Virus record (IMG/VR): IMGVR_UViG_3300042988_000112
Span: 1-41,610 of that record
Source: a virus
Length of the DNA: 41,610 nucleotides
Direction: 5' to 3' (one strand)
Positions 1 through 41,610 of this stretch are shown here, one piece after another. The notes under the pieces were generated by a model, which had not been told where the DNA came from, did no database searches, and saw nothing but the letters and a program-made list of their open reading frames with translations. A program made the position numbers and the translations under genes. Numbering within the stretch: the stretch's first letter is position 1; each line of letters begins with the position of its first letter.

Positions 1-921
1 CGTGACCGTTAGTTCATCAATTTGAACTGTGATAGGAAAGCGTCCGCAAAACTCAGGAATCATTCCAAACTTAATAAAGTCTTCGGGGGTAACTTCTGTA
101 CGATCTACGTTGTCCGTGGATAGTGGGACATTGAATCCAATGTTGGTCCCACGTTGTCTGCGTTCTACTAATTTTTCTAGTCCAGGAAATGCACCACCTG
201 CAACAAAGAGAATCTTGCTGGTGTCAATTTCCACTTGATCCAGAGCAGGATGCTTTTTGCCACCATTTACACTAACCTTGCACTTGGTACCTTCTACTAG
301 CTTTAGTAGAGCTTGCTGCACACCTTCACCACTTACGTCACGGGTAATGCTGGCGCCTTCGCTTTTACGTGCAATCTTGTCCACTTCATCTAGGAAGATA
401 ATGCCTTGCTCACAACGTGCAACATCATTATCTGCTGCGGATAGTAATCCGCCAATGATGCTTTCAACATCGTCGCCTACGTAACCTGCTTCGGTTAGTG
501 TAGTTGCATCTGCTACCACAAATGGGACGTTTAAGTAACGTGCAATTGTTTTGGCTAGCAGTGTTTTACCTGACCCAGTTGGACCAAATACTAGAATGTT
601 TGACTTCTCTAGTTCAACAGAACTTTCAAAGAAAATGCGTTTGTAGTGATTAACAACTCCCACACTGAGTGCAATCTTTGCAGCATCTTGCCCAATGATA
701 TACTCGTCAAGGTAGTTCTTAATCTTAATAGGGTCCAGTGCTTTGCTGACCTTTTTGTCTTTGCGGAACTCGTCATTACGCTCTTTGTTAATGATGTTAC
801 TGCATAAGCTGATGCACTCGTTGCAGATACCTGCATCGTTTGCAACAATTAGTTTATCTACTTCATTACGGTTCTTACCGCAGAAGTTACAATGGACTTG
901 GAGTTTGATGTTTTCTGTCAT
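1..921 (-). CDS. clpX: ATP-dependent unfoldase ClpX, 3' end cut by window edge
   Basis: This is the AAA+ unfoldase that feeds proteins to the ClpP peptidase. The visible 307 residues start at ATG 921 and run off the left edge. An N-terminal zinc-binding domain has Cys11, Cys14, Cys33 and Cys36. Walker A GPTGSGKT is at 113-120, pore loop GYVG at 146-149, Walker B IIFLDE at 174-179, a KKH version of the RKH pore loop at 222-224, and the IPEF-GRFP segment near 288-296. The ClpP-docking tripeptide IGF is kept at 261-263. Known from the family: IGF is what contacts ClpP. Inferred: the phage protein can dock on host ClpP. The start overlaps the upstream gene by 35 bases. Phage clpX genes are uncommon. 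Codon use looks like that of its neighbours. Confidence 0.95.
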
Positions 922-1270
922 TAGCTCGAATTACAAAATAATCTAATAGAGTTGAACACTGTCTTGTGCTGTGCAAGAAGTGTTTTGGTCCATAGTAATA
1001 AGTTCTTTGAAAGTCAATAAAATTATCTTTAATACCACTTAATTTGTTGTCAATAGTATTTACGATAATTGTATCAGCACGGTCCGCAGCTTGGTTAAGC
1101 CACAGATCATCATTCATATCTTCACGATACAAGTAGATATTGAATGCTTCTTCGTGCCCTGCACATAGGTAAGCCAATGTTTCTACATCAACAGGGTCTG
1201 CGTCAATTAGCAGAATGGTGTGATTTGGATCCTCTACAAAATCCGGTGGTGTAATAAAATTAGTGGTCAT
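887..1270 (-). CDS. Conserved phage protein of unknown function
   Basis: A 127-residue soluble protein. I recall similar sequences among hypothetical proteins of T4-like marine phages, but no function. It begins with a short polar stretch, then alternates beta and alpha (TILLIDADP at 18-26, ADTIIVNT at 66-73), which suggests a small Rossmann-like or receiver-like fold; this is only an impression. It starts at ATG 1270, overlapping the end of the large membrane-protein gene by 11 bases, and its end overlaps clpX by 35 bases, so the three genes are probably translated from one mRNA. No good Shine-Dalgarno sequence is seen, which fits translational coupling. Confidence 0.75.
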   Translation of the reverse strand: MTTNFITPPDFVEDPNHTILLIDADPVDVETLAYLCAGHEEAFNIYLYREDMNDDLWLNQAADRADTIIVNTIDNKLSGIKDNFIDFQRTYYYGPKHFLHSTRQCSTLLDYFVIRANDRKHQTPSPL

Positions 1271-2942
1271 TTTTTAAGTAGCTGGCAATTTGTTCTTGCT
1301 CGCTTTCACTTAGTTCATCAACAGAGTATTCGCCGCTGTTAATCTTATCAATTAAGTATTTAATGTACTCTTGGTTGTAGGCGTAACTATCTGTTGATGC
1401 CTTGTCAATTTCGATCCACTTTGTGCCATTAAACTTAAACAGTTTTGCAGGCAAGTAATCTACACGCAGGTATGTATCACCACGTTCCGCTCCTGTTGGA
1501 AACTGTGCGCCAAAGCCTGAGCGTGATGGGTCCTTATCAATTACGTTATCTGCTTGTGCAGATAGATCGGGAATCCAACGATGGTTTAGAGTCTTAATAC
1601 GTGTGTTTGGGTCAATGTACTCTTCAACTACTTCCTTCATTGGCCCTGTATATTCTTCTGGCGGAGTAATGTAATCGCCTGGACGCTCAACTTCATCAAT
1701 TCCCATAGTTAGAATCTCTGGAGTATTACGTGCAAGATTTTGATCAAATCTTTCTAGGAATTCTTCTTCAACCTGTTTTGCTTCTTCAGCTGCTTCTTTG
1801 TTTTTCTCAAAGAATCCCTCCATTGCCTTTACCAAATTAGCTTTATCTTCATCGCTCCATGGCTTTTTAAAATCATCAGGATTGCCTGAGTAGATTTCAA
1901 TCTCAGGAGCTTCTGGTTTATGCACCATTGGTTGCAAGTTTTGGAAATGCACAAATGGTTGTTTTAGATATGCAAGGGGATCAACTGTAGTTTGTGGCTC
2001 AGTTGTAACTCCCTGAACTATGGGCTCAGCGTCCGCAACCGGCGCGGGTGCCACTGCATCTTGTTCATCTACAGCTGATTCTTGCAAATCCTCCTTTGCA
2101 GCAGGCTCGCCTTGGGGTTCTCCGACTGCGACATGATCGTCGACGGTCTCCGTATGTTTGTTCACCTCGTCAGGTGTATGTTCCTCCCCACGTGCCCAGC
2201 GAATGCTTTGTTGTGCGGCTAGAATTAGTACCAATGCCAGTGGGTCAAACACTGCGACAATTAGAATAATAACGAGTCGTACTGCTTTCTCAAGAATATT
2301 TGAATCAGGATTATCGCCATAGACCAATGCGGCAATGTACTTGATTGGTCCTACTTCTGCTTCCACCTTGCGAAACTCTGCGGCAAGGGGCGCCCGTTCT
2401 TCACTAAGTTGGGCAATAACTTTCTGTTCGGCTGTAATCTCAGAAAGTAATCTAGTGCGTTCTTTGGTCTGCCCTCTACGGATCGCAACTGCTTTTTCCG
2501 CACCTTTTTCGTCTGCACTTCGACCCATAACTTGGTCCACAGCTTCATCCATCTGTTTGAGCGCCTTGCGATTTGCATCTATGTTATCCTTTGCGGTTTT
2601 AATTTTTTCATCGTAGATAGCCACTTTGGCCATTGAGTCGCCAGATACCATGCTTTGATCACTGTGTGCTTTACTTAGGAAACCAAAGATGCCCATACTA
2701 GTTAATACCATTAGCAACGCTACTGCGGGTACAAGATATAACTTATAGGTCCAGCTAGCACGTTCCCAATTAAGTTTGAGCCAAACTGCTGCTGTTAGTT
2801 TGCCTATGCCAAGGACTGCGCCCATAATAACAATGGGCCAAAAGACTGTAGAGAAGATGGCAGTAAGACCTACAATTGAGTAGTATTCTGCAACAGCACT
2901 AATGACTAGTGCAACGAAGAGAGTGAAGTATCCGAATATCAT
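1260..2942 (-). CDS. Large membrane protein with coiled coil and tail-type C-terminal motif
   Basis: A 560-residue protein. Three hydrophobic segments lie at about 2-20, 22-50 and 67-89, a long charged coiled coil at about 105-200, and another hydrophobic segment at about 220-243. An acidic, low-complexity linker follows (about 255-400). The C-terminal part holds the run GDTYLRVDYLP followed by FKFNGTKWIEIDK, a pattern I know from C-termini of phage structural proteins. Four membrane spans plus this motif suggest a protein made late that sits in the host membrane or is carried in the particle; neither is proven. A T4-type late box ends six bases before ATG 2942, so the transcript should have almost no leader. 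Function unknown. Confidence 0.8.
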   Translation of the reverse strand: MIFGYFTLFVALVISAVAEYYSIVGLTAIFSTVFWPIVIMGAVLGIGKLTAAVWLKLNWERASWTYKLYLVPAVALLMVLTSMGIFGFLSKAHSDQSMVSGDSMAKVAIYDEKIKTAKDNIDANRKALKQMDEAVDQVMGRSADEKGAEKAVAIRRGQTKERTRLLSEITAEQKVIAQLSEERAPLAAEFRKVEAEVGPIKYIAALVYGDNPDSNILEKAVRLVIILIVAVFDPLALVLILAAQQSIRWARGEEHTPDEVNKHTETVDDHVAVGEPQGEPAAKEDLQESAVDEQDAVAPAPVADAEPIVQGVTTEPQTTVDPLAYLKQPFVHFQNLQPMVHKPEAPEIEIYSGNPDDFKKPWSDEDKANLVKAMEGFFEKNKEAAEEAKQVEEEFLERFDQNLARNTPEILTMGIDEVERPGDYITPPEEYTGPMKEVVEEYIDPNTRIKTLNHRWIPDLSAQADNVIDKDPSRSGFGAQFPTGAERGDTYLRVDYLPAKLFKFNGTKWIEIDKASTDSYAYNQEYIKYLIDKINSGEYSVDELSESEQEQIASYLKNDH

Positions 2943-2956
2943 AACGTATATTTATA
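2942..2956 (-). promoter_or_regulatory. T4-type late promoter, perfect TATAAATA
   Basis: On the minus strand TATAAATA occupies 2956-2949, followed by TACGTT and then the ATG at 2942. In T4 the late start site lies about six bases past this box, which would put +1 at or next to the start codon. Confidence 0.75.
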
Positions 2957-3008
2957 GGGTTTAGCCCCGCAGTATACGCTACGATATTGGCAAAGTCAAA
3001 AGTTCTGG

Positions 3009-4949
3009 TTAAGCCCAGGTTCCTACACTAGTGTCAACTCCACTCAGGGCCACTGGGTATATGCGGCAACTGGCAGTTGGCTGGATATTACAGCTGGTGT
3101 TAGGAGCATCACTAAACGCAATCTGGAAGTCCACAGTACCAGCAGTGTTTACGCCGATATAACCGCGAATCTCACAGCTTGCCCAACTTGCGTTAGCACC
3201 CATGGCCGCACTAATTGGAACGCCTGTGCTGAATCCTGTGGTGATATAGTTAGCCATTTGGCTCACAGTACCGATAGCTGCCTGTGCTCCGCCACTTGCT
3301 CCTACATTACTAAACGCATTGTATCCGTGTGCAAATAATGTGGCGCCGTTTGTTAAACCTAGTCCAAAGTTAATAGTTGGAGTGTTAGACCCTGCACCGT
3401 TTTTGTATAGTTGGAACTTTAGAACATAACAATAGCGTGTGTTAGCACTTAGGTGAACAGTTTTGCCCAAGACGCTTTGTGCCGCTGTTGTACCAGGTGT
3501 TAGGTTGCGAACTGCATTAAGAACAAAATGTTGCTCTGCCGGAATAACGCCAATCTCTCCGTCTTGTGGTACTGCATATAAAGTAATACCGTTGTAGCTG
3601 ATACCACCCGGTGATGATACAGTTGGTAGTGGGCCTGCTTCAAGTTGAATACTTGGCTCACTGGTTGTGCCAGCCGTGGCTCGTAGTCTACCACTGACTG
3701 TGCCGCCAGCTGGAACTGTAAGTTGAGTGGTGGTAAAAGTATAATAATCCTGCGGAGTATTTGATCCGTCTGGCGTTAGGCTAATAACAGCTTTAGTTCC
3801 GCGAGCAGTATCTGTAAATGTTTGTGTGGCTTTGAAGATTAAGCTAGCAGCGTCAACACCACCGTATCCAGTTGTCCCCCAGCCTGCACCTGCTACCTTA
3901 CCGATTACATCGTTAGCCTGCACTGCGGCTGGACTAGCATTAGTGCCTCGAGCAGTTCTAAATACCAGCTTACCACTAACCGTTGCACCCGACGATGTTC
4001 CGTAGCCGTCAATTAGCACCGCTCCAGCAATGTTGTCTTTGTTAGTAAACTGAGCAATAGTGCCGCCTAATACTGGAATCTTTGTCAATCCGTCTGCGTT
4101 GGCACTAACTGTTAATACTGCCTGGCTGGTAGTAATATTGGCATTGGTTGCATTTAGTAGTCCGGTAGTGGTTAAATTAATTGCAGTCAACCCATTACCG
4201 TCGTAATAGCCCTGACGCATGTTAGTGGTTGTACCGTTGGGAGTAGACCAGAACTCTAATCTTGTTCCTGCTGCGGTCGGGGTATGATCTTCACTGGCAA
4301 CCATCTGTATGCGAGCAACTCCGCCGGTATTCCATGCAGTGCCATTGTAAGCGTTACACCCAAAACGCATGATAGGCTGTTCGGCTAATACCTGTGTTGG
4401 CGCATCCGGTGTGCCATTATATCTACGACCTGCAAGGATTGCATAGTTGTTAACACCGTCTAGATAAGTTCTGCTAACATCATTTTGTTGACCAGTGATA
4501 TGTAGCATAACTCCAGTTTGTACTGGGCTTTGATATGCACCTGTAGCATTACCAACGATACCTACAGCGCCCTCAACTGCATCAGCAGTCTCAACGATAA
4601 TCTTTACCTGACCATCATCTTTAACAGTTAAAATCTTTGCACCGTCTATGCTTACTTTGTTTACTTCAATTGGCGTGGTTAAGTGAAGGACTCCGGTTCC
4701 TGTTGCAACAATGTTTAGATCAGTGTTTGGGGAATTTGGACTAATGGTTGTACCATCGACAGTAATATTGCCGATAGCAATGTCATTGAAATCGCCAATT
4801 AGGTTAACTGCGGTTCCGCCCGGGGTTACACCATCACTAAGGCGCAAGGTACCATTATCGTAATTGTAAAACAGTGTGCCTGGCTCACCAACAAATTGTG
4901 TGTAATCTTGTTGTACTAGGCCGGCCTTAATCTTTTTGGTATATCCCAC
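3009..4949 (-). CDS. Tail fibre / receptor-binding protein
   Basis: A 646-residue virion protein. The first 50 residues carry the phage fibre pattern GEPGTLFYNYDNGTLRLSDG, like the N-terminal domain of tropism determinants and short tail fibres that anchors to the baseplate. The middle is a long series of Gly/Thr/Ser-rich beta segments (NITVDGT, LNIVATGTG and similar) typical of trimeric beta-helical shafts. The last 170 residues look like a globular tip. The start is GTG at 4949, not ATG, supported by AGGAG eight bases upstream. It follows the small gene at 4954-5265 (upstream on this strand is higher), separated by four bases. It likely contacts the host surface, by inference from architecture. 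Exact fibre class unknown. Confidence 0.8.
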   Translation of the reverse strand: MGYTKKIKAGLVQQDYTQFVGEPGTLFYNYDNGTLRLSDGVTPGGTAVNLIGDFNDIAIGNITVDGTTISPNSPNTDLNIVATGTGVLHLTTPIEVNKVSIDGAKILTVKDDGQVKIIVETADAVEGAVGIVGNATGAYQSPVQTGVMLHITGQQNDVSRTYLDGVNNYAILAGRRYNGTPDAPTQVLAEQPIMRFGCNAYNGTAWNTGGVARIQMVASEDHTPTAAGTRLEFWSTPNGTTTNMRQGYYDGNGLTAINLTTTGLLNATNANITTSQAVLTVSANADGLTKIPVLGGTIAQFTNKDNIAGAVLIDGYGTSSGATVSGKLVFRTARGTNASPAAVQANDVIGKVAGAGWGTTGYGGVDAASLIFKATQTFTDTARGTKAVISLTPDGSNTPQDYYTFTTTQLTVPAGGTVSGRLRATAGTTSEPSIQLEAGPLPTVSSPGGISYNGITLYAVPQDGEIGVIPAEQHFVLNAVRNLTPGTTAAQSVLGKTVHLSANTRYCYVLKFQLYKNGAGSNTPTINFGLGLTNGATLFAHGYNAFSNVGASGGAQAAIGTVSQMANYITTGFSTGVPISAAMGANASWASCEIRGYIGVNTAGTVDFQIAFSDAPNTSCNIQPTASCRIYPVALSGVDTSVGTWA

Positions 4950-4953
4950 AGTA

Positions 4954-5265
4954 TTACTCTCCTGCGTCTTCGCCAGCTTGAGCCACTACTTGAATTCCTG
5001 CCATTTTCTTCATTTGATCCAACGGGTCAGCATCGCAGCTTTCCTCATCGTACATGCTGTCAACGCCTGCTGCTTTCTTTAGCAATTCCAATTTTTGTTG
5101 CAAAGGTGCAACCATTGAAGTTGGCTCGCCTTGCTCATCGTTTGGCACTTCAACTTTGTGGAATTTTGGCTCTTGAGTTTGTGCAGGAACTTCAGCTGCT
5201 GCTGTGCCTGTTTCGTTACGTTCAATCATGTCCGCTAAATTGCGGAGTATTTCTGCCATTTTCAT
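4954..5265 (-). CDS. Small acidic conserved protein
   Basis: 103 residues starting MKMAEILRNLADMIERNE. The longer frame from 5313 is rejected because ATG 5265 has AAGGAC about nine bases upstream. The N-terminus is an amphipathic helix, the middle is rich in Ala, Gln, Pro and Glu, and a second helix (LQQKLELLKKAAG) follows. No catalytic motif is visible. It sits between the tail fibre and another short gene, so a virion or assembly role is possible. I do not recognise a family with a known function. Confidence 0.65.
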   Translation of the reverse strand: MKMAEILRNLADMIERNETGTAAAEVPAQTQEPKFHKVEVPNDEQGEPTSMVAPLQQKLELLKKAAGVDSMYDEESCDADPLDQMKKMAGIQVVAQAGEDAGE

Positions 5266-5275
5266 AAATCTGTCC

Positions 5276-5473
5276 TTATAGTTTGGTCCACGGGCGACCT
5301 TCTGCTGGTGCAACAGTTCCCGGGCTAGTATATTGGTTGTACTCTCTGTAACTAGGTGTGCCTACTTGTTGACGATCAACGGCTGCAATGTTTGCAAGTT
5401 TGTAGTCTCGACGCTGATCTTTAGGAAGGGCGTTAAGTGTGGCATTAAACGATTGTTGGTAAGAGTAGCTCAT
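5276..5473 (-). CDS. Small late gene of unknown function
   Basis: 65 residues beginning MSYSYQQSFNATLNALP. ATG 5473 is chosen over the longer frame from 5506 because a late box GCTAAATA ends four bases before it and the longer version would read back through the terminator hairpin. The protein is Tyr/Gln/Asn-rich with no membrane segment and no recognisable motif. Its own promoter just after a terminator makes it the first gene of a late unit that continues into the 103-residue protein and the tail fibre. Function unknown; a minor structural protein is a guess from context. Confidence 0.65.
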   Translation of the reverse strand: MSYSYQQSFNATLNALPKDQRRDYKLANIAAVDRQQVGTPSYREYNQYTSPGTVAPAEGRPWTKL

Positions 5474-5485
5474 AGTGTATTTAGC
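5474..5485 (-). promoter_or_regulatory. Late promoter next to start codon
   Basis: GCTAAATA at 5485-5478 on the minus strand, then CACT and ATG 5473. A near match to TATAAATA, placed four bases from the start codon. Confidence 0.6.
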
Positions 5486-5493
5486 CGGCCAAA

Positions 5494-5525
5494 AGGAAAC
5501 CCGCACAAAGGCGGGCTTGTTTTTA
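5494..5525 (-). terminator. Intrinsic terminator
   Basis: On the minus strand the hairpin GCCCGC-CTTTGT-GCGGGT (arms 5511-5515 and 5500-5504) is followed by TTTCCTTTT. The opposite strand has CTTGTTTTT after the stem, so it could work in both directions. It separates the operon above (gene ending at 5540) from the late promoter at 5485. Confidence 0.75.
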
Positions 5526-5539
5526 AGTTATGTATGCTG

Positions 5540-5809
5540 TTAATGGATGCTATTGGTTTCTAAATCCCAATACGTACTACCACGTGATTCGGCGTCAGTG
5601 ATTGCAGAATCAAACGGGTCTGCGACACCTGCTAAATCCAATACTTCAAGGATCTGCTCTCCTGCTTTTACAAAGGCTGGGTCCTTGAGTAGCCTATTAG
5701 CAAGCTGTCTGTAGCCATCTAGTAGTACTTCTTGTTGATCAACAGTCAAGTCCTTGATGTCTACTTCACCATTGTGTGCTGCAATTAGTAGCTTGGTAAG
5801 TGGAGTCAT
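5540..5809 (-). CDS. Conserved small protein of unknown function
   Basis: 89 residues, mostly helical by composition (MTPLTKLLIAAHNGEVDIKD at the start, then QQEVLLDGYRQLANRLLKDP). The C-terminal part is acidic. It has no Cys pair, no membrane segment and no motif I know. ATG 5809 shares four bases (ATGA) with the stop of the 59-residue gene above, so the two are translationally coupled. It is the last gene before the terminator at 5494-5525, closing a run of small genes of the 5.5-6.9 kb region. Function unknown. Confidence 0.7.
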   Translation of the reverse strand: MTPLTKLLIAAHNGEVDIKDLTVDQQEVLLDGYRQLANRLLKDPAFVKAGEQILEVLDLAGVADPFDSAITDAESRGSTYWDLETNSIH

Positions 5810-5985
5810 TTAGAGCCCTTGGTGTAACGGGCAATAACTTCATTGGCTTCTGTGAAGTCCGTGATTTCGGGCTCAACTGGCTCAGCATTGCCTGCCATGT
5901 AAGCTTCAAGGTCGCCAAACAACTCAGCGTTGGTCATTGGAATTTGATACACAATAGTGTAAAGATGCACTGTGTTTTTGTTCAT
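5806..5985 (-). CDS. 59-residue protein linked by ATGA overlaps on both sides
   Basis: An open frame from ATG 5985 to TGA 5806-5808, giving MNKNTVHLYTIVYQIPMTNA and so on to YTKGSK. It is easy to miss because of its length, but it is framed by two four-base ATGA overlaps: its start with the stop of the gene above and its stop with the start of the gene below. There is no other gene in this stretch. It is acidic in the second half (EPVEPEITDFTEANE) and has no membrane segment. Function unknown. Confidence 0.7.
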   Translation of the reverse strand: MNKNTVHLYTIVYQIPMTNAELFGDLEAYMAGNAEPVEPEITDFTEANEVIARYTKGSK

Positions 5986-6380
5986 GAGATTACCCTTTCG
6001 GTTGTACTACGGTGGCTAAGAAGTTGTTGTCCACGTTCGCGAATTAACTCAGCTGCTGACTGCGGATCTTCTGCAAACATGGTTTCAAATTGTTCTGTGG
6101 TAATTGACTTTACAGTGTGAATAAAGTAAAGCTCGTAATTACGCTGTGGATTGAAACGTGCCCGCATGCTCATCATTTGAATCATTTTAGTGACTCGATG
6201 CACATGCTCGTTGTGCGGTTCTTCTTCCGGATTCTTGATGCGTTCAAACAAGTTCTCGTGCTCAAATGCATTACCCTCTTGCATGGACTCAGTGATATCC
6301 ACACAAGACTCAAGACCGTAACAGTCCCAAAAAATCAAAAAGACATTGGTGTCTTTGTAGTCAGGCAATGTGTTGCTCAT
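5982..6380 (-). CDS. Conserved phage protein of unknown function
   Basis: 132 residues starting MSNTLPDYKDTNVFLIFWDC. An upstream ATG at 6407 in the same frame is possible and would add nine residues. The segment VFLIFWDCYGLESCVDITE is followed by a His/Glu-rich stretch (EEEPHNEHVHRVTKMIQMMS) and a conserved-looking RARFNPQRNYELYFI. The pattern WDCYGLE I associate with hypothetical proteins of T4-like cyanophages. No catalytic residues can be assigned. The start overlaps the end of the 113-residue gene by 20 bases; the stop overlaps the next start by ATGA. Confidence 0.7.
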   Translation of the reverse strand: MSNTLPDYKDTNVFLIFWDCYGLESCVDITESMQEGNAFEHENLFERIKNPEEEPHNEHVHRVTKMIQMMSMRARFNPQRNYELYFIHTVKSITTEQFETMFAEDPQSAAELIRERGQQLLSHRSTTERVIS

Positions 6381-6702
6381 AGCTTTTAATAAAGTGTTTG
6401 CCAACATCCAGGCTCACGTAGTTGAGTCCTTGCATACCTTGCTCGCTGTAGCTGACATCTTTGCCAACTAGGCCAATGTTGGTTAGGTAGGCTTTTAATT
6501 CTTTTTCAAATTGGCGATCGGTGTAGATCAAACTATCTTTTTTTACGTTCCATGACGTGGGATCAAAATAGACACGCAGTTCGCCGAACTCTTCGCAGTC
6601 ACTGATGTAGGGCAGATCCATGCCAACAATCTTAACAGCTTTGGCAACGCTGGACCAGTAACCGCAACCGTTTGTGTTGAGTGTAACGTTGAGTTTGTGC
6701 AT
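6361..6702 (-). CDS. Conserved protein of unknown function
   Basis: 113 residues, starting MHKLNVTLNTNGCGYWSSVA. It mixes beta strands and helices, without membrane segment or recognisable motif. It is the first gene of a run that goes through the 132-, 59- and 89-residue genes to the terminator near 5500. A promoter-like TGTTATAAT lies about 30 bases upstream of ATG 6702 (6740-6732), the clearest signal for this operon. The 3' end overlaps the following gene. Function unknown. Confidence 0.7.
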   Translation of the reverse strand: MHKLNVTLNTNGCGYWSSVAKAVKIVGMDLPYISDCEEFGELRVYFDPTSWNVKKDSLIYTDRQFEKELKAYLTNIGLVGKDVSYSEQGMQGLNYVSLDVGKHFIKSYEQHIA

Positions 6703-6731
6703 CTTAGAACTTGGGTTGTTTCAATGTCTAA

Positions 6732-6740
6732 ATTATAACA
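6732..6740 (-). promoter_or_regulatory. Extended -10 promoter TGTTATAAT
   Basis: Minus-strand TGTTATAAT at 6740-6732 with no clear -35 box. It would start transcription near 6725 and give a leader of about 22 bases to the gene at 6702. Confidence 0.5.
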
Positions 6741-6763
6741 CAGAAATTGAGAATTTTTAGTTT

Positions 6764-6779
6764 GTTGTAAAAATACAAC
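6764..6779 (-). repeat. Perfect hairpin after the 41-residue gene
   Basis: GTTGTA-AAAA-TACAAC, six-base arms (6764-6769 and 6774-6779), right after the stop of the small membrane-protein gene. No T run follows on the minus strand, so it is a weak terminator or RNA-end stabiliser. A hairpin of the same form (six-base arms, AAAA loop) lies at 8717-8732. Confidence 0.5.
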
Positions 6780-6780
6780 A

Positions 6781-6906
6781 CTAAATGAATATCACTAGGT
6801 AAACCAGCCCCATTAAGACTATTAGTCCAACAGAGTCAGCGAAATCTTCCCCGGCTGTTTGCTTACGCTCGGGTTCAAGTGATCTAAGCCATTCTTTAAA
6901 GGTCAT
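6781..6906 (-). CDS. 41-residue single-span membrane protein
   Basis: Reading from ATG 6906 to TAG 6781-6783 gives MTFKEWLRSLEPERKQTAGE followed by DFADSVGLIVLMGLVYLVIFI. The N-terminal half is charged and amphipathic and the last 17 residues form one hydrophobic span. An extended -10 box TGCTATAAT ends five bases before the ATG, which strongly suggests its own, probably leaderless and early, mRNA. Small membrane proteins of this sort are common in early phage regions, where many act on host functions; that role here is inference. Confidence 0.65.
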   Translation of the reverse strand: MTFKEWLRSLEPERKQTAGEDFADSVGLIVLMGLVYLVIFI

Positions 6907-6922
6907 GCTGTATTATAGCATG
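6904..6922 (-). promoter_or_regulatory. Leaderless-type promoter inside an inverted repeat
   Basis: Minus strand CATGCT-ATAATAC-AGCATG: arms 6922-6917 and 6909-6904. TGCTATAAT (6920-6912) is an extended -10 box and the second arm contains the start codon ATG 6906. The arrangement resembles that at 37974-37991. Confidence 0.6.
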
Positions 6923-6929
6923 AAAATGG

Positions 6930-7163
6930 TTAATGAAGTGTAGCGTTTCCTGAAATATTGTCTACGTCTGTAATACCAAATACTGCAAGCATTTTACTTA
7001 CATTTTCCGGCAACTCAAATGGCACGTTGTCGGGCAACATAATGGACTTAACTTCGCCGTCGGGGCCAACAATAATGCAATAGTCATCATCGGCTAGCGT
7101 GTCTTCCATCATTTCAGCGAGCTCGTCGATTTGCTCTTCTTGTTGTTTAGTCAATTTGCTCAT
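6930..7163 (-). CDS. Small acidic protein of unknown function
   Basis: 77 residues, beginning MSKLTKQQEEQIDELAEMME with a strongly acidic helix (EEQIDELAEMMEDTLADDD) and then a beta-rich part (YCIIVGPDGEVKSIMLPDN). No metal or catalytic motif. GGAG lies eight bases before ATG 7163. The start lies within the 3' end of the HExxH gene above (17-base overlap), so it belongs to the lysis-type operon from 8682. Function unknown. Confidence 0.65.
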   Translation of the reverse strand: MSKLTKQQEEQIDELAEMMEDTLADDDYCIIVGPDGEVKSIMLPDNVPFELPENVSKMLAVFGITDVDNISGNATLH

Positions 7164-7791
7164 ATAGTTGCTCCAAAATTTTATAATACTGTTCTACTTT
7201 TTGTTCTAATTGTAAAACAATTCGTGTATCCTTTGCAAACGTTTGTTGATACACGCCATACATTACGCAATCCTGTATGGATTTTTTAAACATAAACATT
7301 TCAGCAGAGATGCTGAAACCGTATGCTTCAATTTCGCTTTCGTCACCAAGGTATTCTTGGTCCAGTGTTGTCTCTACATCCGTTGGGCTTTTGTATTCCT
7401 TTAGAGCCGGAACTCTCCCAACCTTGTATTGATGCATATGAACCATCTCGTGCCCAACACACTCAGCAAGATCAAATGTAAACTGTTCCCAGTTAATGAG
7501 ATCAACAAAGTATGTTTCTTGTGCAGGATGGTAGCATAATGTGATGGTAATGCTTGGTAGCATCTCCGAGTCATCATGGCAATCATACAAACCGGCAACA
7601 ATAACTTGATCCGGGTCAACAGCAGGATCACGCTCAGTCTTTACAACAAACGCAGAAGCATTAAATTGTCTGCGTATCAAGTCTGTGAATTTTGCAGGAG
7701 TGTATGAACGACCGGCCACACGGTATTTCAATTCTGCGATACGTCTGTACGTAGTCAGAAAATAGATTAGGTATGGCTCGGTTGGGTGCAT
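7147..7791 (-). CDS. HExxH zinc-metallopeptidase-like protein
   Basis: 214 residues with a zinc protease signature HEMVHMHQY at 114-122 (HExxH at 114-118), followed 30-40 residues later by ESEIEAYGFS (150s), whose Glu could be the third zinc ligand. N- and C-terminal regions are helical. There is no signal peptide. Known: HExxH with a downstream Glu marks gluzincin-type peptidases, and such proteins occur in T4-like marine phages. Inferred: it may cut a structural or host protein. Its start ATG 7791 overlaps the stop of the membrane protein above by one base (TAATG), placing it in the same operon as the SleB hydrolase. Confidence 0.75.
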   Translation of the reverse strand: MHPTEPYLIYFLTTYRRIAELKYRVAGRSYTPAKFTDLIRRQFNASAFVVKTERDPAVDPDQVIVAGLYDCHDDSEMLPSITITLCYHPAQETYFVDLINWEQFTFDLAECVGHEMVHMHQYKVGRVPALKEYKSPTDVETTLDQEYLGDESEIEAYGFSISAEMFMFKKSIQDCVMYGVYQQTFAKDTRIVLQLEQKVEQYYKILEQLYEQID

Positions 7792-8105
7792 TAGCGGAAT
7801 AAGATGAATGCCATAATAACAGCTTGTGCAATAAAGCCAAAGCCGTTGGTGATAATGTTTAGGCTATTCTTGAGAATGATAGCACGGATAAACATCAACA
7901 GTAGGCCGCCCCAGATAAACATAATGATGTCTAGGCTCGGAGTGTGGTCACTAAGCCCAGTCATCATGGCCAACATTGTTGGCACAGTGGCACAGTGTAT
8001 CACAATGATGCTGAGCCATTCCAGGGTTTCTGCAGAGATCTTTAACAGGTGTTCTTCAAAGAATTTCTGCACAGCATTTTTAACTGAATCCAAATTGAAA
8101 GTCAT
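7791..8105 (-). CDS. Polytopic membrane protein, holin candidate by position
   Basis: 104 residues from ATG 8105, with AAGGAAT upstream. An N-terminal amphipathic helix (about 1-25) is followed by three hydrophobic segments at about 30-48, 55-73 and 82-104. The motifs ETLEWLSIIVIHCATVPTML and SLDIIMFIWGGLLLMF look like a family I have seen in cyanophages with no known function. It begins one base after the stop of the SleB-like hydrolase and overlaps the metallopeptidase start. The size, spans and neighbour make a holin role plausible, but nothing in the sequence proves it. Confidence 0.7.
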   Translation of the reverse strand: MTFNLDSVKNAVQKFFEEHLLKISAETLEWLSIIVIHCATVPTMLAMMTGLSDHTPSLDIIMFIWGGLLLMFIRAIILKNSLNIITNGFGFIAQAVIMAFILFR

Positions 8106-8106
8106 G

Positions 8107-8682
8107 TTATTCCTTGTAGAAAATGTGGTGACCAATTTGTGTAATTTTTGGCTTACCCCATTTTGGGTTGACGTAGTCTGCATGATAGTACATTGCCTCT
8201 TTCATACTCGGCAGACGAAAGTTTTCTAGTAGAACCTTCTTAGCGACTTCTTCGCTTTCTTTATAGAGTGCAGGGTAAACTGCCTTCTTAGCAACGCTTG
8301 GCATACACGCCCAGCTAAACTGGCAAATGACTTTTTCATATATCACGTTTCGTTGATAAACAACTCCGCATACGCCTTTGCCAAACTTACCACTATCCAC
8401 ACGGTTCATTGTTACTTGGGCGACAGCAACTTTACCTTCAAAAGGTTCAGTGGCTGCTTCATTGTAAATGTTTTTTGTTAAGCAATCAAGTTGCTTGGTG
8501 CGATCTTCCGCACTGATAAAACCTTGGCGGTAGACGTCACTGCCTTCCTCAAGGGTTGCTAGTTTTGTTTGCGTCACTGACCATAACAGTGACATCACTA
8601 ACATGAATGCTAGAAATTGGATAACATTTCTAGAAAGAGTAAACCAAAAAATTGGATTACCGTTTGACTTTTTTGTTGTCAT
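8107..8682 (-). CDS. Cell-wall hydrolase, SleB type, with N-terminal membrane anchor
   Basis: 191 residues. A hydrophobic segment at about 17-36 follows a positively charged start, so it is a signal anchor or SAR-type sequence. The catalytic domain has the SleB/Hydrolase_2 pattern: CLTKNIYNEAATEPFEGKVA (catalytic Glu near 75), AVAQVTMNRVDSG, CQFSW and the closing KITQIGHHIFY. This family cuts peptidoglycan. AAGGAG precedes ATG 8682 and a promoter TGCTATAAT lies about 85 bases up. Together with the membrane protein and the metalloprotein it forms a lysis-type unit. Role in host lysis is inferred from the domain and the anchor. Confidence 0.85.
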   Translation of the reverse strand: MTTKKSNGNPIFWFTLSRNVIQFLAFMLVMSLLWSVTQTKLATLEEGSDVYRQGFISAEDRTKQLDCLTKNIYNEAATEPFEGKVAVAQVTMNRVDSGKFGKGVCGVVYQRNVIYEKVICQFSWACMPSVAKKAVYPALYKESEEVAKKVLLENFRLPSMKEAMYYHADYVNPKWGKPKITQIGHHIFYKE

Positions 8683-8716
8683 ACTTTCTCCTTTGTTTCT
8701 TTCTGTAGTTTATATA

Positions 8717-8732
8717 ACCTATAAAAATAGGT
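8717..8732 (-). repeat. Perfect hairpin in the leader of the SleB gene
   Basis: ACCTAT-AAAA-ATAGGT with six-base arms (8717-8722, 8727-8732), lying between the promoter at 8775 and the Shine-Dalgarno of the hydrolase. Could stabilise or control the leader. Confidence 0.45.
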
Positions 8733-8766
8733 AGATAACGACTACTATAACTGGTTAAGTACGCCT

Positions 8767-8775
8767 ATTATAGCA
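8767..8775 (-). promoter_or_regulatory. Extended -10 promoter of the lysis operon
   Basis: Minus-strand TGCTATAAT at 8775-8767 in the 129-base gap between the 526-residue protein and SleB. The sequence AAGTGC and GTACTT flank it as an imperfect inverted repeat. No clear -35. The rest of this gap holds only the hairpin and the AAGGAG site. Confidence 0.55.
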
Positions 8776-8811
8776 CTTTTTTCAGTTATTTGCAAGTTAT
8801 GTGGGCCGTTT

Positions 8812-10392
8812 TTAGCTCTTTTGCAACTTGGCCAGGGCGTCTGCTGCGTTACTTTGGGTGGTACTTGCAATGCCAACGAGGGCATTTTTGGCGGCGTTTA
8901 TGCCTTCAGACAAGCTGGCAATAATGGCTTCACCGTACTGATCATCAGTGGCCATATTGGTTAGGATGTAGTTGTATCCTGCTTGTGTTTTGTCGATTCC
9001 ATACATAGGCAACTTATTTGCAAAGGCTAAAAGTTGTGCAGTATTTGGAGTCGCTGCCGCAGAAACTACTAGACCAGCTTTGGATTGGTTAGTGGCTTCT
9101 GTGATTAGTTGATTGCTACTTGCGGTTACAGCCGCAGAGCAGTCGCTTACAATCTTTGCCAAGTTAGCATCTGTGGCTCCAGTGATAGCAGCTTGTGCCG
9201 CAGTGAAATTAGACAACTTGGTTGAGTTAGTTGGGTCTGCAATAAGAGCCGTGGCTGCTGCCTGTAATGCTTGCCCTTGGCTTGATGCAAGGATGGCAGT
9301 ATGTCCATTTACTAAAGTAGTAAAGGCATCAGTGTGCTTGTATCCTGCTGCGGTGCCAATGATATCACTAATGGTTGGATTGCCGAATGGTCCGCCGCCT
9401 GATCCCATCTTGCTTGCAAAGCTAGACATCACACCAGCCGGTAGTGGATTTGGTAATGCGTCCAAATGTTTAAGAGATGGAATCTTTGTTGCTGCTAGAT
9501 TCTTTGCAATGTCTGCCGCTGATTTAAAACTCCCGCCCATGTTAGTTAGGGCGTTACCTAATCCCGATAACGCACCACCTGGGATAGCAGCCAACTCAGT
9601 TGGACTCAACACTTTCTTTGCATCAAGCAAATCTGCTGCGGTCTTAACCATGTGGTTGATTGGCAAAGAGATTTTAGTTTGTGCAATGATCTTTTCTAAA
9701 TCTGATCCAGTAATCTTTGCAAGTGCCTGCTTAACTACTTCGGGATTGGCAGACTCAAGGCTCTTTGGATCCAGTCCTGCTGCTTCCAATGCGTCACTCA
9801 ACCCGCCTACGTTTCCTAAACCTTGCTTAGATAAATTGGCAATGAAACCAGCTGGCTCAAACATCTTTTGTAGATTGCTTGGATCAAATGCAGAACCAAA
9901 CTTAGTCAACGATGAAGACAACGAGTTAAGATCGGCCTTGGCTCCTTCTGCTGCTGCAAAGACTTTGCCTGCACCACCAGATACCATTTCGCTGAAGTTA
10001 GTGACCCCTAGTCCAAAGCTCTCAAAGGTTTTAGTACCCATGTCACTCATTGCACCTAACCAAGTAAAGCTGGTTTGTGCAAAGCTGTCTGCTGCTGCAA
10101 AATTAGCAATAAACTTTTTAGCGTCAGGGGCAATAGCTGCCGCTGCCGACGACACTGCCACAGTAATACTGGTCTCTGATGTAGATGTAATCTTACCGTT
10201 TAAGTAGCTGGGCACATCAGGTACTGCAACGTTGGCACCGTTTAGGGCAGTACGAACATCAGTGTATAACTGAACCAATGGTGATGAGTTAAATGAGCTT
10301 AAAGCTGCTGTTAAATTGGCACTTACACCGAGTCCACTACCACTAGTGATACCATCAGCAGCAATGAGCATTGTTGGACTAATTCCAGACAT
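8812..10392 (-). CDS. Large Ala/Ser-rich virion-type protein
   Basis: 526 residues starting MSGISPTMLIAADGITSGSG, rich in Ala, Ser, Gly and Thr, with long amphipathic helices and no catalytic motif or signal peptide. It follows the PAAR gene and the 105-residue gene in one operon, so a baseplate or tail-tip role is likely. The start resembles proteins of T4-like marine phages annotated only as structural. AGGAT is near ATG 10392 and a TATAAT box sits 11 bases upstream, within the end of the PAAR operon. No T4 protein can be assigned with confidence. Confidence 0.65.
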   Translation of the reverse strand: MSGISPTMLIAADGITSGSGLGVSANLTAALSSFNSSPLVQLYTDVRTALNGANVAVPDVPSYLNGKITSTSETSITVAVSSAAAAIAPDAKKFIANFAAADSFAQTSFTWLGAMSDMGTKTFESFGLGVTNFSEMVSGGAGKVFAAAEGAKADLNSLSSSLTKFGSAFDPSNLQKMFEPAGFIANLSKQGLGNVGGLSDALEAAGLDPKSLESANPEVVKQALAKITGSDLEKIIAQTKISLPINHMVKTAADLLDAKKVLSPTELAAIPGGALSGLGNALTNMGGSFKSAADIAKNLAATKIPSLKHLDALPNPLPAGVMSSFASKMGSGGGPFGNPTISDIIGTAAGYKHTDAFTTLVNGHTAILASSQGQALQAAATALIADPTNSTKLSNFTAAQAAITGATDANLAKIVSDCSAAVTASSNQLITEATNQSKAGLVVSAAATPNTAQLLAFANKLPMYGIDKTQAGYNYILTNMATDDQYGEAIIASLSEGINAAKNALVGIASTTQSNAADALAKLQKS

Positions 10393-10403
10393 ATTTTTAT
10401 CCT

Positions 10404-10409
10404 ATTATA
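10404..10409 (-). promoter_or_regulatory. TATAAT box before the 526-residue gene
   Basis: Minus-strand TACTATAAT; TATAAT at 10409-10404, 11 bases before ATG 10392. The leader would be about four bases, containing only part of the AGGA site. Confidence 0.4.
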
Positions 10410-10413
10410 GTAC

Positions 10414-10701
10414 TTATGGCGCAATATCGACGTCATCGCTGCCACTTTTAATGGCATGGCCGCAACTTAAGTCGCTGCCCGCAAACGCTAATCCTTGGCC
10501 GTTAACAATAACAGAACTGCTGCCAACTGTGATTGTTGCAGCTTCATGGGGTGGGTGTGGCGGGCCATATGGTGCATGTGGACTATCGACGCTGCCCACA
10601 ATAGCAGCGCCTTGGCCGTTAATAATCACATCTGTGCTTACACCACTAGTGATTGTTCCGTCACTAGTGTCTGGGTCTCCAAGGCGTGCTGCTCCTGCCA
10701 T
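10414..10701 (-). CDS. PAAR-repeat spike-tip protein
   Basis: 95 residues from ATG 10701, MAGAARLGDPDTSDGTITSG and on. The pattern AARLGDP, then repeated segments ending in VIINGQGAAIVGS and VIVNGQGLAFAGS, is that of PAAR proteins, which cap the membrane-piercing needle of contractile tails (T4 gp5.4 and the type VI VgrG tip). His and Cys residues near the end (HAPYGPPHPPH, CGH) could bind the tip metal. The longer frame from 10788 would overlap the upstream gene by 88 bases and is rejected; the chosen ATG overlaps its stop by one base (TAATG). Confidence 0.85.
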   Translation of the reverse strand: MAGAARLGDPDTSDGTITSGVSTDVIINGQGAAIVGSVDSPHAPYGPPHPPHEAATITVGSSSVIVNGQGLAFAGSDLSCGHAIKSGSDDVDIAP

Positions 10702-11018
10702 TAGGTTACAATGCTGCCTGCTGTCACTGGTTGGATACCAGTGGTAATTTGGAAATAGTGATTGGCCATTTCCTTGATAGTTTCGCAAGAGAACATAACG
10801 TGATTTTTGCTAATCACAATAGGCTTACGAACATCACTAGTAAACAAGCTCTGTGTTAGACCAATACCTTGGTGGCTTGGTACAACAGTGCATGGGCGAT
10901 CAACGGTAAAGCTCATACCGCCATCTTCGATGATCTTAGCAACAATCTCGTCGCCATTAACCATCTTGAAAGTGACGACGTCATCTTTTTCATACTTTGT
11001 TGAATTTGAAACTAACAT
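10701..11018 (-). CDS. Conserved small beta-barrel-like protein
   Basis: 105 residues. The region DDVVTFKMVNGDEIVAKIIE followed by MSFTVDRPCTVVPS has the strand pattern of an SH3/LSM-like small barrel that I associate with T4-like marine phage proteins of unknown role. No membrane segment. It is joined by TAATG overlaps to glutaredoxin above and PAAR below, linking the nucleotide-metabolism genes to the tail genes. Function unknown. Confidence 0.65.
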   Translation of the reverse strand: MLVSNSTKYEKDDVVTFKMVNGDEIVAKIIEDGGMSFTVDRPCTVVPSHQGIGLTQSLFTSDVRKPIVISKNHVMFSCETIKEMANHYFQITTGIQPVTAGSIVT

Positions 11019-11260
11019 TATAGAGCTGCCTTTAACTGATCTTCGTTTAACTTACGCAATCCTTGAAAGCCACCTTCTACAAACACTTTGCCGTCTTTGT
11101 AAATTTGTGGGACTGTGCGATGTCCTTCGGCCAAAATAAATTCTCTAGCCTCAGCACTTTCGTCAATCTTTACTTCCTCGAACGGAATGCTGTTTACTTT
11201 TAGTAGATGTTTTGCTTGGTCGCAAAACGGGCAATGATTTTTTGAATAAACTGTTAACAT
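11018..11260 (-). CDS. nrdC: Glutaredoxin
   Basis: 80 residues with the active-site CPFC at 10-13 (YSKNHCPFCDQAKHLL), the TVPQIYKDG cis-proline region and the GGF glutathione-binding segment (VEGGFQGL). It is the usual size of a monomeric glutaredoxin. It can supply electrons to ribonucleotide reductase, whose two genes lie immediately upstream, so this is the reductant of the phage dNTP pathway. AAGGAG lies before ATG 11260. A TATAAT box at 11280-11275 is a possible extra promoter. The symbol follows T4 nrdC by function, not by close similarity. Confidence 0.9.
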   Translation of the reverse strand: MLTVYSKNHCPFCDQAKHLLKVNSIPFEEVKIDESAEAREFILAEGHRTVPQIYKDGKVFVEGGFQGLRKLNEDQLKAAL

Positions 11261-11274
11261 ATATCTCCTTGTGT

Positions 11275-11280
11275 ATTATA
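11275..11280 (-). promoter_or_regulatory. Possible internal promoter before glutaredoxin
   Basis: Minus-strand TATATAATAC with TATAAT at 11280-11275, just after the nrdB stop, 14 bases before ATG 11260 with AAGGAG between. Weak evidence. Confidence 0.35.
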
Positions 11281-11284
11281 TATC

Positions 11285-12412
11285 TTAGAGACTAAAGCCT
11301 TTAAAAGTATTGCTGTCAACGTCTTGCTTGGTACCACCAACAATGTAAGAACTGATTTCAGTCTCTTGTGGAGCAACCTGCACTTCGCTACCTGCAATCC
11401 ATTTCTGTGTCCAAGGCAATGGGTTAGAACCTGGCTTAGTGCCACAATCTAAACCAACAGTATTCATACGCTTGCATGTTAGCCAATCAATGTATTGGCA
11501 CAGCAATTGTGTGTTTAGACCAATCATCGATCCATCCTTAAACAAGTACTCAGCCCATTGTTTCTCTTGTGCTGCTGCACTTAGGAACATGCGAGTACAT
11601 TCGTCTTTAGTTTCTTCTTTAATCTTAGCAAAGTCTGGATCATCTGTTGGCAACACTTTGATCAGTGTTTGCGTAGATGCAAGATGCAAGTTCTCATCAC
11701 GGCAGATTAGTTTAATAATCTTAGCGTTGCCTTCCATCTTCTTCAACTCTGCGAATGCCCATGAACAAGCAAAGCTAACATAGAAGCGAATGCCTTCAAG
11801 TGCGTTAACACTATTGATAGCAAGCCATAGCTTCTTCTTTAGTTCATATTCGTCAACAACAATTTCCTTGCCATTGATAACGTGTTTGCCTGCACCCAGC
11901 ATACGGTGCCAAGTACCCATTTCAATTACATCATCGTAGTACTTAGAAATGTCCTTAGCACAGTTTACAATTTCTTCAATGTCTAATAGCTCATCGAAGA
12001 TTCGACCAGGATCACTGTAAACGTTACGAATAATATGGGTGTAAGAACGACTGTGGATCGTTTCATTGAATGCCCAAGTTTGTATCCATGTCTCAAGTTC
12101 GGGTAAACTGCATAGAGGTAGAAAAGCTAAGTTAGGGCTACGACCTTGCACACTATCTAGCAAAATTTGTCGCTTAAGATTGCTTGTAAAAATGTGTTGC
12201 TCAAAATCTGTTAACTCCTTGAAGTCTTTTGCGTCACGCATGACATCAACTTCTTCTGGTCTCCAAAAGAAACCAAGCTGTCGGTCTGTGAGCTTGTCAA
12301 ATTGTCTGTACTTTAGTGTCTCGTAACGCTGGACCGCAGTGGGCCCAGTGTTATCTAAGAACGCCAATTTTTCAGTGTGTTTTTTCTTATCGTGTAAATT
12401 GAATACGCTCAT
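11285..12412 (-). CDS. nrdB: Ribonucleotide reductase class Ia, small (radical) subunit
   Basis: 375 residues. The di-iron and radical motifs are complete: WAFNETIHSRSYTHIIRNV carries the first ExxH and the radical Tyr, NALEGIRFYVSFACSW a ligand Glu, and LICRDENLHLASTQ the second ExxH. This matches E. coli NrdB type (Tyr in SRSYTHI). It partners NrdA upstream to reduce ribonucleotides to deoxyribonucleotides in the host cytoplasm. Length is normal. Between nrdA (ends 12448) and this gene is a 35-base gap; no strong Shine-Dalgarno is visible (GAAAGA). Confidence 0.95.
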   Translation of the reverse strand: MSVFNLHDKKKHTEKLAFLDNTGPTAVQRYETLKYRQFDKLTDRQLGFFWRPEEVDVMRDAKDFKELTDFEQHIFTSNLKRQILLDSVQGRSPNLAFLPLCSLPELETWIQTWAFNETIHSRSYTHIIRNVYSDPGRIFDELLDIEEIVNCAKDISKYYDDVIEMGTWHRMLGAGKHVINGKEIVVDEYELKKKLWLAINSVNALEGIRFYVSFACSWAFAELKKMEGNAKIIKLICRDENLHLASTQTLIKVLPTDDPDFAKIKEETKDECTRMFLSAAAQEKQWAEYLFKDGSMIGLNTQLLCQYIDWLTCKRMNTVGLDCGTKPGSNPLPWTQKWIAGSEVQVAPQETEISSYIVGGTKQDVDSNTFKGFSL

Positions 12413-12447
12413 ATTAATCTTTCTGTTGGTATTTTTAAATATCCATG

Positions 12448-14748
12448 TTAAATCACACAGCTATCGCAGTCCTCTTGACTTAGATCGCCTTCTGGGAGTT
12501 GAGTTGCAGCGCCTAGCTTGTCAACGTCAATCTCGCCTTGACCATCGTTTGTGTTAAAGTAGTAAAGTTGTTTAGTTCCGTATTTGTAGCACATGATCAG
12601 GTGCTGGAGCATCTCACTCATAGGGATCTTTTCATCTTCGTAGAACTTAGGATTGTACGAAGTGTTGACACTAATGCCTTGATCAATATATTTTTGCAAT
12701 ACTGCACAAAGTTTTAGATAGCCTTCTGGGCTACGTTGGTCCCATAACAATTCGTATTTGTTCTTAAGTTTCTTAAATTCAGGTACAACCTGTTTCAATA
12801 CCCCATGTTTGCTTTGCTTCACTGAAACATAACTACGAGGTGCTTCAATACCGTTGGTGGCATTGGAGATCTGTGCAGATGTTTCTGCTGGCATTAGTGC
12901 CATTAGTGTTGCATTGCGAATGCCTGTGGTTAGAATCTGTTCACGCAGAGCACGCCAAGGCATACGCTCTTTGTGTTCAACTAACTCGTCAACTTCTTTC
13001 TTACGTGTGTCGATTGGCAAGATACCATCAGCATACTTTAATTCTTGCCATTTCTCGCAAGGACCTTGTTCTCGGGCCAAGTCAGCAGATGCCTTGATCA
13101 AGTAGTATGACCATGCTTCTGCATACTCGTCAACTAATTCAAGAGCACGTGGATCACTGTAGGATACATCATGCTTGGCCAAGAAGTAAGCAAAGTTGAT
13201 AATGCCGTTACCAATTGGACGGAATTCTTTTGTTGCAAGTTCAGCAGCCTTAACTGGATAGTTCTGGTAGCTTAACAATGCATCTAGACCACGAACGCTT
13301 AGAGTACACATACGCTCGAAGTCTTGTGGCTTCTTAACGTTGCCCCAGTTCTGTGCAGATAAAGTACACAATGCAATACGACCCATTTCGTCATTGATGT
13401 CATTCAATGGCTTAGTGGGCAAGTCAATCTCTGTACACAAGTTGCTCATCTTAATTGGATGTAGATCCTCTTTGAATGGGCTATGTGTGTTAGCGTGGTC
13501 CACGTTCATCAAATAAATGCGACCAGTGTCTTTACGCTCGGTCATGAACTTACTGAAAAGTTCTGCTGCCTTAAATGTTTTCTTACGTAGCTTAGTGTTA
13601 CGTTCTGCCTTTTCGTACAGTTCTCTGAAACGATCCTGATTAGCAAAGAATGCTTCGTACATTTCAGGAACATCATGTGGAGAGAACAGTGTAATATCGC
13701 CGCCAGTAATTAGGCGTTCGTACATTAGCTTGTTGAACTGCACACCGTAGTCCATTTGGCGTACACGGTTATCTTCAGTGCCCTTGTTGTTTTTCAACAC
13801 CAGTAGGTCTTCAACTTCCAAGTGCCAAATTGGATAATAGATTGTGGCTGCACCGTTACGTACACCACCTTGGCTGCAACTACGTGTAGCAGCCTGGAAC
13901 AATTTCAAGAATGGGGTAACACCCGTGTGGTATGCGTCCCCGGAACGAATAGGCGAACCCAACGCCCTAATTCGTCCTGCTCCAATACCAATTCCGGCTT
14001 TTTGTGATACGTACTTAACGATACTTGATGCAGTAGCATTAATACTATCCAAACTGTCACCAGACTCGATAAGCACACACGAACTAAACTGTTTTTGTGG
14101 AGTTCGAACGCCAGCCATAACAGGAGTAGGCAAGGAAATGTCAAAGCTAGAAATAGCATCATAATAATCTTTCACCCATTGCATACGTGTTTCTTTAGGG
14201 TATGCCATAAACAGTGTAGCGGCAATCATCATGTATGCTGCCTGTGGAGTTTCGTACAACTCACTGGTTACTCTATTCTGTACTAAGTACTTGCCTCTCC
14301 ACTGCTCCATAGCAACGTAGGTAAAGGTCTCATCACGACGGTGGTGGATGTAGGTATCAAGTTGGTTAATCTCATCCTCTGTGTAATTTTCCAACAACTC
14401 AGGTGTGTAGTATCCAATATCAATGTTACGTTTAACTAGCTTTAACAAAGGCCATGGGGTATAGCCGCCGTAAACTTGTTTGTAGATATGATATGTAAGT
14501 AAACGCCCTGCTACATACTGGTAGTTTGGATTATCTTCACTAATTAAATCTGCTGCACTCTTGATTAGAGTTTCTTGGATGTCTGTGCTTTTGATACCAT
14601 TATAAAACTGCACATGACTGTTAATTTCTACTTCGCTAGCACTAACTCCTGTAATGCCCTCGGTTGCCCAGAATACAACCTTATGTAATTTTTCTAGATT
14701 TAGCGGCTCTTTACGTCCGTCTCGTTTTGTTACTTGTATTTGACTCAT
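12448..14748 (-). CDS. nrdA: Ribonucleotide reductase class Ia, large (catalytic) subunit
   Basis: 766 residues. The N-terminal ATP cone (about 1-95, QVTKRDGRKEPLNLEKLHKV) suggests allosteric control. The core includes FSSCVLIESGDSLDSI, with a cysteine of the redox pair, IGIGAGRIRALGSPIRSG, and the active-site NLCTEIDLPT (Asn, Cys, Glu). The C-terminus ends DCDSCVI, the Cys pair that takes electrons from glutaredoxin. ATG 14748 is preceded by AGAGGAA. The gene begins the nrdA-nrdB-glutaredoxin order and boosts dNTP supply for phage replication. Confidence 0.95.
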   Translation of the reverse strand: MSQIQVTKRDGRKEPLNLEKLHKVVFWATEGITGVSASEVEINSHVQFYNGIKSTDIQETLIKSAADLISEDNPNYQYVAGRLLTYHIYKQVYGGYTPWPLLKLVKRNIDIGYYTPELLENYTEDEINQLDTYIHHRRDETFTYVAMEQWRGKYLVQNRVTSELYETPQAAYMMIAATLFMAYPKETRMQWVKDYYDAISSFDISLPTPVMAGVRTPQKQFSSCVLIESGDSLDSINATASSIVKYVSQKAGIGIGAGRIRALGSPIRSGDAYHTGVTPFLKLFQAATRSCSQGGVRNGAATIYYPIWHLEVEDLLVLKNNKGTEDNRVRQMDYGVQFNKLMYERLITGGDITLFSPHDVPEMYEAFFANQDRFRELYEKAERNTKLRKKTFKAAELFSKFMTERKDTGRIYLMNVDHANTHSPFKEDLHPIKMSNLCTEIDLPTKPLNDINDEMGRIALCTLSAQNWGNVKKPQDFERMCTLSVRGLDALLSYQNYPVKAAELATKEFRPIGNGIINFAYFLAKHDVSYSDPRALELVDEYAEAWSYYLIKASADLAREQGPCEKWQELKYADGILPIDTRKKEVDELVEHKERMPWRALREQILTTGIRNATLMALMPAETSAQISNATNGIEAPRSYVSVKQSKHGVLKQVVPEFKKLKNKYELLWDQRSPEGYLKLCAVLQKYIDQGISVNTSYNPKFYEDEKIPMSEMLQHLIMCYKYGTKQLYYFNTNDGQGEIDVDKLGAATQLPEGDLSQEDCDSCVI

Positions 14749-14757
14749 TGATTCCTC

Positions 14758-15195
14758 TTAATAACTATTCAAATTTAGTTCGTCTGCGTATTTGACCTTT
14801 AACGTTAGATTATCGGCAAGTTGTTTATTTACGACTTCGCCTTCGATCAAATTAATAACATATTTCCCGTCGTCAATCCAGACTAAATTATAACTGTACC
14901 GAGTTTCTGGATCGACATACATACGTAGCTCTACACTAGGATTGTGTGCAGTGAACTTAATAGTATACAGCATGCCTAATGCTTTTGCAATATCGCAGTA
15001 GTAGTTTTCCTCGATTAATGTCCACGGGTTTGGCCATTCTTCAGGCTTTGCCGGATCAAGGTAATAAGGAGAGAAAGGACACCCGTGCCAAAAGTCTACT
15101 GTGGCTTTTACAGCTTGTTCTAAAGATAAGGTGTCCAGCGATTTTCGAAATTCACGCCACCGAGACAAACGCTCGGTAGCTGCTAGTTTAAACAT
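14758..15195 (-). CDS. Conserved phage protein of unknown function
   Basis: 145 residues starting MFKLAATERLSRWREFRKSL. It contains FWHGCPFSPYYLDP and PWTLIEENYYCDIAKALGML, strings I associate with hypothetical proteins of T4-like marine phages, and a beta-rich end with VWIDDGKYVINLIEGEVVNK. No catalytic motif is evident. It lies nine bases ahead of nrdA and just after the tail spike, so its own expression depends on upstream transcription. ATG 15195 has no clear Shine-Dalgarno. Confidence 0.7.
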   Translation of the reverse strand: MFKLAATERLSRWREFRKSLDTLSLEQAVKATVDFWHGCPFSPYYLDPAKPEEWPNPWTLIEENYYCDIAKALGMLYTIKFTAHNPSVELRMYVDPETRYSYNLVWIDDGKYVINLIEGEVVNKQLADNLTLKVKYADELNLNSY

Positions 15196-15201
15196 TTAAA
15201 A

Positions 15202-16770
15202 TTAATTAAAGTAATTGATGTTGTATTTCATTGTGGCATCATTGCCAGTGCTTGAAGTAGTGTAGGTTATAACGTTGTTGCCAGCATTAATGCCTACGCC
15301 AAGAATAACTCCAGATATACCCGACACCATAAAGTTATCGCTGAATCCTGGAGTGGTACCGTCGGTTGTGAAAATAAAAGTTCCGTGGCGAACCATAGTA
15401 CCTCGGGTAATAGTGTAATTTACAGAGCAACTTGATTGCAAAATAATTCCAGTTGAGGAAATTACACTTGTATTGTCCACTAATGTAACTGAAGAGCCGA
15501 TGCCAGTAACGTAGTTACCAGATACTAAACCAACGTTAGATTGAATGCTTACAAACTTGCTGTTGTTGTAGCTGATACGTTTTTGTACTGCATCGTCTGC
15601 GTCTGTGCGGGCAAAGGTATCGCATAAGCTATAGTTGCCATCTGACACAAAGGACAACACAGGAGCAACTGGGCTACCAACACCGGCAAAGTTATTGCCA
15701 ACGTCTACGTAGTTGTTGCCGCTGCTTAAAACGCCGCTTACGCCTGCATAGCAGTCAATAGCATTGTTTGCAACACTGTAGAACACACAGTTAATAACCT
15801 TGTAGTTCGAAGGCATTGTTGTAGGTGTGCTGTTTTGTCCTAGCTTGATACCTTTGTACAAACCAATAAATGAGCAGCCGTTTAGCTTAATGTCAGATCC
15901 TGCATCGTCGCTCAACACTGCATAGCGTGTGTTCTTGAATGTACATGACCAAAAGTTAACGTTTTCACTGGTACGTGCAAATGACTTAACCTTCACACCA
16001 GCATACGCTTGGCTACCAGCGGTAGTTGGGTTAGATAACCCGCCCAAGAACTCAACTGCAAAGAACGTAAAGTTCAATACGCTGTCAAGAATAATAACGT
16101 CTTTGTCGCTGGTGTTAGCCAATGTCATTTCTTCAATGGTTACATAACCAGGAAGTGTTGCACTGTTTTGGCCCATGCTAGCACCAGTTTGATATAAACT
16201 GTCGGTTACTTGCATCAAGCAAGTTTGCGAGCTGTCTGTTTGTTGGATAACTGTACTTTCAATACCGTCGCCGACTAAACGTGCATATGGTGGAATCAGC
16301 AATACTGCACCAGAAACTACATAAGTGCCTGCAGGAAAATACAAGGTTCTACGAACTCGTGTATCGCTTAAGTGTGGTGCATAGTAAATCTGCGTAATTG
16401 CTCTGTTAATGGCTGCGGTGTCGTCTGTTACACCGTTACCTGTTGCACCAAAGTCTTTAACGTTAACAAAGTCATCTAGCTTGTCTTGGAAACTACGCAC
16501 AGTTGGACTCAACATAGATGGGCCAGTTTGTGCTGTGTATCCACCTGCGTTGCCGCGGAATGTGTAATTTCTTAATACTGTGGTTAAGTCAGTATACTGT
16601 GTTAAAACCTCAGTGACGCCTTCGGTAGGAGCACCTTCTGTTAGGGTGCCGTTACCAATAAACAATCTACGTTGGTCAACGCTCCACCCAAACTCTGCAC
16701 TTGCTAAGGTTGGTAAATCTTGTTGTAAACCTCTACGGGCTTGAATTCTACTAATCTGTACGACAGCCAT
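15202..16770 (-). CDS. Tail spike with pectate-lyase-type beta helix
   Basis: 522 residues. The first 35 residues (QISRIQARRGLQQDLPTLAS) match the particle-binding start of phage fibres. At about 87-110 comes VNVKDFGATGNGVTDDTAAI, the entry signature of the pectate-lyase superfamily beta helix, followed by FPAGTYVVSGAVLL and repeated short strands. Such spikes bind or degrade host surface glycans; the catalytic residues cannot be read here. A late promoter CTAAATAC and AGAGGAT precede ATG 16770, so it is a late gene with a normal leader. It stands apart from the other tail genes, next to nrdA. Confidence 0.85.
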   Translation of the reverse strand: MAVVQISRIQARRGLQQDLPTLASAEFGWSVDQRRLFIGNGTLTEGAPTEGVTEVLTQYTDLTTVLRNYTFRGNAGGYTAQTGPSMLSPTVRSFQDKLDDFVNVKDFGATGNGVTDDTAAINRAITQIYYAPHLSDTRVRRTLYFPAGTYVVSGAVLLIPPYARLVGDGIESTVIQQTDSSQTCLMQVTDSLYQTGASMGQNSATLPGYVTIEEMTLANTSDKDVIILDSVLNFTFFAVEFLGGLSNPTTAGSQAYAGVKVKSFARTSENVNFWSCTFKNTRYAVLSDDAGSDIKLNGCSFIGLYKGIKLGQNSTPTTMPSNYKVINCVFYSVANNAIDCYAGVSGVLSSGNNYVDVGNNFAGVGSPVAPVLSFVSDGNYSLCDTFARTDADDAVQKRISYNNSKFVSIQSNVGLVSGNYVTGIGSSVTLVDNTSVISSTGIILQSSCSVNYTITRGTMVRHGTFIFTTDGTTPGFSDNFMVSGISGVILGVGINAGNNVITYTTSSTGNDATMKYNINYFN

Positions 16771-16792
16771 GTGTCAATCCTCTAACTATCTT

Positions 16793-16803
16793 GTATTTAG
16801 TTA
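16793..16803 (-). promoter_or_regulatory. Late promoter of the tail spike
   Basis: ACTAAATAC on the minus strand (16801-16793), overlapping the stop of the nuclease gene. It lies about 22 bases before ATG 16770, with AGAGGAT in the leader. Confidence 0.6.
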
Positions 16804-17507
16804 GTTAGGTAATAGAGCTCTACACGTTTCATCCACTGTTGGCTCCAGTGGTCAAACTCGTCTCCTGAGACTTCAAATTCCAGGTATTCCGGCGTCGAAA
16901 AGGTGCCGTCTTCTAGCTGTTTTGGCTGTACAGCCATCAAAATTACACCATCACGTATATTGGTACCATATGTTTCATTATGTGCTGCTGCATATGCTGC
17001 TAACTGCAAAAAGTAGTCTTCAATCCACTCACGCTTTTTGACTTTGTTACTTTGCTTAAAGTCCATGATAGCAGGGCGGCCCTTCCACACACCTAAACAG
17101 TCTGTGGTGCCAGCATATAACCCACTATAATACACAGGAACTTCTGTGCCCCAGAATTCGTCTACATGGCAAAGTCCTTTAAGGATAACTTCTGCTGCCA
17201 TAAACCAACTTGGATGTGCAAATGGGTTCTCAGGCAATGGCTTCATATCATCTTGCAGAATATACTGTTCAAGGTATGCATGCATCCTGGTCCCACGATT
17301 TGCAGCTTCTGTGGTAATTTGCTGTGCTCGTTGTTCGCCTACACGCTTCTTCCAGTTGTTGAGAGCTTCGCGGGTTTCTTGTGGCTTTGTTTTATCGAGA
17401 ATAGTTGTAACGCTAGGAACTTTGCTACCATCTGGCAAACAATAATGTCTTTTGCCTTCTAATGTGGTTCTGCTAAGTGGTGAGTAATTGTAACGGGGAA
17501 TGATCAT
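16797..17507 (-). CDS. PD-(D/E)XK nuclease, RecB/Cas4/MGME1-like
   Basis: 236 residues from ATG 17507. The order SVTTILDKTKP, ANRGTRMHAYLEQYI (motif I His), GLYAGTTDCLGVWKGRPAIM and DFKQSNK (Asp, Lys of the catalytic core), then YFLQLAAYAAAHNET with the Gln/Tyr helix is that of RecB-family exonucleases found in many T4-like cyanophages. The likely substrate is single-stranded DNA ends, used in recombination or host DNA breakdown. A TATAAT box ends seven bases before the ATG. It is divergent from the SGNH gene at 17555, with 47 bases between them. Confidence 0.85.
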   Translation of the reverse strand: MIIPRYNYSPLSRTTLEGKRHYCLPDGSKVPSVTTILDKTKPQETREALNNWKKRVGEQRAQQITTEAANRGTRMHAYLEQYILQDDMKPLPENPFAHPSWFMAAEVILKGLCHVDEFWGTEVPVYYSGLYAGTTDCLGVWKGRPAIMDFKQSNKVKKREWIEDYFLQLAAYAAAHNETYGTNIRDGVILMAVQPKQLEDGTFSTPEYLEFEVSGDEFDHWSQQWMKRVELYYLTN

Positions 17508-17510
17508 ATA

Positions 17511-17525
17511 TGTAATTATAAATGT
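17511..17525 (-). promoter_or_regulatory. Leaderless-type promoter of the nuclease
   Basis: TATAAT at 17520-17515 on the minus strand, then TACATAT and ATG 17507. Short arms TGTAA and TTACA bracket the box (17525-17521 and 17515-17511). Confidence 0.45.
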
Positions 17526-17541
17526 TACAAACAGATTAGTC

Positions 17542-17549
17542 AATAAATA
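17542..17549 (+). promoter_or_regulatory. Late promoter of the plus-strand SGNH gene
   Basis: AATAAATA on the plus strand, five bases (TTTTG) before ATG 17555. It gives the inserted plus-strand gene its own late transcription. Confidence 0.55.
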
Positions 17550-17554
17550 TTTTG

Positions 17555-18304
17555 ATGAAAATTCTAATATCCGGATGTAGTTTTAGTCAATGGCCCGATT
17601 TCCCCGGCGGCCCCAATGTATGTTGGCCAAGATACTTTAGTGAGATGAACCCTAACGATGAGATTACCAACCTAGCAGAAGCAGCAGCCGGTAACCAATA
17701 CATTGCAGATAGTGTTATTCGAGAAGTTCTCGATAACCCGGGCAAGTACGATCAAGTTCTAGTAATGTGGAGTGGCGTGAGCCGGCTAGATTACTTAACA
17801 GATATCACCGATCCATCATGGAATGAACTATTTGACAGCTACGGATTCTATCGTAGACTACCAGACAACAAGTTAGGTTACATTTTTAGTGGCGGGCAAA
17901 TGGGCACATGGTTTAAGAACCCTGTTGCACACAAGATGTTCTACGAAATGTACAAAGTGTCTAGCGATTACAGTCTAGCAACCATTAATATTACAGAAAT
18001 GGTCAAGCTCAAAAATTTCTTAGAAGCCAAAGGCATTAAGTACAAGTTCATGAGCTATGTTAACTACTGGAATGATAAAAAGAACGTTAGCCCCAATGGT
18101 GACTTTGGCGTAACAGCCATGCCCGGACTGCATTCATTAATCAGAGAGTTGGAACTAGACAAGTGGATATTCACTGATGCCGAACGTAACGGCCTTTACG
18201 AAATGGCCAAGAGCATGGATGATTTTATGGAAGATGGATTCCACCCAGGACATAATGCACACAAAGCCTGGGCGGAATATGTTACTAAACAGATAAAGAG
18301 TTAA
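17555..18304 (+). CDS. SGNH/GDSL-like hydrolase
   Basis: 249 residues on the plus strand. ATG 17555 is preferred to TTG 17552. Block I appears as ILISGCSFSQW near residues 3-13 (nucleophile Ser), an Asn-containing AAGNQYIADSV near 46-56 may be the oxyanion block, and DGFHPGHNAHKAWAEYV near the end carries the Asp and His. This layout is that of SGNH hydrolases, which often act on acyl groups of glycans or lipids. The substrate is unknown. It is one of only two plus-strand genes and overlaps the glycosyltransferase-like gene tail to tail by 20 bases. A second member of the fold is at 37992. Confidence 0.7.
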   Translation: MKILISGCSFSQWPDFPGGPNVCWPRYFSEMNPNDEITNLAEAAAGNQYIADSVIREVLDNPGKYDQVLVMWSGVSRLDYLTDITDPSWNELFDSYGFYRRLPDNKLGYIFSGGQMGTWFKNPVAHKMFYEMYKVSSDYSLATINITEMVKLKNFLEAKGIKYKFMSYVNYWNDKKNVSPNGDFGVTAMPGLHSLIRELELDKWIFTDAERNGLYEMAKSMDDFMEDGFHPGHNAHKAWAEYVTKQIKS

Positions 18305-19367
18305 TAACTTGCTCGATTTGTTTTGCTGGCCATTGCGTCCAGTCTCGAGTCATTAGTAAATTATAGTTGTGGTCTACAATAGGTTTAATCTTGCGGTAGA
18401 CTACGTCTTGTTCTTGCTCACACAAATACTTAACTTGGTCAAACGCCATTGCATATCGTTTGTTATCATCAATTTCTAAGTCATAGCTTTCATCAATGAT
18501 TCCATCAAATGTTTGGAATCCCAATGCACGTAGATTGTGCAAAAACTTGTACCCAGTAAACGCAATAAACAGTCGACGTGCAATCATTGGCTTGGCTGTT
18601 TTTTCTGTAAAGCAACTTAGGGTATTATCAAAGTCTGTTTCGGCAATGATAGTGTAGGCACTATCATTCATTACCTTGATAGGAATGATCTGACTTAGAT
18701 GTACACGTTGACCGCAATAGTCGGCCCAGTCAGCAGTGCCAATAGTTTGGCCAATTGGTGTAGTTCCTTCTTCCCAAATAAAGTAATCCTTGGCATAGAA
18801 CTCACCTTCTTTCCAATCGCCGCCATATGTCATAATAAACTTATGATTAAGATCGTTTGCGTTAACTGCATTAAACACAAAGTCTCTGTGTGGCTTTGGA
18901 CTACCTAGCAATGCATCAAAGTATTTGGGCTTGGTTGCATATGGGTTAATGTGTAGTACCTTATCCGGCAAGGCCTTGTAAATGTTGGCTGTGGTCTTAA
19001 ACCAATCGCCCCAACAAATAATGTGACTGTTAATATCATCACGATCATTTACTGCACCGGGTAATAACCAGTACACATTGTCGTGGTGACACTTTTCCCA
19101 AATTTGCCAATGGAAGTTATGGAGTTCACTTTCGAAAGTAAACACCAAGTCACTTATATAACTTAAACGGTTGATTTTATCTTCGAACCCAATGTACGCA
19201 GTGTCAAAATCACAGTGCAGTCGATGTGTAGTGAATGCAACCTTTAGCGTAGCTTCTGCTGCTTCAAACTCATCAATGCTGTGAGAAAGTGTGTAAGGGG
19301 TTTTAAAACTTATGTGGGGTAGCCACTCATTATCAATGATTTGGCTGTCGCTGTAAACTAATATCAT
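18285..19367 (-). CDS. Glycosyltransferase-like phage protein
   Basis: 360 residues from ATG 19367 (the frame can extend to TTG 19382). The segment LSCFTEKTAKPMIARRLFIA followed by GFQTFDGIIDESYD is a strong motif I know from phage and giant-virus proteins classed as exostosin-like or predicted glycosyltransferases. The N-terminal half (HNFHWQIWEKCHHDNVYWLL, CWGDWFKTT) may hold the donor-binding fold. If so, it would modify phage or host glycans, near the SGNH hydrolase. The start codon lies in a 14-bp inverted repeat, with a GATAAT box seven bases away, so leaderless transcription and its control are likely to be linked. Confidence 0.6.
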   Translation of the reverse strand: MILVYSDSQIIDNEWLPHISFKTPYTLSHSIDEFEAAEATLKVAFTTHRLHCDFDTAYIGFEDKINRLSYISDLVFTFESELHNFHWQIWEKCHHDNVYWLLPGAVNDRDDINSHIICWGDWFKTTANIYKALPDKVLHINPYATKPKYFDALLGSPKPHRDFVFNAVNANDLNHKFIMTYGGDWKEGEFYAKDYFIWEEGTTPIGQTIGTADWADYCGQRVHLSQIIPIKVMNDSAYTIIAETDFDNTLSCFTEKTAKPMIARRLFIAFTGYKFLHNLRALGFQTFDGIIDESYDLEIDDNKRYAMAFDQVKYLCEQEQDVVYRKIKPIVDHNYNLLMTRDWTQWPAKQIEQVINSLSV

Positions 19368-19399
19368 ACTTGTAATTATCAAAACTACAAGTATGATAT
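19361..19399 (-). promoter_or_regulatory. Perfect 14-bp inverted repeat around promoter and start codon
   Basis: Arms ATATCATACTTGTA (19361-19374) and TACAAGTATGATAT (19386-19399) are exact complements with an 11-base loop. On the minus strand a GATAAT box (19380-19375) ends the loop, then TACAAGT and ATG 19367, so the second arm holds the start codon. It also lies directly after the stop of the gene above (19403) and could act as an RNA-end hairpin. Confidence 0.7.
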
Positions 19400-19402
19400 A
19401 AT

Positions 19403-19846
19403 TTATCGTTTGCCGAGTGCTCTGCTAGCCATACCAGAAACAGTTTTTTCCGGTGCAGTTTGGCCAGCTTTAGTACCACCGTCGCCTTCACTTGAGAATG
19501 GATCATCGTCAAATGGAGTTAGGTAAACGTACTTAACAATTGAAGTGCCGCCAACGCTTGGGTCGTGTACTTCGTCGTCTTTAATGTCTGCAATTAAATT
19601 CTTAACAGCTTCGTTACTCTTGCGAGCGTTTTCCAATGCTTCTGCGTTAAACATTTCGCCACCTGGCAAACGCTTGATTAAGTTCACTAAAGCGTCAACA
19701 CGAACTCGCGGAACTGAGTGTCCGTGAGCTCTATTGCGTAGTTCTTCGAGGGCAGTTAAGAGGACACTGTCGCCGCGTGATTCGGCTTCGTCCTCAAGCA
19801 TTTCCCCGAGGCCACTGCTTTCTGTGACAAATTCGCTAAAACGCAT
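19403..19846 (-). CDS. Conserved phage protein, probably virion-linked
   Basis: 147 residues starting MRFSEFVTESSGLGEMLEDE, a type of start seen in T4-like cyanophage proteins of unknown role. It contains an amphipathic helix and acidic stretches (DIKDDEVHDP, FDDDPFSSEGDGG) and ends in basic residues. ATG 19846 overlaps the stop of the 235-residue gene by one base (TAATG). No enzymatic motif. A structural or scaffold role is a guess from the neighbours. Confidence 0.65.
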   Translation of the reverse strand: MRFSEFVTESSGLGEMLEDEAESRGDSVLLTALEELRNRAHGHSVPRVRVDALVNLIKRLPGGEMFNAEALENARKSNEAVKNLIADIKDDEVHDPSVGGTSIVKYVYLTPFDDDPFSSEGDGGTKAGQTAPEKTVSGMASRALGKR

Positions 19847-20553
19847 TATCTACGCTCTCTACCTAGTTCAGCAGATCCGCCAGCAGCAGCATCAGTGGCA
19901 CCAAAGTCGCCCACGTCTAAGTCGCTTGGCTCACCTAGATCAGCTGGACCGCCCATGTCGCCACCTAAGTCATCCATGCCGCCCATTCCTGGAGCGCCGC
20001 CACCCATGCCCATTGGCTGCTCAACTTGTTCGCCTGCCAAGCCACGTGCAGCATTATCTGCTGTTTCGCGACCTTGTTGTAGTGTACCAGCTAAGTCTTG
20101 CAACAGCGGAGCCACTGCGTTCTTAAAGCTGTCGGCTTGCTCAATGCCCAATTGGTCACGGATTGTGTCTAGCAATGCAGGCAACTGCTCGTTTTGCATT
20201 TTACCAATCTTTTCAAGCATGTCTTGAATAGAATCGACCATGTCTTTTGCAGCTAGGATAGCTTCACTCTTGGCCATTTCGCTTTCAGCAATAAAGCTCT
20301 TTTGATTTTCACGCATCCAGCTATGAATGCTTTCACGCACCATGTACATTTCCATGTACTTTGCGTTACGTTCTGCAACGTGGGCGCCGTGTGTCTTCTT
20401 AATTTTGTTTAGGGCTTCTGTAATAGACGTAGCCATATTATAAGCCTTCTTGAGTGTTAGATTTTCGTAATCTACAGAGAAGCCAAAGCGGCTTTCCATT
20501 ACTCGTTTCATTTGTTTTGTGGTAGGCTTTTGTGCCATATCGTTTAATTTCAT
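19846..20553 (-). CDS. Conserved helical protein with Gly/Met-rich C-terminus
   Basis: 235 residues from ATG 20553, which overlaps the stop of the gene above (ATGA). A TTG at 20568 in frame is possible. Residues 10-160 are almost all helix (QMKRVMESRFGFSVDY, TSITEALNKIKKTHG), and the last 60 residues are Gly, Met, Asp-rich low complexity (GGGAPGMGGMDDLGGDMGGP). Such proteins occur in T4-like marine phages as putative structural proteins. A late-type box GCTAAATA lies 28 bases upstream within the previous gene. No enzymatic motif. Confidence 0.65.
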   Translation of the reverse strand: MKLNDMAQKPTTKQMKRVMESRFGFSVDYENLTLKKAYNMATSITEALNKIKKTHGAHVAERNAKYMEMYMVRESIHSWMRENQKSFIAESEMAKSEAILAAKDMVDSIQDMLEKIGKMQNEQLPALLDTIRDQLGIEQADSFKNAVAPLLQDLAGTLQQGRETADNAARGLAGEQVEQPMGMGGGAPGMGGMDDLGGDMGGPADLGEPSDLDVGDFGATDAAAGGSAELGRERR

Positions 20554-21086
20554 AGTGGTTTTTCCCAAATACCTTTCAAATATTTAGCCGAATTTAAAGT
20601 TTTTTCAAGATCATTTTTAGCATCTTCTAGCATACTTTGGACTTTGGCAATCCTAGCTTCGCTTAGATCAACAGCAAAATAGTCACCACGTTTAATGGCC
20701 TGCTGTCTAGAATGAAAATAATTGGTTTGATCCTGGGTATACTTACTTACCTTCGCATCTTGATCCATGAGTTTTCGGCTCTGAATAATCCTGCCAGTGT
20801 GCTCTAAAATGCACCAGGATACAGCAGATTGCTTGCTGCTAAATGCATTTACAAATTCATTCCACACATTATACACATGCCATGTGTGATTTGCATTCTT
20901 AACGGTAAACTTGCCTACATGGTATCCGTTTTTAAGCGGAATAATAACAGGCTCTTGTTTAAGTAAACGCTCTGCTTCTTGCTTTGCCCATACGCCAATG
21001 TATAAACTAGTGGCTTCTGTTGCTGCAATAACTTCTTTGATCTGCGGAGCGTTAGCGGATTTTCTTTTTGTAAATGATTTTGCCAT
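20550..21086 (-). CDS. Conserved protein of unknown function
   Basis: 178 residues beginning MAKSFTKRKSANAPQIKEVI, basic at the start, then a helix-strand region with GYHVGKFTVKNANHTWHVYN and WCILEHTGRII, and a long C-terminal helix (EARIAKVQSMLEDAKNDLEK). No membrane segment and no catalytic pattern. Its start overlaps the gene above by 35 bases and its stop overlaps the gene below by ATGA. Late structural context suggests a virion role, but this is inference. Confidence 0.65.
   Translation of the reverse strand: MAKSFTKRKSANAPQIKEVIAATEATSLYIGVWAKQEAERLLKQEPVIIPLKNGYHVGKFTVKNANHTWHVYNVWNEFVNAFSSKQSAVSWCILEHTGRIIQSRKLMDQDAKVSKYTQDQTNYFHSRQQAIKRGDYFAVDLSEARIAKVQSMLEDAKNDLEKTLNSAKYLKGIWEKPL
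20581..20588 (-). promoter_or_regulatory. Possible internal late promoter
   Basis: GCTAAATA on the minus strand at 20588-20581, inside the end of the 178-residue gene, 28 bases before ATG 20553. It falls on codons for Ala-Lys-Tyr, so chance is possible. Confidence 0.35.
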
Positions 21087-21261
21087 CTTGATTTTTTCTC
21101 AATAAAACATCTTTATTGACTAATTGATTTGCTATATGTTGCTCACGCAAATCTAGCTGAGATTTTTCAATTATCTCATCCTCGTGGAACTTGCCCAATA
21201 CATCCGATTCCTCGTTTGTGATAGGCACTTGTAAGTGATTGATTAGTTCTACTATTCTCAT
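21052..21261 (-). CDS. Small protein with possible winged-helix fold
   Basis: 69 residues: MRIVELINHLQVPITNEESD, a long helix (DEIIEKSQLDLREQHIANQL) and a beta hairpin with a basic end (DVLLRKNQDGKIIYKKKIR). The final helix-strand-strand order and basic charge look like a small winged-helix domain. It starts with an ATGA overlap with the XhlA-like gene. DNA or RNA binding is possible but unproven. Confidence 0.6.
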   Translation of the reverse strand: MRIVELINHLQVPITNEESDVLGKFHEDEIIEKSQLDLREQHIANQLVNKDVLLRKNQDGKIIYKKKIR

Positions 21262-21512
21262 TTGATGTGTATAACCAATGTGCCAATTACCCCAATCAAC
21301 GCACCAAGTACTGTGGTACCAATGGCAATGAAGGTTTTGCTTGACTCATTTGGCACTGATGCAATGGCCGTTTTTACTTCTGTGATTAGGGATTCAATTT
21401 TCCCCATTCGGTCGTCAAGACTGCAAAGTCTATCATCTAAGTTCTTGTATCGCTCGGCGCACAATTCAACGTGTGCTTCAAGACTTTTCTTTTCAATATC
21501 CGAAGAAGCCAT
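21258..21512 (-). CDS. XhlA-like coiled-coil membrane protein
   Basis: 84 residues from ATG 21512. An ATG at 21521 lies directly against AAGGAG with no spacing, so the second ATG, nine bases on, is preferred. A heptad-rich segment (LEAHVELCAERYKNLDDRLC, MGKIESLITEVK) covers about 8-50, and the last 25 residues are one hydrophobic span (FIAIGTTVLGALIGVIGTLV). This is the layout of XhlA/haemolysin-type lysis accessory proteins and I have seen similar ones in marine phages. A lysis role is inferred; it sits away from SleB. Confidence 0.65.
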   Translation of the reverse strand: MASSDIEKKSLEAHVELCAERYKNLDDRLCSLDDRMGKIESLITEVKTAIASVPNESSKTFIAIGTTVLGALIGVIGTLVIHIK

Positions 21513-21564
21513 TTGCTTCATCTCCTTAATAGTGTATGCCGTAATGTTAATATACTACCGGCGG

Positions 21565-22011
21565 CTAAACGTTATTTAAATCGATCGCTCGATTTTTAAA
21601 GTATACGTTTTTAATAGAACCGTGGGGGTAAAATATAGGTAACATGAAACGGGCTGTTTCTTCTAATCCTTGGATAATAGGTATCTGTTCGAAGTCCTGA
21701 ACTAACGCACCAATTGGATTGTTGTCTTGCAAAAAGACGTCTGGCGTCTCCACTGCAAAAGTCCAAATCCAAATCTTGTGTCGTCCCTGATAATACTCGC
21801 CAAACTCCCATCCGTCGCCTAAAGTGCTTTCAGTGCATACTGGGCCCTTAATTAACACAGGCTGGGTACGTAGACCAATGGTTTGTAATACAGTTTCCCA
21901 ATTACGTTGTTGGTTACGTTGGAATTCTTGATCAGGTCTATAGCGAGTTACACCAGTAGCGGTAATGTCTACTAGTGTGTAACCTGTATAAAATTGCAAG
22001 CCTCTATCCAT
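21565..22011 (-). CDS. Conserved late protein of unknown function
   Basis: 148 residues from ATG 22011: MDRGLQFYTGYTLVDITATG, then QRNQQRNWETVLQTIGLRTQ, a beta-rich middle and a C-terminal FKNRAIDL. Similar proteins occur in T4-like cyanophages without function. A frame start at 22032 is rejected because a late box CATAAATA ends five bases before ATG 22011 and an intrinsic terminator lies just above. It is a single-promoter late gene, probably structural. Confidence 0.7.
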   Translation of the reverse strand: MDRGLQFYTGYTLVDITATGVTRYRPDQEFQRNQQRNWETVLQTIGLRTQPVLIKGPVCTESTLGDGWEFGEYYQGRHKIWIWTFAVETPDVFLQDNNPIGALVQDFEQIPIIQGLEETARFMLPIFYPHGSIKNVYFKNRAIDLNNV

Positions 22012-22016
22012 GTAGA

Positions 22017-22024
22017 TATTTATG
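22017..22024 (-). promoter_or_regulatory. Late promoter next to start codon
   Basis: CATAAATA at 22024-22017 on the minus strand, then TCTAC and ATG 22011. CCAT and ATGG form a four-base inverted repeat around the box. Confidence 0.6.
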
Positions 22025-22030
22025 GCCAAC

Positions 22031-22055
22031 AAAAAAGGCAGTACGAAACTGCCTT
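22031..22055 (-). terminator. Intrinsic terminator after first MALG paralogue
   Basis: Minus strand AAGGCAGT-TTCGT-ACTGCCTT (arms 22055-22048 and 22042-22035), eight-base perfect stem, followed by a T run. The sequence GCCTTTTTTGTTGGC at its end is also present at the end of the second paralogue's terminator. Confidence 0.85.
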
Positions 22056-22073
22056 CAATGTGAGCGTGAACTC

Positions 22074-22517
22074 TTATGCTAACTTCAACCCGCCTGTGCT
22101 AGACACTGTTACGCTAGACACTGTGCTGTTGCCATATACACCTAGTTGTGTAATGTTTGCACGAATGTATGCTTGCAAGTCTGCATCAGTCCAAGCACTG
22201 TGCTCTACCAAGCAGCTTAGTTGACTGCTTGAGCTTTCAACTTGATAAGCTACAACGGTGTTACGTTGCTGGATGACGTTTAAGATTTGTGACACTAAAC
22301 CAACGTTGCCGCTGGTACGGTTAACACCACTCTCTAGAGTTAAGTTGCTTGCAGCATAGCCACCAACACCTGTGATCTTGTATGCAGTGATACGACCGGT
22401 CATGCCAGGGGCAATAATGCCAGTGGCTGTTCTTGCCGAACCGTCTGTGTTACCATCTACGTCTGTTGCAACTACTGCGGTTGCATCGCCGTTTACTTTT
22501 AATGCGCCTAAGGCCAT
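22074..22517 (-). CDS. Small late virion-type protein, MALG paralogue 1
   Basis: 147 residues starting MALGALKVNGDATAVVATDV, a beta-rich protein of small residues with no signal peptide or catalytic motif. It has GGAG, a late promoter CTAAATAC and its own strong terminator, the pattern of a highly expressed late gene. A second gene of the same start lies just upstream (22611). Likely a small capsid decoration or head-surface protein; that is inference from expression signals and composition. Confidence 0.7.
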   Translation of the reverse strand: MALGALKVNGDATAVVATDVDGNTDGSARTATGIIAPGMTGRITAYKITGVGGYAASNLTLESGVNRTSGNVGLVSQILNVIQQRNTVVAYQVESSSSQLSCLVEHSAWTDADLQAYIRANITQLGVYGNSTVSSVTVSSTGGLKLA

Positions 22518-22536
22518 GTTATATCTCCAATATAGT

Positions 22537-22546
22537 GTATTTAGTT
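22537..22546 (-). promoter_or_regulatory. Late promoter of MALG paralogue 1
   Basis: AACTAAATAC on the minus strand at 22546-22537, then CACTATATTGGAGATATAAC and ATG 22517; a standard leader with GGAG. Confidence 0.65.
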
Positions 22547-22568
22547 AGTTGTAGATTTTGCAGCCAAC

Positions 22569-22593
22569 AAAAAAGGCCCCGAAGAGCCTTTTT
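22569..22593 (-). terminator. Intrinsic terminator with UUCG tetraloop
   Basis: Minus strand AAAAGGCTC-TTCG-GGGCCTTTT, a nine-pair stem (one G-U pair) with the very stable cUUCGg loop, then TTGTTGGC. It ends MALG paralogue 2. Confidence 0.85.
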
Positions 22594-22610
22594 ATGTACC
22601 ACTTAACTAA

Positions 22611-22973
22611 TTAAGCGAATTCAGTCTTAACCAAAGTCTTAACTGCAACTGTTGTAGAAACACCAGTAGCTGCTGTTACAACTGTGTCAACGCGGGTTGC
22701 CAAATCGGCAGCGCCGTTGTCAGATGCAGTAGCACCGTCTAGAGCAACAACGAAACCGTCATTGTGACGCTCGCCGATGATAACAATGCTGCCCAAAGTT
22801 TGGATAGCACGGATAGCTTTAGTGAAGTTACCTTCAGTAATAGCTACACCACCGCCTGGTTGTGTATCTGCTGTACCAACGTTGGTACCAGTGATCAACA
22901 AGAATGTTGGTTGGTAACCGTAGAAGCTACCTGCTTGAGTTGTGCCGTTTACACGTAATTGTCCTAATGCCAT
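22611..22973 (-). CDS. Small late virion-type protein, MALG paralogue 2
   Basis: 120 residues starting MALGQLRVNGTTQAGSFYGY. It shares the MALG-L-VNG start with the 147-residue gene next to it and the same small-residue, beta-rich character (FVVALDGATASDNGAADLAT). Late promoter GATAAATA, AGGAG in the leader and its own terminator make it a separate, well expressed unit. The pair looks like an old tandem duplication. A capsid decoration role is a guess. Confidence 0.7.
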   Translation of the reverse strand: MALGQLRVNGTTQAGSFYGYQPTFLLITGTNVGTADTQPGGGVAITEGNFTKAIRAIQTLGSIVIIGERHNDGFVVALDGATASDNGAADLATRVDTVVTAATGVSTTVAVKTLVKTEFA

Positions 22974-23015
22974 TTTATTTCTCCTAATATTAATGGGCTT
23001 ATCGCCTCATGTAAA

Positions 23016-23023
23016 TATTTATC
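23016..23023 (-). promoter_or_regulatory. Late promoter of MALG paralogue 2
   Basis: GATAAATA at 23023-23016 on the minus strand, followed by a roughly 43-base leader with a small GGC/GCC hairpin and AGGAG before ATG 22973. Confidence 0.65.
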
Positions 23024-23033
23024 TTTTTGATAA

Positions 23034-23064
23034 AAAAGGGGCAAATTACTTGTTAAAAAGAGCC
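23034..23064 (-). terminator. Weak terminator after the fused nucleotidyltransferase gene
   Basis: Minus strand GGGC, about 20 bases, GCCCC then a T run (TTTTTTATC) around the stop of the gene ending 23046. The stem is only four pairs, so it is weak. Confidence 0.35.
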
Positions 23065-24923
23065 CGACTAAACTGCCCTCTGTTAACCAATTTAATTAAC
23101 CCATTGGGGCTCGGGAATACAAATCCTTCGCCGCCGGCTTGCCCATTAACAGACTGCTGTACCCCTTGTACTTGCTGCTCAAGTTGCTGCACTAGATTTA
23201 ATTTGTACGCATATATTGAGTTCCAAATTGCTTTTAGTCCTGCGTATCCTTGGCTTTCGTGTACCTGGCCTTCGCCATCTGTGGTAAACAAACTGCCCGA
23301 ATAGTCGTCGCCAACTAGGGCGTTATATTGTTTACTGCTAACGTTGCCTTTCATCCAATCATGTAAGTCTTGATTGGTTTGGCAAGTGATCTTCTTGTTA
23401 AAGTATGTTTTAATTAGAGCTTTAGTGCTAGATGGAATGTTAACAAACAAGTCATCCACTGCTGTGCCGTACTTTTCAACTGCCGCTGCCGCTGCTTTGC
23501 TTGCAGATACTGGGTCACGCAAACTGAATCTAATGCCTAGTCCGGGCTTGATAATAGTAACGCCACCCGGTACTGTAACTAACCCTTTGCCATCCCATTC
23601 ACTGGCTGTGCCGCCTAGTTCACCAAAATGCTGGTGGACCACAATGCCGCCACTGCTGCCCTTGATTGTCTGTCCAATTTGGCTCTGCACAGGAACATGA
23701 TATTCCACAGTGTTAGGCTTGAATACGTAGTTGCCTTTAACAGGATTTAATGCCCCTGCCCACAGCAAATCTCCCCAAAAGAATCCTTCACCTTTAACCA
23801 CAGCATCTAGCCCTGCCCAAATAGATGCTAGCTTAGTGTACAAATCAGGACGCATGGTTCCGCTAGGCTTAGTGGAATCGTACTGTTGCCAGTCTTGTGG
23901 GCTAGTTGCAAGTATACGCTTATCAAACATGTACTTGTCCATAATAGCCAGCTTACCTTCTGGGGTACGCCCAAATATGAGTGCAGGAAACCCGTCCCAC
24001 TTCACTGTTACTTTAGATGGGTTTGCAATTACACCACCAAGTGACTGTAATGCCATTGCCGCGGCATTGCTACCATCAAAGATACTGTCCTCAGGATGCG
24101 GGGTACGTCCTGTGGTGTCGTGATTTTCTTTTAACGACTTAACAAAGGCAAACTTAGGGCTTTCTTCCATTTGGTTTAGCCAAGTCTTTGTGCCCGGGTA
24201 AACATCTTCTGGAAGTTCTAGTAATCCTGCTTGTGCATCTTGTCTAGCTTGTGCTAGTTTGCCTTCGCGGTCAGGATCATCTGCAAGTCTAGCCATAATA
24301 GAGCTGACGCTATCTAAATCTTTTTCTTTGGCCTTGGGGCCTAGTAGGATTTTAGCAACTTGTCTACGGGACTTTCCCACAACTTCTTCTGTGTTGCGGT
24401 CAACTAATTTGCCACCAAATGCGTCGAACTTTAGTCCCATGTGTTTGGCAATGCTGCTCATTAGAATAAAGTTGCTGCTGCCTTTAAAGCCAGGCTGTGC
24501 ATACATGCCACGTGGTCCATGTTGGTGCCATGGAGCAACAGATGCCGCATCGTCAATGACCATAATGTCAACTTGTGCTAGCTTTGAGTCACCGCTTTGA
24601 TCTTTGTAGGGTACGCCTACATGAACATTACGCCCTTTGGTTACTGCTTTATAGCCACGTTGCTCAAGATACTTTTGAAGTTCTTTCTTTGCATCCTGTG
24701 AGTTGTTGGACTGGAAATACTCAATAACATCAAAGGAGTCTACCATTAAGTCGATATCGCCTGATTCATCTTTAAACCCGGCACTACCAATGTCCATTTG
24801 TAGATTGGATAGTAACTCTTCTGGTAATGCTTTTTTGATCACCGAAACAACACCGGGTACGTCATTACGTGCTATCGGTGTTGCGTTCTTTATTGCTCCA
24901 TTGCCTGTACTAGTCTGGCTCAT
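23046..24923 (-). CDS. Two-domain nucleotidyltransferase-like protein
   Basis: 625 residues. Near 45-60 IGSAGFKDESGDIDLMVD is the polymerase-beta-type nucleotidyltransferase signature (Gly-Ser, then Asp56 and Asp58), with the third Asp119 in AQVDIMVIDD. In the second half VTVKWDGFPALIFG (KWDG at 308-311) looks like the KxDG of DNA/RNA ligases and capping enzymes, followed by GEGFFWGDLLWAG (379-390) and SGGIVVHQHF (424-433) in the positions of later motifs. Phage annotations call the second half a conserved family of unknown function (I believe DUF6267). ATG 24923 overlaps the stop above by ATGA. Substrate unknown. Confidence 0.6.
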   Translation of the reverse strand: MSQTSTGNGAIKNATPIARNDVPGVVSVIKKALPEELLSNLQMDIGSAGFKDESGDIDLMVDSFDVIEYFQSNNSQDAKKELQKYLEQRGYKAVTKGRNVHVGVPYKDQSGDSKLAQVDIMVIDDAASVAPWHQHGPRGMYAQPGFKGSSNFILMSSIAKHMGLKFDAFGGKLVDRNTEEVVGKSRRQVAKILLGPKAKEKDLDSVSSIMARLADDPDREGKLAQARQDAQAGLLELPEDVYPGTKTWLNQMEESPKFAFVKSLKENHDTTGRTPHPEDSIFDGSNAAAMALQSLGGVIANPSKVTVKWDGFPALIFGRTPEGKLAIMDKYMFDKRILATSPQDWQQYDSTKPSGTMRPDLYTKLASIWAGLDAVVKGEGFFWGDLLWAGALNPVKGNYVFKPNTVEYHVPVQSQIGQTIKGSSGGIVVHQHFGELGGTASEWDGKGLVTVPGGVTIIKPGLGIRFSLRDPVSASKAAAAAVEKYGTAVDDLFVNIPSSTKALIKTYFNKKITCQTNQDLHDWMKGNVSSKQYNALVGDDYSGSLFTTDGEGQVHESQGYAGLKAIWNSIYAYKLNLVQQLEQQVQGVQQSVNGQAGGEGFVFPSPNGLIKLVNRGQFSRALFNK

Positions 24924-25552
24924 CTCTTAGATTTCATCTTGCGCCATAAAACTTCTGCTAAGTCGATGCTTTCGGCTACTGGTGGTTGAGTTTGTATCTT
25001 TTGTGGTATTTTAGCATCAGTTGGATTATTTGAGTCCATTTTTTGGACGCCTGTACTAACTGGTTCGTCCAGAGTTGGTGCCGCTGCGGCTGTTGGTGCA
25101 GCAGCTTGCTGGCTAGATTTTTTAGCCAATGTTGCATCAACTGTTTTCTTAACACTGGTAAGATCACGAGTTCTAAGAGTCGGTATAATTTTATTAATCT
25201 GTCCAACGCCTATTTTGCTTTGCTGTGCTGCAACTGCTGGTGCTGCAACAGGAGTTATAGGTTCCGGTGCAGGGGTTGGTGCAGGGGTTGGTGCAGGGGT
25301 TGGTGCAGGGGTCGGTACAGGTTGTGTTACCCCTGGGATGTTTTTATTTTGGCGCTTGTATGCCGGAATGTTATAATTAACTGGCGGGGCTGTTAGTGCA
25401 GGTGCTTGTGTAGCTGGGTCTTCATCTGGGACATTTGCGTTGGCAGCGGCGTTAGCGTTAATTGCTGTCGCAACCTGCGGAGCTCCAAGCCCTTTTGCTA
25501 CTCCGCCCCAGAATGTGCTCGGTGCTTCGAGCATAATATCATTAATTTTCAT
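24920..25552 (-). CDS. Pro/Ala-rich conserved phage protein
   Basis: 210 residues starting MKINDIMLEAPSTFWGGVAK, with a Thr-Pro-Ala-Pro repeat at about 79-94 encoded by a 12-base tandem repeat, and an end ESIDLAEVLWRKMKSKR that I recall as a C-terminal motif in related phages. The middle is disordered. It probably carries short binding motifs at both ends joined by a flexible linker. Its stop overlaps the next gene by ATGA and its start lies 11 bases inside the 83-residue gene. AGGAG lies upstream. Structural or assembly role inferred. Confidence 0.6.
   Translation of the reverse strand: MKINDIMLEAPSTFWGGVAKGLGAPQVATAINANAAANANVPDEDPATQAPALTAPPVNYNIPAYKRQNKNIPGVTQPVPTPAPTPAPTPAPTPAPEPITPVAAPAVAAQQSKIGVGQINKIIPTLRTRDLTSVKKTVDATLAKKSSQQAAAPTAAAAPTLDEPVSTGVQKMDSNNPTDAKIPQKIQTQPPVAESIDLAEVLWRKMKSKR
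25266..25320 (+). repeat. 12-base tandem repeat coding Thr-Pro-Ala-Pro
   Basis: Four copies of ggtgcaggggtt (last one ending tc) at 25266-25313 and a partial fifth copy. Such a repeat can change copy number by slippage, changing the length of the Pro-rich linker in steps of four residues without frame loss. Confidence 0.85.
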
Positions 25553-25793
25553 TACTACGTTGTCTCCTGATTCCTCGAGTGAATTTAGCAGGATCTTGTG
25601 CTCTAATGCTGTTTAAGAGGCGGCGCTCTAACTCAGCACTGGTTTCAGCATCGTAATTTTCCTTGATAAAATTTATCAAGTTAATAGCACCTTGAATAAC
25701 ATGGGTTGCACGACTTTCGACTAAGCTAGCCTGATCTTTAGCAACAGGCATGCTTGCAAGTTCGTCTAAAATGCTACGAGTACGCTTCTGCAA
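25542..25793 (-). CDS. Small conserved helical protein
   Basis: 83 residues if started at TTG 25793, which lies eight bases after GGAG; a GTG at 25802 is in frame but touches the GGAG directly. The sequence QKRTRSILDELASMPVAKDQ continues into helices (THVIQGAINLINFIKENYDA) and a basic C-terminus (RGIRRQRSNEN). I recall no function. A late promoter CATAAATA precedes it, so it is the first gene of the late unit 25793-23046. Confidence 0.6.
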   Translation of the reverse strand: MQKRTRSILDELASMPVAKDQASLVESRATHVIQGAINLINFIKENYDAETSAELERRLLNSIRAQDPAKFTRGIRRQRSNEN

Positions 25794-25814
25794 GATATTC
25801 ACTCCAATTTAGTG

Positions 25815-25822
25815 TATTTATG
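25815..25822 (-). promoter_or_regulatory. Late promoter of the 83-residue gene operon
   Basis: CATAAATA at 25822-25815 on the minus strand, then CACTAAATTGGAG. It would drive genes down to about 23046. Confidence 0.6.
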
Positions 25823-25825
25823 GTT

Positions 25826-25874
25826 TAGCAATATCTTGCTACTACTTGGGAAATTGTGAGACTCACCCACAATT
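25826..25874 (-). repeat. Two hairpins between helicase and late promoter
   Basis: Minus strand: AATTGTG-GGTGAGTCT-CACAATT (arms 25874-25868, 25858-25852), overlapping the gp41 stop, then TAGCAA-GATA-TTGCTA (arms 25841-25836, 25831-25826). No T run follows either. They may mark the RNA end of the helicase transcript. Confidence 0.5.
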
Positions 25875-27315
25875 ATTCCCCTTTCTTGATGCCCGCTATC
25901 ATTCTTTTTAGCGTTGTGCTTTGTGCTTCACCTGATACTTTAGCAGGTTGCTCCCATGCAGGAGTGCCTGTGGCTCGTTCAAACTTAGTTGGCCCTTCGT
26001 CCTTGTCTGAGCTAGCAGCAGGAGCAGGAGTGCTCTTGATACGATTCATGATGCTGTTAACTAAAGGTGGGCCACCGCCGTTGTTTTCAGGGATACCTGG
26101 GTCGCTGATACGCATAGTTTCGATGTTGTACTCTAGGTCAATCTTTTGTCCAACACCTGTTGAGCTACGTGACTTCATACATTGAAGCTGATATTTGCCA
26201 CGTTCTTTCATAGCACGACTTGTAAAGATACCAAACACGTTGTCAGCAGTGTTAATCTTAGAAATACCACCACTAATATGACTGTGGTCAAATTCGACTT
26301 CTTCAACTGCACTACGGTTCAACTGCGATGCTGTAACAAACAGCACACCTAATTCTTTGGCTAAGTTACGCAATTCTTCCGACACATACTTGTCTTTAAC
26401 AAACAAGTCGTTGGGGCTAACTTTGGCACTCACAGGCATAATCAAGTCCAAGTAGTCGACCATAATAAAGTCAACAGAATTGCCTGTTTGGATTTGATAC
26501 TCTTTGATAAAGCTACGAATGTCGTTTACGTTGCTTTGTGCAGGAAGGCCTTTGATGCGATATTTGCCGCTCTTCTTACCAACCATCTTAACTTTAAGTT
26601 CAGTGGTTTCAATGTCCTTGCGAATGTCCTTGGTGCCCATGCTTGTTAACATAGCATCAGTACGCAAAGAACACAGTTCTTCACTAAGTTCTAGCGTAAT
26701 GTAAACACCGCTTAGGCCCATTTGTAACCAGCTGAGTGCGATGTTCATCATAACCAAGGATTTACCTGAACCAGATCCACCTGCAAAAATGTTTAGTTCT
26801 CCTCGGCTAAATCCGCCGTATAGCAGTCTATCCATCTGTGGCCAACCTGTGCTTACTTGTCCACCACTGTTGAAGTATTTGTTAATACGTTCACTGGGGT
26901 TTGCAAAGTAATCAGTGCCTAGGTCTTTGGTTAAGGAGATTTGCACTGCATCTTTGATCAGCTTTTCAATTGGAGCAAAGTCTCCATTTTCGATCATGTC
27001 AGCTGACTTTAGAATAGCACGTTCTAGTTCTTGACGTTTAGTAAAGTTCTCAAACTCATTGATAAACCATTCAGCATGTTCCTGCATTTCGGTAGCAGGC
27101 TTTAGTTCAATGCTAGTGGTCGCTCTAATTTGTTCGGGTGTTGGTAGCGTTTTATATTTGTCGCTGTACTCAGTAATGAACGTTGCGGTCTCTCGTAGAC
27201 TACGATCAAAGTTCTCTGGGTTGTAAATATTTTGCACACGCACAAAGTTTTGGGCGTCTTGCAACATCATCTCTAAAAATAGTTTTTGTATTTCTGCGTT
27301 ATATTCTTTATTCAT
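25873..27315 (-). CDS. 41: Replicative DNA helicase, T4 gp41 / DnaB type
   Basis: 480 residues. N-terminal helical domain (1-130), then the RecA-fold ATPase: GWPQMDRLLYGGFSRGELNI, Walker A GGSGSGKS at 179-186, Walker B FIMVDYLDL at 283-291, then FVTASQLNRS (sensor Gln) and GISKINTADNVFGI. This hexameric helicase unwinds the lagging strand ahead of the fork with gp61. The C-terminal 60 residues are disordered and Pro/Ala-rich. It follows the primase gene by two bases. No good Shine-Dalgarno is seen before ATG 27315, fitting coupling. Confidence 0.92.
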   Translation of the reverse strand: MNKEYNAEIQKLFLEMMLQDAQNFVRVQNIYNPENFDRSLRETATFITEYSDKYKTLPTPEQIRATTSIELKPATEMQEHAEWFINEFENFTKRQELERAILKSADMIENGDFAPIEKLIKDAVQISLTKDLGTDYFANPSERINKYFNSGGQVSTGWPQMDRLLYGGFSRGELNIFAGGSGSGKSLVMMNIALSWLQMGLSGVYITLELSEELCSLRTDAMLTSMGTKDIRKDIETTELKVKMVGKKSGKYRIKGLPAQSNVNDIRSFIKEYQIQTGNSVDFIMVDYLDLIMPVSAKVSPNDLFVKDKYVSEELRNLAKELGVLFVTASQLNRSAVEEVEFDHSHISGGISKINTADNVFGIFTSRAMKERGKYQLQCMKSRSSTGVGQKIDLEYNIETMRISDPGIPENNGGGPPLVNSIMNRIKSTPAPAASSDKDEGPTKFERATGTPAWEQPAKVSGEAQSTTLKRMIAGIKKGE

Positions 27316-27317
27316 TG

Positions 27318-28382
27318 TTAACTATGTATGCGTTTACGCATTAACTCTATTTTTAAACGGCTCGATTCTTTGCCTTCTAAAATGGCTTTCATCGTAAATA
27401 ATTTGCCGTATTTTTGTACCGCTGCGGATACATCCTTACACTCATCTCTCCATACAGGAAAGCTAACACTCCACCCAAACTCTAAGGCTTGTTCAACTAG
27501 TCGCTCGCCTGCCCATACCATTCGTCCACGTACTTCTTTAAGGTCAAAGTCCGGAACTACAATAACTTCCCGCCCAAGACTGTCGATAATATCTGCTTGA
27601 ACCTCAGATACCTCGTTAGACAGCACAGCAACACCGTCAACTGCCATTGCATCAAACGGACCTTCAACTGCAAGAACAAACTTCCTATCAGGAGTCTGCA
27701 TATCCACATTAAAAACAAAATTAGGCTCGTAACTGTTATGATATTTAGGTTTGACTGATTCTGGGCTTTCCCAAGTTCTTGCTGTGTATCCAATTAAATC
27801 GCCTTTCCAGTAGCAGGGAATGATTACACGCTTGTGTAAGTTATATGCTGCATTTTCTGTAGTGTAGAATTCATACCGATTGTAATCAACCTTACGATCA
27901 TGAATGTAGTTAAATGCTTTTACAAACTGTGGATGCACAGGCTCGTCCTGATCCTGCAACATTAGAAAAGTTTTCCATTGTTGGAAACTAACTGCATCAT
28001 CGGGCAATGGGCGTGGCTTAAACGTAACCTCTTCGTCAGGTGCTTGTTTTATTTGTTCTGGACTGACTAGATCTTTAACACGGATCGCATCTATTACCAA
28101 ACGCTTGATGGAGTTTTCATCAGCTCCTAACCAACTCAGTAGCTTTCTAAACTTAAAGTTCAGATGACGTCCTGGTGTGTAGTTGGCTTTGAAGTTACAG
28201 TTGAAACAAGAGTATGATATGGATCCGTCGGCATTAGAGATTACGCCGCCACGCCCCCGATTGTCTCGGCTCTCACCGTTATGCTCGCAACACACAGCAT
28301 TAAACGAAGTCCAGCCATTAGAACTGGTCTTACGTTTAGAAGGTAGGTATTGTTTTACTGCGTCCTGTATTGTTGTTAGCAT
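27318..28382 (-). CDS. 61: DNA primase, T4 gp61 type
   Basis: 354 residues from ATG 28382 (a GTG three bases earlier is also in frame). Zinc-binding residues Cys31/32, His34 and Cys59, Cys62 (CCEH and CFNC) form the N-terminal ribbon. TOPRIM-type residues are EGPFDAM at 240-246 and VPDFD at 276-280. It makes RNA primers for lagging-strand synthesis with gp41, whose gene follows by two bases. The start codon is in the arm of a 12-bp inverted repeat with a TATAAT box six bases away, so it is expected to be leaderless. Confidence 0.9.
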   Translation of the reverse strand: MLTTIQDAVKQYLPSKRKTSSNGWTSFNAVCCEHNGESRDNRGRGGVISNADGSISYSCFNCNFKANYTPGRHLNFKFRKLLSWLGADENSIKRLVIDAIRVKDLVSPEQIKQAPDEEVTFKPRPLPDDAVSFQQWKTFLMLQDQDEPVHPQFVKAFNYIHDRKVDYNRYEFYTTENAAYNLHKRVIIPCYWKGDLIGYTARTWESPESVKPKYHNSYEPNFVFNVDMQTPDRKFVLAVEGPFDAMAVDGVAVLSNEVSEVQADIIDSLGREVIVVPDFDLKEVRGRMVWAGERLVEQALEFGWSVSFPVWRDECKDVSAAVQKYGKLFTMKAILEGKESSRLKIELMRKRIHS

Positions 28383-28409
28383 CACACAATTATATAGTGT
28401 GTGATGCTA
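28377..28409 (-). promoter_or_regulatory. Perfect 12-bp inverted repeat around TATAAT and start codon of primase
   Basis: Arms TAGCATCACACA (28377-28388) and TGTGTGATGCTA (28398-28409) flank a nine-base loop. On the minus strand the loop holds TATAAT (28394-28389), then TGTGTG and ATG 28382. The symmetry centred on the -10 box looks like an operator. Confidence 0.75.
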
Positions 28410-28421
28410 GAACTCAAACAT

Positions 28422-31409
28422 TTAGGGGTTTTCTATTGCCCAGATTCTGGCCGCAAGTTGATTCAACGCTGCTGCTACACTAGTAACTGGAGTTGTCCAG
28501 TGGCTGGCATTGGACATTGTGAACGAAATGTTTCCAGTTGCTGTTAAGTCAATGGTGCTAATGCTCGACGCACCACTAATCATTCCCGCAGGACTAGAAG
28601 TAAACTGCACATTGCCGCTTAGGAATATATTTCGATACGATGACGTCAATGTTCCGAGATCGAATGTTGCTGTTGCAGTAGGAGCGATATGTGTTCCAAC
28701 AATTAAGTTACCTGCGTCCCAACGGCCGATCTGATTTGCATCCTCGGCGCCGCCGGCATAGAAGTTAATGGACTTATCAATACTTGTGGCAGACAACAAT
28801 AAATTGCCACCATTGGTTAGTAAGTAGCCATCGTTGGGCTTAATTGCAGTATATCCTGGATAGTTATAGGTACTGCTAGCGATACCCATGTCAATAAAGT
28901 TTTGAGAGTCGTCACCGTTGTCTGCGGTTGCAACAAAGTCGGAACTAGCCAGTGGATCTGAGCTTAAGTTCTGCATGTTAATTTGAACATAAGATCCAAT
29001 ATTGCTTGTAAACTGAGCTAACACGTTCGGCAAGAACTGACCGCCTTCACCAACTTGGAAGCGAGTTCCAGGAAGACCACTTAAGTAAACGTTACCAGCA
29101 ACACCTAGGCCGCCGTTGGGAATAACCAATGCCCCACTGCTATGGTTAATGCTTGAAATAGATGCATTAGCCACTAGCTGTGAATCGGATTTAACAACTT
29201 GTGTAGGAACCTGCTCGTCGCCTAAAATAATTGGGTCTACTGCATTGATGCCAGTAACTCTTTGATCATTGACTGTTAAGTTGCCAAGAACCATTGGAGT
29301 AATGGTGGAGAAGATTGACACACCGTTTGCAAATTGGTATGCATAGCTCTTAACGGCTGTTGTTACTGTTAAAATGTTAGAAGTAATCAGGCCATTGAAA
29401 CTCTGTAAATAGTTGCTAACTGCTGTGTTGCCGTACGGAACATATCTAATTCCGTTACCCCAGAATATACCAGACCCGCTTGGTCCAGATAAAATAATAT
29501 TAGAAGTTGATAAATTACCAGTCAATGTAATATTGCTGGTAGTAGCCGAGACGATTGCAGAATTGGCAATAGCCATATTTGCTGCAAGCTCTGCTGGAGT
29601 AACAAACCCACTACCAACAATAATGCCGTTTACAGTAGTAGTTAACGTGCTTATATTGCTATTGATTAAATCAATTTGTGCAGACTGTGCGGCTGCGTTA
29701 GACGCTGTGTTTGCAGTTAGTCCCGATAGCCAGTCTGCTTGATATGCAGCATTGGCAGTAAGGACAGTTAATGCTGAGTTTTGTGTGGCAGCATTAGCAA
29801 ACAATGTAATAATATCTGCCGAGTTAGCCCCAACTGCGGACTGTAAGGCAGTAATGGCAGCGTTTGCAGCGGCAACGTTAGAGTTAATGGTAGTGAGTAT
29901 ACCTGCTTGAGTTGCTGCATTGCCAACCAATGTAGTTAGGCTATCGGCTTGCGTTGCTGCATTGGCAAGTAATCCATCTAAGTAATCACTTTGGCCTGCT
30001 GCATTAGCAGTCAATACGTTTAGGGCTGCGGTTTGCGTTGCCGCGTTTGCAGTTTGCACAGCCAAATTAGCAATAATTACGTCTAATGCACCGGATTGTG
30101 TTGCTGCGTTTGCAGTTAATGTCACTAATGTTGCTGCCTGCGTTGCGGCGTTTGCAGTTAATGTCACTAATGCATCACTTTGGATTCCGGCATTAGATGT
30201 TAATGATGTTAACCAATCAGCTTGGTATGCGGCGTTTGCAGTTAATGTGGTAATGTCATTGAGTGCTGCATCAAGGTCAGCAGCAAGTGCAGTCAATGAA
30301 GAAGACTGTGTGGCGGCGTTTGCAGTTAATACGTTTAGGGCTGCGGTTTGCGTTGCCGCGTTTGCAGTTAGAATGCTTAATTCGCCTGTTTGAGTTGCAG
30401 CGTTAGCATACAAGGCAACAATGTCACCAGCCTGAGCTGCTGCGTTTGCAAGCAATCCATTTAGGTAATCGTTTTGGCTAGCTGCGTTTGCATCTAATAG
30501 ATATAATAGCTGTGCCTGTGTTGCTGCGTTTGCAGTCAGTGTGCCAATTGCAGTATCATGGGTAGATAAGTGTCCGGTGATTGTTGAAACGTTTGTGTTT
30601 AAATCGCTACGCAATGATGTAATTGCACTATCTTGTACTGCGGCGTTAGATTGCAAGCTAACAATAGCAGCATCTTGGATAGCAGCGTTCGATGTTAGTC
30701 CAGCAAACCAATTAGCCTGTGTGGCGGCATTAGCAAACAACGTAGCAATGTCGCCTGTGTTAGTGTTTACGTTGGCAGTGATGCCATTGATTGCAGAGTT
30801 CTGGCTAACTGCATTAGCAAACAGCGTAACAATATCCGCGCCTTGTGAGCTAGTAACGCTCTGCAACGCTGCAATGTTTACGTTGGCTGCATTAATGTTT
30901 GCTCTTAGAGCATCAAGTTCGGCAGAATCAACACCAGATCCTAGTGCAGCAATAGCAGCATTGGCAGCAATAATATTGGCACGTAGCCCTGCAACGTTTG
31001 CGATCCATTGTGAATTAGTGGTGTCAATTTCGCCCTGTAATGTTACATCTGTGGCCTGCAATGCTGCAATAGCTGCCGCCTGAGCTGCTGCATTAGAAGT
31101 CAATGCTGTGATGTTGCCGCTTTGGGTAGCAGCATTAGAATACAATGTGGCAATGTTTGCGTTAATGGATGCAATGTTTGCATACACTGGAGTCAAATCC
31201 ACTGCTCCACTTACTGTGGCCACTGCGTTAGCCACAAATCCTTGTGTTGCCAAGAGTGTTCCGCCAGCGTTAATGCCGTCTTGTACTCGAAGGGTGTCTA
31301 AATCTGTATCAACAGTAACTTCCCCAATAGGGCCAGTGTAGGCACCCATGGTTGCTGTGTTTCCACGTTTTAATAATACTTGTCTGATAACTACGTTTGC
31401 TACTGTCAT
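28422..31409 (-). CDS. Long coiled-coil tail fibre
   Basis: 995 residues. The start (VVIRQVLLKRGNTATMGAYT, then GEVTVDTDLDTLRVQDG) is the particle-anchoring domain shared with other fibres here. Residues of about 75-570 form about 30 repeats of 14 residues built on L-T-A-N-A-A-T-Q and variants, two heptads each, which predict a long trimeric coiled coil. The C-terminal 350 residues are beta-rich and end NQLAARIWAIENP. The 42-base DNA repeats include exact copies (30013-30054 and 30328-30369), so recombination can change the rod length. It starts with a TAATG overlap after the baseplate-like gene. Confidence 0.85.
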   Translation of the reverse strand: MTVANVVIRQVLLKRGNTATMGAYTGPIGEVTVDTDLDTLRVQDGINAGGTLLATQGFVANAVATVSGAVDLTPVYANIASINANIATLYSNAATQSGNITALTSNAAAQAAAIAALQATDVTLQGEIDTTNSQWIANVAGLRANIIAANAAIAALGSGVDSAELDALRANINAANVNIAALQSVTSSQGADIVTLFANAVSQNSAINGITANVNTNTGDIATLFANAATQANWFAGLTSNAAIQDAAIVSLQSNAAVQDSAITSLRSDLNTNVSTITGHLSTHDTAIGTLTANAATQAQLLYLLDANAASQNDYLNGLLANAAAQAGDIVALYANAATQTGELSILTANAATQTAALNVLTANAATQSSSLTALAADLDAALNDITTLTANAAYQADWLTSLTSNAGIQSDALVTLTANAATQAATLVTLTANAATQSGALDVIIANLAVQTANAATQTAALNVLTANAAGQSDYLDGLLANAATQADSLTTLVGNAATQAGILTTINSNVAAANAAITALQSAVGANSADIITLFANAATQNSALTVLTANAAYQADWLSGLTANTASNAAAQSAQIDLINSNISTLTTTVNGIIVGSGFVTPAELAANMAIANSAIVSATTSNITLTGNLSTSNIILSGPSGSGIFWGNGIRYVPYGNTAVSNYLQSFNGLITSNILTVTTAVKSYAYQFANGVSIFSTITPMVLGNLTVNDQRVTGINAVDPIILGDEQVPTQVVKSDSQLVANASISSINHSSGALVIPNGGLGVAGNVYLSGLPGTRFQVGEGGQFLPNVLAQFTSNIGSYVQINMQNLSSDPLASSDFVATADNGDDSQNFIDMGIASSTYNYPGYTAIKPNDGYLLTNGGNLLLSATSIDKSINFYAGGAEDANQIGRWDAGNLIVGTHIAPTATATFDLGTLTSSYRNIFLSGNVQFTSSPAGMISGASSISTIDLTATGNISFTMSNASHWTTPVTSVAAALNQLAARIWAIENP
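29700..31180 (-). repeat. Degenerate 42-base repeat array within the fibre gene
   Basis: About 30 units of 42 bases encoding the 14-residue coiled-coil repeat. Most differ in sequence; at least one 42-base block is identical at two places and several 20-30 base blocks recur. Confidence 0.8.
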
Positions 31410-31903
31410 TATATTGCTCCGCCATCAATTACATACTCTTGCTCGTTTGGCAATCCTTCTGCGTTCTCATAGTATCCCGGAAGGACTTGTAGGTCCAACG
31501 GAACTCCATAATTATCATCAATATATGCCGGCTTCTCAGAGTTGTCTGATGTTTTTATTGTTCTAAATGTTAACTTGTAAAAGCGTTGCTCAAGACTGTT
31601 AACCGTCGTTGAGTCAATAGTGAATTGCCCCAACCCTTGTGCAATGTTTGCCCATGTAACTGCATAGCTCATTACAGTTACCTTGTTAGTTGGATCTTGG
31701 ATATCGGCTTGCATAGCATATCCTGTAAGATTAACTTTCTTTTGATCTTGATTTTTGACAATAACTTGTATAGGATTGTCAATGCCCTGGTATACGGTTA
31801 CAGATCTGCTGTACACTTTGCGATTCCTTACTGTGAATATAGAGGTGTCCAAAATTTGGACCTCTACTGCGTTGTCATATAAATATGTTTTGATAGTCTG
31901 CAT
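31409..31903 (-). CDS. Baseplate/tail-like structural protein
   Basis: 164 residues starting MQTIKTYLYDNAVEVQILDT. Its order of strands (RSVTVYQGIDNPIQVIVKNQ, KVNLTGYAMQADIQDPTNK) resembles the N-terminal domain of phage baseplate upper proteins and related structural proteins. No enzyme motif. It lies just ahead of the fibre gene, whose start overlaps its stop by one base, so it may connect the fibre to the baseplate. A GATAAT box ends five bases before ATG 31903; the divergent gene on the plus strand begins two bases away. Confidence 0.7.
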   Translation of the reverse strand: MQTIKTYLYDNAVEVQILDTSIFTVRNRKVYSRSVTVYQGIDNPIQVIVKNQDQKKVNLTGYAMQADIQDPTNKVTVMSYAVTWANIAQGLGQFTIDSTTVNSLEQRFYKLTFRTIKTSDNSEKPAYIDDNYGVPLDLQVLPGYYENAEGLPNEQEYVIDGGAI

Positions 31904-31914
31904 TTGTGATTATC
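31878..31914 (+). promoter_or_regulatory. Overlapping divergent promoters and starts
   Basis: Plus strand: perfect late box TATAAATA at 31878-31885, about 20 bases before GTG 31906. Minus strand: GATAAT at 31914-31909 then CACAA and ATG 31903. Each gene's promoter therefore lies inside the other's coding start. Confidence 0.6.
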
Positions 31915-32313
31915 TTTAACATATTTACCAAAAACACAGTGGATCAAGCACAGCAACAATTAATCGATAAGTACCCGTTTTTAACGTTTTTATCCTACGG
32001 CGGAAACGAATACATAGGCATTGTACAAAATGTCGACGACATTATCACAACGATCTACGATTATGGTGCAATACGGACGCTAGAAGAACGCAGTGCATTC
32101 CTAGAATTAGGAGAGCAATGGTGGTGGGAAAGCAATAGACTTATCCCTATTAATGTGTTTTTGAAAACAGAATGGGCAGGATTTCGCGGCTGTTTAAAAA
32201 CAATGAACAGTAAAGATGTCGAAATTAAATTTGGCCCACAAGTTAGCCTTAGGGAAATGGCTAACAAACGTAGCAAAAGACGCAGTATTACATTAGTTCG
32301 CCGCTTGGGCTAG
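31906..32313 (+). CDS. Conserved phage protein of unknown function (plus strand)
   Basis: 135 residues from GTG 31906, MIIFNIFTKNTVDQAQQQLI. The region ELGEQWWWESNRLIPINVFL and the end GPQVSLREMANKRSKRRSIT plus LVRR are motifs I know from hypothetical proteins of T4-like marine phages. The end is basic, so nucleic-acid binding is possible. It is the second of only two plus-strand genes. A perfect TATAAATA box lies upstream, so it is a late gene. Its 3' end overlaps the DnaE-like gene tail to tail by 21 bases. Confidence 0.7.
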   Translation: MIIFNIFTKNTVDQAQQQLIDKYPFLTFLSYGGNEYIGIVQNVDDIITTIYDYGAIRTLEERSAFLELGEQWWWESNRLIPINVFLKTEWAGFRGCLKTMNSKDVEIKFGPQVSLREMANKRSKRRSITLVRRLG

Positions 32314-32871
32314 ATTCATGTTTACTGCTACAAGATGTGCATACGCTACCGCATGCGACTTTTTGAAGTAATAGCTGTCATCATCGGGCTTGTCCCACAC
32401 TGTCTCAGATACTTCTTTCCAAGATTTCCCAATTAAGTGCCGTTTAGCAGGGCGAATAACTGCTAGAAACATTGCCATACGAGGAATGCTGTTAACAGCT
32501 TCTGGCATTTTAATTAATGTGTCGTAGTGGTTGCCAATGTGAATCAACTTAGCACAAAACTCTGGGTCATACAACGCTGCCCAGTCTGGCTCTTGTGCCA
32601 TTAGTTCTTGTAAATGCTGCTCACTCTTTATCTGCGTATATAAAGAAACATTCAAGAAGTCTAGTTTAGCATATCCCCGATCTTCTGCCACTTTATGATC
32701 AATGGTTGCAACACCTGTGAAAGGATCATATGGCACCTGCGTAGGATAAACGCCAGTGTTGTGTTTGATAATCTTGCCATCACGAAGAATACCTGCACTC
32801 ACGTGTGGCAGTAAGTTTAATGCGGTATCTCTGTTACCAAAGTCTATGTCGATATCACTTTTAAATTTCAT
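32293..32871 (-). CDS. Miniature DnaE-like (DNA polymerase III alpha) palm/finger protein
   Basis: 192 residues, about one sixth of DnaE. It keeps, in order: SDIDIDFGNRD (Asp6, Asp8; compare DnaE PDFDVDF), KHNTGVYPTQVPYDP and TIDHKVAEDRGYAKLDFLNV (third Asp at 71; compare VKFDFLGL), a helical region, AVIRPAKRH at 138-145 (compare ALFRPGP) and FKKSHAVAYAHL at 169-180 (compare FNKSHSAAYALV). PHP, most of the fingers, the thumb-like parts and the beta-binding domain are missing. Known: those three Asp are the polymerase metal ligands. Inferred: this is a trimmed C-family palm, possibly active or a nucleotide/DNA-binding accessory. Strong AAGGATTAAGG precedes ATG 32871. Confidence 0.65.
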   Translation of the reverse strand: MKFKSDIDIDFGNRDTALNLLPHVSAGILRDGKIIKHNTGVYPTQVPYDPFTGVATIDHKVAEDRGYAKLDFLNVSLYTQIKSEQHLQELMAQEPDWAALYDPEFCAKLIHIGNHYDTLIKMPEAVNSIPRMAMFLAVIRPAKRHLIGKSWKEVSETVWDKPDDDSYYFKKSHAVAYAHLVAVNMNLAQAAN

Positions 32872-32885
32872 ACAACCTTAATCCT

Positions 32886-33101
32886 TTAATTATTGGCGCC
32901 CAGCCACCTTAGTGCAAACAGCGTAGCGTAGCTTTCTCGGCTATCGTCAAAGTAAAACACCGATACCTTTTGATCTGGCACAAAGTGCCATTTGTAGTCA
33001 ACCCCATTGATAAGCCCTTGCCCTTCGCACCATTGGCTAAGTTCCACAGAAAATGATGAGCCGGAACGCTGGTCAAACCATGGAACTTCAACTTTCTTCA
33101 T
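32886..33101 (-). CDS. Small conserved protein of unknown function
   Basis: 71 residues: MKKVEVPWFDQRSGSSFSVE, LSQWCEGQGLINGVDYKWHF, then VSVFYFDDSRESYATLFALR. A beta-alpha protein with aromatic residues and no clear metal site. ATG 33101 overlaps the stop of the zinc-finger gene by ATGA and it is followed by the DnaE-like gene after a short gap, so the three are one unit. Function unknown. Confidence 0.65.
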   Translation of the reverse strand: MKKVEVPWFDQRSGSSFSVELSQWCEGQGLINGVDYKWHFVPDQKVSVFYFDDSRESYATLFALRWLGANN

Positions 33102-33799
33102 AATTTTGCTTGTGCCAAGATAGATTTAACCCATTCAACGTCTTCGGGGTAATCCCTAAACTTCTTTTGCCAGTATTCGGGATTAATGTATTCCCAAATC
33201 ATCGCCGTTTGGTCATCAGTGAGTTGATCAAGAAAGTCAATGCCGCTGGCACAATTGTATATAACCCAAGGACTAATCCTACCGGTAGTAATATGATGAC
33301 AGATCCGATTACCATTACCGTATCGAAAGTAGTCTGCAAAGCCGTTTTTAAGTTCTGGATGATCGTCCGCATAATTCTGCATTTCCTTTAGTGCTCGCTC
33401 TAGTGCGTCTTGCACTGCTTCTTTTTGTATATATGGATTCATCCATTCAACATACAATGCGTCTTTGCACCAATAGTCTAATTTTTTATTGTTCTTTAAT
33501 AGCCACTCAGTAAAGTTAGCAAAGTTAAGGCAGCGGATACTAACGCAGTATCTACCAAACTTAACAAACGCTTGGTAATAAGGACTTGCTGCAAAGTCCT
33601 CATATGATTTAGTCTTAGATGACCCTTGAGTCATTTGGTAAAACAACAAATAAGCACGTAGGCCAAACTGAACTCCAGTTTCGCCTTGTTGTTGGTGCCT
33701 ACGTTTTTGTTCGCAAAGGTGTGCAGTTAACGTGCTTTCTTTTGCGTAACCTTTACCACAGTACTGACACTTATAGTTCGGCTTTGATTCTTTTTTCAT
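33098..33799 (-). CDS. C2H2-type zinc-finger protein
   Basis: 233 residues from ATG 33799. The N-terminus has YKCQYCGKGYAKESTLTAHL followed by CEQKRRH, a Cys2His2-like finger of the kind seen in T4-like cyanophage proteins. The rest is helical with many aromatic residues and a further His-rich segment (NGNRICHHITTGRISPW). DNA binding is likely from the finger; the function is unknown. The longer frame from 33865 would overlap the upstream gene by 95 bases and is rejected; the chosen start overlaps it by 29. Confidence 0.75.
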   Translation of the reverse strand: MKKESKPNYKCQYCGKGYAKESTLTAHLCEQKRRHQQQGETGVQFGLRAYLLFYQMTQGSSKTKSYEDFAASPYYQAFVKFGRYCVSIRCLNFANFTEWLLKNNKKLDYWCKDALYVEWMNPYIQKEAVQDALERALKEMQNYADDHPELKNGFADYFRYGNGNRICHHITTGRISPWVIYNCASGIDFLDQLTDDQTAMIWEYINPEYWQKKFRDYPEDVEWVKSILAQAKL

Positions 33800-34238
33800 C
33801 CCAGCCGTGCTCTCTTGCCAACTGCTTAAGATCGTCCGTAGTGTTGAGTCTTCCGAGTAATTCAATTTCGTCTTCTTTGTAATGCGGGAATAGATTTCTT
33901 AAAAACTTTTCTGCTTTGCTATTGCTTGACTTTTTCTTTGCAGCAAGCCAATTATGGCGTTGCTTGCCCATTCCTGGACTAATCGTGGTTGCCAGAAGCC
34001 ACTGTAACTTCTTGTGCTCGCTTGTGCTAATGTCAAAGAAGTTTTTGTTTAGTCGTTCGTTTGCACTCATTAGATAGTATGCTTGCAGATCAGCTGACCC
34101 ATCAACTGTTGCACCCCAACGAATCATCATAAACGGACTAAGCTGTTTTGCTTCTTCTTCGGATAGCTTATCTAAAAAGTTTCGGTCCTTGGTGTCTAAT
34201 GCACCCAAGACTCTTCCAATTTCAAGTTTGGTTGCCAT
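33771..34238 (-). CDS. Probable sliding-clamp loader small subunit (gp62-like)
   Basis: 155 residues. EEEAKQLSPFMMIRWGATVD, then QAYYLMSANERLNKNFFDIS and HKKLQWLLATTIS, ending in a basic RHNWLAAKKK segment, fits the all-helical pattern of phage clamp-loader A subunits (T4 gp62 and relatives: work with gp44 to load the gp45 clamp). The C-terminal 55 residues form another helical region. Similarity is by pattern and neighbourhood (UvsW, primase, helicase), not by strong motif. AAGGT lies before ATG 34238. Alternative: an unrelated helical replication factor. Confidence 0.45.
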   Translation of the reverse strand: MATKLEIGRVLGALDTKDRNFLDKLSEEEAKQLSPFMMIRWGATVDGSADLQAYYLMSANERLNKNFFDISTSEHKKLQWLLATTISPGMGKQRHNWLAAKKKSSNSKAEKFLRNLFPHYKEDEIELLGRLNTTDDLKQLAREHGWDEKRIKAEL

Positions 34239-34431
34239 CTAGTTTGTACCTTAATAAGAATCTTATTTTATATTGTTCGGGATATTCTGGCACCTGGGTC
34301 TTAATCGTTTCGGCTACTTCCCATCCCTGTGACCCAGCATCGTTGAGTCGTTCACAGATTTCGTCCCATGCTTTGTCATCTAACTCAGCATTCATGATTG
34401 CAGCCCAGTGGCCATATATGTACTGACTCAT
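34222..34431 (-). CDS. DUF4177-like small protein
   Basis: 69 residues starting MSQYIYGHWAAIMNAELDDK. The segment CERLNDAGSQGWEVAETI has the shape of the DUF4177 motif (LN-GxxGWEV), a small beta-rich domain of unknown function. ATG 34431 overlaps the stop of the next gene above by ATGA. AAAGGACT lies upstream, and TGTTATAAT at 34467-34459 may be an internal promoter. Confidence 0.6.
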   Translation of the reverse strand: MSQYIYGHWAAIMNAELDDKAWDEICERLNDAGSQGWEVAETIKTQVPEYPEQYKIRFLLRYKLDGNQT

Positions 34432-34682
34432 TCTGAGTCCTTTAGTAAATTGTAAAATATTATAACACGTTCTAGCTCTGCTGCCAAGCCAGGATGGGTC
34501 ATTGCTTTACGCCGAATCTCTCCCCAGAGTTGATCTTCTTGGATTTGATCCCATTTACTGCGGGCCTTGTGCGTCTGTCCAACTAATGTTCGAGTATTTG
34601 TGCCAGCTTCCCTGGCATAGGTAGTCTCGCCACCATCTGGACTTTCGTATATGTATGTTGCACCTGGTTTAAGCTGACCCAT
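34428..34682 (-). CDS. Small conserved phage protein
   Basis: 84 residues from ATG 34682, preceded by GGAT about eight bases away; ATG 34703 in the same frame is an alternative. The start GQLKPGATYIYESPDGGETT and YAREAG is a pattern common in phage proteins of unknown function, followed by a helix-rich, charged tail (WDQIQEDQLWGEIRRKAMTH). Its start overlaps the end of the 49-residue gene by 14 bases. Function unknown. Confidence 0.65.
   Translation of the reverse strand: MGQLKPGATYIYESPDGGETTYAREAGTNTRTLVGQTHKARSKWDQIQEDQLWGEIRRKAMTHPGLAAELERVIIFYNLLKDSE
34459..34467 (-). promoter_or_regulatory. Extended -10 promoter TGTTATAAT
   Basis: Minus strand TGTTATAAT at 34467-34459, within the end of the 84-residue gene, about 28 bases before ATG 34431 with AAAGGACT between. 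Confidence 0.45.
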
Positions 34683-34818
34683 AAGTGTATCCGTATTGAG
34701 CATGTGCCCAACGCAAGAAACGCTCTAGTCCTTCTCGATCGTTGGGGTAGCTTTCTAAATAGATTCTTGCAAGTCTATTAACGGTTTCAAAAATTTGAGG
34801 TTCTGTGTAATTTCCCAT
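34669..34818 (-). CDS. 49-residue protein
   Basis: From ATG 34818 to TAA 34669-34671: MGNYTEPQIFETVNRLARIY, then LESYPNDREGLERFLRWAHA and the end QYGYTYGSA. It is protein-like (amphipathic helices, no rare composition) and fills an otherwise empty gap. It starts one base after the stop of the 167-residue gene and overlaps the next gene by 14 bases. No motif is recognised. Confidence 0.65.
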   Translation of the reverse strand: MGNYTEPQIFETVNRLARIYLESYPNDREGLERFLRWAHAQYGYTYGSA

Positions 34819-34819
34819 A

Positions 34820-35323
34820 TCACCAACATTTACTGTAATCTACTACTTCGCTTTGTCTACTAATGTCTTTAACAAAATACGCACACAATGGAGCTTCTGT
34901 TCCTGACTCTAGTGGTACTGCCAGCATCTGCCCGGGTTTTAGCTTAGGAAAGTACCATTTGACATCTTGATATATGTCCACAATTTCAACCGGCTTAAAC
35001 TCTGGTTTAAAGCTGCTTAATGGATTGAAACAGTACACACTAAAGCCCCTATCATTGATACTAGTTAACGGAACTACTTCAAGATCACCTAGATCAGGTT
35101 CTCCAATTAATAACTGCCAGTCAACTGGCATTTTAATAACGTTGGTACCAATGCGTAATACTAATGCAGGTGCGTTAAATGATTCTAAAAAGATTAACGG
35201 AATATAAAAGTAATCTGGATTTTTTGGATCACTGTTATCTAATACAGCAAAGCGTAAATCCTCAACTTCGTCGGGGATTTCATTTAGCTCGTAGGCTGTG
35301 TTGTCTAGTGTTAATATTCTCAT
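34820..35323 (-). CDS. Conserved phage protein of unknown function
   Basis: 167 residues. The blocks YFYIPLIFLESFNAPALVLR, GEPDLGDLEVVPLTSINDRG, FNPLSSFKPEFKPVEIVDIY and DVKWYFPKLKPGQMLAVPLE are strongly reminiscent of a protein conserved next to replication genes in T4-like marine phages. It is beta-rich and soluble. It begins five bases after the uvsW stop with no Shine-Dalgarno. Function unknown. Confidence 0.75.
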   Translation of the reverse strand: MRILTLDNTAYELNEIPDEVEDLRFAVLDNSDPKNPDYFYIPLIFLESFNAPALVLRIGTNVIKMPVDWQLLIGEPDLGDLEVVPLTSINDRGFSVYCFNPLSSFKPEFKPVEIVDIYQDVKWYFPKLKPGQMLAVPLESGTEAPLCAYFVKDISRQSEVVDYSKCW

Positions 35324-35328
35324 TGTGG

Positions 35329-36789
35329 TTAATTAATCCAATCTATTTTTTCTACCGTAAAAGGGTAGTTTGCTTCTTTGTAGAAGACTTTACGTTTAGT
35401 GAGGTGTCGCTTGGCAAATTTGCATGTTGAAGTAACGTCCCATATTTCGACGTGATCCTTGTCTTCTGCTTTTCTAATTCCGCGGCCAATACTCTGAATA
35501 ACTCGAGTAAAGCTCTTGCCAGACTCAACCATAACAAGGTTAAAAATCCTAGGAATGTTAATGCCAACTGCGGCAACGCCGTAAGTTGCCACAATGATTT
35601 TGTCATCACTATTTGCAACTTCGTCGTACTCACTTTTTCTATCTTTAGCTTTAGTTGCACCAGACACAAACACTGCTTTGTCTCCAAGAAATTCCACTAG
35701 CATTTTGCCAGTTTCAATTCGGTCAACGAGAACAAGAGTGTTTCCGGTGCCATTAACTTTAGTAACTAATTTACTTATGTATTCAATACGCGACTCTGTA
35801 GTAGTTAAGTACTTCAACTCACTCTGGTAGTCTTTATACTCTACGTGGTCGATTAATTGCACAATGTTAACGTGGCACTGTGCAAGGTGTCCGGCATCTT
35901 GCAGCTCGCTTGCTGCTAGTTTACCAACAACTGGACCAAGACTACAGAAGATGCTAATCTGTGCAAACTCCTCTTTAGGCACTGTGCCAGTTAGCCCCCA
36001 ACGCAAAGGAATCTTAGCAAATACACTAGTAAGCAAGGTCTTCAAAGCATCTGCTTTAGCCATGTGTACTTCATCGACCATTACTAGTGCAACATCTTCA
36101 ATGAACTCTTGAATTGTGCATTCAGCTTCACCGGCTTGTGTTAGCTTGAGCAAGTTGTTTAGACTTTGCCAAGTGCAGATGGTGTGTGTTCTACCAAACT
36201 CTTTTCTATCACCAAAATACACGCCAACATCCAGCCCCAAGTTAATGTAGTCTGCTTCTGTTTGCGTTACTAGACTTTTGTTTGGAACAATAACAATACT
36301 GCGTCCATACTTTTCTGCCATTAGACTCAATGCCGCAGTCATAATGGTCTTGCCTGCGCCAGTGGCAATCTCTTGAATGCTTTGTGGATTCTGCAAGAAG
36401 TTGTTGATAATCTCAACTTGGTAGTCACGGAACATAACAGGTTGCCCTGCTGCTGGATGCCCATCTGGCCACAAGTGTGCAGCAAAAGTATCTTCTCGGA
36501 AAGTATCAAATTCTATCTTGGTGCTGTAATCGCGGAGGTCTTCGATTTCAATATCGTATCCTTCAGCATCAAGCATGGGAATAACGTCTGGTAATAAATT
36601 AATATATGTGCTGCCACCTAATTGGAAGAAGGCTTGTTTTCCATCCCATCTTCCTAAACGCACTGCCGGTAAGTATCGTGCGCCCGGTATTTCAAACTTG
36701 AATCTATCTACTAATTTTTTACGAGTTCCTAGTTCTAGGCCCTCTACTTTAACGTTTACTTCATCTCTAATAATTAATTTAGCCTGCAA
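35329..36789 (-). CDS. uvsW: UvsW-type RNA-DNA/branched-DNA helicase
   Basis: 486 residues. N-terminal DNA-binding region (1-110), then superfamily 2 motifs: Q-type FRDYQ at 120-124, Walker A ATGAGKT at 142-148, DEVH at 239-242, LTGT at 266-269, IVATYGVAAVGINIP and QSIGRGIRK near 430. In T4, UvsW reverses forks, removes R-loops and helps recombination-dependent replication. The start is TTG 36789, supported by AGGAAGG nine bases upstream; no in-frame ATG lies near. The start overlaps the upstream gene by 11 bases. Non-ATG start may limit the amount made. Confidence 0.9.
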   Translation of the reverse strand: MQAKLIIRDEVNVKVEGLELGTRKKLVDRFKFEIPGARYLPAVRLGRWDGKQAFFQLGGSTYINLLPDVIPMLDAEGYDIEIEDLRDYSTKIEFDTFREDTFAAHLWPDGHPAAGQPVMFRDYQVEIINNFLQNPQSIQEIATGAGKTIMTAALSLMAEKYGRSIVIVPNKSLVTQTEADYINLGLDVGVYFGDRKEFGRTHTICTWQSLNNLLKLTQAGEAECTIQEFIEDVALVMVDEVHMAKADALKTLLTSVFAKIPLRWGLTGTVPKEEFAQISIFCSLGPVVGKLAASELQDAGHLAQCHVNIVQLIDHVEYKDYQSELKYLTTTESRIEYISKLVTKVNGTGNTLVLVDRIETGKMLVEFLGDKAVFVSGATKAKDRKSEYDEVANSDDKIIVATYGVAAVGINIPRIFNLVMVESGKSFTRVIQSIGRGIRKAEDKDHVEIWDVTSTCKFAKRHLTKRKVFYKEANYPFTVEKIDWIN

Positions 36790-37975
36790 GCTTCACTACC
36801 TTCCTGGTTTTATTGCCCGTACCACCGGTTGCGTTATATACATCGGCAGAAACGTATACGATTTTTTCTGCACGTTGCACCATAATTTGTTTATCACCAC
36901 CAAAGATCATTCCTGCACTAGAAATTAACATAGGAATGCGATCCAAATTACGTACTGGCTTGTGAGTGTGTATAAATTTCACACCTTCAGTTGGCACGTA
37001 TTTTTTATTATTACCAACAACTTCAATTTCATCTGGGGTATAAAGGTCCCACAGTTGTTTTAAAAGTTTGTCGCTTAAATCAGGCTCATAAACTACAACA
37101 GGTAGTCGGTTTGTATTTACTGCATATTCTAGCACACTCGCCAGGTCATCTTCTACCGTTTCGGTAGTCGGGCTTACTCGTACTTCACGATTGCTGGCCA
37201 GAGTTAGAGCACGAGTACCCCATTGTTGCACTGTTACATCCTTGAGGGCATCTTCGATAGTAAAGCCCAAAACGCTGCTGGAATCAATGAGTCGCAACAG
37301 GTTATCGTGCCCGAACCCGCCAAGATGCTCGTTGATATAGTCACGCATGCTGTTAGGACAGTTCGTGATTTCAAGTTGGTCGGCACCGTAGCACAATTCA
37401 ATCTTGTATGGCACAGCTTCTGTAGCCAGGATTAAATTGTTGAGTGCCTCAACTTCTTCTGAGATTTCAAAATTGTTGGTCTTTGCCCAAGTATGCAACC
37501 AGTTGAGATTGAACTCAGTTAGACCAACTTCCCAAAGTTTAGCATCACGGTTAAACACGCACTCGCCTTGGCTAGCAGATTTGAAGCTGCGTAGGTCTTC
37601 AATTAGCTTGGTGCTAAAAGGAAACTTGAGATGGATTTTTCCGTTGTTGACTGCCAGACTATGCGTGTAGTCCATTTTACGAAGCGGAAGTCTCCACACT
37701 GGATTTTCCACAGGAGCCACATCAATGCCCTTGGCTGCAAATTGTCTTTGGTACTTAAGCAGAATCTTGCACAGTAGTGTGCCTTGCTTTTCAGTTAAAG
37801 GTTTTTGTTGACCAGTGCTTTCGCTCATACTTGTTAGCACATCAACATCATAACGTGCCAAACTGATAATTGGGCTGAACCCAAAGAACCATGTATTGAT
37901 CATTTTGCCAGTAGCAGGGTCACGCATGCCCGCTAGGACTTCTAAATAGTCTTCAACTGTATCATAGGTTTTCAT
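36779..37975 (-). CDS. Conserved protein paired with UvsW, function unknown
   Basis: 398 residues. It has a C-terminal half that looks like a degenerate helicase-type fold: VVVYEPDLSDKLLKQLWDLY, KFIHTHKPVRNLDRIPMLIS, and MVQRAEKIVYVSADVY, spaced like the later motifs of superfamily 2 proteins but without a Walker A. The N-terminal half contains FNRDAKLWEVGLTEFNLNWL. I have seen similar proteins beside uvsW in T4-like marine phages. A partner or regulator of the helicase is a reasonable inference. A TAAAAT box ends six bases before ATG 37975. Confidence 0.7.
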   Translation of the reverse strand: MKTYDTVEDYLEVLAGMRDPATGKMINTWFFGFSPIISLARYDVDVLTSMSESTGQQKPLTEKQGTLLCKILLKYQRQFAAKGIDVAPVENPVWRLPLRKMDYTHSLAVNNGKIHLKFPFSTKLIEDLRSFKSASQGECVFNRDAKLWEVGLTEFNLNWLHTWAKTNNFEISEEVEALNNLILATEAVPYKIELCYGADQLEITNCPNSMRDYINEHLGGFGHDNLLRLIDSSSVLGFTIEDALKDVTVQQWGTRALTLASNREVRVSPTTETVEDDLASVLEYAVNTNRLPVVVYEPDLSDKLLKQLWDLYTPDEIEVVGNNKKYVPTEGVKFIHTHKPVRNLDRIPMLISSAGMIFGGDKQIMVQRAEKIVYVSADVYNATGGTGNKTRKVVKLAG

Positions 37976-37991
37976 GCTAGTATTTTAGCAT
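37974..37991 (-). promoter_or_regulatory. Leaderless-type promoter inside an inverted repeat
   Basis: Minus strand ATGCTA-AAATAC-TAGCAT: arms 37991-37986 and 37979-37974. TGCTAAAAT is the extended -10 box (37990-37982) and ATG 37975 begins in the second arm, six bases later. The sequence is close to that at 6904-6922. Confidence 0.6.
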
Positions 37992-38708
37992 CTATGTGTA
38001 ATTTTTGCGATAAGTTTCTATCCAATACTTAACCAAATCCTCTTGCACTTCTGAGCTGGTATGGTACACGTTGTATATGGTTGGATCAATATTGCCAAGC
38101 CACATGTTGCCACCATCGGGTACTTCGTTTTTGTAAATGCTCCAATCAAACATACACATGTCGCCGCGGGTCCAAATGTAAGGTATGCCCGACTGCTCTA
38201 AGGCATAGAAGGCACTAGTGCAAGTAAAGTAGTCTTGATGGTACTTGAGGTCTTCGTTGTACAGCTCAACAAACCAATTCTTAAGAGCAGCTCTAGCAGA
38301 GGGTGTAAGCATTTCGTTTTCTGGAAAACAAGTACCTTCTATAAAATTACCTATGCCATCGCTAACAATAGACTCCCGTGTGGTATCTATTTCTGCGTCT
38401 ACAACGCTTTTATAGCCTGTATAACGCAGATTATGTGCAAGGTTGGAGCTCATATACTGGCCTGGCTCGTTAAACGCTGCTAGCGGCAAGTCAATACGTG
38501 CTGCACTTGCAAATTCAAATGTAATTAAATCTGGTTTGAGCTTGATTGCTGTTTCAATTTGTAACCTTACAGCAAAGTTACTACTTCCGGGCTTGGCGAT
38601 GTTAGTGAGTCTAGCACCAAGGGCCTGTGCAAGAAGTTCAGTGTAGTGTGTCCCGGGCAGCTTTGGTTCAAGGCTTGAAAAACTCGATCCGCATGATATG
38701 ATGTGCAT
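37992..38708 (-). CDS. SGNH-like hydrolase, second copy of the fold
   Basis: 238 residues: HIISCGSSFSSLEPKLPGTH (block I, Ser near 8-10), AKPGSSNFAVRLQIETAI (Gly and Asn of the next blocks), LITFEFASAARIDL. The C-terminal Asp-His pair is less clear than in the gene at 17555. It may be an esterase-like protein acting on glycans. A late-type box ATTAAATA ends four bases before ATG 38708. A strong terminator lies just above. Assignment is from pattern and is weaker than for the first copy. Confidence 0.55.
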   Translation of the reverse strand: MHIISCGSSFSSLEPKLPGTHYTELLAQALGARLTNIAKPGSSNFAVRLQIETAIKLKPDLITFEFASAARIDLPLAAFNEPGQYMSSNLAHNLRYTGYKSVVDAEIDTTRESIVSDGIGNFIEGTCFPENEMLTPSARAALKNWFVELYNEDLKYHQDYFTCTSAFYALEQSGIPYIWTRGDMCMFDWSIYKNEVPDGGNMWLGNIDPTIYNVYHTSSEVQEDLVKYWIETYRKNYT

Positions 38709-38712
38709 ACGA

Positions 38713-38720
38713 TATTTAAT
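38713..38720 (-). promoter_or_regulatory. Late promoter next to start codon
   Basis: ATTAAATA at 38720-38713 on the minus strand, then TCGT and ATG 38708. TGCAT and ATGCA form five-base arms around it. Confidence 0.5.
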
Positions 38721-38726
38721 GCAAAG

Positions 38727-38760
38727 AAAAAACCCCTGATATTTCTACCAGGGGCGAAAG
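38727..38760 (-). terminator. Intrinsic terminator
   Basis: Minus strand CCCCTG-(10 bases)-CAGGGG (arms 38754-38749, 38738-38733) followed by TTTTTT. It ends transcription from the Cys-rich genes above before the SGNH gene. Confidence 0.85.
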
Positions 38761-38798
38761 GTTACAGCCAAAAGGAGCTAGGAATCACCAGCTGTAAC
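38761..38798 (-). repeat. 8-bp inverted repeat before the terminator
   Basis: GTTACAGC (38761-38768) and GCTGTAAC (38791-38798) with a 22-base loop, just after the stop of the 103-residue gene and just before the terminator. Could be a separate RNA domain in the 3' end. Confidence 0.5.
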
Positions 38799-38802
38799 AA
38801 AT

Positions 38803-39114
38803 TTATTCTTCGTGAGATGGAGGTAAGCCGTTGCTACGAATATCGCGGACTTTTTCTACATCTTGCATTTGCCTACGTTCTTGCACTGTGTAACTGCCAT
38901 CTTCACCTTTGCGAAGGTGTCGTGGATTGCCACATAGTCCACACTTAGGGTTACCACAATCCATTGCATGGCGTTTGGCTAAACGATGTGGTTGACGATC
39001 AAGTTTTGTGTTGTAGCTGCTTGAAGACTTTGCAATCTTCATCTGACGTGCAATATGCACATCTGTTTTGTGACGGCGTTGACTGTTTAGAAATTTTGCG
39101 GTTTCGTTGCTCAT
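38803..39114 (-). CDS. Basic protein with Cys-rich zinc-type motif
   Basis: 103 residues. The first half is basic with His and Arg (QRRHKTDVHIARQMKIAKSS), followed by DCGNPKCGLCGNPRHLRKGE, whose Cys residues at CxxxxCxxC spacing suggest a zinc site, a motif seen in phage proteins of unknown function. The tail is charged. ATG 39114 follows a GTAAATA box by five bases. RNA or DNA binding is likely from charge and zinc motif; function unknown. Confidence 0.65.
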   Translation of the reverse strand: MSNETAKFLNSQRRHKTDVHIARQMKIAKSSSSYNTKLDRQPHRLAKRHAMDCGNPKCGLCGNPRHLRKGEDGSYTVQERRQMQDVEKVRDIRSNGLPPSHEE

Positions 39115-39119
39115 ACAGA

Positions 39120-39126
39120 TATTTAC
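39120..39126 (-). promoter_or_regulatory. Late promoter next to start codon
   Basis: GTAAATA at 39126-39120 on the minus strand, then TCTGT and ATG 39114, overlapping the stop of the gene above. Confidence 0.45.
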
Positions 39127-39329
39127 TTCTTAGGTTGCTTCTTCTTTTTCTTTTCTTTTATGTGTTGGCAATAAAAGTCATCACATTCTTCTGCAGGATC
39201 TGCGTCACGCTTGTGAAGCGTACAGTACCCGTCGCCTGTGTATCTACCTTGTGCGTCTCCATTAAATTCAAAGAACTTACAGAAGTCGCAACATGTAGCC
39301 CGTGGATCGCAAGTAGGACAGAGTTTCAT
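39123..39329 (-). CDS. Cys-rich small protein with Lys tail
   Basis: 68 residues from ATG 39329, whose ATGA overlaps the stop of the gene above. It has eight or nine Cys residues (MKLCPTCDPRATCCDFCKFF, GYCTLHKRD, EECDDFYCQ), suggesting one or two zinc or iron-sulphur sites, and ends in a Lys-rich run (KEKKKKKQPKK). No family is named. A nucleic-acid contact through the Lys tail is possible. Confidence 0.65.
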   Translation of the reverse strand: MKLCPTCDPRATCCDFCKFFEFNGDAQGRYTGDGYCTLHKRDADPAEECDDFYCQHIKEKKKKKQPKK

Positions 39330-39520
39330 TTCCAAAAAGGGCTTGAGTGTAGGCCCACCCATCGACCAAATGGCGCAACCAGCAGTGGCAGTGCTATTAG
39401 GAAAATAAATCCCATTGTCACATACTCCATGCTAAACCATTTAAAGTAGAGATTTGCAAACCCAATCGCTAGGTCCAATGCCATGCACGAGAGCATGTAC
39501 AGTTCAGATCGGCGAAACAT
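39326..39520 (-). CDS. 64-residue two-span membrane protein
   Basis: Starts MFRRSELYMLSCMALDLAIG. Hydrophobic segments at about 8-25 and 33-50 with aromatic residues, and the short tail GRWVGLHSSPFWK. Its start overlaps the lipoprotein stop by one base (TAATG), its end the Cys-rich gene by ATGA. Part of the envelope cluster; function unknown. Confidence 0.6.
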   Translation of the reverse strand: MFRRSELYMLSCMALDLAIGFANLYFKWFSMEYVTMGFIFLIALPLLVAPFGRWVGLHSSPFWK

Positions 39521-39915
39521 TACTTAATACCCAATGCAGCACGTTCAGCTGGCGTTAACTTTTCAAGAGCTCGTTCTTTTGTTTCTGCTGCGGCTTTCTC
39601 AGCTTGCAGTTTATCAAGCTCTTGTGTGATTACTGTGCTGCTGCGAAACACCGTAGACTTACCCGACTGCTCATTGTAGTTGCGAGTAGCTGTAGTGGTA
39701 TTGCCACACTTGGCAATATAGAAGCTCTTAGTTTGGTATCCGCGATCCACGTACTTGACTTCGCAGCCTTCGTACACACCAACAAAGTTAACAGCAGGGG
39801 TAGACAACAATGCTTTTGCCTCCTCATCTGTTCGCTGGCCGCAGCCGGTAAGCAACGCAGAACCTGCAACAAGTGCAGCACAAATTAACAAACCGTGTGT
39901 ATTAAGTGTTTTCAT
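39520..39915 (-). CDS. Lipoprotein
   Basis: 131 residues. A basic start and hydrophobic core (HGLLICAALVAGSALLTGC) end in the lipobox LTGC with Cys25. The mature part has two Cys (YEGCEVKYVDRGYQTKSF and AKCGNT) and a long charged C-terminal helix (ELDKLQAEKAAAETKERALE). In a Gram-negative host it would be lipid-anchored in the envelope. Phage lipoproteins often act in superinfection exclusion or lysis; which applies is unknown. TATAAT ends six bases before ATG 39915, a leaderless early-type promoter. Confidence 0.75.
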   Translation of the reverse strand: MKTLNTHGLLICAALVAGSALLTGCGQRTDEEAKALLSTPAVNFVGVYEGCEVKYVDRGYQTKSFYIAKCGNTTTATRNYNEQSGKSTVFRSSTVITQELDKLQAEKAAAETKERALEKLTPAERAALGIK

Positions 39916-39921
39916 GTGTTT

Positions 39922-39930
39922 ATTATAGCA
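39922..39930 (-). promoter_or_regulatory. Extended -10 promoter, leaderless type
   Basis: TGCTATAAT at 39930-39922 on the minus strand, AAACAC, then ATG 39915. No -35 seen. Confidence 0.6.
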
Positions 39931-39955
39931 GAAAGACAGGGCTATTTCTAGCCCC
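39931..39955 (-). terminator. Hairpin terminator after the SPFH gene
   Basis: Minus strand GGGCTA-GAAA-TAGCCC (arms 39954-39949, 39944-39939), GNRA-type loop, followed by CTGTCTTTCT. The T run is weak. Confidence 0.6.
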
Positions 39956-39962
39956 GTTTAGT

Positions 39963-40814
39963 TTATTTGCCCAAGTTAAGCATCATGTCCTTGCCACCGT
40001 TTACCACAGTGTTGGGCATTGCACCATTCCACTTTTCAATCCATTGCAACTGAACATAAGCCGCACCACCATTAGCCTGAATAGCTTCTGCTTGAATCTT
40101 AATAGCTTCAGCTTCACCTTTGGCTTGTGCAATACGCGATTTAGCTTCAACTTGAATACGTTCGTAGTCTTGATCAGCTCGCAGTTTGGCCTGCTCTGCA
40201 ATCACTTTGGCTTCGATAGAATCCTGGAACGCTTTACTGAATCCAAAGTTCACCAAGCTCACGTTGTTAACAACAATGTTAAATGGTGCCAACTTTTCGC
40301 TCAGTCGAGCCACAATGTCTGCGTTAACTGTATCACGTTTGGTAATCAATTCTTCACTGGTATAGTGACCAACTGCTGACTTAAACGATTCGTTAATAGC
40401 CGGACCAAGCACCTTTGTGTCTACGTCAAGTCCAAACTCTTTGTAGATGTACGGCACTTTAGAAGGAGTCAAACGATAGTTGACCACAATGTCTGTATGC
40501 ACTTGTTGAGTGTTCTTGGTACCTGCACTTGCGTTATTCAAGTTAGCACGAGCAAGTCGAACGTCAACATACTTGACGTTGCTGATTGGATTAACGAACT
40601 GGGCGCCTTCGTTCAGCACCGTTTGATTAACTTCTCCAAGCGTGATTTGCACACCAACATGGCCTGCTGGCACAATGGTAAAGGATTCAAGTGCTAGCAC
40701 CAGAGTCACTAAGCCCAGGCCAGCGAGTGCGCCTGCTGAAGTTCGATTGAGCATTACATTAGCAGCAATGGTCATTGCAATTGCTGCAATAATTGAAACG
40801 GAAATTAAAAACAT
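39963..40814 (-). CDS. SPFH/prohibitin-family membrane protein
   Basis: 283 residues from ATG 40814, with AAGGAC upstream; the extension to 40871 is rejected because it would cover a 33-residue gene. Two hydrophobic segments lie at about 1-20 and 28-48. The SPFH domain follows (VPAGHVGVQITLGEVNQTVL, YRLTPSKVPYIYKEFGLDVD), then an AEAIKIQ-type coiled coil (EAKVIAEQAKLRADQDYERI and QAKGEAEAIKIQAEAI). This is the layout of prohibitin/HflK-like proteins, which form rings in membranes and regulate proteases such as FtsH. Phage versions may protect phage proteins or stabilise the membrane. Confidence 0.85.
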   Translation of the reverse strand: MFLISVSIIAAIAMTIAANVMLNRTSAGALAGLGLVTLVLALESFTIVPAGHVGVQITLGEVNQTVLNEGAQFVNPISNVKYVDVRLARANLNNASAGTKNTQQVHTDIVVNYRLTPSKVPYIYKEFGLDVDTKVLGPAINESFKSAVGHYTSEELITKRDTVNADIVARLSEKLAPFNIVVNNVSLVNFGFSKAFQDSIEAKVIAEQAKLRADQDYERIQVEAKSRIAQAKGEAEAIKIQAEAIQANGGAAYVQLQWIEKWNGAMPNTVVNGGKDMMLNLGK

Positions 40815-40815
40815 A

Positions 40816-40917
40816 TTAGTCCTTTTTAAAAGTTTTACCAAGATTGTAACCTGCGTAAATGGCCAATCCAATTACGCAAATTACGCCAACTACCAGAAGT
40901 GCTTCAATTACAATCAT
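40816..40917 (-). CDS. 33-residue single-span membrane protein
   Basis: ATG 40917 to TAA 40816-40818: MIVIEALLVVGVICVIGLAI, then YAGYNLGKTFKKD. It starts with an ATGA overlap with the gene above and ends one base ahead of the SPFH start, with the AAGGAC site inside its end. Small size, but the overlaps and composition support a real gene. Function unknown. Confidence 0.65.
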   Translation of the reverse strand: MIVIEALLVVGVICVIGLAIYAGYNLGKTFKKD

Positions 40918-41408
40918 CGCACACCTTCGTCTTTGCGAATCATGTCTGCCACTGCGGCATTGTAGATGCGGTTGTACACACCTTTGAACACACCCTTGAC
41001 CAGTGCTTCAATACCGTTAATGATATCACTGCACAAGTTTTCAATCAGGCTAAAGGGCCAGATAATGATCCATGCTGTGATAGTGTCCAACATCTTGGTT
41101 GGGTGGTACTGCTCAACGCGGTTTGAGTACCCATCAGCAAGAAGTTCATTGACCTTGGCAACAATGAATCGTTTGTAGCGATAGAAGCTCCACACAATAC
41201 CAAAGCACACATAGCCAATGGAACTGATAGCAATGCTTTCCAGCGACACATTAAAGTAGAAGAATGCACTTGCACCTGCTACTAATGCCCAGAACACTGC
41301 AAAGCCACGGGACTCGTTGTGTTCACACCAAATGCCCAAGATGCACAATACTAAGATTGCGGGCCAAGTTGCAAGGAAGGCCAATCCAAATAACATACTT
41401 TCAATCAT
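40914..41408 (-). CDS. Multi-span membrane protein
   Basis: 164 residues with hydrophobic segments at about 3-25, 34-52 and 57-76, and an amphipathic or membrane-bound stretch near 108-124. Start MIESMLFGLAFLATWPAILV. The C-terminal half carries aromatic and basic residues (WSFYRYKRFIVAKVNELLAD). It is in the SPFH operon, with ATGA overlaps at both ends. No known family; probably part of an envelope complex. Confidence 0.65.
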   Translation of the reverse strand: MIESMLFGLAFLATWPAILVLCILGIWCEHNESRGFAVFWALVAGASAFFYFNVSLESIAISSIGYVCFGIVWSFYRYKRFIVAKVNELLADGYSNRVEQYHPTKMLDTITAWIIIWPFSLIENLCSDIINGIEALVKGVFKGVYNRIYNAAVADMIRKDEGVR

Positions 41409-41545
41409 TTCAAACTCTCCACATCAAAACGCTTACGAAGTTTTGTTGCAAAATAACCTTTAAGGATGACTTCATCAAACATAAAGAATATCCCAACCAA
41501 CATAATTAACGAAAACACCGTCATTATCAAATTTGCAACCCACAT
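41405..41545 (-). CDS. 46-residue single-span membrane protein
   Basis: ATG 41545 to TGA 41405-41407: MWVANLIMTVFSLIMLVGIF followed by FMFDEVILKGYFATKLRKRF and DVESLK. One hydrophobic span and a basic tail. Its stop overlaps the next start (ATGA) and it begins two bases after the stop of the Ser-rich gene. Another small envelope-cluster protein; function unknown. Confidence 0.65.
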   Translation of the reverse strand: MWVANLIMTVFSLIMLVGIFFMFDEVILKGYFATKLRKRFDVESLK

Positions 41546-41547
41546 AA

Positions 41548-41610
41548 TTAATCCCAGCTTGACGAACTAGAGCTATCGCTCGAGCTAGAGCCACTGTCCC
41601 AGCTACTAGA
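41548..41610 (-). CDS. 3' end of a gene with Ser-rich tail, cut by window edge
   Basis: The reverse reading from the right edge gives SSSWDSGSSSSDSSSSSSWD and then TAA at 41548-41550. Only the last 20 residues are inside the window, so the protein cannot be identified. Ser-rich tails of this sort end some membrane or surface proteins. It is the next gene upstream in the envelope operon. Confidence 0.6.
   Translation of the reverse strand, partial: SSSWDSGSSSSDSSSSSSWD

What the first reader, a model, noticed from the sequence alone, without database searches (positions are those of the whole stretch)
23046..24923. Fusion of a polymerase-beta-type nucleotidyltransferase with a ligase-like KxDG domain
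Seen: IGSAGFKDESGDIDLMVD with third Asp119 in the first 130 residues, and KWDG at 308-311 followed by motif-like segments in the second half. Known: the first pattern marks minimal nucleotidyltransferases; KxDG is the adenylated Lys motif of ligases and capping enzymes. Inferred: one protein could both activate and transfer nucleotides, for example an RNA repair or end-modifying enzyme. It lies in a late operon with virion-type genes, so it may be carried in the particle.
Basis: partly seen in the sequence, partly recalled or inferred. Interest (0 to 1): 0.75.

Follow-up and report, generated by a model that had tools for sequence, protein, structure and literature searches.

The report
Phage nucleotide-adding enzyme joined to ligase
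A virus of bacteria encodes one protein that joins a repair-polymerase-like enzyme to a member of a large family of unknown function, which looks like a distant ligase; relatives carry the tags that load proteins into virus heads, so the pair may be a nucleic-acid repair kit delivered with the viral DNA.

Summary
The 625-aa protein has two conserved enzyme domains.

The N-terminal half is a nucleotidyltransferase of the DNA polymerase beta/X kind: high-confidence model, polymerase lambda as best fold match (E 1e-7), catalytic G-D-D-D invariant in 78 relatives, no match in 50,697 sequenced phage records.

The C-terminal half is DUF6267, a Pfam family of unknown function found in 468 phage records, mostly cyanophages. 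Its ligase-type motif positions (K308-x-D-G, K330, D385, E599-G, K611) are 98-100% conserved, and the nearest folds outside the family include viral RNA ligases and DNA ligase I. The PDB match is not significant on its own, so this is a remote assignment.

The two domains are a real pair. All 74 nucleotidyltransferase loci with room downstream carry the DUF6267 gene nearby or fused, and fusion changed several times on the tree.

Most unfused relatives start with T4-like capsid-targeting sequences, and 19 of 19 fused proteins keep the [LI]xE protease motif at the junction.

Best reading: a fill-and-seal nucleic-acid end-repair module, head-packaged in many relatives. Activity, substrate, and packaging of this copy are not shown.

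The parts
23046..24923 (-). The fused gene, 625 aa: nucleotidyltransferase + DUF6267 ligase-like domain
   Evidence: PF19782 E 2.5e-28 over residues 276-624
24174..24923 (-). Nucleotidyltransferase (polymerase-X-like) domain, residues 1-250
   Evidence: model pLDDT 90.5; polymerase lambda best fold match; Pfam palm/thumb hits in some members
24738..24791 (-). Catalytic motif IGSAGFKDESGDIDLMVD, residues 45-62 (G55, D56, D58 invariant)
24567..24569 (-). Third catalytic aspartate, D119 (invariant)
24126..24134 (-). Junction motif L264-K265-E266, possible prohead-protease site kept from the capsid tag of the unfused ligase gene
   Evidence: 19 of 19 distinct fused proteins keep [LI]xE here; segment disordered in the model
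23049..24098 (-). DUF6267 ligase-like domain, residues 276-625
23991..24002 (-). Ligase-type motif I, K308-W-D-G
   Evidence: K308 and D310 invariant in 126
23934..23936 (-). Possible motif Ia, K330
   Evidence: 124 of 126
23769..23774 (-). Possible motif III, G384-D385
   Evidence: D in 125 of 126
23118..23129 (-). Ligase-type motif IV, E599-G-F-V
   Evidence: E and G in 125 of 126; aligns with T4 RNA ligase 1 EGYV at 227
23079..23093 (-). Ligase-type motif V, K611-L-V-N-R615 (second lysine replaced)
   Evidence: K in 124 of 126
24920..25552 (-). Upstream ORF, 210 aa, low-complexity; stop overlaps the start of the fused gene (ATGA)
   Evidence: comparable tagged upstream ORFs in relatives
25526..25552 (-). 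Capsid-targeting-like N-terminus MKINDIMLE|A of the upstream ORF
   Evidence: same kind of N-terminus on unfused relatives
25542..25802 (-). Small virion structural protein, conserved neighbour
   Evidence: phrog_11854 E 1e-16; relative near 111 of 164 ligase genes
25873..27315 (-). DnaB-like replicative helicase, neighbour
   Evidence: phrog_19 E 9e-71

Best explanation
The gene encodes a two-step nucleic-acid end-repair enzyme. The N-terminal polymerase-X-like domain adds or fills in nucleotides at a broken 3' end (metal-bound D56, D58, D119). The C-terminal DUF6267 domain, a remote member of the ligase/capping-enzyme superfamily, takes a nucleotide onto Lys308, passes it to a 5' end and seals the break. 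In most relatives the two are separate neighbouring genes whose products begin with T4-type capsid-targeting-like sequences; they are therefore probably loaded into the head, trimmed by the prohead protease after [LI]xE and ejected with the DNA to act at once in the new host. In the fused form the second tag has become an internal linker that still holds the protease motif, so the fused protein may be cut into its two enzymes during head maturation. Shown here: both domain families, motif conservation, linkage, recurrent fusion, tag and junction motifs. Inferred: lysine adenylation, filling and sealing, substrate, packaging and cleavage. DNA and RNA substrates are about equally likely.
For: Nucleotidyltransferase half: the best 50 PDB matches are polymerase lambda or, once, a TdT chimera, E from 1e-7; palm E down to 6.5e-4 in members; catalytic residues invariant. 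Ligase half: motif positions 98-100% conserved; model pLDDT 93.7; nearest fold matches outside the family include viral RNA ligases, E 5e-4 probability 0.92 and E 0.01 probability 0.97, and PDB DNA ligase I, tRNA ligase, archaeal RNA ligase and ASFV ligase. Motif IV-V spacing 12 residues against 13 in T4 RNA ligase 1; of 17 T4 protein profiles that ligase scored best, aligned at motif IV. Linkage: 74 of 74 nucleotidyltransferase loci with room carry the ligase gene downstream or fused; the fused state changes 5 times on the tree, at least 3 forced by well-supported branches. Packaging: [LIVMF]xE[AGS] in the first 25 residues of 90% of nucleotidyltransferases, 66% of ligases and 100% of a second nucleotidyltransferase, against 14% of other genes in the loci. 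T4 gp21 cleaves after L/I-x-E and a 10-residue tag suffices for packaging (PMC9026906). The cyanophage cytidylyltransferase T4-GC190, next to DUF6267 in Syn33 and tagged in the same way, was detected in S-SM1 virions (PMC3037559), and the tagged S-CREM2 cytidylyltransferase likewise (PMC10665884).
Against: No ligase Pfam family appears among the top families of the 126 DUF6267 members; the PDB fold match is not significant (best ligase E 0.08, TM about 0.2), and profile comparison with T4 ligases is not significant. Motif V has lost its second lysine, motif III has Asp where ligases have Glu, nothing but a short helix follows motif V, and about 165 residues are inserted before motif IV. This copy has no N-terminal capsid tag of its own, and its 41.6-kb record (a fragment) holds no prohead protease or major capsid gene. 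In S-CREM2 the untagged DUF6267 protein gp87 is not in the published virion protein list, so packaging is not a property of the whole family. The seven records in which the protease was found do not carry the nucleotidyltransferase partner. Some phages of the group also have ordinary DNA or RNA ligases.
Confidence: 0.5

Rival explanations
1. RNA-specific version: an RNA-repair module that restores lost nucleotides and reseals tRNAs cut by host anticodon nucleases, like the predicted RlaP nucleotidyltransferase with its RNA ligase.
For: RlaP plus RNA ligase is the described phage precedent (PMC7824862). Nearest viral fold matches outside the family include RNA ligases. Several phages of the group already have a DNA ligase. 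Complete cyanophage genomes with DUF6267 lack RNA ligase families PF09511 and PF09414.
Against: The nucleotidyltransferase is nearest to polymerase X, mostly DNA enzymes, and no RlaP-type model is among its Pfam hits. No end-healing kinase/phosphatase is a fixed part of the cassette.
Confidence: 0.25
2. DNA-specific version: gap filling and nick sealing of the incoming genome, as by polymerase X plus DNA ligase.
For: Polymerase lambda is the best fold match of the first half and DNA ligase I the most frequent PDB match of the second. Five complete Kyanoviridae genomes with DUF6267 have no PF01068 DNA ligase match. Packaging with the DNA would suit it.
Against: Contigs with the pair can also carry an ordinary DNA ligase (G004 and G013). 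No DNA-binding OB domain follows motif V. The strongest non-family viral fold match is an RNA ligase.
Confidence: 0.25
3. The DUF6267 domain uses the ligase-type lysine to nucleotidylate a protein or small molecule (for instance in NAD metabolism) and the nucleotidyltransferases are partners in that chemistry rather than nucleic-acid repair.
For: Cyanophage DUF6267 genes neighbour, and in some phages are fused to, a HIGH-type cytidylyltransferase related to NMNAT (PMC10665884). Motif V and the C-terminal part depart from nucleic-acid ligases.
Against: The partner here is polymerase-X-like with palm and thumb, a nucleic-acid fold; nearest folds of DUF6267 are polynucleotide ligases.
Confidence: 0.2
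4. A catalytically inert head-internal protein that only kept an old fold.
For: Capsid-targeting-like N-termini and virion-gene neighbours; no activity is shown.
Against: Catalytic positions of both halves stay invariant or nearly so down to 20% identity, which an inert protein would not require.
Confidence: 0.05

Closest known systems
DUF6267 (Pfam PF19782)
   Same: C-terminal half is a full-length member, E 2.5e-28
   Different: Pfam gives no function; no paper in the library mentions it; the polymerase-X-like fusion and ligase assignment are new here
RlaP nucleotidyltransferase with RNA ligase (predicted phage RNA repair, PMC7824862)
   Same: Pol-beta-superfamily nucleotidyltransferase working beside a ligase
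   Different: Different nucleotidyltransferase family and a ligase-like domain outside the known RNA ligase models
T4 RNA ligase 1 (gp63, rnlA)
   Same: KxDG at motif I, EG[FY]V at motif IV, Lys 12-13 residues later
   Different: No significant sequence or profile similarity; long insertion; second motif V lysine absent
DNA polymerase X family (polymerase lambda) with DNA ligase
   Same: Fold and catalytic aspartates of the first half
   Different: No 8-kDa lyase domain seen; fused to a DUF6267 domain; substrate unknown
T4 internal head proteins with capsid-targeting sequences (IPIII, Alt)
   Same: Unfused relatives have short N-termini ending [LI]xE before A/G/S (PMC9026906)
   Different: They are enzymes of other families; this copy lacks the N-terminal tag and packaging is untested

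Membership tests
Pol-beta/X nucleotidyltransferase superfamily | GS...DxD plus third Asp | tested here: met
   G55, D56, D58, D119 invariant in 78 sequences
Pol-beta/X nucleotidyltransferase superfamily | Palm/thumb fold | tested here: met
   Foldseek polymerase lambda, E 1.3e-7, probability 1.00
Ligase / capping-enzyme (covalent nucleotidyltransferase) superfamily | Motifs I, III, IV, V in order, conserved | tested here: met
   K308-x-D-G, D385, EG599-600, K611 at 98-100% of 126; motif III Asp and motif V second residue deviate
Ligase / capping-enzyme (covalent nucleotidyltransferase) superfamily | Nucleotidyltransferase fold | tested here: inconclusive
   viral RNA ligase E 5e-4; PDB ligases best but E 0.08 or worse
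Ligase / capping-enzyme (covalent nucleotidyltransferase) superfamily | Lysine-nucleotide adduct | not testable with these tools
   needs biochemistry
Known RNA ligase families PF09511/PF09414 or DNA ligase PF01068 | Sequence match to the family model | tested here: not met
   none for this protein nor among the 25 families listed for 126 members
RlaP | Sequence match to a described RlaP model | tested here: not met
   no Pfam hit for this protein at E 10; no such family among those listed for 78 members
DUF6267 (PF19782) | Score above the curated cut-off over the whole model | tested here: met
   99.9 bits against cut-off 27, profile 6-373 of 376
T4-type capsid-targeted internal protein | Short N-terminal propeptide ending [LI]xE | tested here: not met
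   met by most unfused relatives, not by this copy's N-terminus, only at its junction
T4-type capsid-targeted internal protein | S77 prohead protease in the same genome | tested here: inconclusive
   present in three complete phage records and all four searched contigs of 190 kb or more, none of which has the paired nucleotidyltransferase; absent from a 158-kb contig, the window and the shorter fragments
T4-type capsid-targeted internal protein | Presence in purified virions | not testable with these tools
   no proteome of a phage with this pair; tagged cytidylyltransferases of related phages were detected

The most novel reading that the evidence does not exclude
DUF6267 is an unrecognised class of ligase-superfamily enzyme found in hundreds of cyanophage genomes. 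With a polymerase-X-like partner it forms a self-contained fill-and-seal repair kit that is packaged in T4-like heads, as a protease-cleavable polyprotein or as tagged single enzymes, and delivered with the genome. In cyanophages without an ordinary ligase it could be the missing ligase.
Probability: 0.3. Interest if true: 0.88.

Novelty: new variant of a known kind. Interest (0 to 1): 0.7.

Why it matters
It gives a testable function to a Pfam family of unknown function found in 468 phage records, mostly of ecologically important cyanophages, and links it to a nucleotidyltransferase family seen here only in uncultivated viruses. If the enzymes are packaged, phages would deliver nucleic-acid repair activity at the moment of infection, and the prohead protease would double as the tool that separates a fused enzyme pair. 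It also suggests where cyanophages, in which no standard DNA or RNA ligase model matched in the five complete genomes searched, may get end-joining activity.

Tried and rejected
Sequence search of the PDB with the protein and with both profiles found nothing relevant. Pfam scan of 126 DUF6267 members listed no ligase family. hhalign against 17 T4 protein profiles was not significant; T4 RNA ligase 1 scored best (E 0.033) and aligned at motif IV, which is suggestive only. GIVVH (residues 426-430) was considered as motif IV and set aside because EGFV and K611 lie on the expected neighbouring strands and align with T4 RNA ligase 1. Defence-system (PADLOC) and NCBIfam scans gave nothing. An MNT-type toxin-antitoxin was considered and set aside: polymerase-X fold, no HEPN partner seen. 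Cellular origin was set aside: genome-collection hits are scattered, mostly metagenome-bin contigs, probably phage.

Full report
OBSERVATION. The gene lies on the minus strand, 23046-24923, 625 aa. The two patterns alone prove little: shuffled versions of the protein show KxDG in 30% and GS-x7-13-DxD in 13% of trials. Conservation carries the case.

SECOND HALF. Residues 276-624 match Pfam DUF6267, E 2.5e-28, function unknown, and phrog_455, unknown. A related cyanophage member finds 468 phage records, nearly all cyanophages. In 126 relatives as low as 20% identical, K308 and D310 are invariant, and H276, E278, D279, K330, D385, E599, G600 and K611 are 97-99% conserved. These correspond in order to ligase motifs I, Ia, III, IV and V; the spacing from motif IV Glu to motif V Lys is 12, against 13 in T4 RNA ligase 1. 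The model is confident (pLDDT 93.7, pTM 0.89). Against predicted viral structures, the first 15 or so matches appear to be family members, several annotated with a cytidyltransferase-like domain. The next named matches include RNA ligases of Agrobacterium phage Atu_ph07 (E 5e-4, probability 0.92) and Lactococcus phage phiQ1 (E 0.01, probability 0.97), and below them RNA ligases of giant viruses and phage DNA ligases. Against the PDB no match is significant, but human DNA ligase I, a tRNA ligase, an archaeal RNA ligase and the ASFV ligase make up most of the top 30. No ligase Pfam model is among those listed for the members. I treat ligase-superfamily membership as likely (about 0.85) but remote. 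Departures: Asp in motif III, the second motif V lysine replaced by V or I, only a short helix after motif V, and about 165 extra residues before motif IV.

FIRST HALF. Model pLDDT 90.5. The best 50 PDB matches are polymerase lambda entries or, once, a TdT chimera, E from 1.3e-7, probability 1.00, TM 0.43-0.49. Scanning 78 members, the polymerase-beta palm and thumb models are the top families, though only three members each reach the threshold. G55, D56, D58 and D119 are the only invariant columns. It has no match among 50,697 phage records.

LINKAGE. Searching with the nucleotidyltransferase alone, 74 of 74 loci with enough downstream sequence carry the DUF6267 gene downstream or fused; six end too soon. 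About 69 loci have the genes directly adjacent, 29 fused, and about 30 separated by a gap (loci overlap, so counts are not independent). Most gaps hold a second nucleotidyltransferase-like protein of about 339 aa with GRPTGSSAYHE...YGDID and QIDFM motifs. On a ligase-domain tree the fused state needs 5 changes, at least 3 forced by well-supported branches. Cyanophage DUF6267 lacks this partner; there the following gene is often a HIGH-type cytidylyltransferase, and in other phages the two are fused.

CAPSID TAGS. Unfused nucleotidyltransferases begin like MYLYE|GGNAI, ligases like MKTYTEYLVE|AAEG or MLEFISTLFE|AA, and the second nucleotidyltransferase like MKIRDIILE|GGWD. T4 head proteins are cleaved after L/I-x-E and ten residues of IPIII suffice for packaging (PMC9026906). 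The motif [LIVMF]xE[AGS] in the first 25 residues occurs in 57 of 63, 89 of 134 and 13 of 13 of these, against 14% of other genes in the loci (the sequences are related, so the counts overstate independence). The tag is not part of the fold: many cyanophage members start directly at the core, and the segment is disordered in the model. All 19 distinct fused proteins keep [LI]xE between the halves, 6.4 expected by shuffling; here it is L264-K-E266. This copy lacks an N-terminal tag; the overlapping upstream ORF has one, MKINDIMLE|A, and in some relatives a stretch with such a tag is fused in frame to the nucleotidyltransferase.

DOES THE TAG PREDICT PACKAGING? The T4-GC190 cytidylyltransferase was found in S-SM1 virions (PMC3037559), and the S-CREM2 cytidylyltransferase gp154 (MKNFSSFLTE|A) in S-CREM2 virions, together with gp156, which hits a nucleotidyltransferase model (PMC10665884). 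S-CREM2 DUF6267, gp87, has no tag and is not in that list. The authors of the S-CREM2 study caution that such proteins could be carried over in purification. Prohead protease S77 and gp23-like capsid genes are in the three complete phage records and in all four contigs of 190 kb or more that were searched; a 158-kb contig and the shorter fragments, the window included, have no match above the cut-off. The seven records with the protease lack the paired nucleotidyltransferase, so the protease has not been seen in the same record as this exact pair.

MECHANISM. Best supported: fill-in by the polymerase-X-like half and sealing by the ligase-like half, on DNA or RNA ends, with head packaging in many relatives. 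The precedent for RNA is RlaP with RNA ligase (PMC7824862). Five complete Kyanoviridae genomes with DUF6267 have no PF09511, PF09414 or PF01068 match, so DUF6267 could serve as their ligase; but contigs with the nucleotidyltransferase pair can have a DNA ligase as well, which argues for a separate role there. Activity, substrate, packaging and cleavage are all inferred.

VERDICT. New variant of a known kind.

Noticed in passing
L183:5569-6582, L023:5841-6947 and others: A conserved protein of about 339 aa often lies between the nucleotidyltransferase and DUF6267 genes; it has its own GS...YGDID and QIDFM nucleotidyltransferase motifs and a capsid-tag-like N-terminus, and reaches no Pfam cut-off.
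   Followed up: partly
L094, L095, L096 (C-terminal 210 aa); BFVD A0A0M6VVW4 of S-PM2: DUF6267 is fused at its C-terminus to a cytidylyltransferase-like (PF01467) domain in some large phages.
   Followed up: partly
OR473000, GU071095, OR032571, MZ577098, NC_015285: Five complete Kyanoviridae genomes have DUF6267 but no match to two RNA ligase families or to ATP-dependent DNA ligase.
   Followed up: partly
L158:2729-3463: A third nucleotidyltransferase (PF01909) lies in the same cassette; a protein hitting the same Pfam family, S-CREM2 gp156, is in the published virion protein list.
   Followed up: partly
window 19403-19846: Another ORF with a capsid-tag-like N-terminus, MRFSEFVTE|S.
   Followed up: no
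L197:7427-8029: A HAD-type phosphatase-like protein with a capsid-tag-like N-terminus (MKSFLQYLEE|S) lies beside DUF6267.
   Followed up: no
L058:3959-5167 and 5992-7071: Two DUF6267 paralogues in one locus.
   Followed up: no

Follow-up and report, generated by a model that had tools for sequence, protein, structure and literature searches.

In bacteriophage T4, the genes e, soc, 49 and I-TevI are described as having their start hidden in longer transcripts, while late promoters located inside the 5′ strand of the structure give transcripts that are not hidden; hairpins of the same type are described for I-TevII, I-TevIII, segB and Aeh1 mobE (PMC3014915 and PMC2988022). The T4 genes controlled in this way are late genes, according to PMC2988022. 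Other arrangements that invite comparison are leaderless genes whose -10 element immediately precedes the start codon, and intrinsic terminators located over or before a downstream promoter.

The locus presented here is the start of a DNA primase gene in a viral sequence of 41,610 nucleotides (IMG/VR record IMGVR_UViG_3300042988_000112; the window, meaning the whole stretch analysed). Similar to T4 e, soc and I-TevI, the start region is hidden in read-through RNA from upstream, which at the primase is a computed property, and the promoter is located in the 5′ strand of the structure, which would be missing from the own transcript. However, the promoter of the T4 late genes is TATAAATA, whereas the primase locus has sigma70-type hexamers. 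The T4 structures hide the Shine-Dalgarno sequence and/or the AUG of late genes, whereas the primase locus possesses no Shine-Dalgarno sequence, has a leaderless geometry, and belongs to a replication gene that is essential and follows genes for virion proteins or cargo. In T4 the trick silences late genes in early RNA, which is opposite to the timing proposed for the primase. Judged from its sequence, the primase arrangement is different from the T4 kind in promoter type, in its predicted leaderless start, and in belonging to a replication gene.

With ordinary leaderless genes the primase shares the TATAAT 6 nt before the ATG and the lack of a Shine-Dalgarno sequence, but its promoter is wrapped in a hairpin that is expected to disable the same AUG in a longer RNA. 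Intrinsic terminators, such as those in Salicola phage SCTP-2 and before position 39915 of the window, likewise insulate a gene from upstream transcription; the primase hairpin, in contrast, lacks a U-run, and its target would be the start codon rather than transcription. In Salicola phage SCTP-2 (L269), a terminator-like stem carrying a T-run overlaps the region of the primase promoter (1458-1500), and an ATG at 1498 lies in frame, 96 nt before the annotated primase start. Upstream of position 39915 of the window (minus strand), a leaderless-type promoter with TATAAT 6 nt before the ATG of a gene is preceded by a terminator-like stem and a T-rich tract, which may shield that gene from transcription upstream by another route. 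A literature search, with subscription papers outside its scope, found no description of the promoter-in-hairpin arrangement.

The hairpin and the genes around it

The inverted repeat at positions 28377-28409 of the window is real, with two arms of 12 nt that are 100% complementary and separated by 9 nt, and the perfect palindromic arms and the TATAAT in the loop (28394-28389) reported in the preliminary description were confirmed. On the minus strand, which is the gene strand, the 5′ arm (TAGCATCACACA, 28398-28409) lies inside the promoter spacer, the 9-nt loop (28389-28397) carries the TATAAT at its end, and the 3′ arm (TGTGTGATGCTA, 28377-28388) contains the start codon. The ATG had been placed at the inner edge of this arm, but it occupies letters 7-9 of the 12 (28382-28380). 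RNA folding of the region returned the same hairpin as centroid. Two pairs of perfect arms of at least 12 nt with a loop of 3-12 nt are present in the window, compared with a mean of 0.04 in dinucleotide shuffles, and 6 of 200 shuffles had any such pair. Rfam gave no match at the gathering score for the hairpin; three matches were at chance level, far below their gathering scores.

The primase gene (27318-28382, minus strand) encodes 354 aa and matches phrog_47, DNA primase (E 3e-26); a single-sequence search of the protein against solved structures found nothing. Its start codon (28380-28382, minus), 6 nt past the TATAAT, is the expected transcription start and is conserved in the alignment of relatives. 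The gene had been described as a primase-helicase, of which the primase part holds, whereas the helicase is a separate DnaB-type replicative helicase gene directly downstream (27315-25873, minus; PF03796, E 2e-19). Upstream, on the same strand, lies a gene for a virion-protein-like product of 995 aa (28422-31409, minus; phrog_19577, minor head protein, E 6e-7), whose stop is located 39 nt before the primase ATG.

The proteins encoded directly upstream of the primase belong to 19 sequence families in 115 loci, several of them virion-like. Nine of these proteins were scanned in PHROGs and nine in Pfam, eight being common to both, and the matches include virion structural proteins, lectin-like domains, subtilase, pirin, fatty-acid desaturase and 2OG-Fe(II) oxygenase, as well as an outer-membrane barrel below the curated cut-off. 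The gene in this position appears to be exchanged freely. Since the families are so varied, the slot before the primase resembles a site of gene exchange, and transcription of whatever occupies it should not determine how much primase is made.

The embedded promoter and the predicted leaderless start

The -10 element TATAAT (28389-28394, minus) and the -35 element TTGAGT (28412-28417, minus), separated by a spacer of 17, have 10 of 12 matches to the sigma70 hexamers. The minus-strand layout is TTGAGT-N17-TATAAT-N6-ATG, with the 5′ arm of the hairpin within the spacer, and by consensus geometry RNA from this embedded promoter would exclude the 5′ arm. The own RNA is expected to start at the ATG, which would leave read-through RNA as the sole carrier of the complete hairpin. 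This expected RNA start was missed in the preliminary description, whose interpretation is supported in part.

Relatives of the primase were drawn from viral contigs, and three further scans provided an enlarged set. In the first set, 15 of 233 loci were left out for having no usable start, and 141 distinct starts were obtained. A -10 element was present 5-8 nt before the start codon in 139 of them; the other two are L005, which truly has none, and L058, where a short upstream flank led to a later start being picked. The gap between the -10 element and the ATG is 6 in 69 and 7 in 63 of the 139 relatives, and a -35 element with at least 4 of 6 matches at spacing 17 was found in 124. In the enlarged set 27 of 417 loci had no start, and 208 of 218 distinct starts passed the -10/-35 criterion, the remaining 10 being without promoter.

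SD-like motifs were detected before the primase start in 0 of 104 representatives of the enlarged set; in the window taken together with a 374-kb relative (L247-L265), 170 of 466 genes starting with ATG had one, with a motif list and span slightly different from those used for the primase. The primase start possesses both features of a leaderless gene: its -10 element precedes the start codon by about 6 nt, and a Shine-Dalgarno sequence is missing. Because of this absence its mRNA should be leaderless. Among the same 466 ATG starts, 18 have a promoter-like -10/-35 pair ending exactly 6 nt before the ATG, and each other distance in the range 0 to 29 is represented by 0-7 genes. Given this peak at 6, leaderless promoters seem to be common in this phage group. 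A giant-phage transcriptome study describes phage transcripts as often leaderless (PMC5312081).

Similar promoters were observed at other starts. The cultured but distant Pseudomonas phage vB_Pa-PAC2 (L267, 1463-1600) possesses TTGACA-N17-TATAAT-N6-GTG located in frame, 102 nt before the annotated primase start, and the start given in the deposited annotation probably lies 34 codons downstream of the real one. In the window, at 17507 (minus) and 17552 (plus), a leaderless-type promoter (TTGACT-N17-TATAAT) is found 7 nt before an ATG without a hairpin and with a divergent upstream neighbour, in line with the orientation rule seen at the primase (see below).

Paired changes in the arms and the orientation of the upstream gene

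For the covariation analysis, native arm pairs were compared with arms re-paired between relatives in 20,000 permutations. The first set was reduced to 70 representatives at less than 80% identity, and upstream orientation was taken from the longest upstream ORF and not from annotation. The context tests omit two of the 70, with short upstream sequence, leaving 56 with the upstream gene on the same strand and 12 divergent. Before clustering, 5 of the 139 relatives were left out of the upstream-context count for too little upstream sequence, and the counts include two '-open' calls (L031 and L080), the former perhaps miscalled. In the enlarged set 5 of 208 loci were short, and its 104 representatives comprise 79 same-strand, 21 divergent, and four in neither group, as their upstream frame is open to the ATG.

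The paired changes in the arms for which the preliminary description had suggested looking in relatives were found. Native arms in the 70 representatives pair at -10.27 kcal/mol, compared with -6.65 kcal/mol for re-paired arms (z -12.9, 0 of 20,000), and a duplex measure omitting the loop core gave z -11.4. Shared ancestry inflates z-scores of this permutation kind; a subset of 23 same-strand representatives below 65% identity, which reduces this inflation and does not remove it, still gave z -7.2 (0 of 20,000). The excess is confined to the spot: in a scan of the centre from -51 to +69 it lies within a few nucleotides of the -10 element (z -7.8 at -3 and -10.8 at +3), with a weaker z of -3.3 at +9, the next strongest value being -2.3 at -39. 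When the right arm was restricted to the ATG plus codons 2-6, z was -4.5 (1 of 20,000), and with codons 2-6 alone the result was less clear (z -2.2, 358 of 20,000). The promoter is kept in relatives, the changes in the arms spare its hexamers and the start codon, and arms of different sequence still pair.

A close comparison is provided by the window and its relative L002, in which the starts of the primase are 95% identical over 800 nt, while the upstream sequence is unrelated and the arms are different. The arms pair with their own partner at -20.1 (window) and -15.4 (L002), and with the arm of the other at -9.7 and -12.0, respectively. The other close pairs compared alongside presented little or no contrast of this type. 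A second strong hairpin in the window (19356-19404, minus) has arms of 22 nt that are 86% complementary, with the ATG at 19367 in the 3′ arm; the gene starting there encodes 360 aa of unknown family. This hairpin was kept in 5 of 17 relatives (L270-L274, 94-100% identical), with other sequence in the remaining 12, and being either near-identical or replaced it offers no covariation evidence.

Covariation at the primase depends on the orientation of the upstream gene. With a same-strand upstream gene, z was -11.9 in the 56 representatives and -13.1 in the 79 of the enlarged set (0 of 20,000), and 14 same-strand representatives from far clades gave z -4.5 (0 of 20,000). With a divergent upstream gene no excess was detected, either in the 12 representatives (z +0.1) or in the 21 of the enlarged set (z -0.3, 7597 of 20,000), in which the promoter is kept. 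Median folding energy was -9.5 in same-strand and -5.9 in divergent representatives (Mann-Whitney p 1e-4, uncorrected for relatedness). A folding energy of -8 kcal/mol was reached by 47 of the 79 same-strand representatives and missed by 32, so that about four in ten are weak, and it was reached by 2 of the 21 divergent ones; both counts speak against a switch. Orientation changed at most seven times on the tree, too few for independent pairs to reach significance; in the 70-representative set 2-4 of 4 pairs go in the expected direction and none in the opposite one, the enlarged set being weaker. The close relative L005, 74% identical, lacks both promoter and hairpin; there the frame upstream terminates in TAATG, which shares bases with the primase start (2990-3003) and suggests that its primase uses translational coupling instead.

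The computed cost of opening the AUG in the 56 same-strand representatives was 4.55 kcal/mol in read-through RNA and 0.88 kcal/mol in RNA started at the AUG, and the read-through cost exceeded 2 kcal/mol in 36 of the 56; in the 12 divergent representatives the corresponding costs were 1.48 and 0.86. In the window the cost was 10.0 kcal/mol in read-through RNA and 4.2 in the own RNA, where the AUG is still partly paired, which counts against the switch. Counts of G-U against A-C pairs in local alignments are contaminated by the self-complementary -10 core, and sense and antisense folding energies were used instead. The sense strand was modestly favoured (z -2.6, 99 of 20,000), with a second measure not significant (z -1.3, 2081 of 20,000), so that strand preference does not separate RNA from DNA here. 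We infer that the hairpin acts as RNA.

What the hairpin may do

The preliminary description had favoured an operator. In this reading a protein of phage or host origin would recognise the DNA dyad and shut down the promoter of the primase. The perfect dyad does span promoter and start, and with DNA parameters the covariation in the same 70 representatives is as strong as with RNA (z -13.4). Nonetheless, the half-site search of the whole record that it had suggested found a single occurrence, with no further exact copy in the 41,610 bases, and in close relatives the arms differ with pairing kept, whereas a protein recognising a fixed sequence would conserve the half-site. Divergent relatives, with the same promoter, have no excess of dyads. 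The operator was rejected, as its half-site is neither conserved in relatives nor repeated in the genome, and we consider binding of this kind very unlikely; the alternative of the same description, an RNA hairpin hiding the start codon, gains support from the paired changes. Initiation at a cruciform or single-strand hairpin would also place the function in the DNA, in the manner of the N4 virion RNA polymerase, whose promoters use a hairpin in initiation. The hairpin is centred on the -10 element and covariation by itself cannot separate RNA from DNA, but divergent relatives carry the same -10/-35 promoter with no excess of hairpins, as do other genes of a relative, and an ordinary sigma70 consensus needs no hairpin; this reading is highly improbable.

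The dependence on same-strand upstream genes, and the usual distance of about 40 nt between their stop codon and the ATG, would equally be expected from a device at the 3′ end of the upstream gene, a terminator or a protective stem-loop, that overlaps the primase start for lack of space. However, no U-run follows the hairpin, the T fraction from +10 to +24 being 0.25, so that an intrinsic terminator was rejected, and the hairpin is absent from the results of the terminator scan. The hairpin is moreover tied to the ATG and not to the stop, and L206 has a strong one even with 243 nt between the end of its last long same-strand ORF and the ATG. Such a device is unlikely, if less so than the readings above. 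Template switching, which perfects near-palindromes, would likewise give paired changes in both arms, without function; but neither the rest of the flanks nor divergent relatives show a comparable excess, and the changes respect the promoter hexamers and the start codon, so that we give this by-product of mutation very little credence.

Our preferred reading, which we regard as probable, is that the promoter within the hairpin works as a switch, tying primase expression to the gene's own promoter. It is based on the promoter geometry, the absence of a Shine-Dalgarno sequence, and the arm covariation confined to this spot and to same-strand neighbours. The sigma70-type promoter lies within the hairpin, its -10 element being placed in the loop and its spacer holding the 5′ arm. 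RNA from it would start at or next to the AUG without the 5′ arm, and its free 5′-terminal AUG would be translated as a leaderless message. Read-through RNA from a same-strand virion or cargo gene would carry both arms, fold and hide the AUG, and primase would not be made from it. The purpose would be to stop late or cargo transcription from yielding primase; without it, ribosomes that terminate some 40 nt ahead of the primase AUG might begin again there.

Chances are about even that the hairpin is a widespread insulator for a leaderless essential gene, which would let a slot for virion or cargo genes lie beside the replication operon, with primase made only from its own sigma70 promoter despite late read-through, a timing opposite to that of T4. 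A trick that a few late T4 genes and homing endonucleases are known to use would thus reach a replication gene with a leaderless message, within a large and mostly uncultured group of giant phages. The comparative support is strong, as the arms covary and do not when the neighbour is turned round, and the locus offers simple reporter tests of how ribosomes handle an internal AUG of the leaderless type. The arrangement suggests how such phages may swap genes beside an essential operon without disturbing it.
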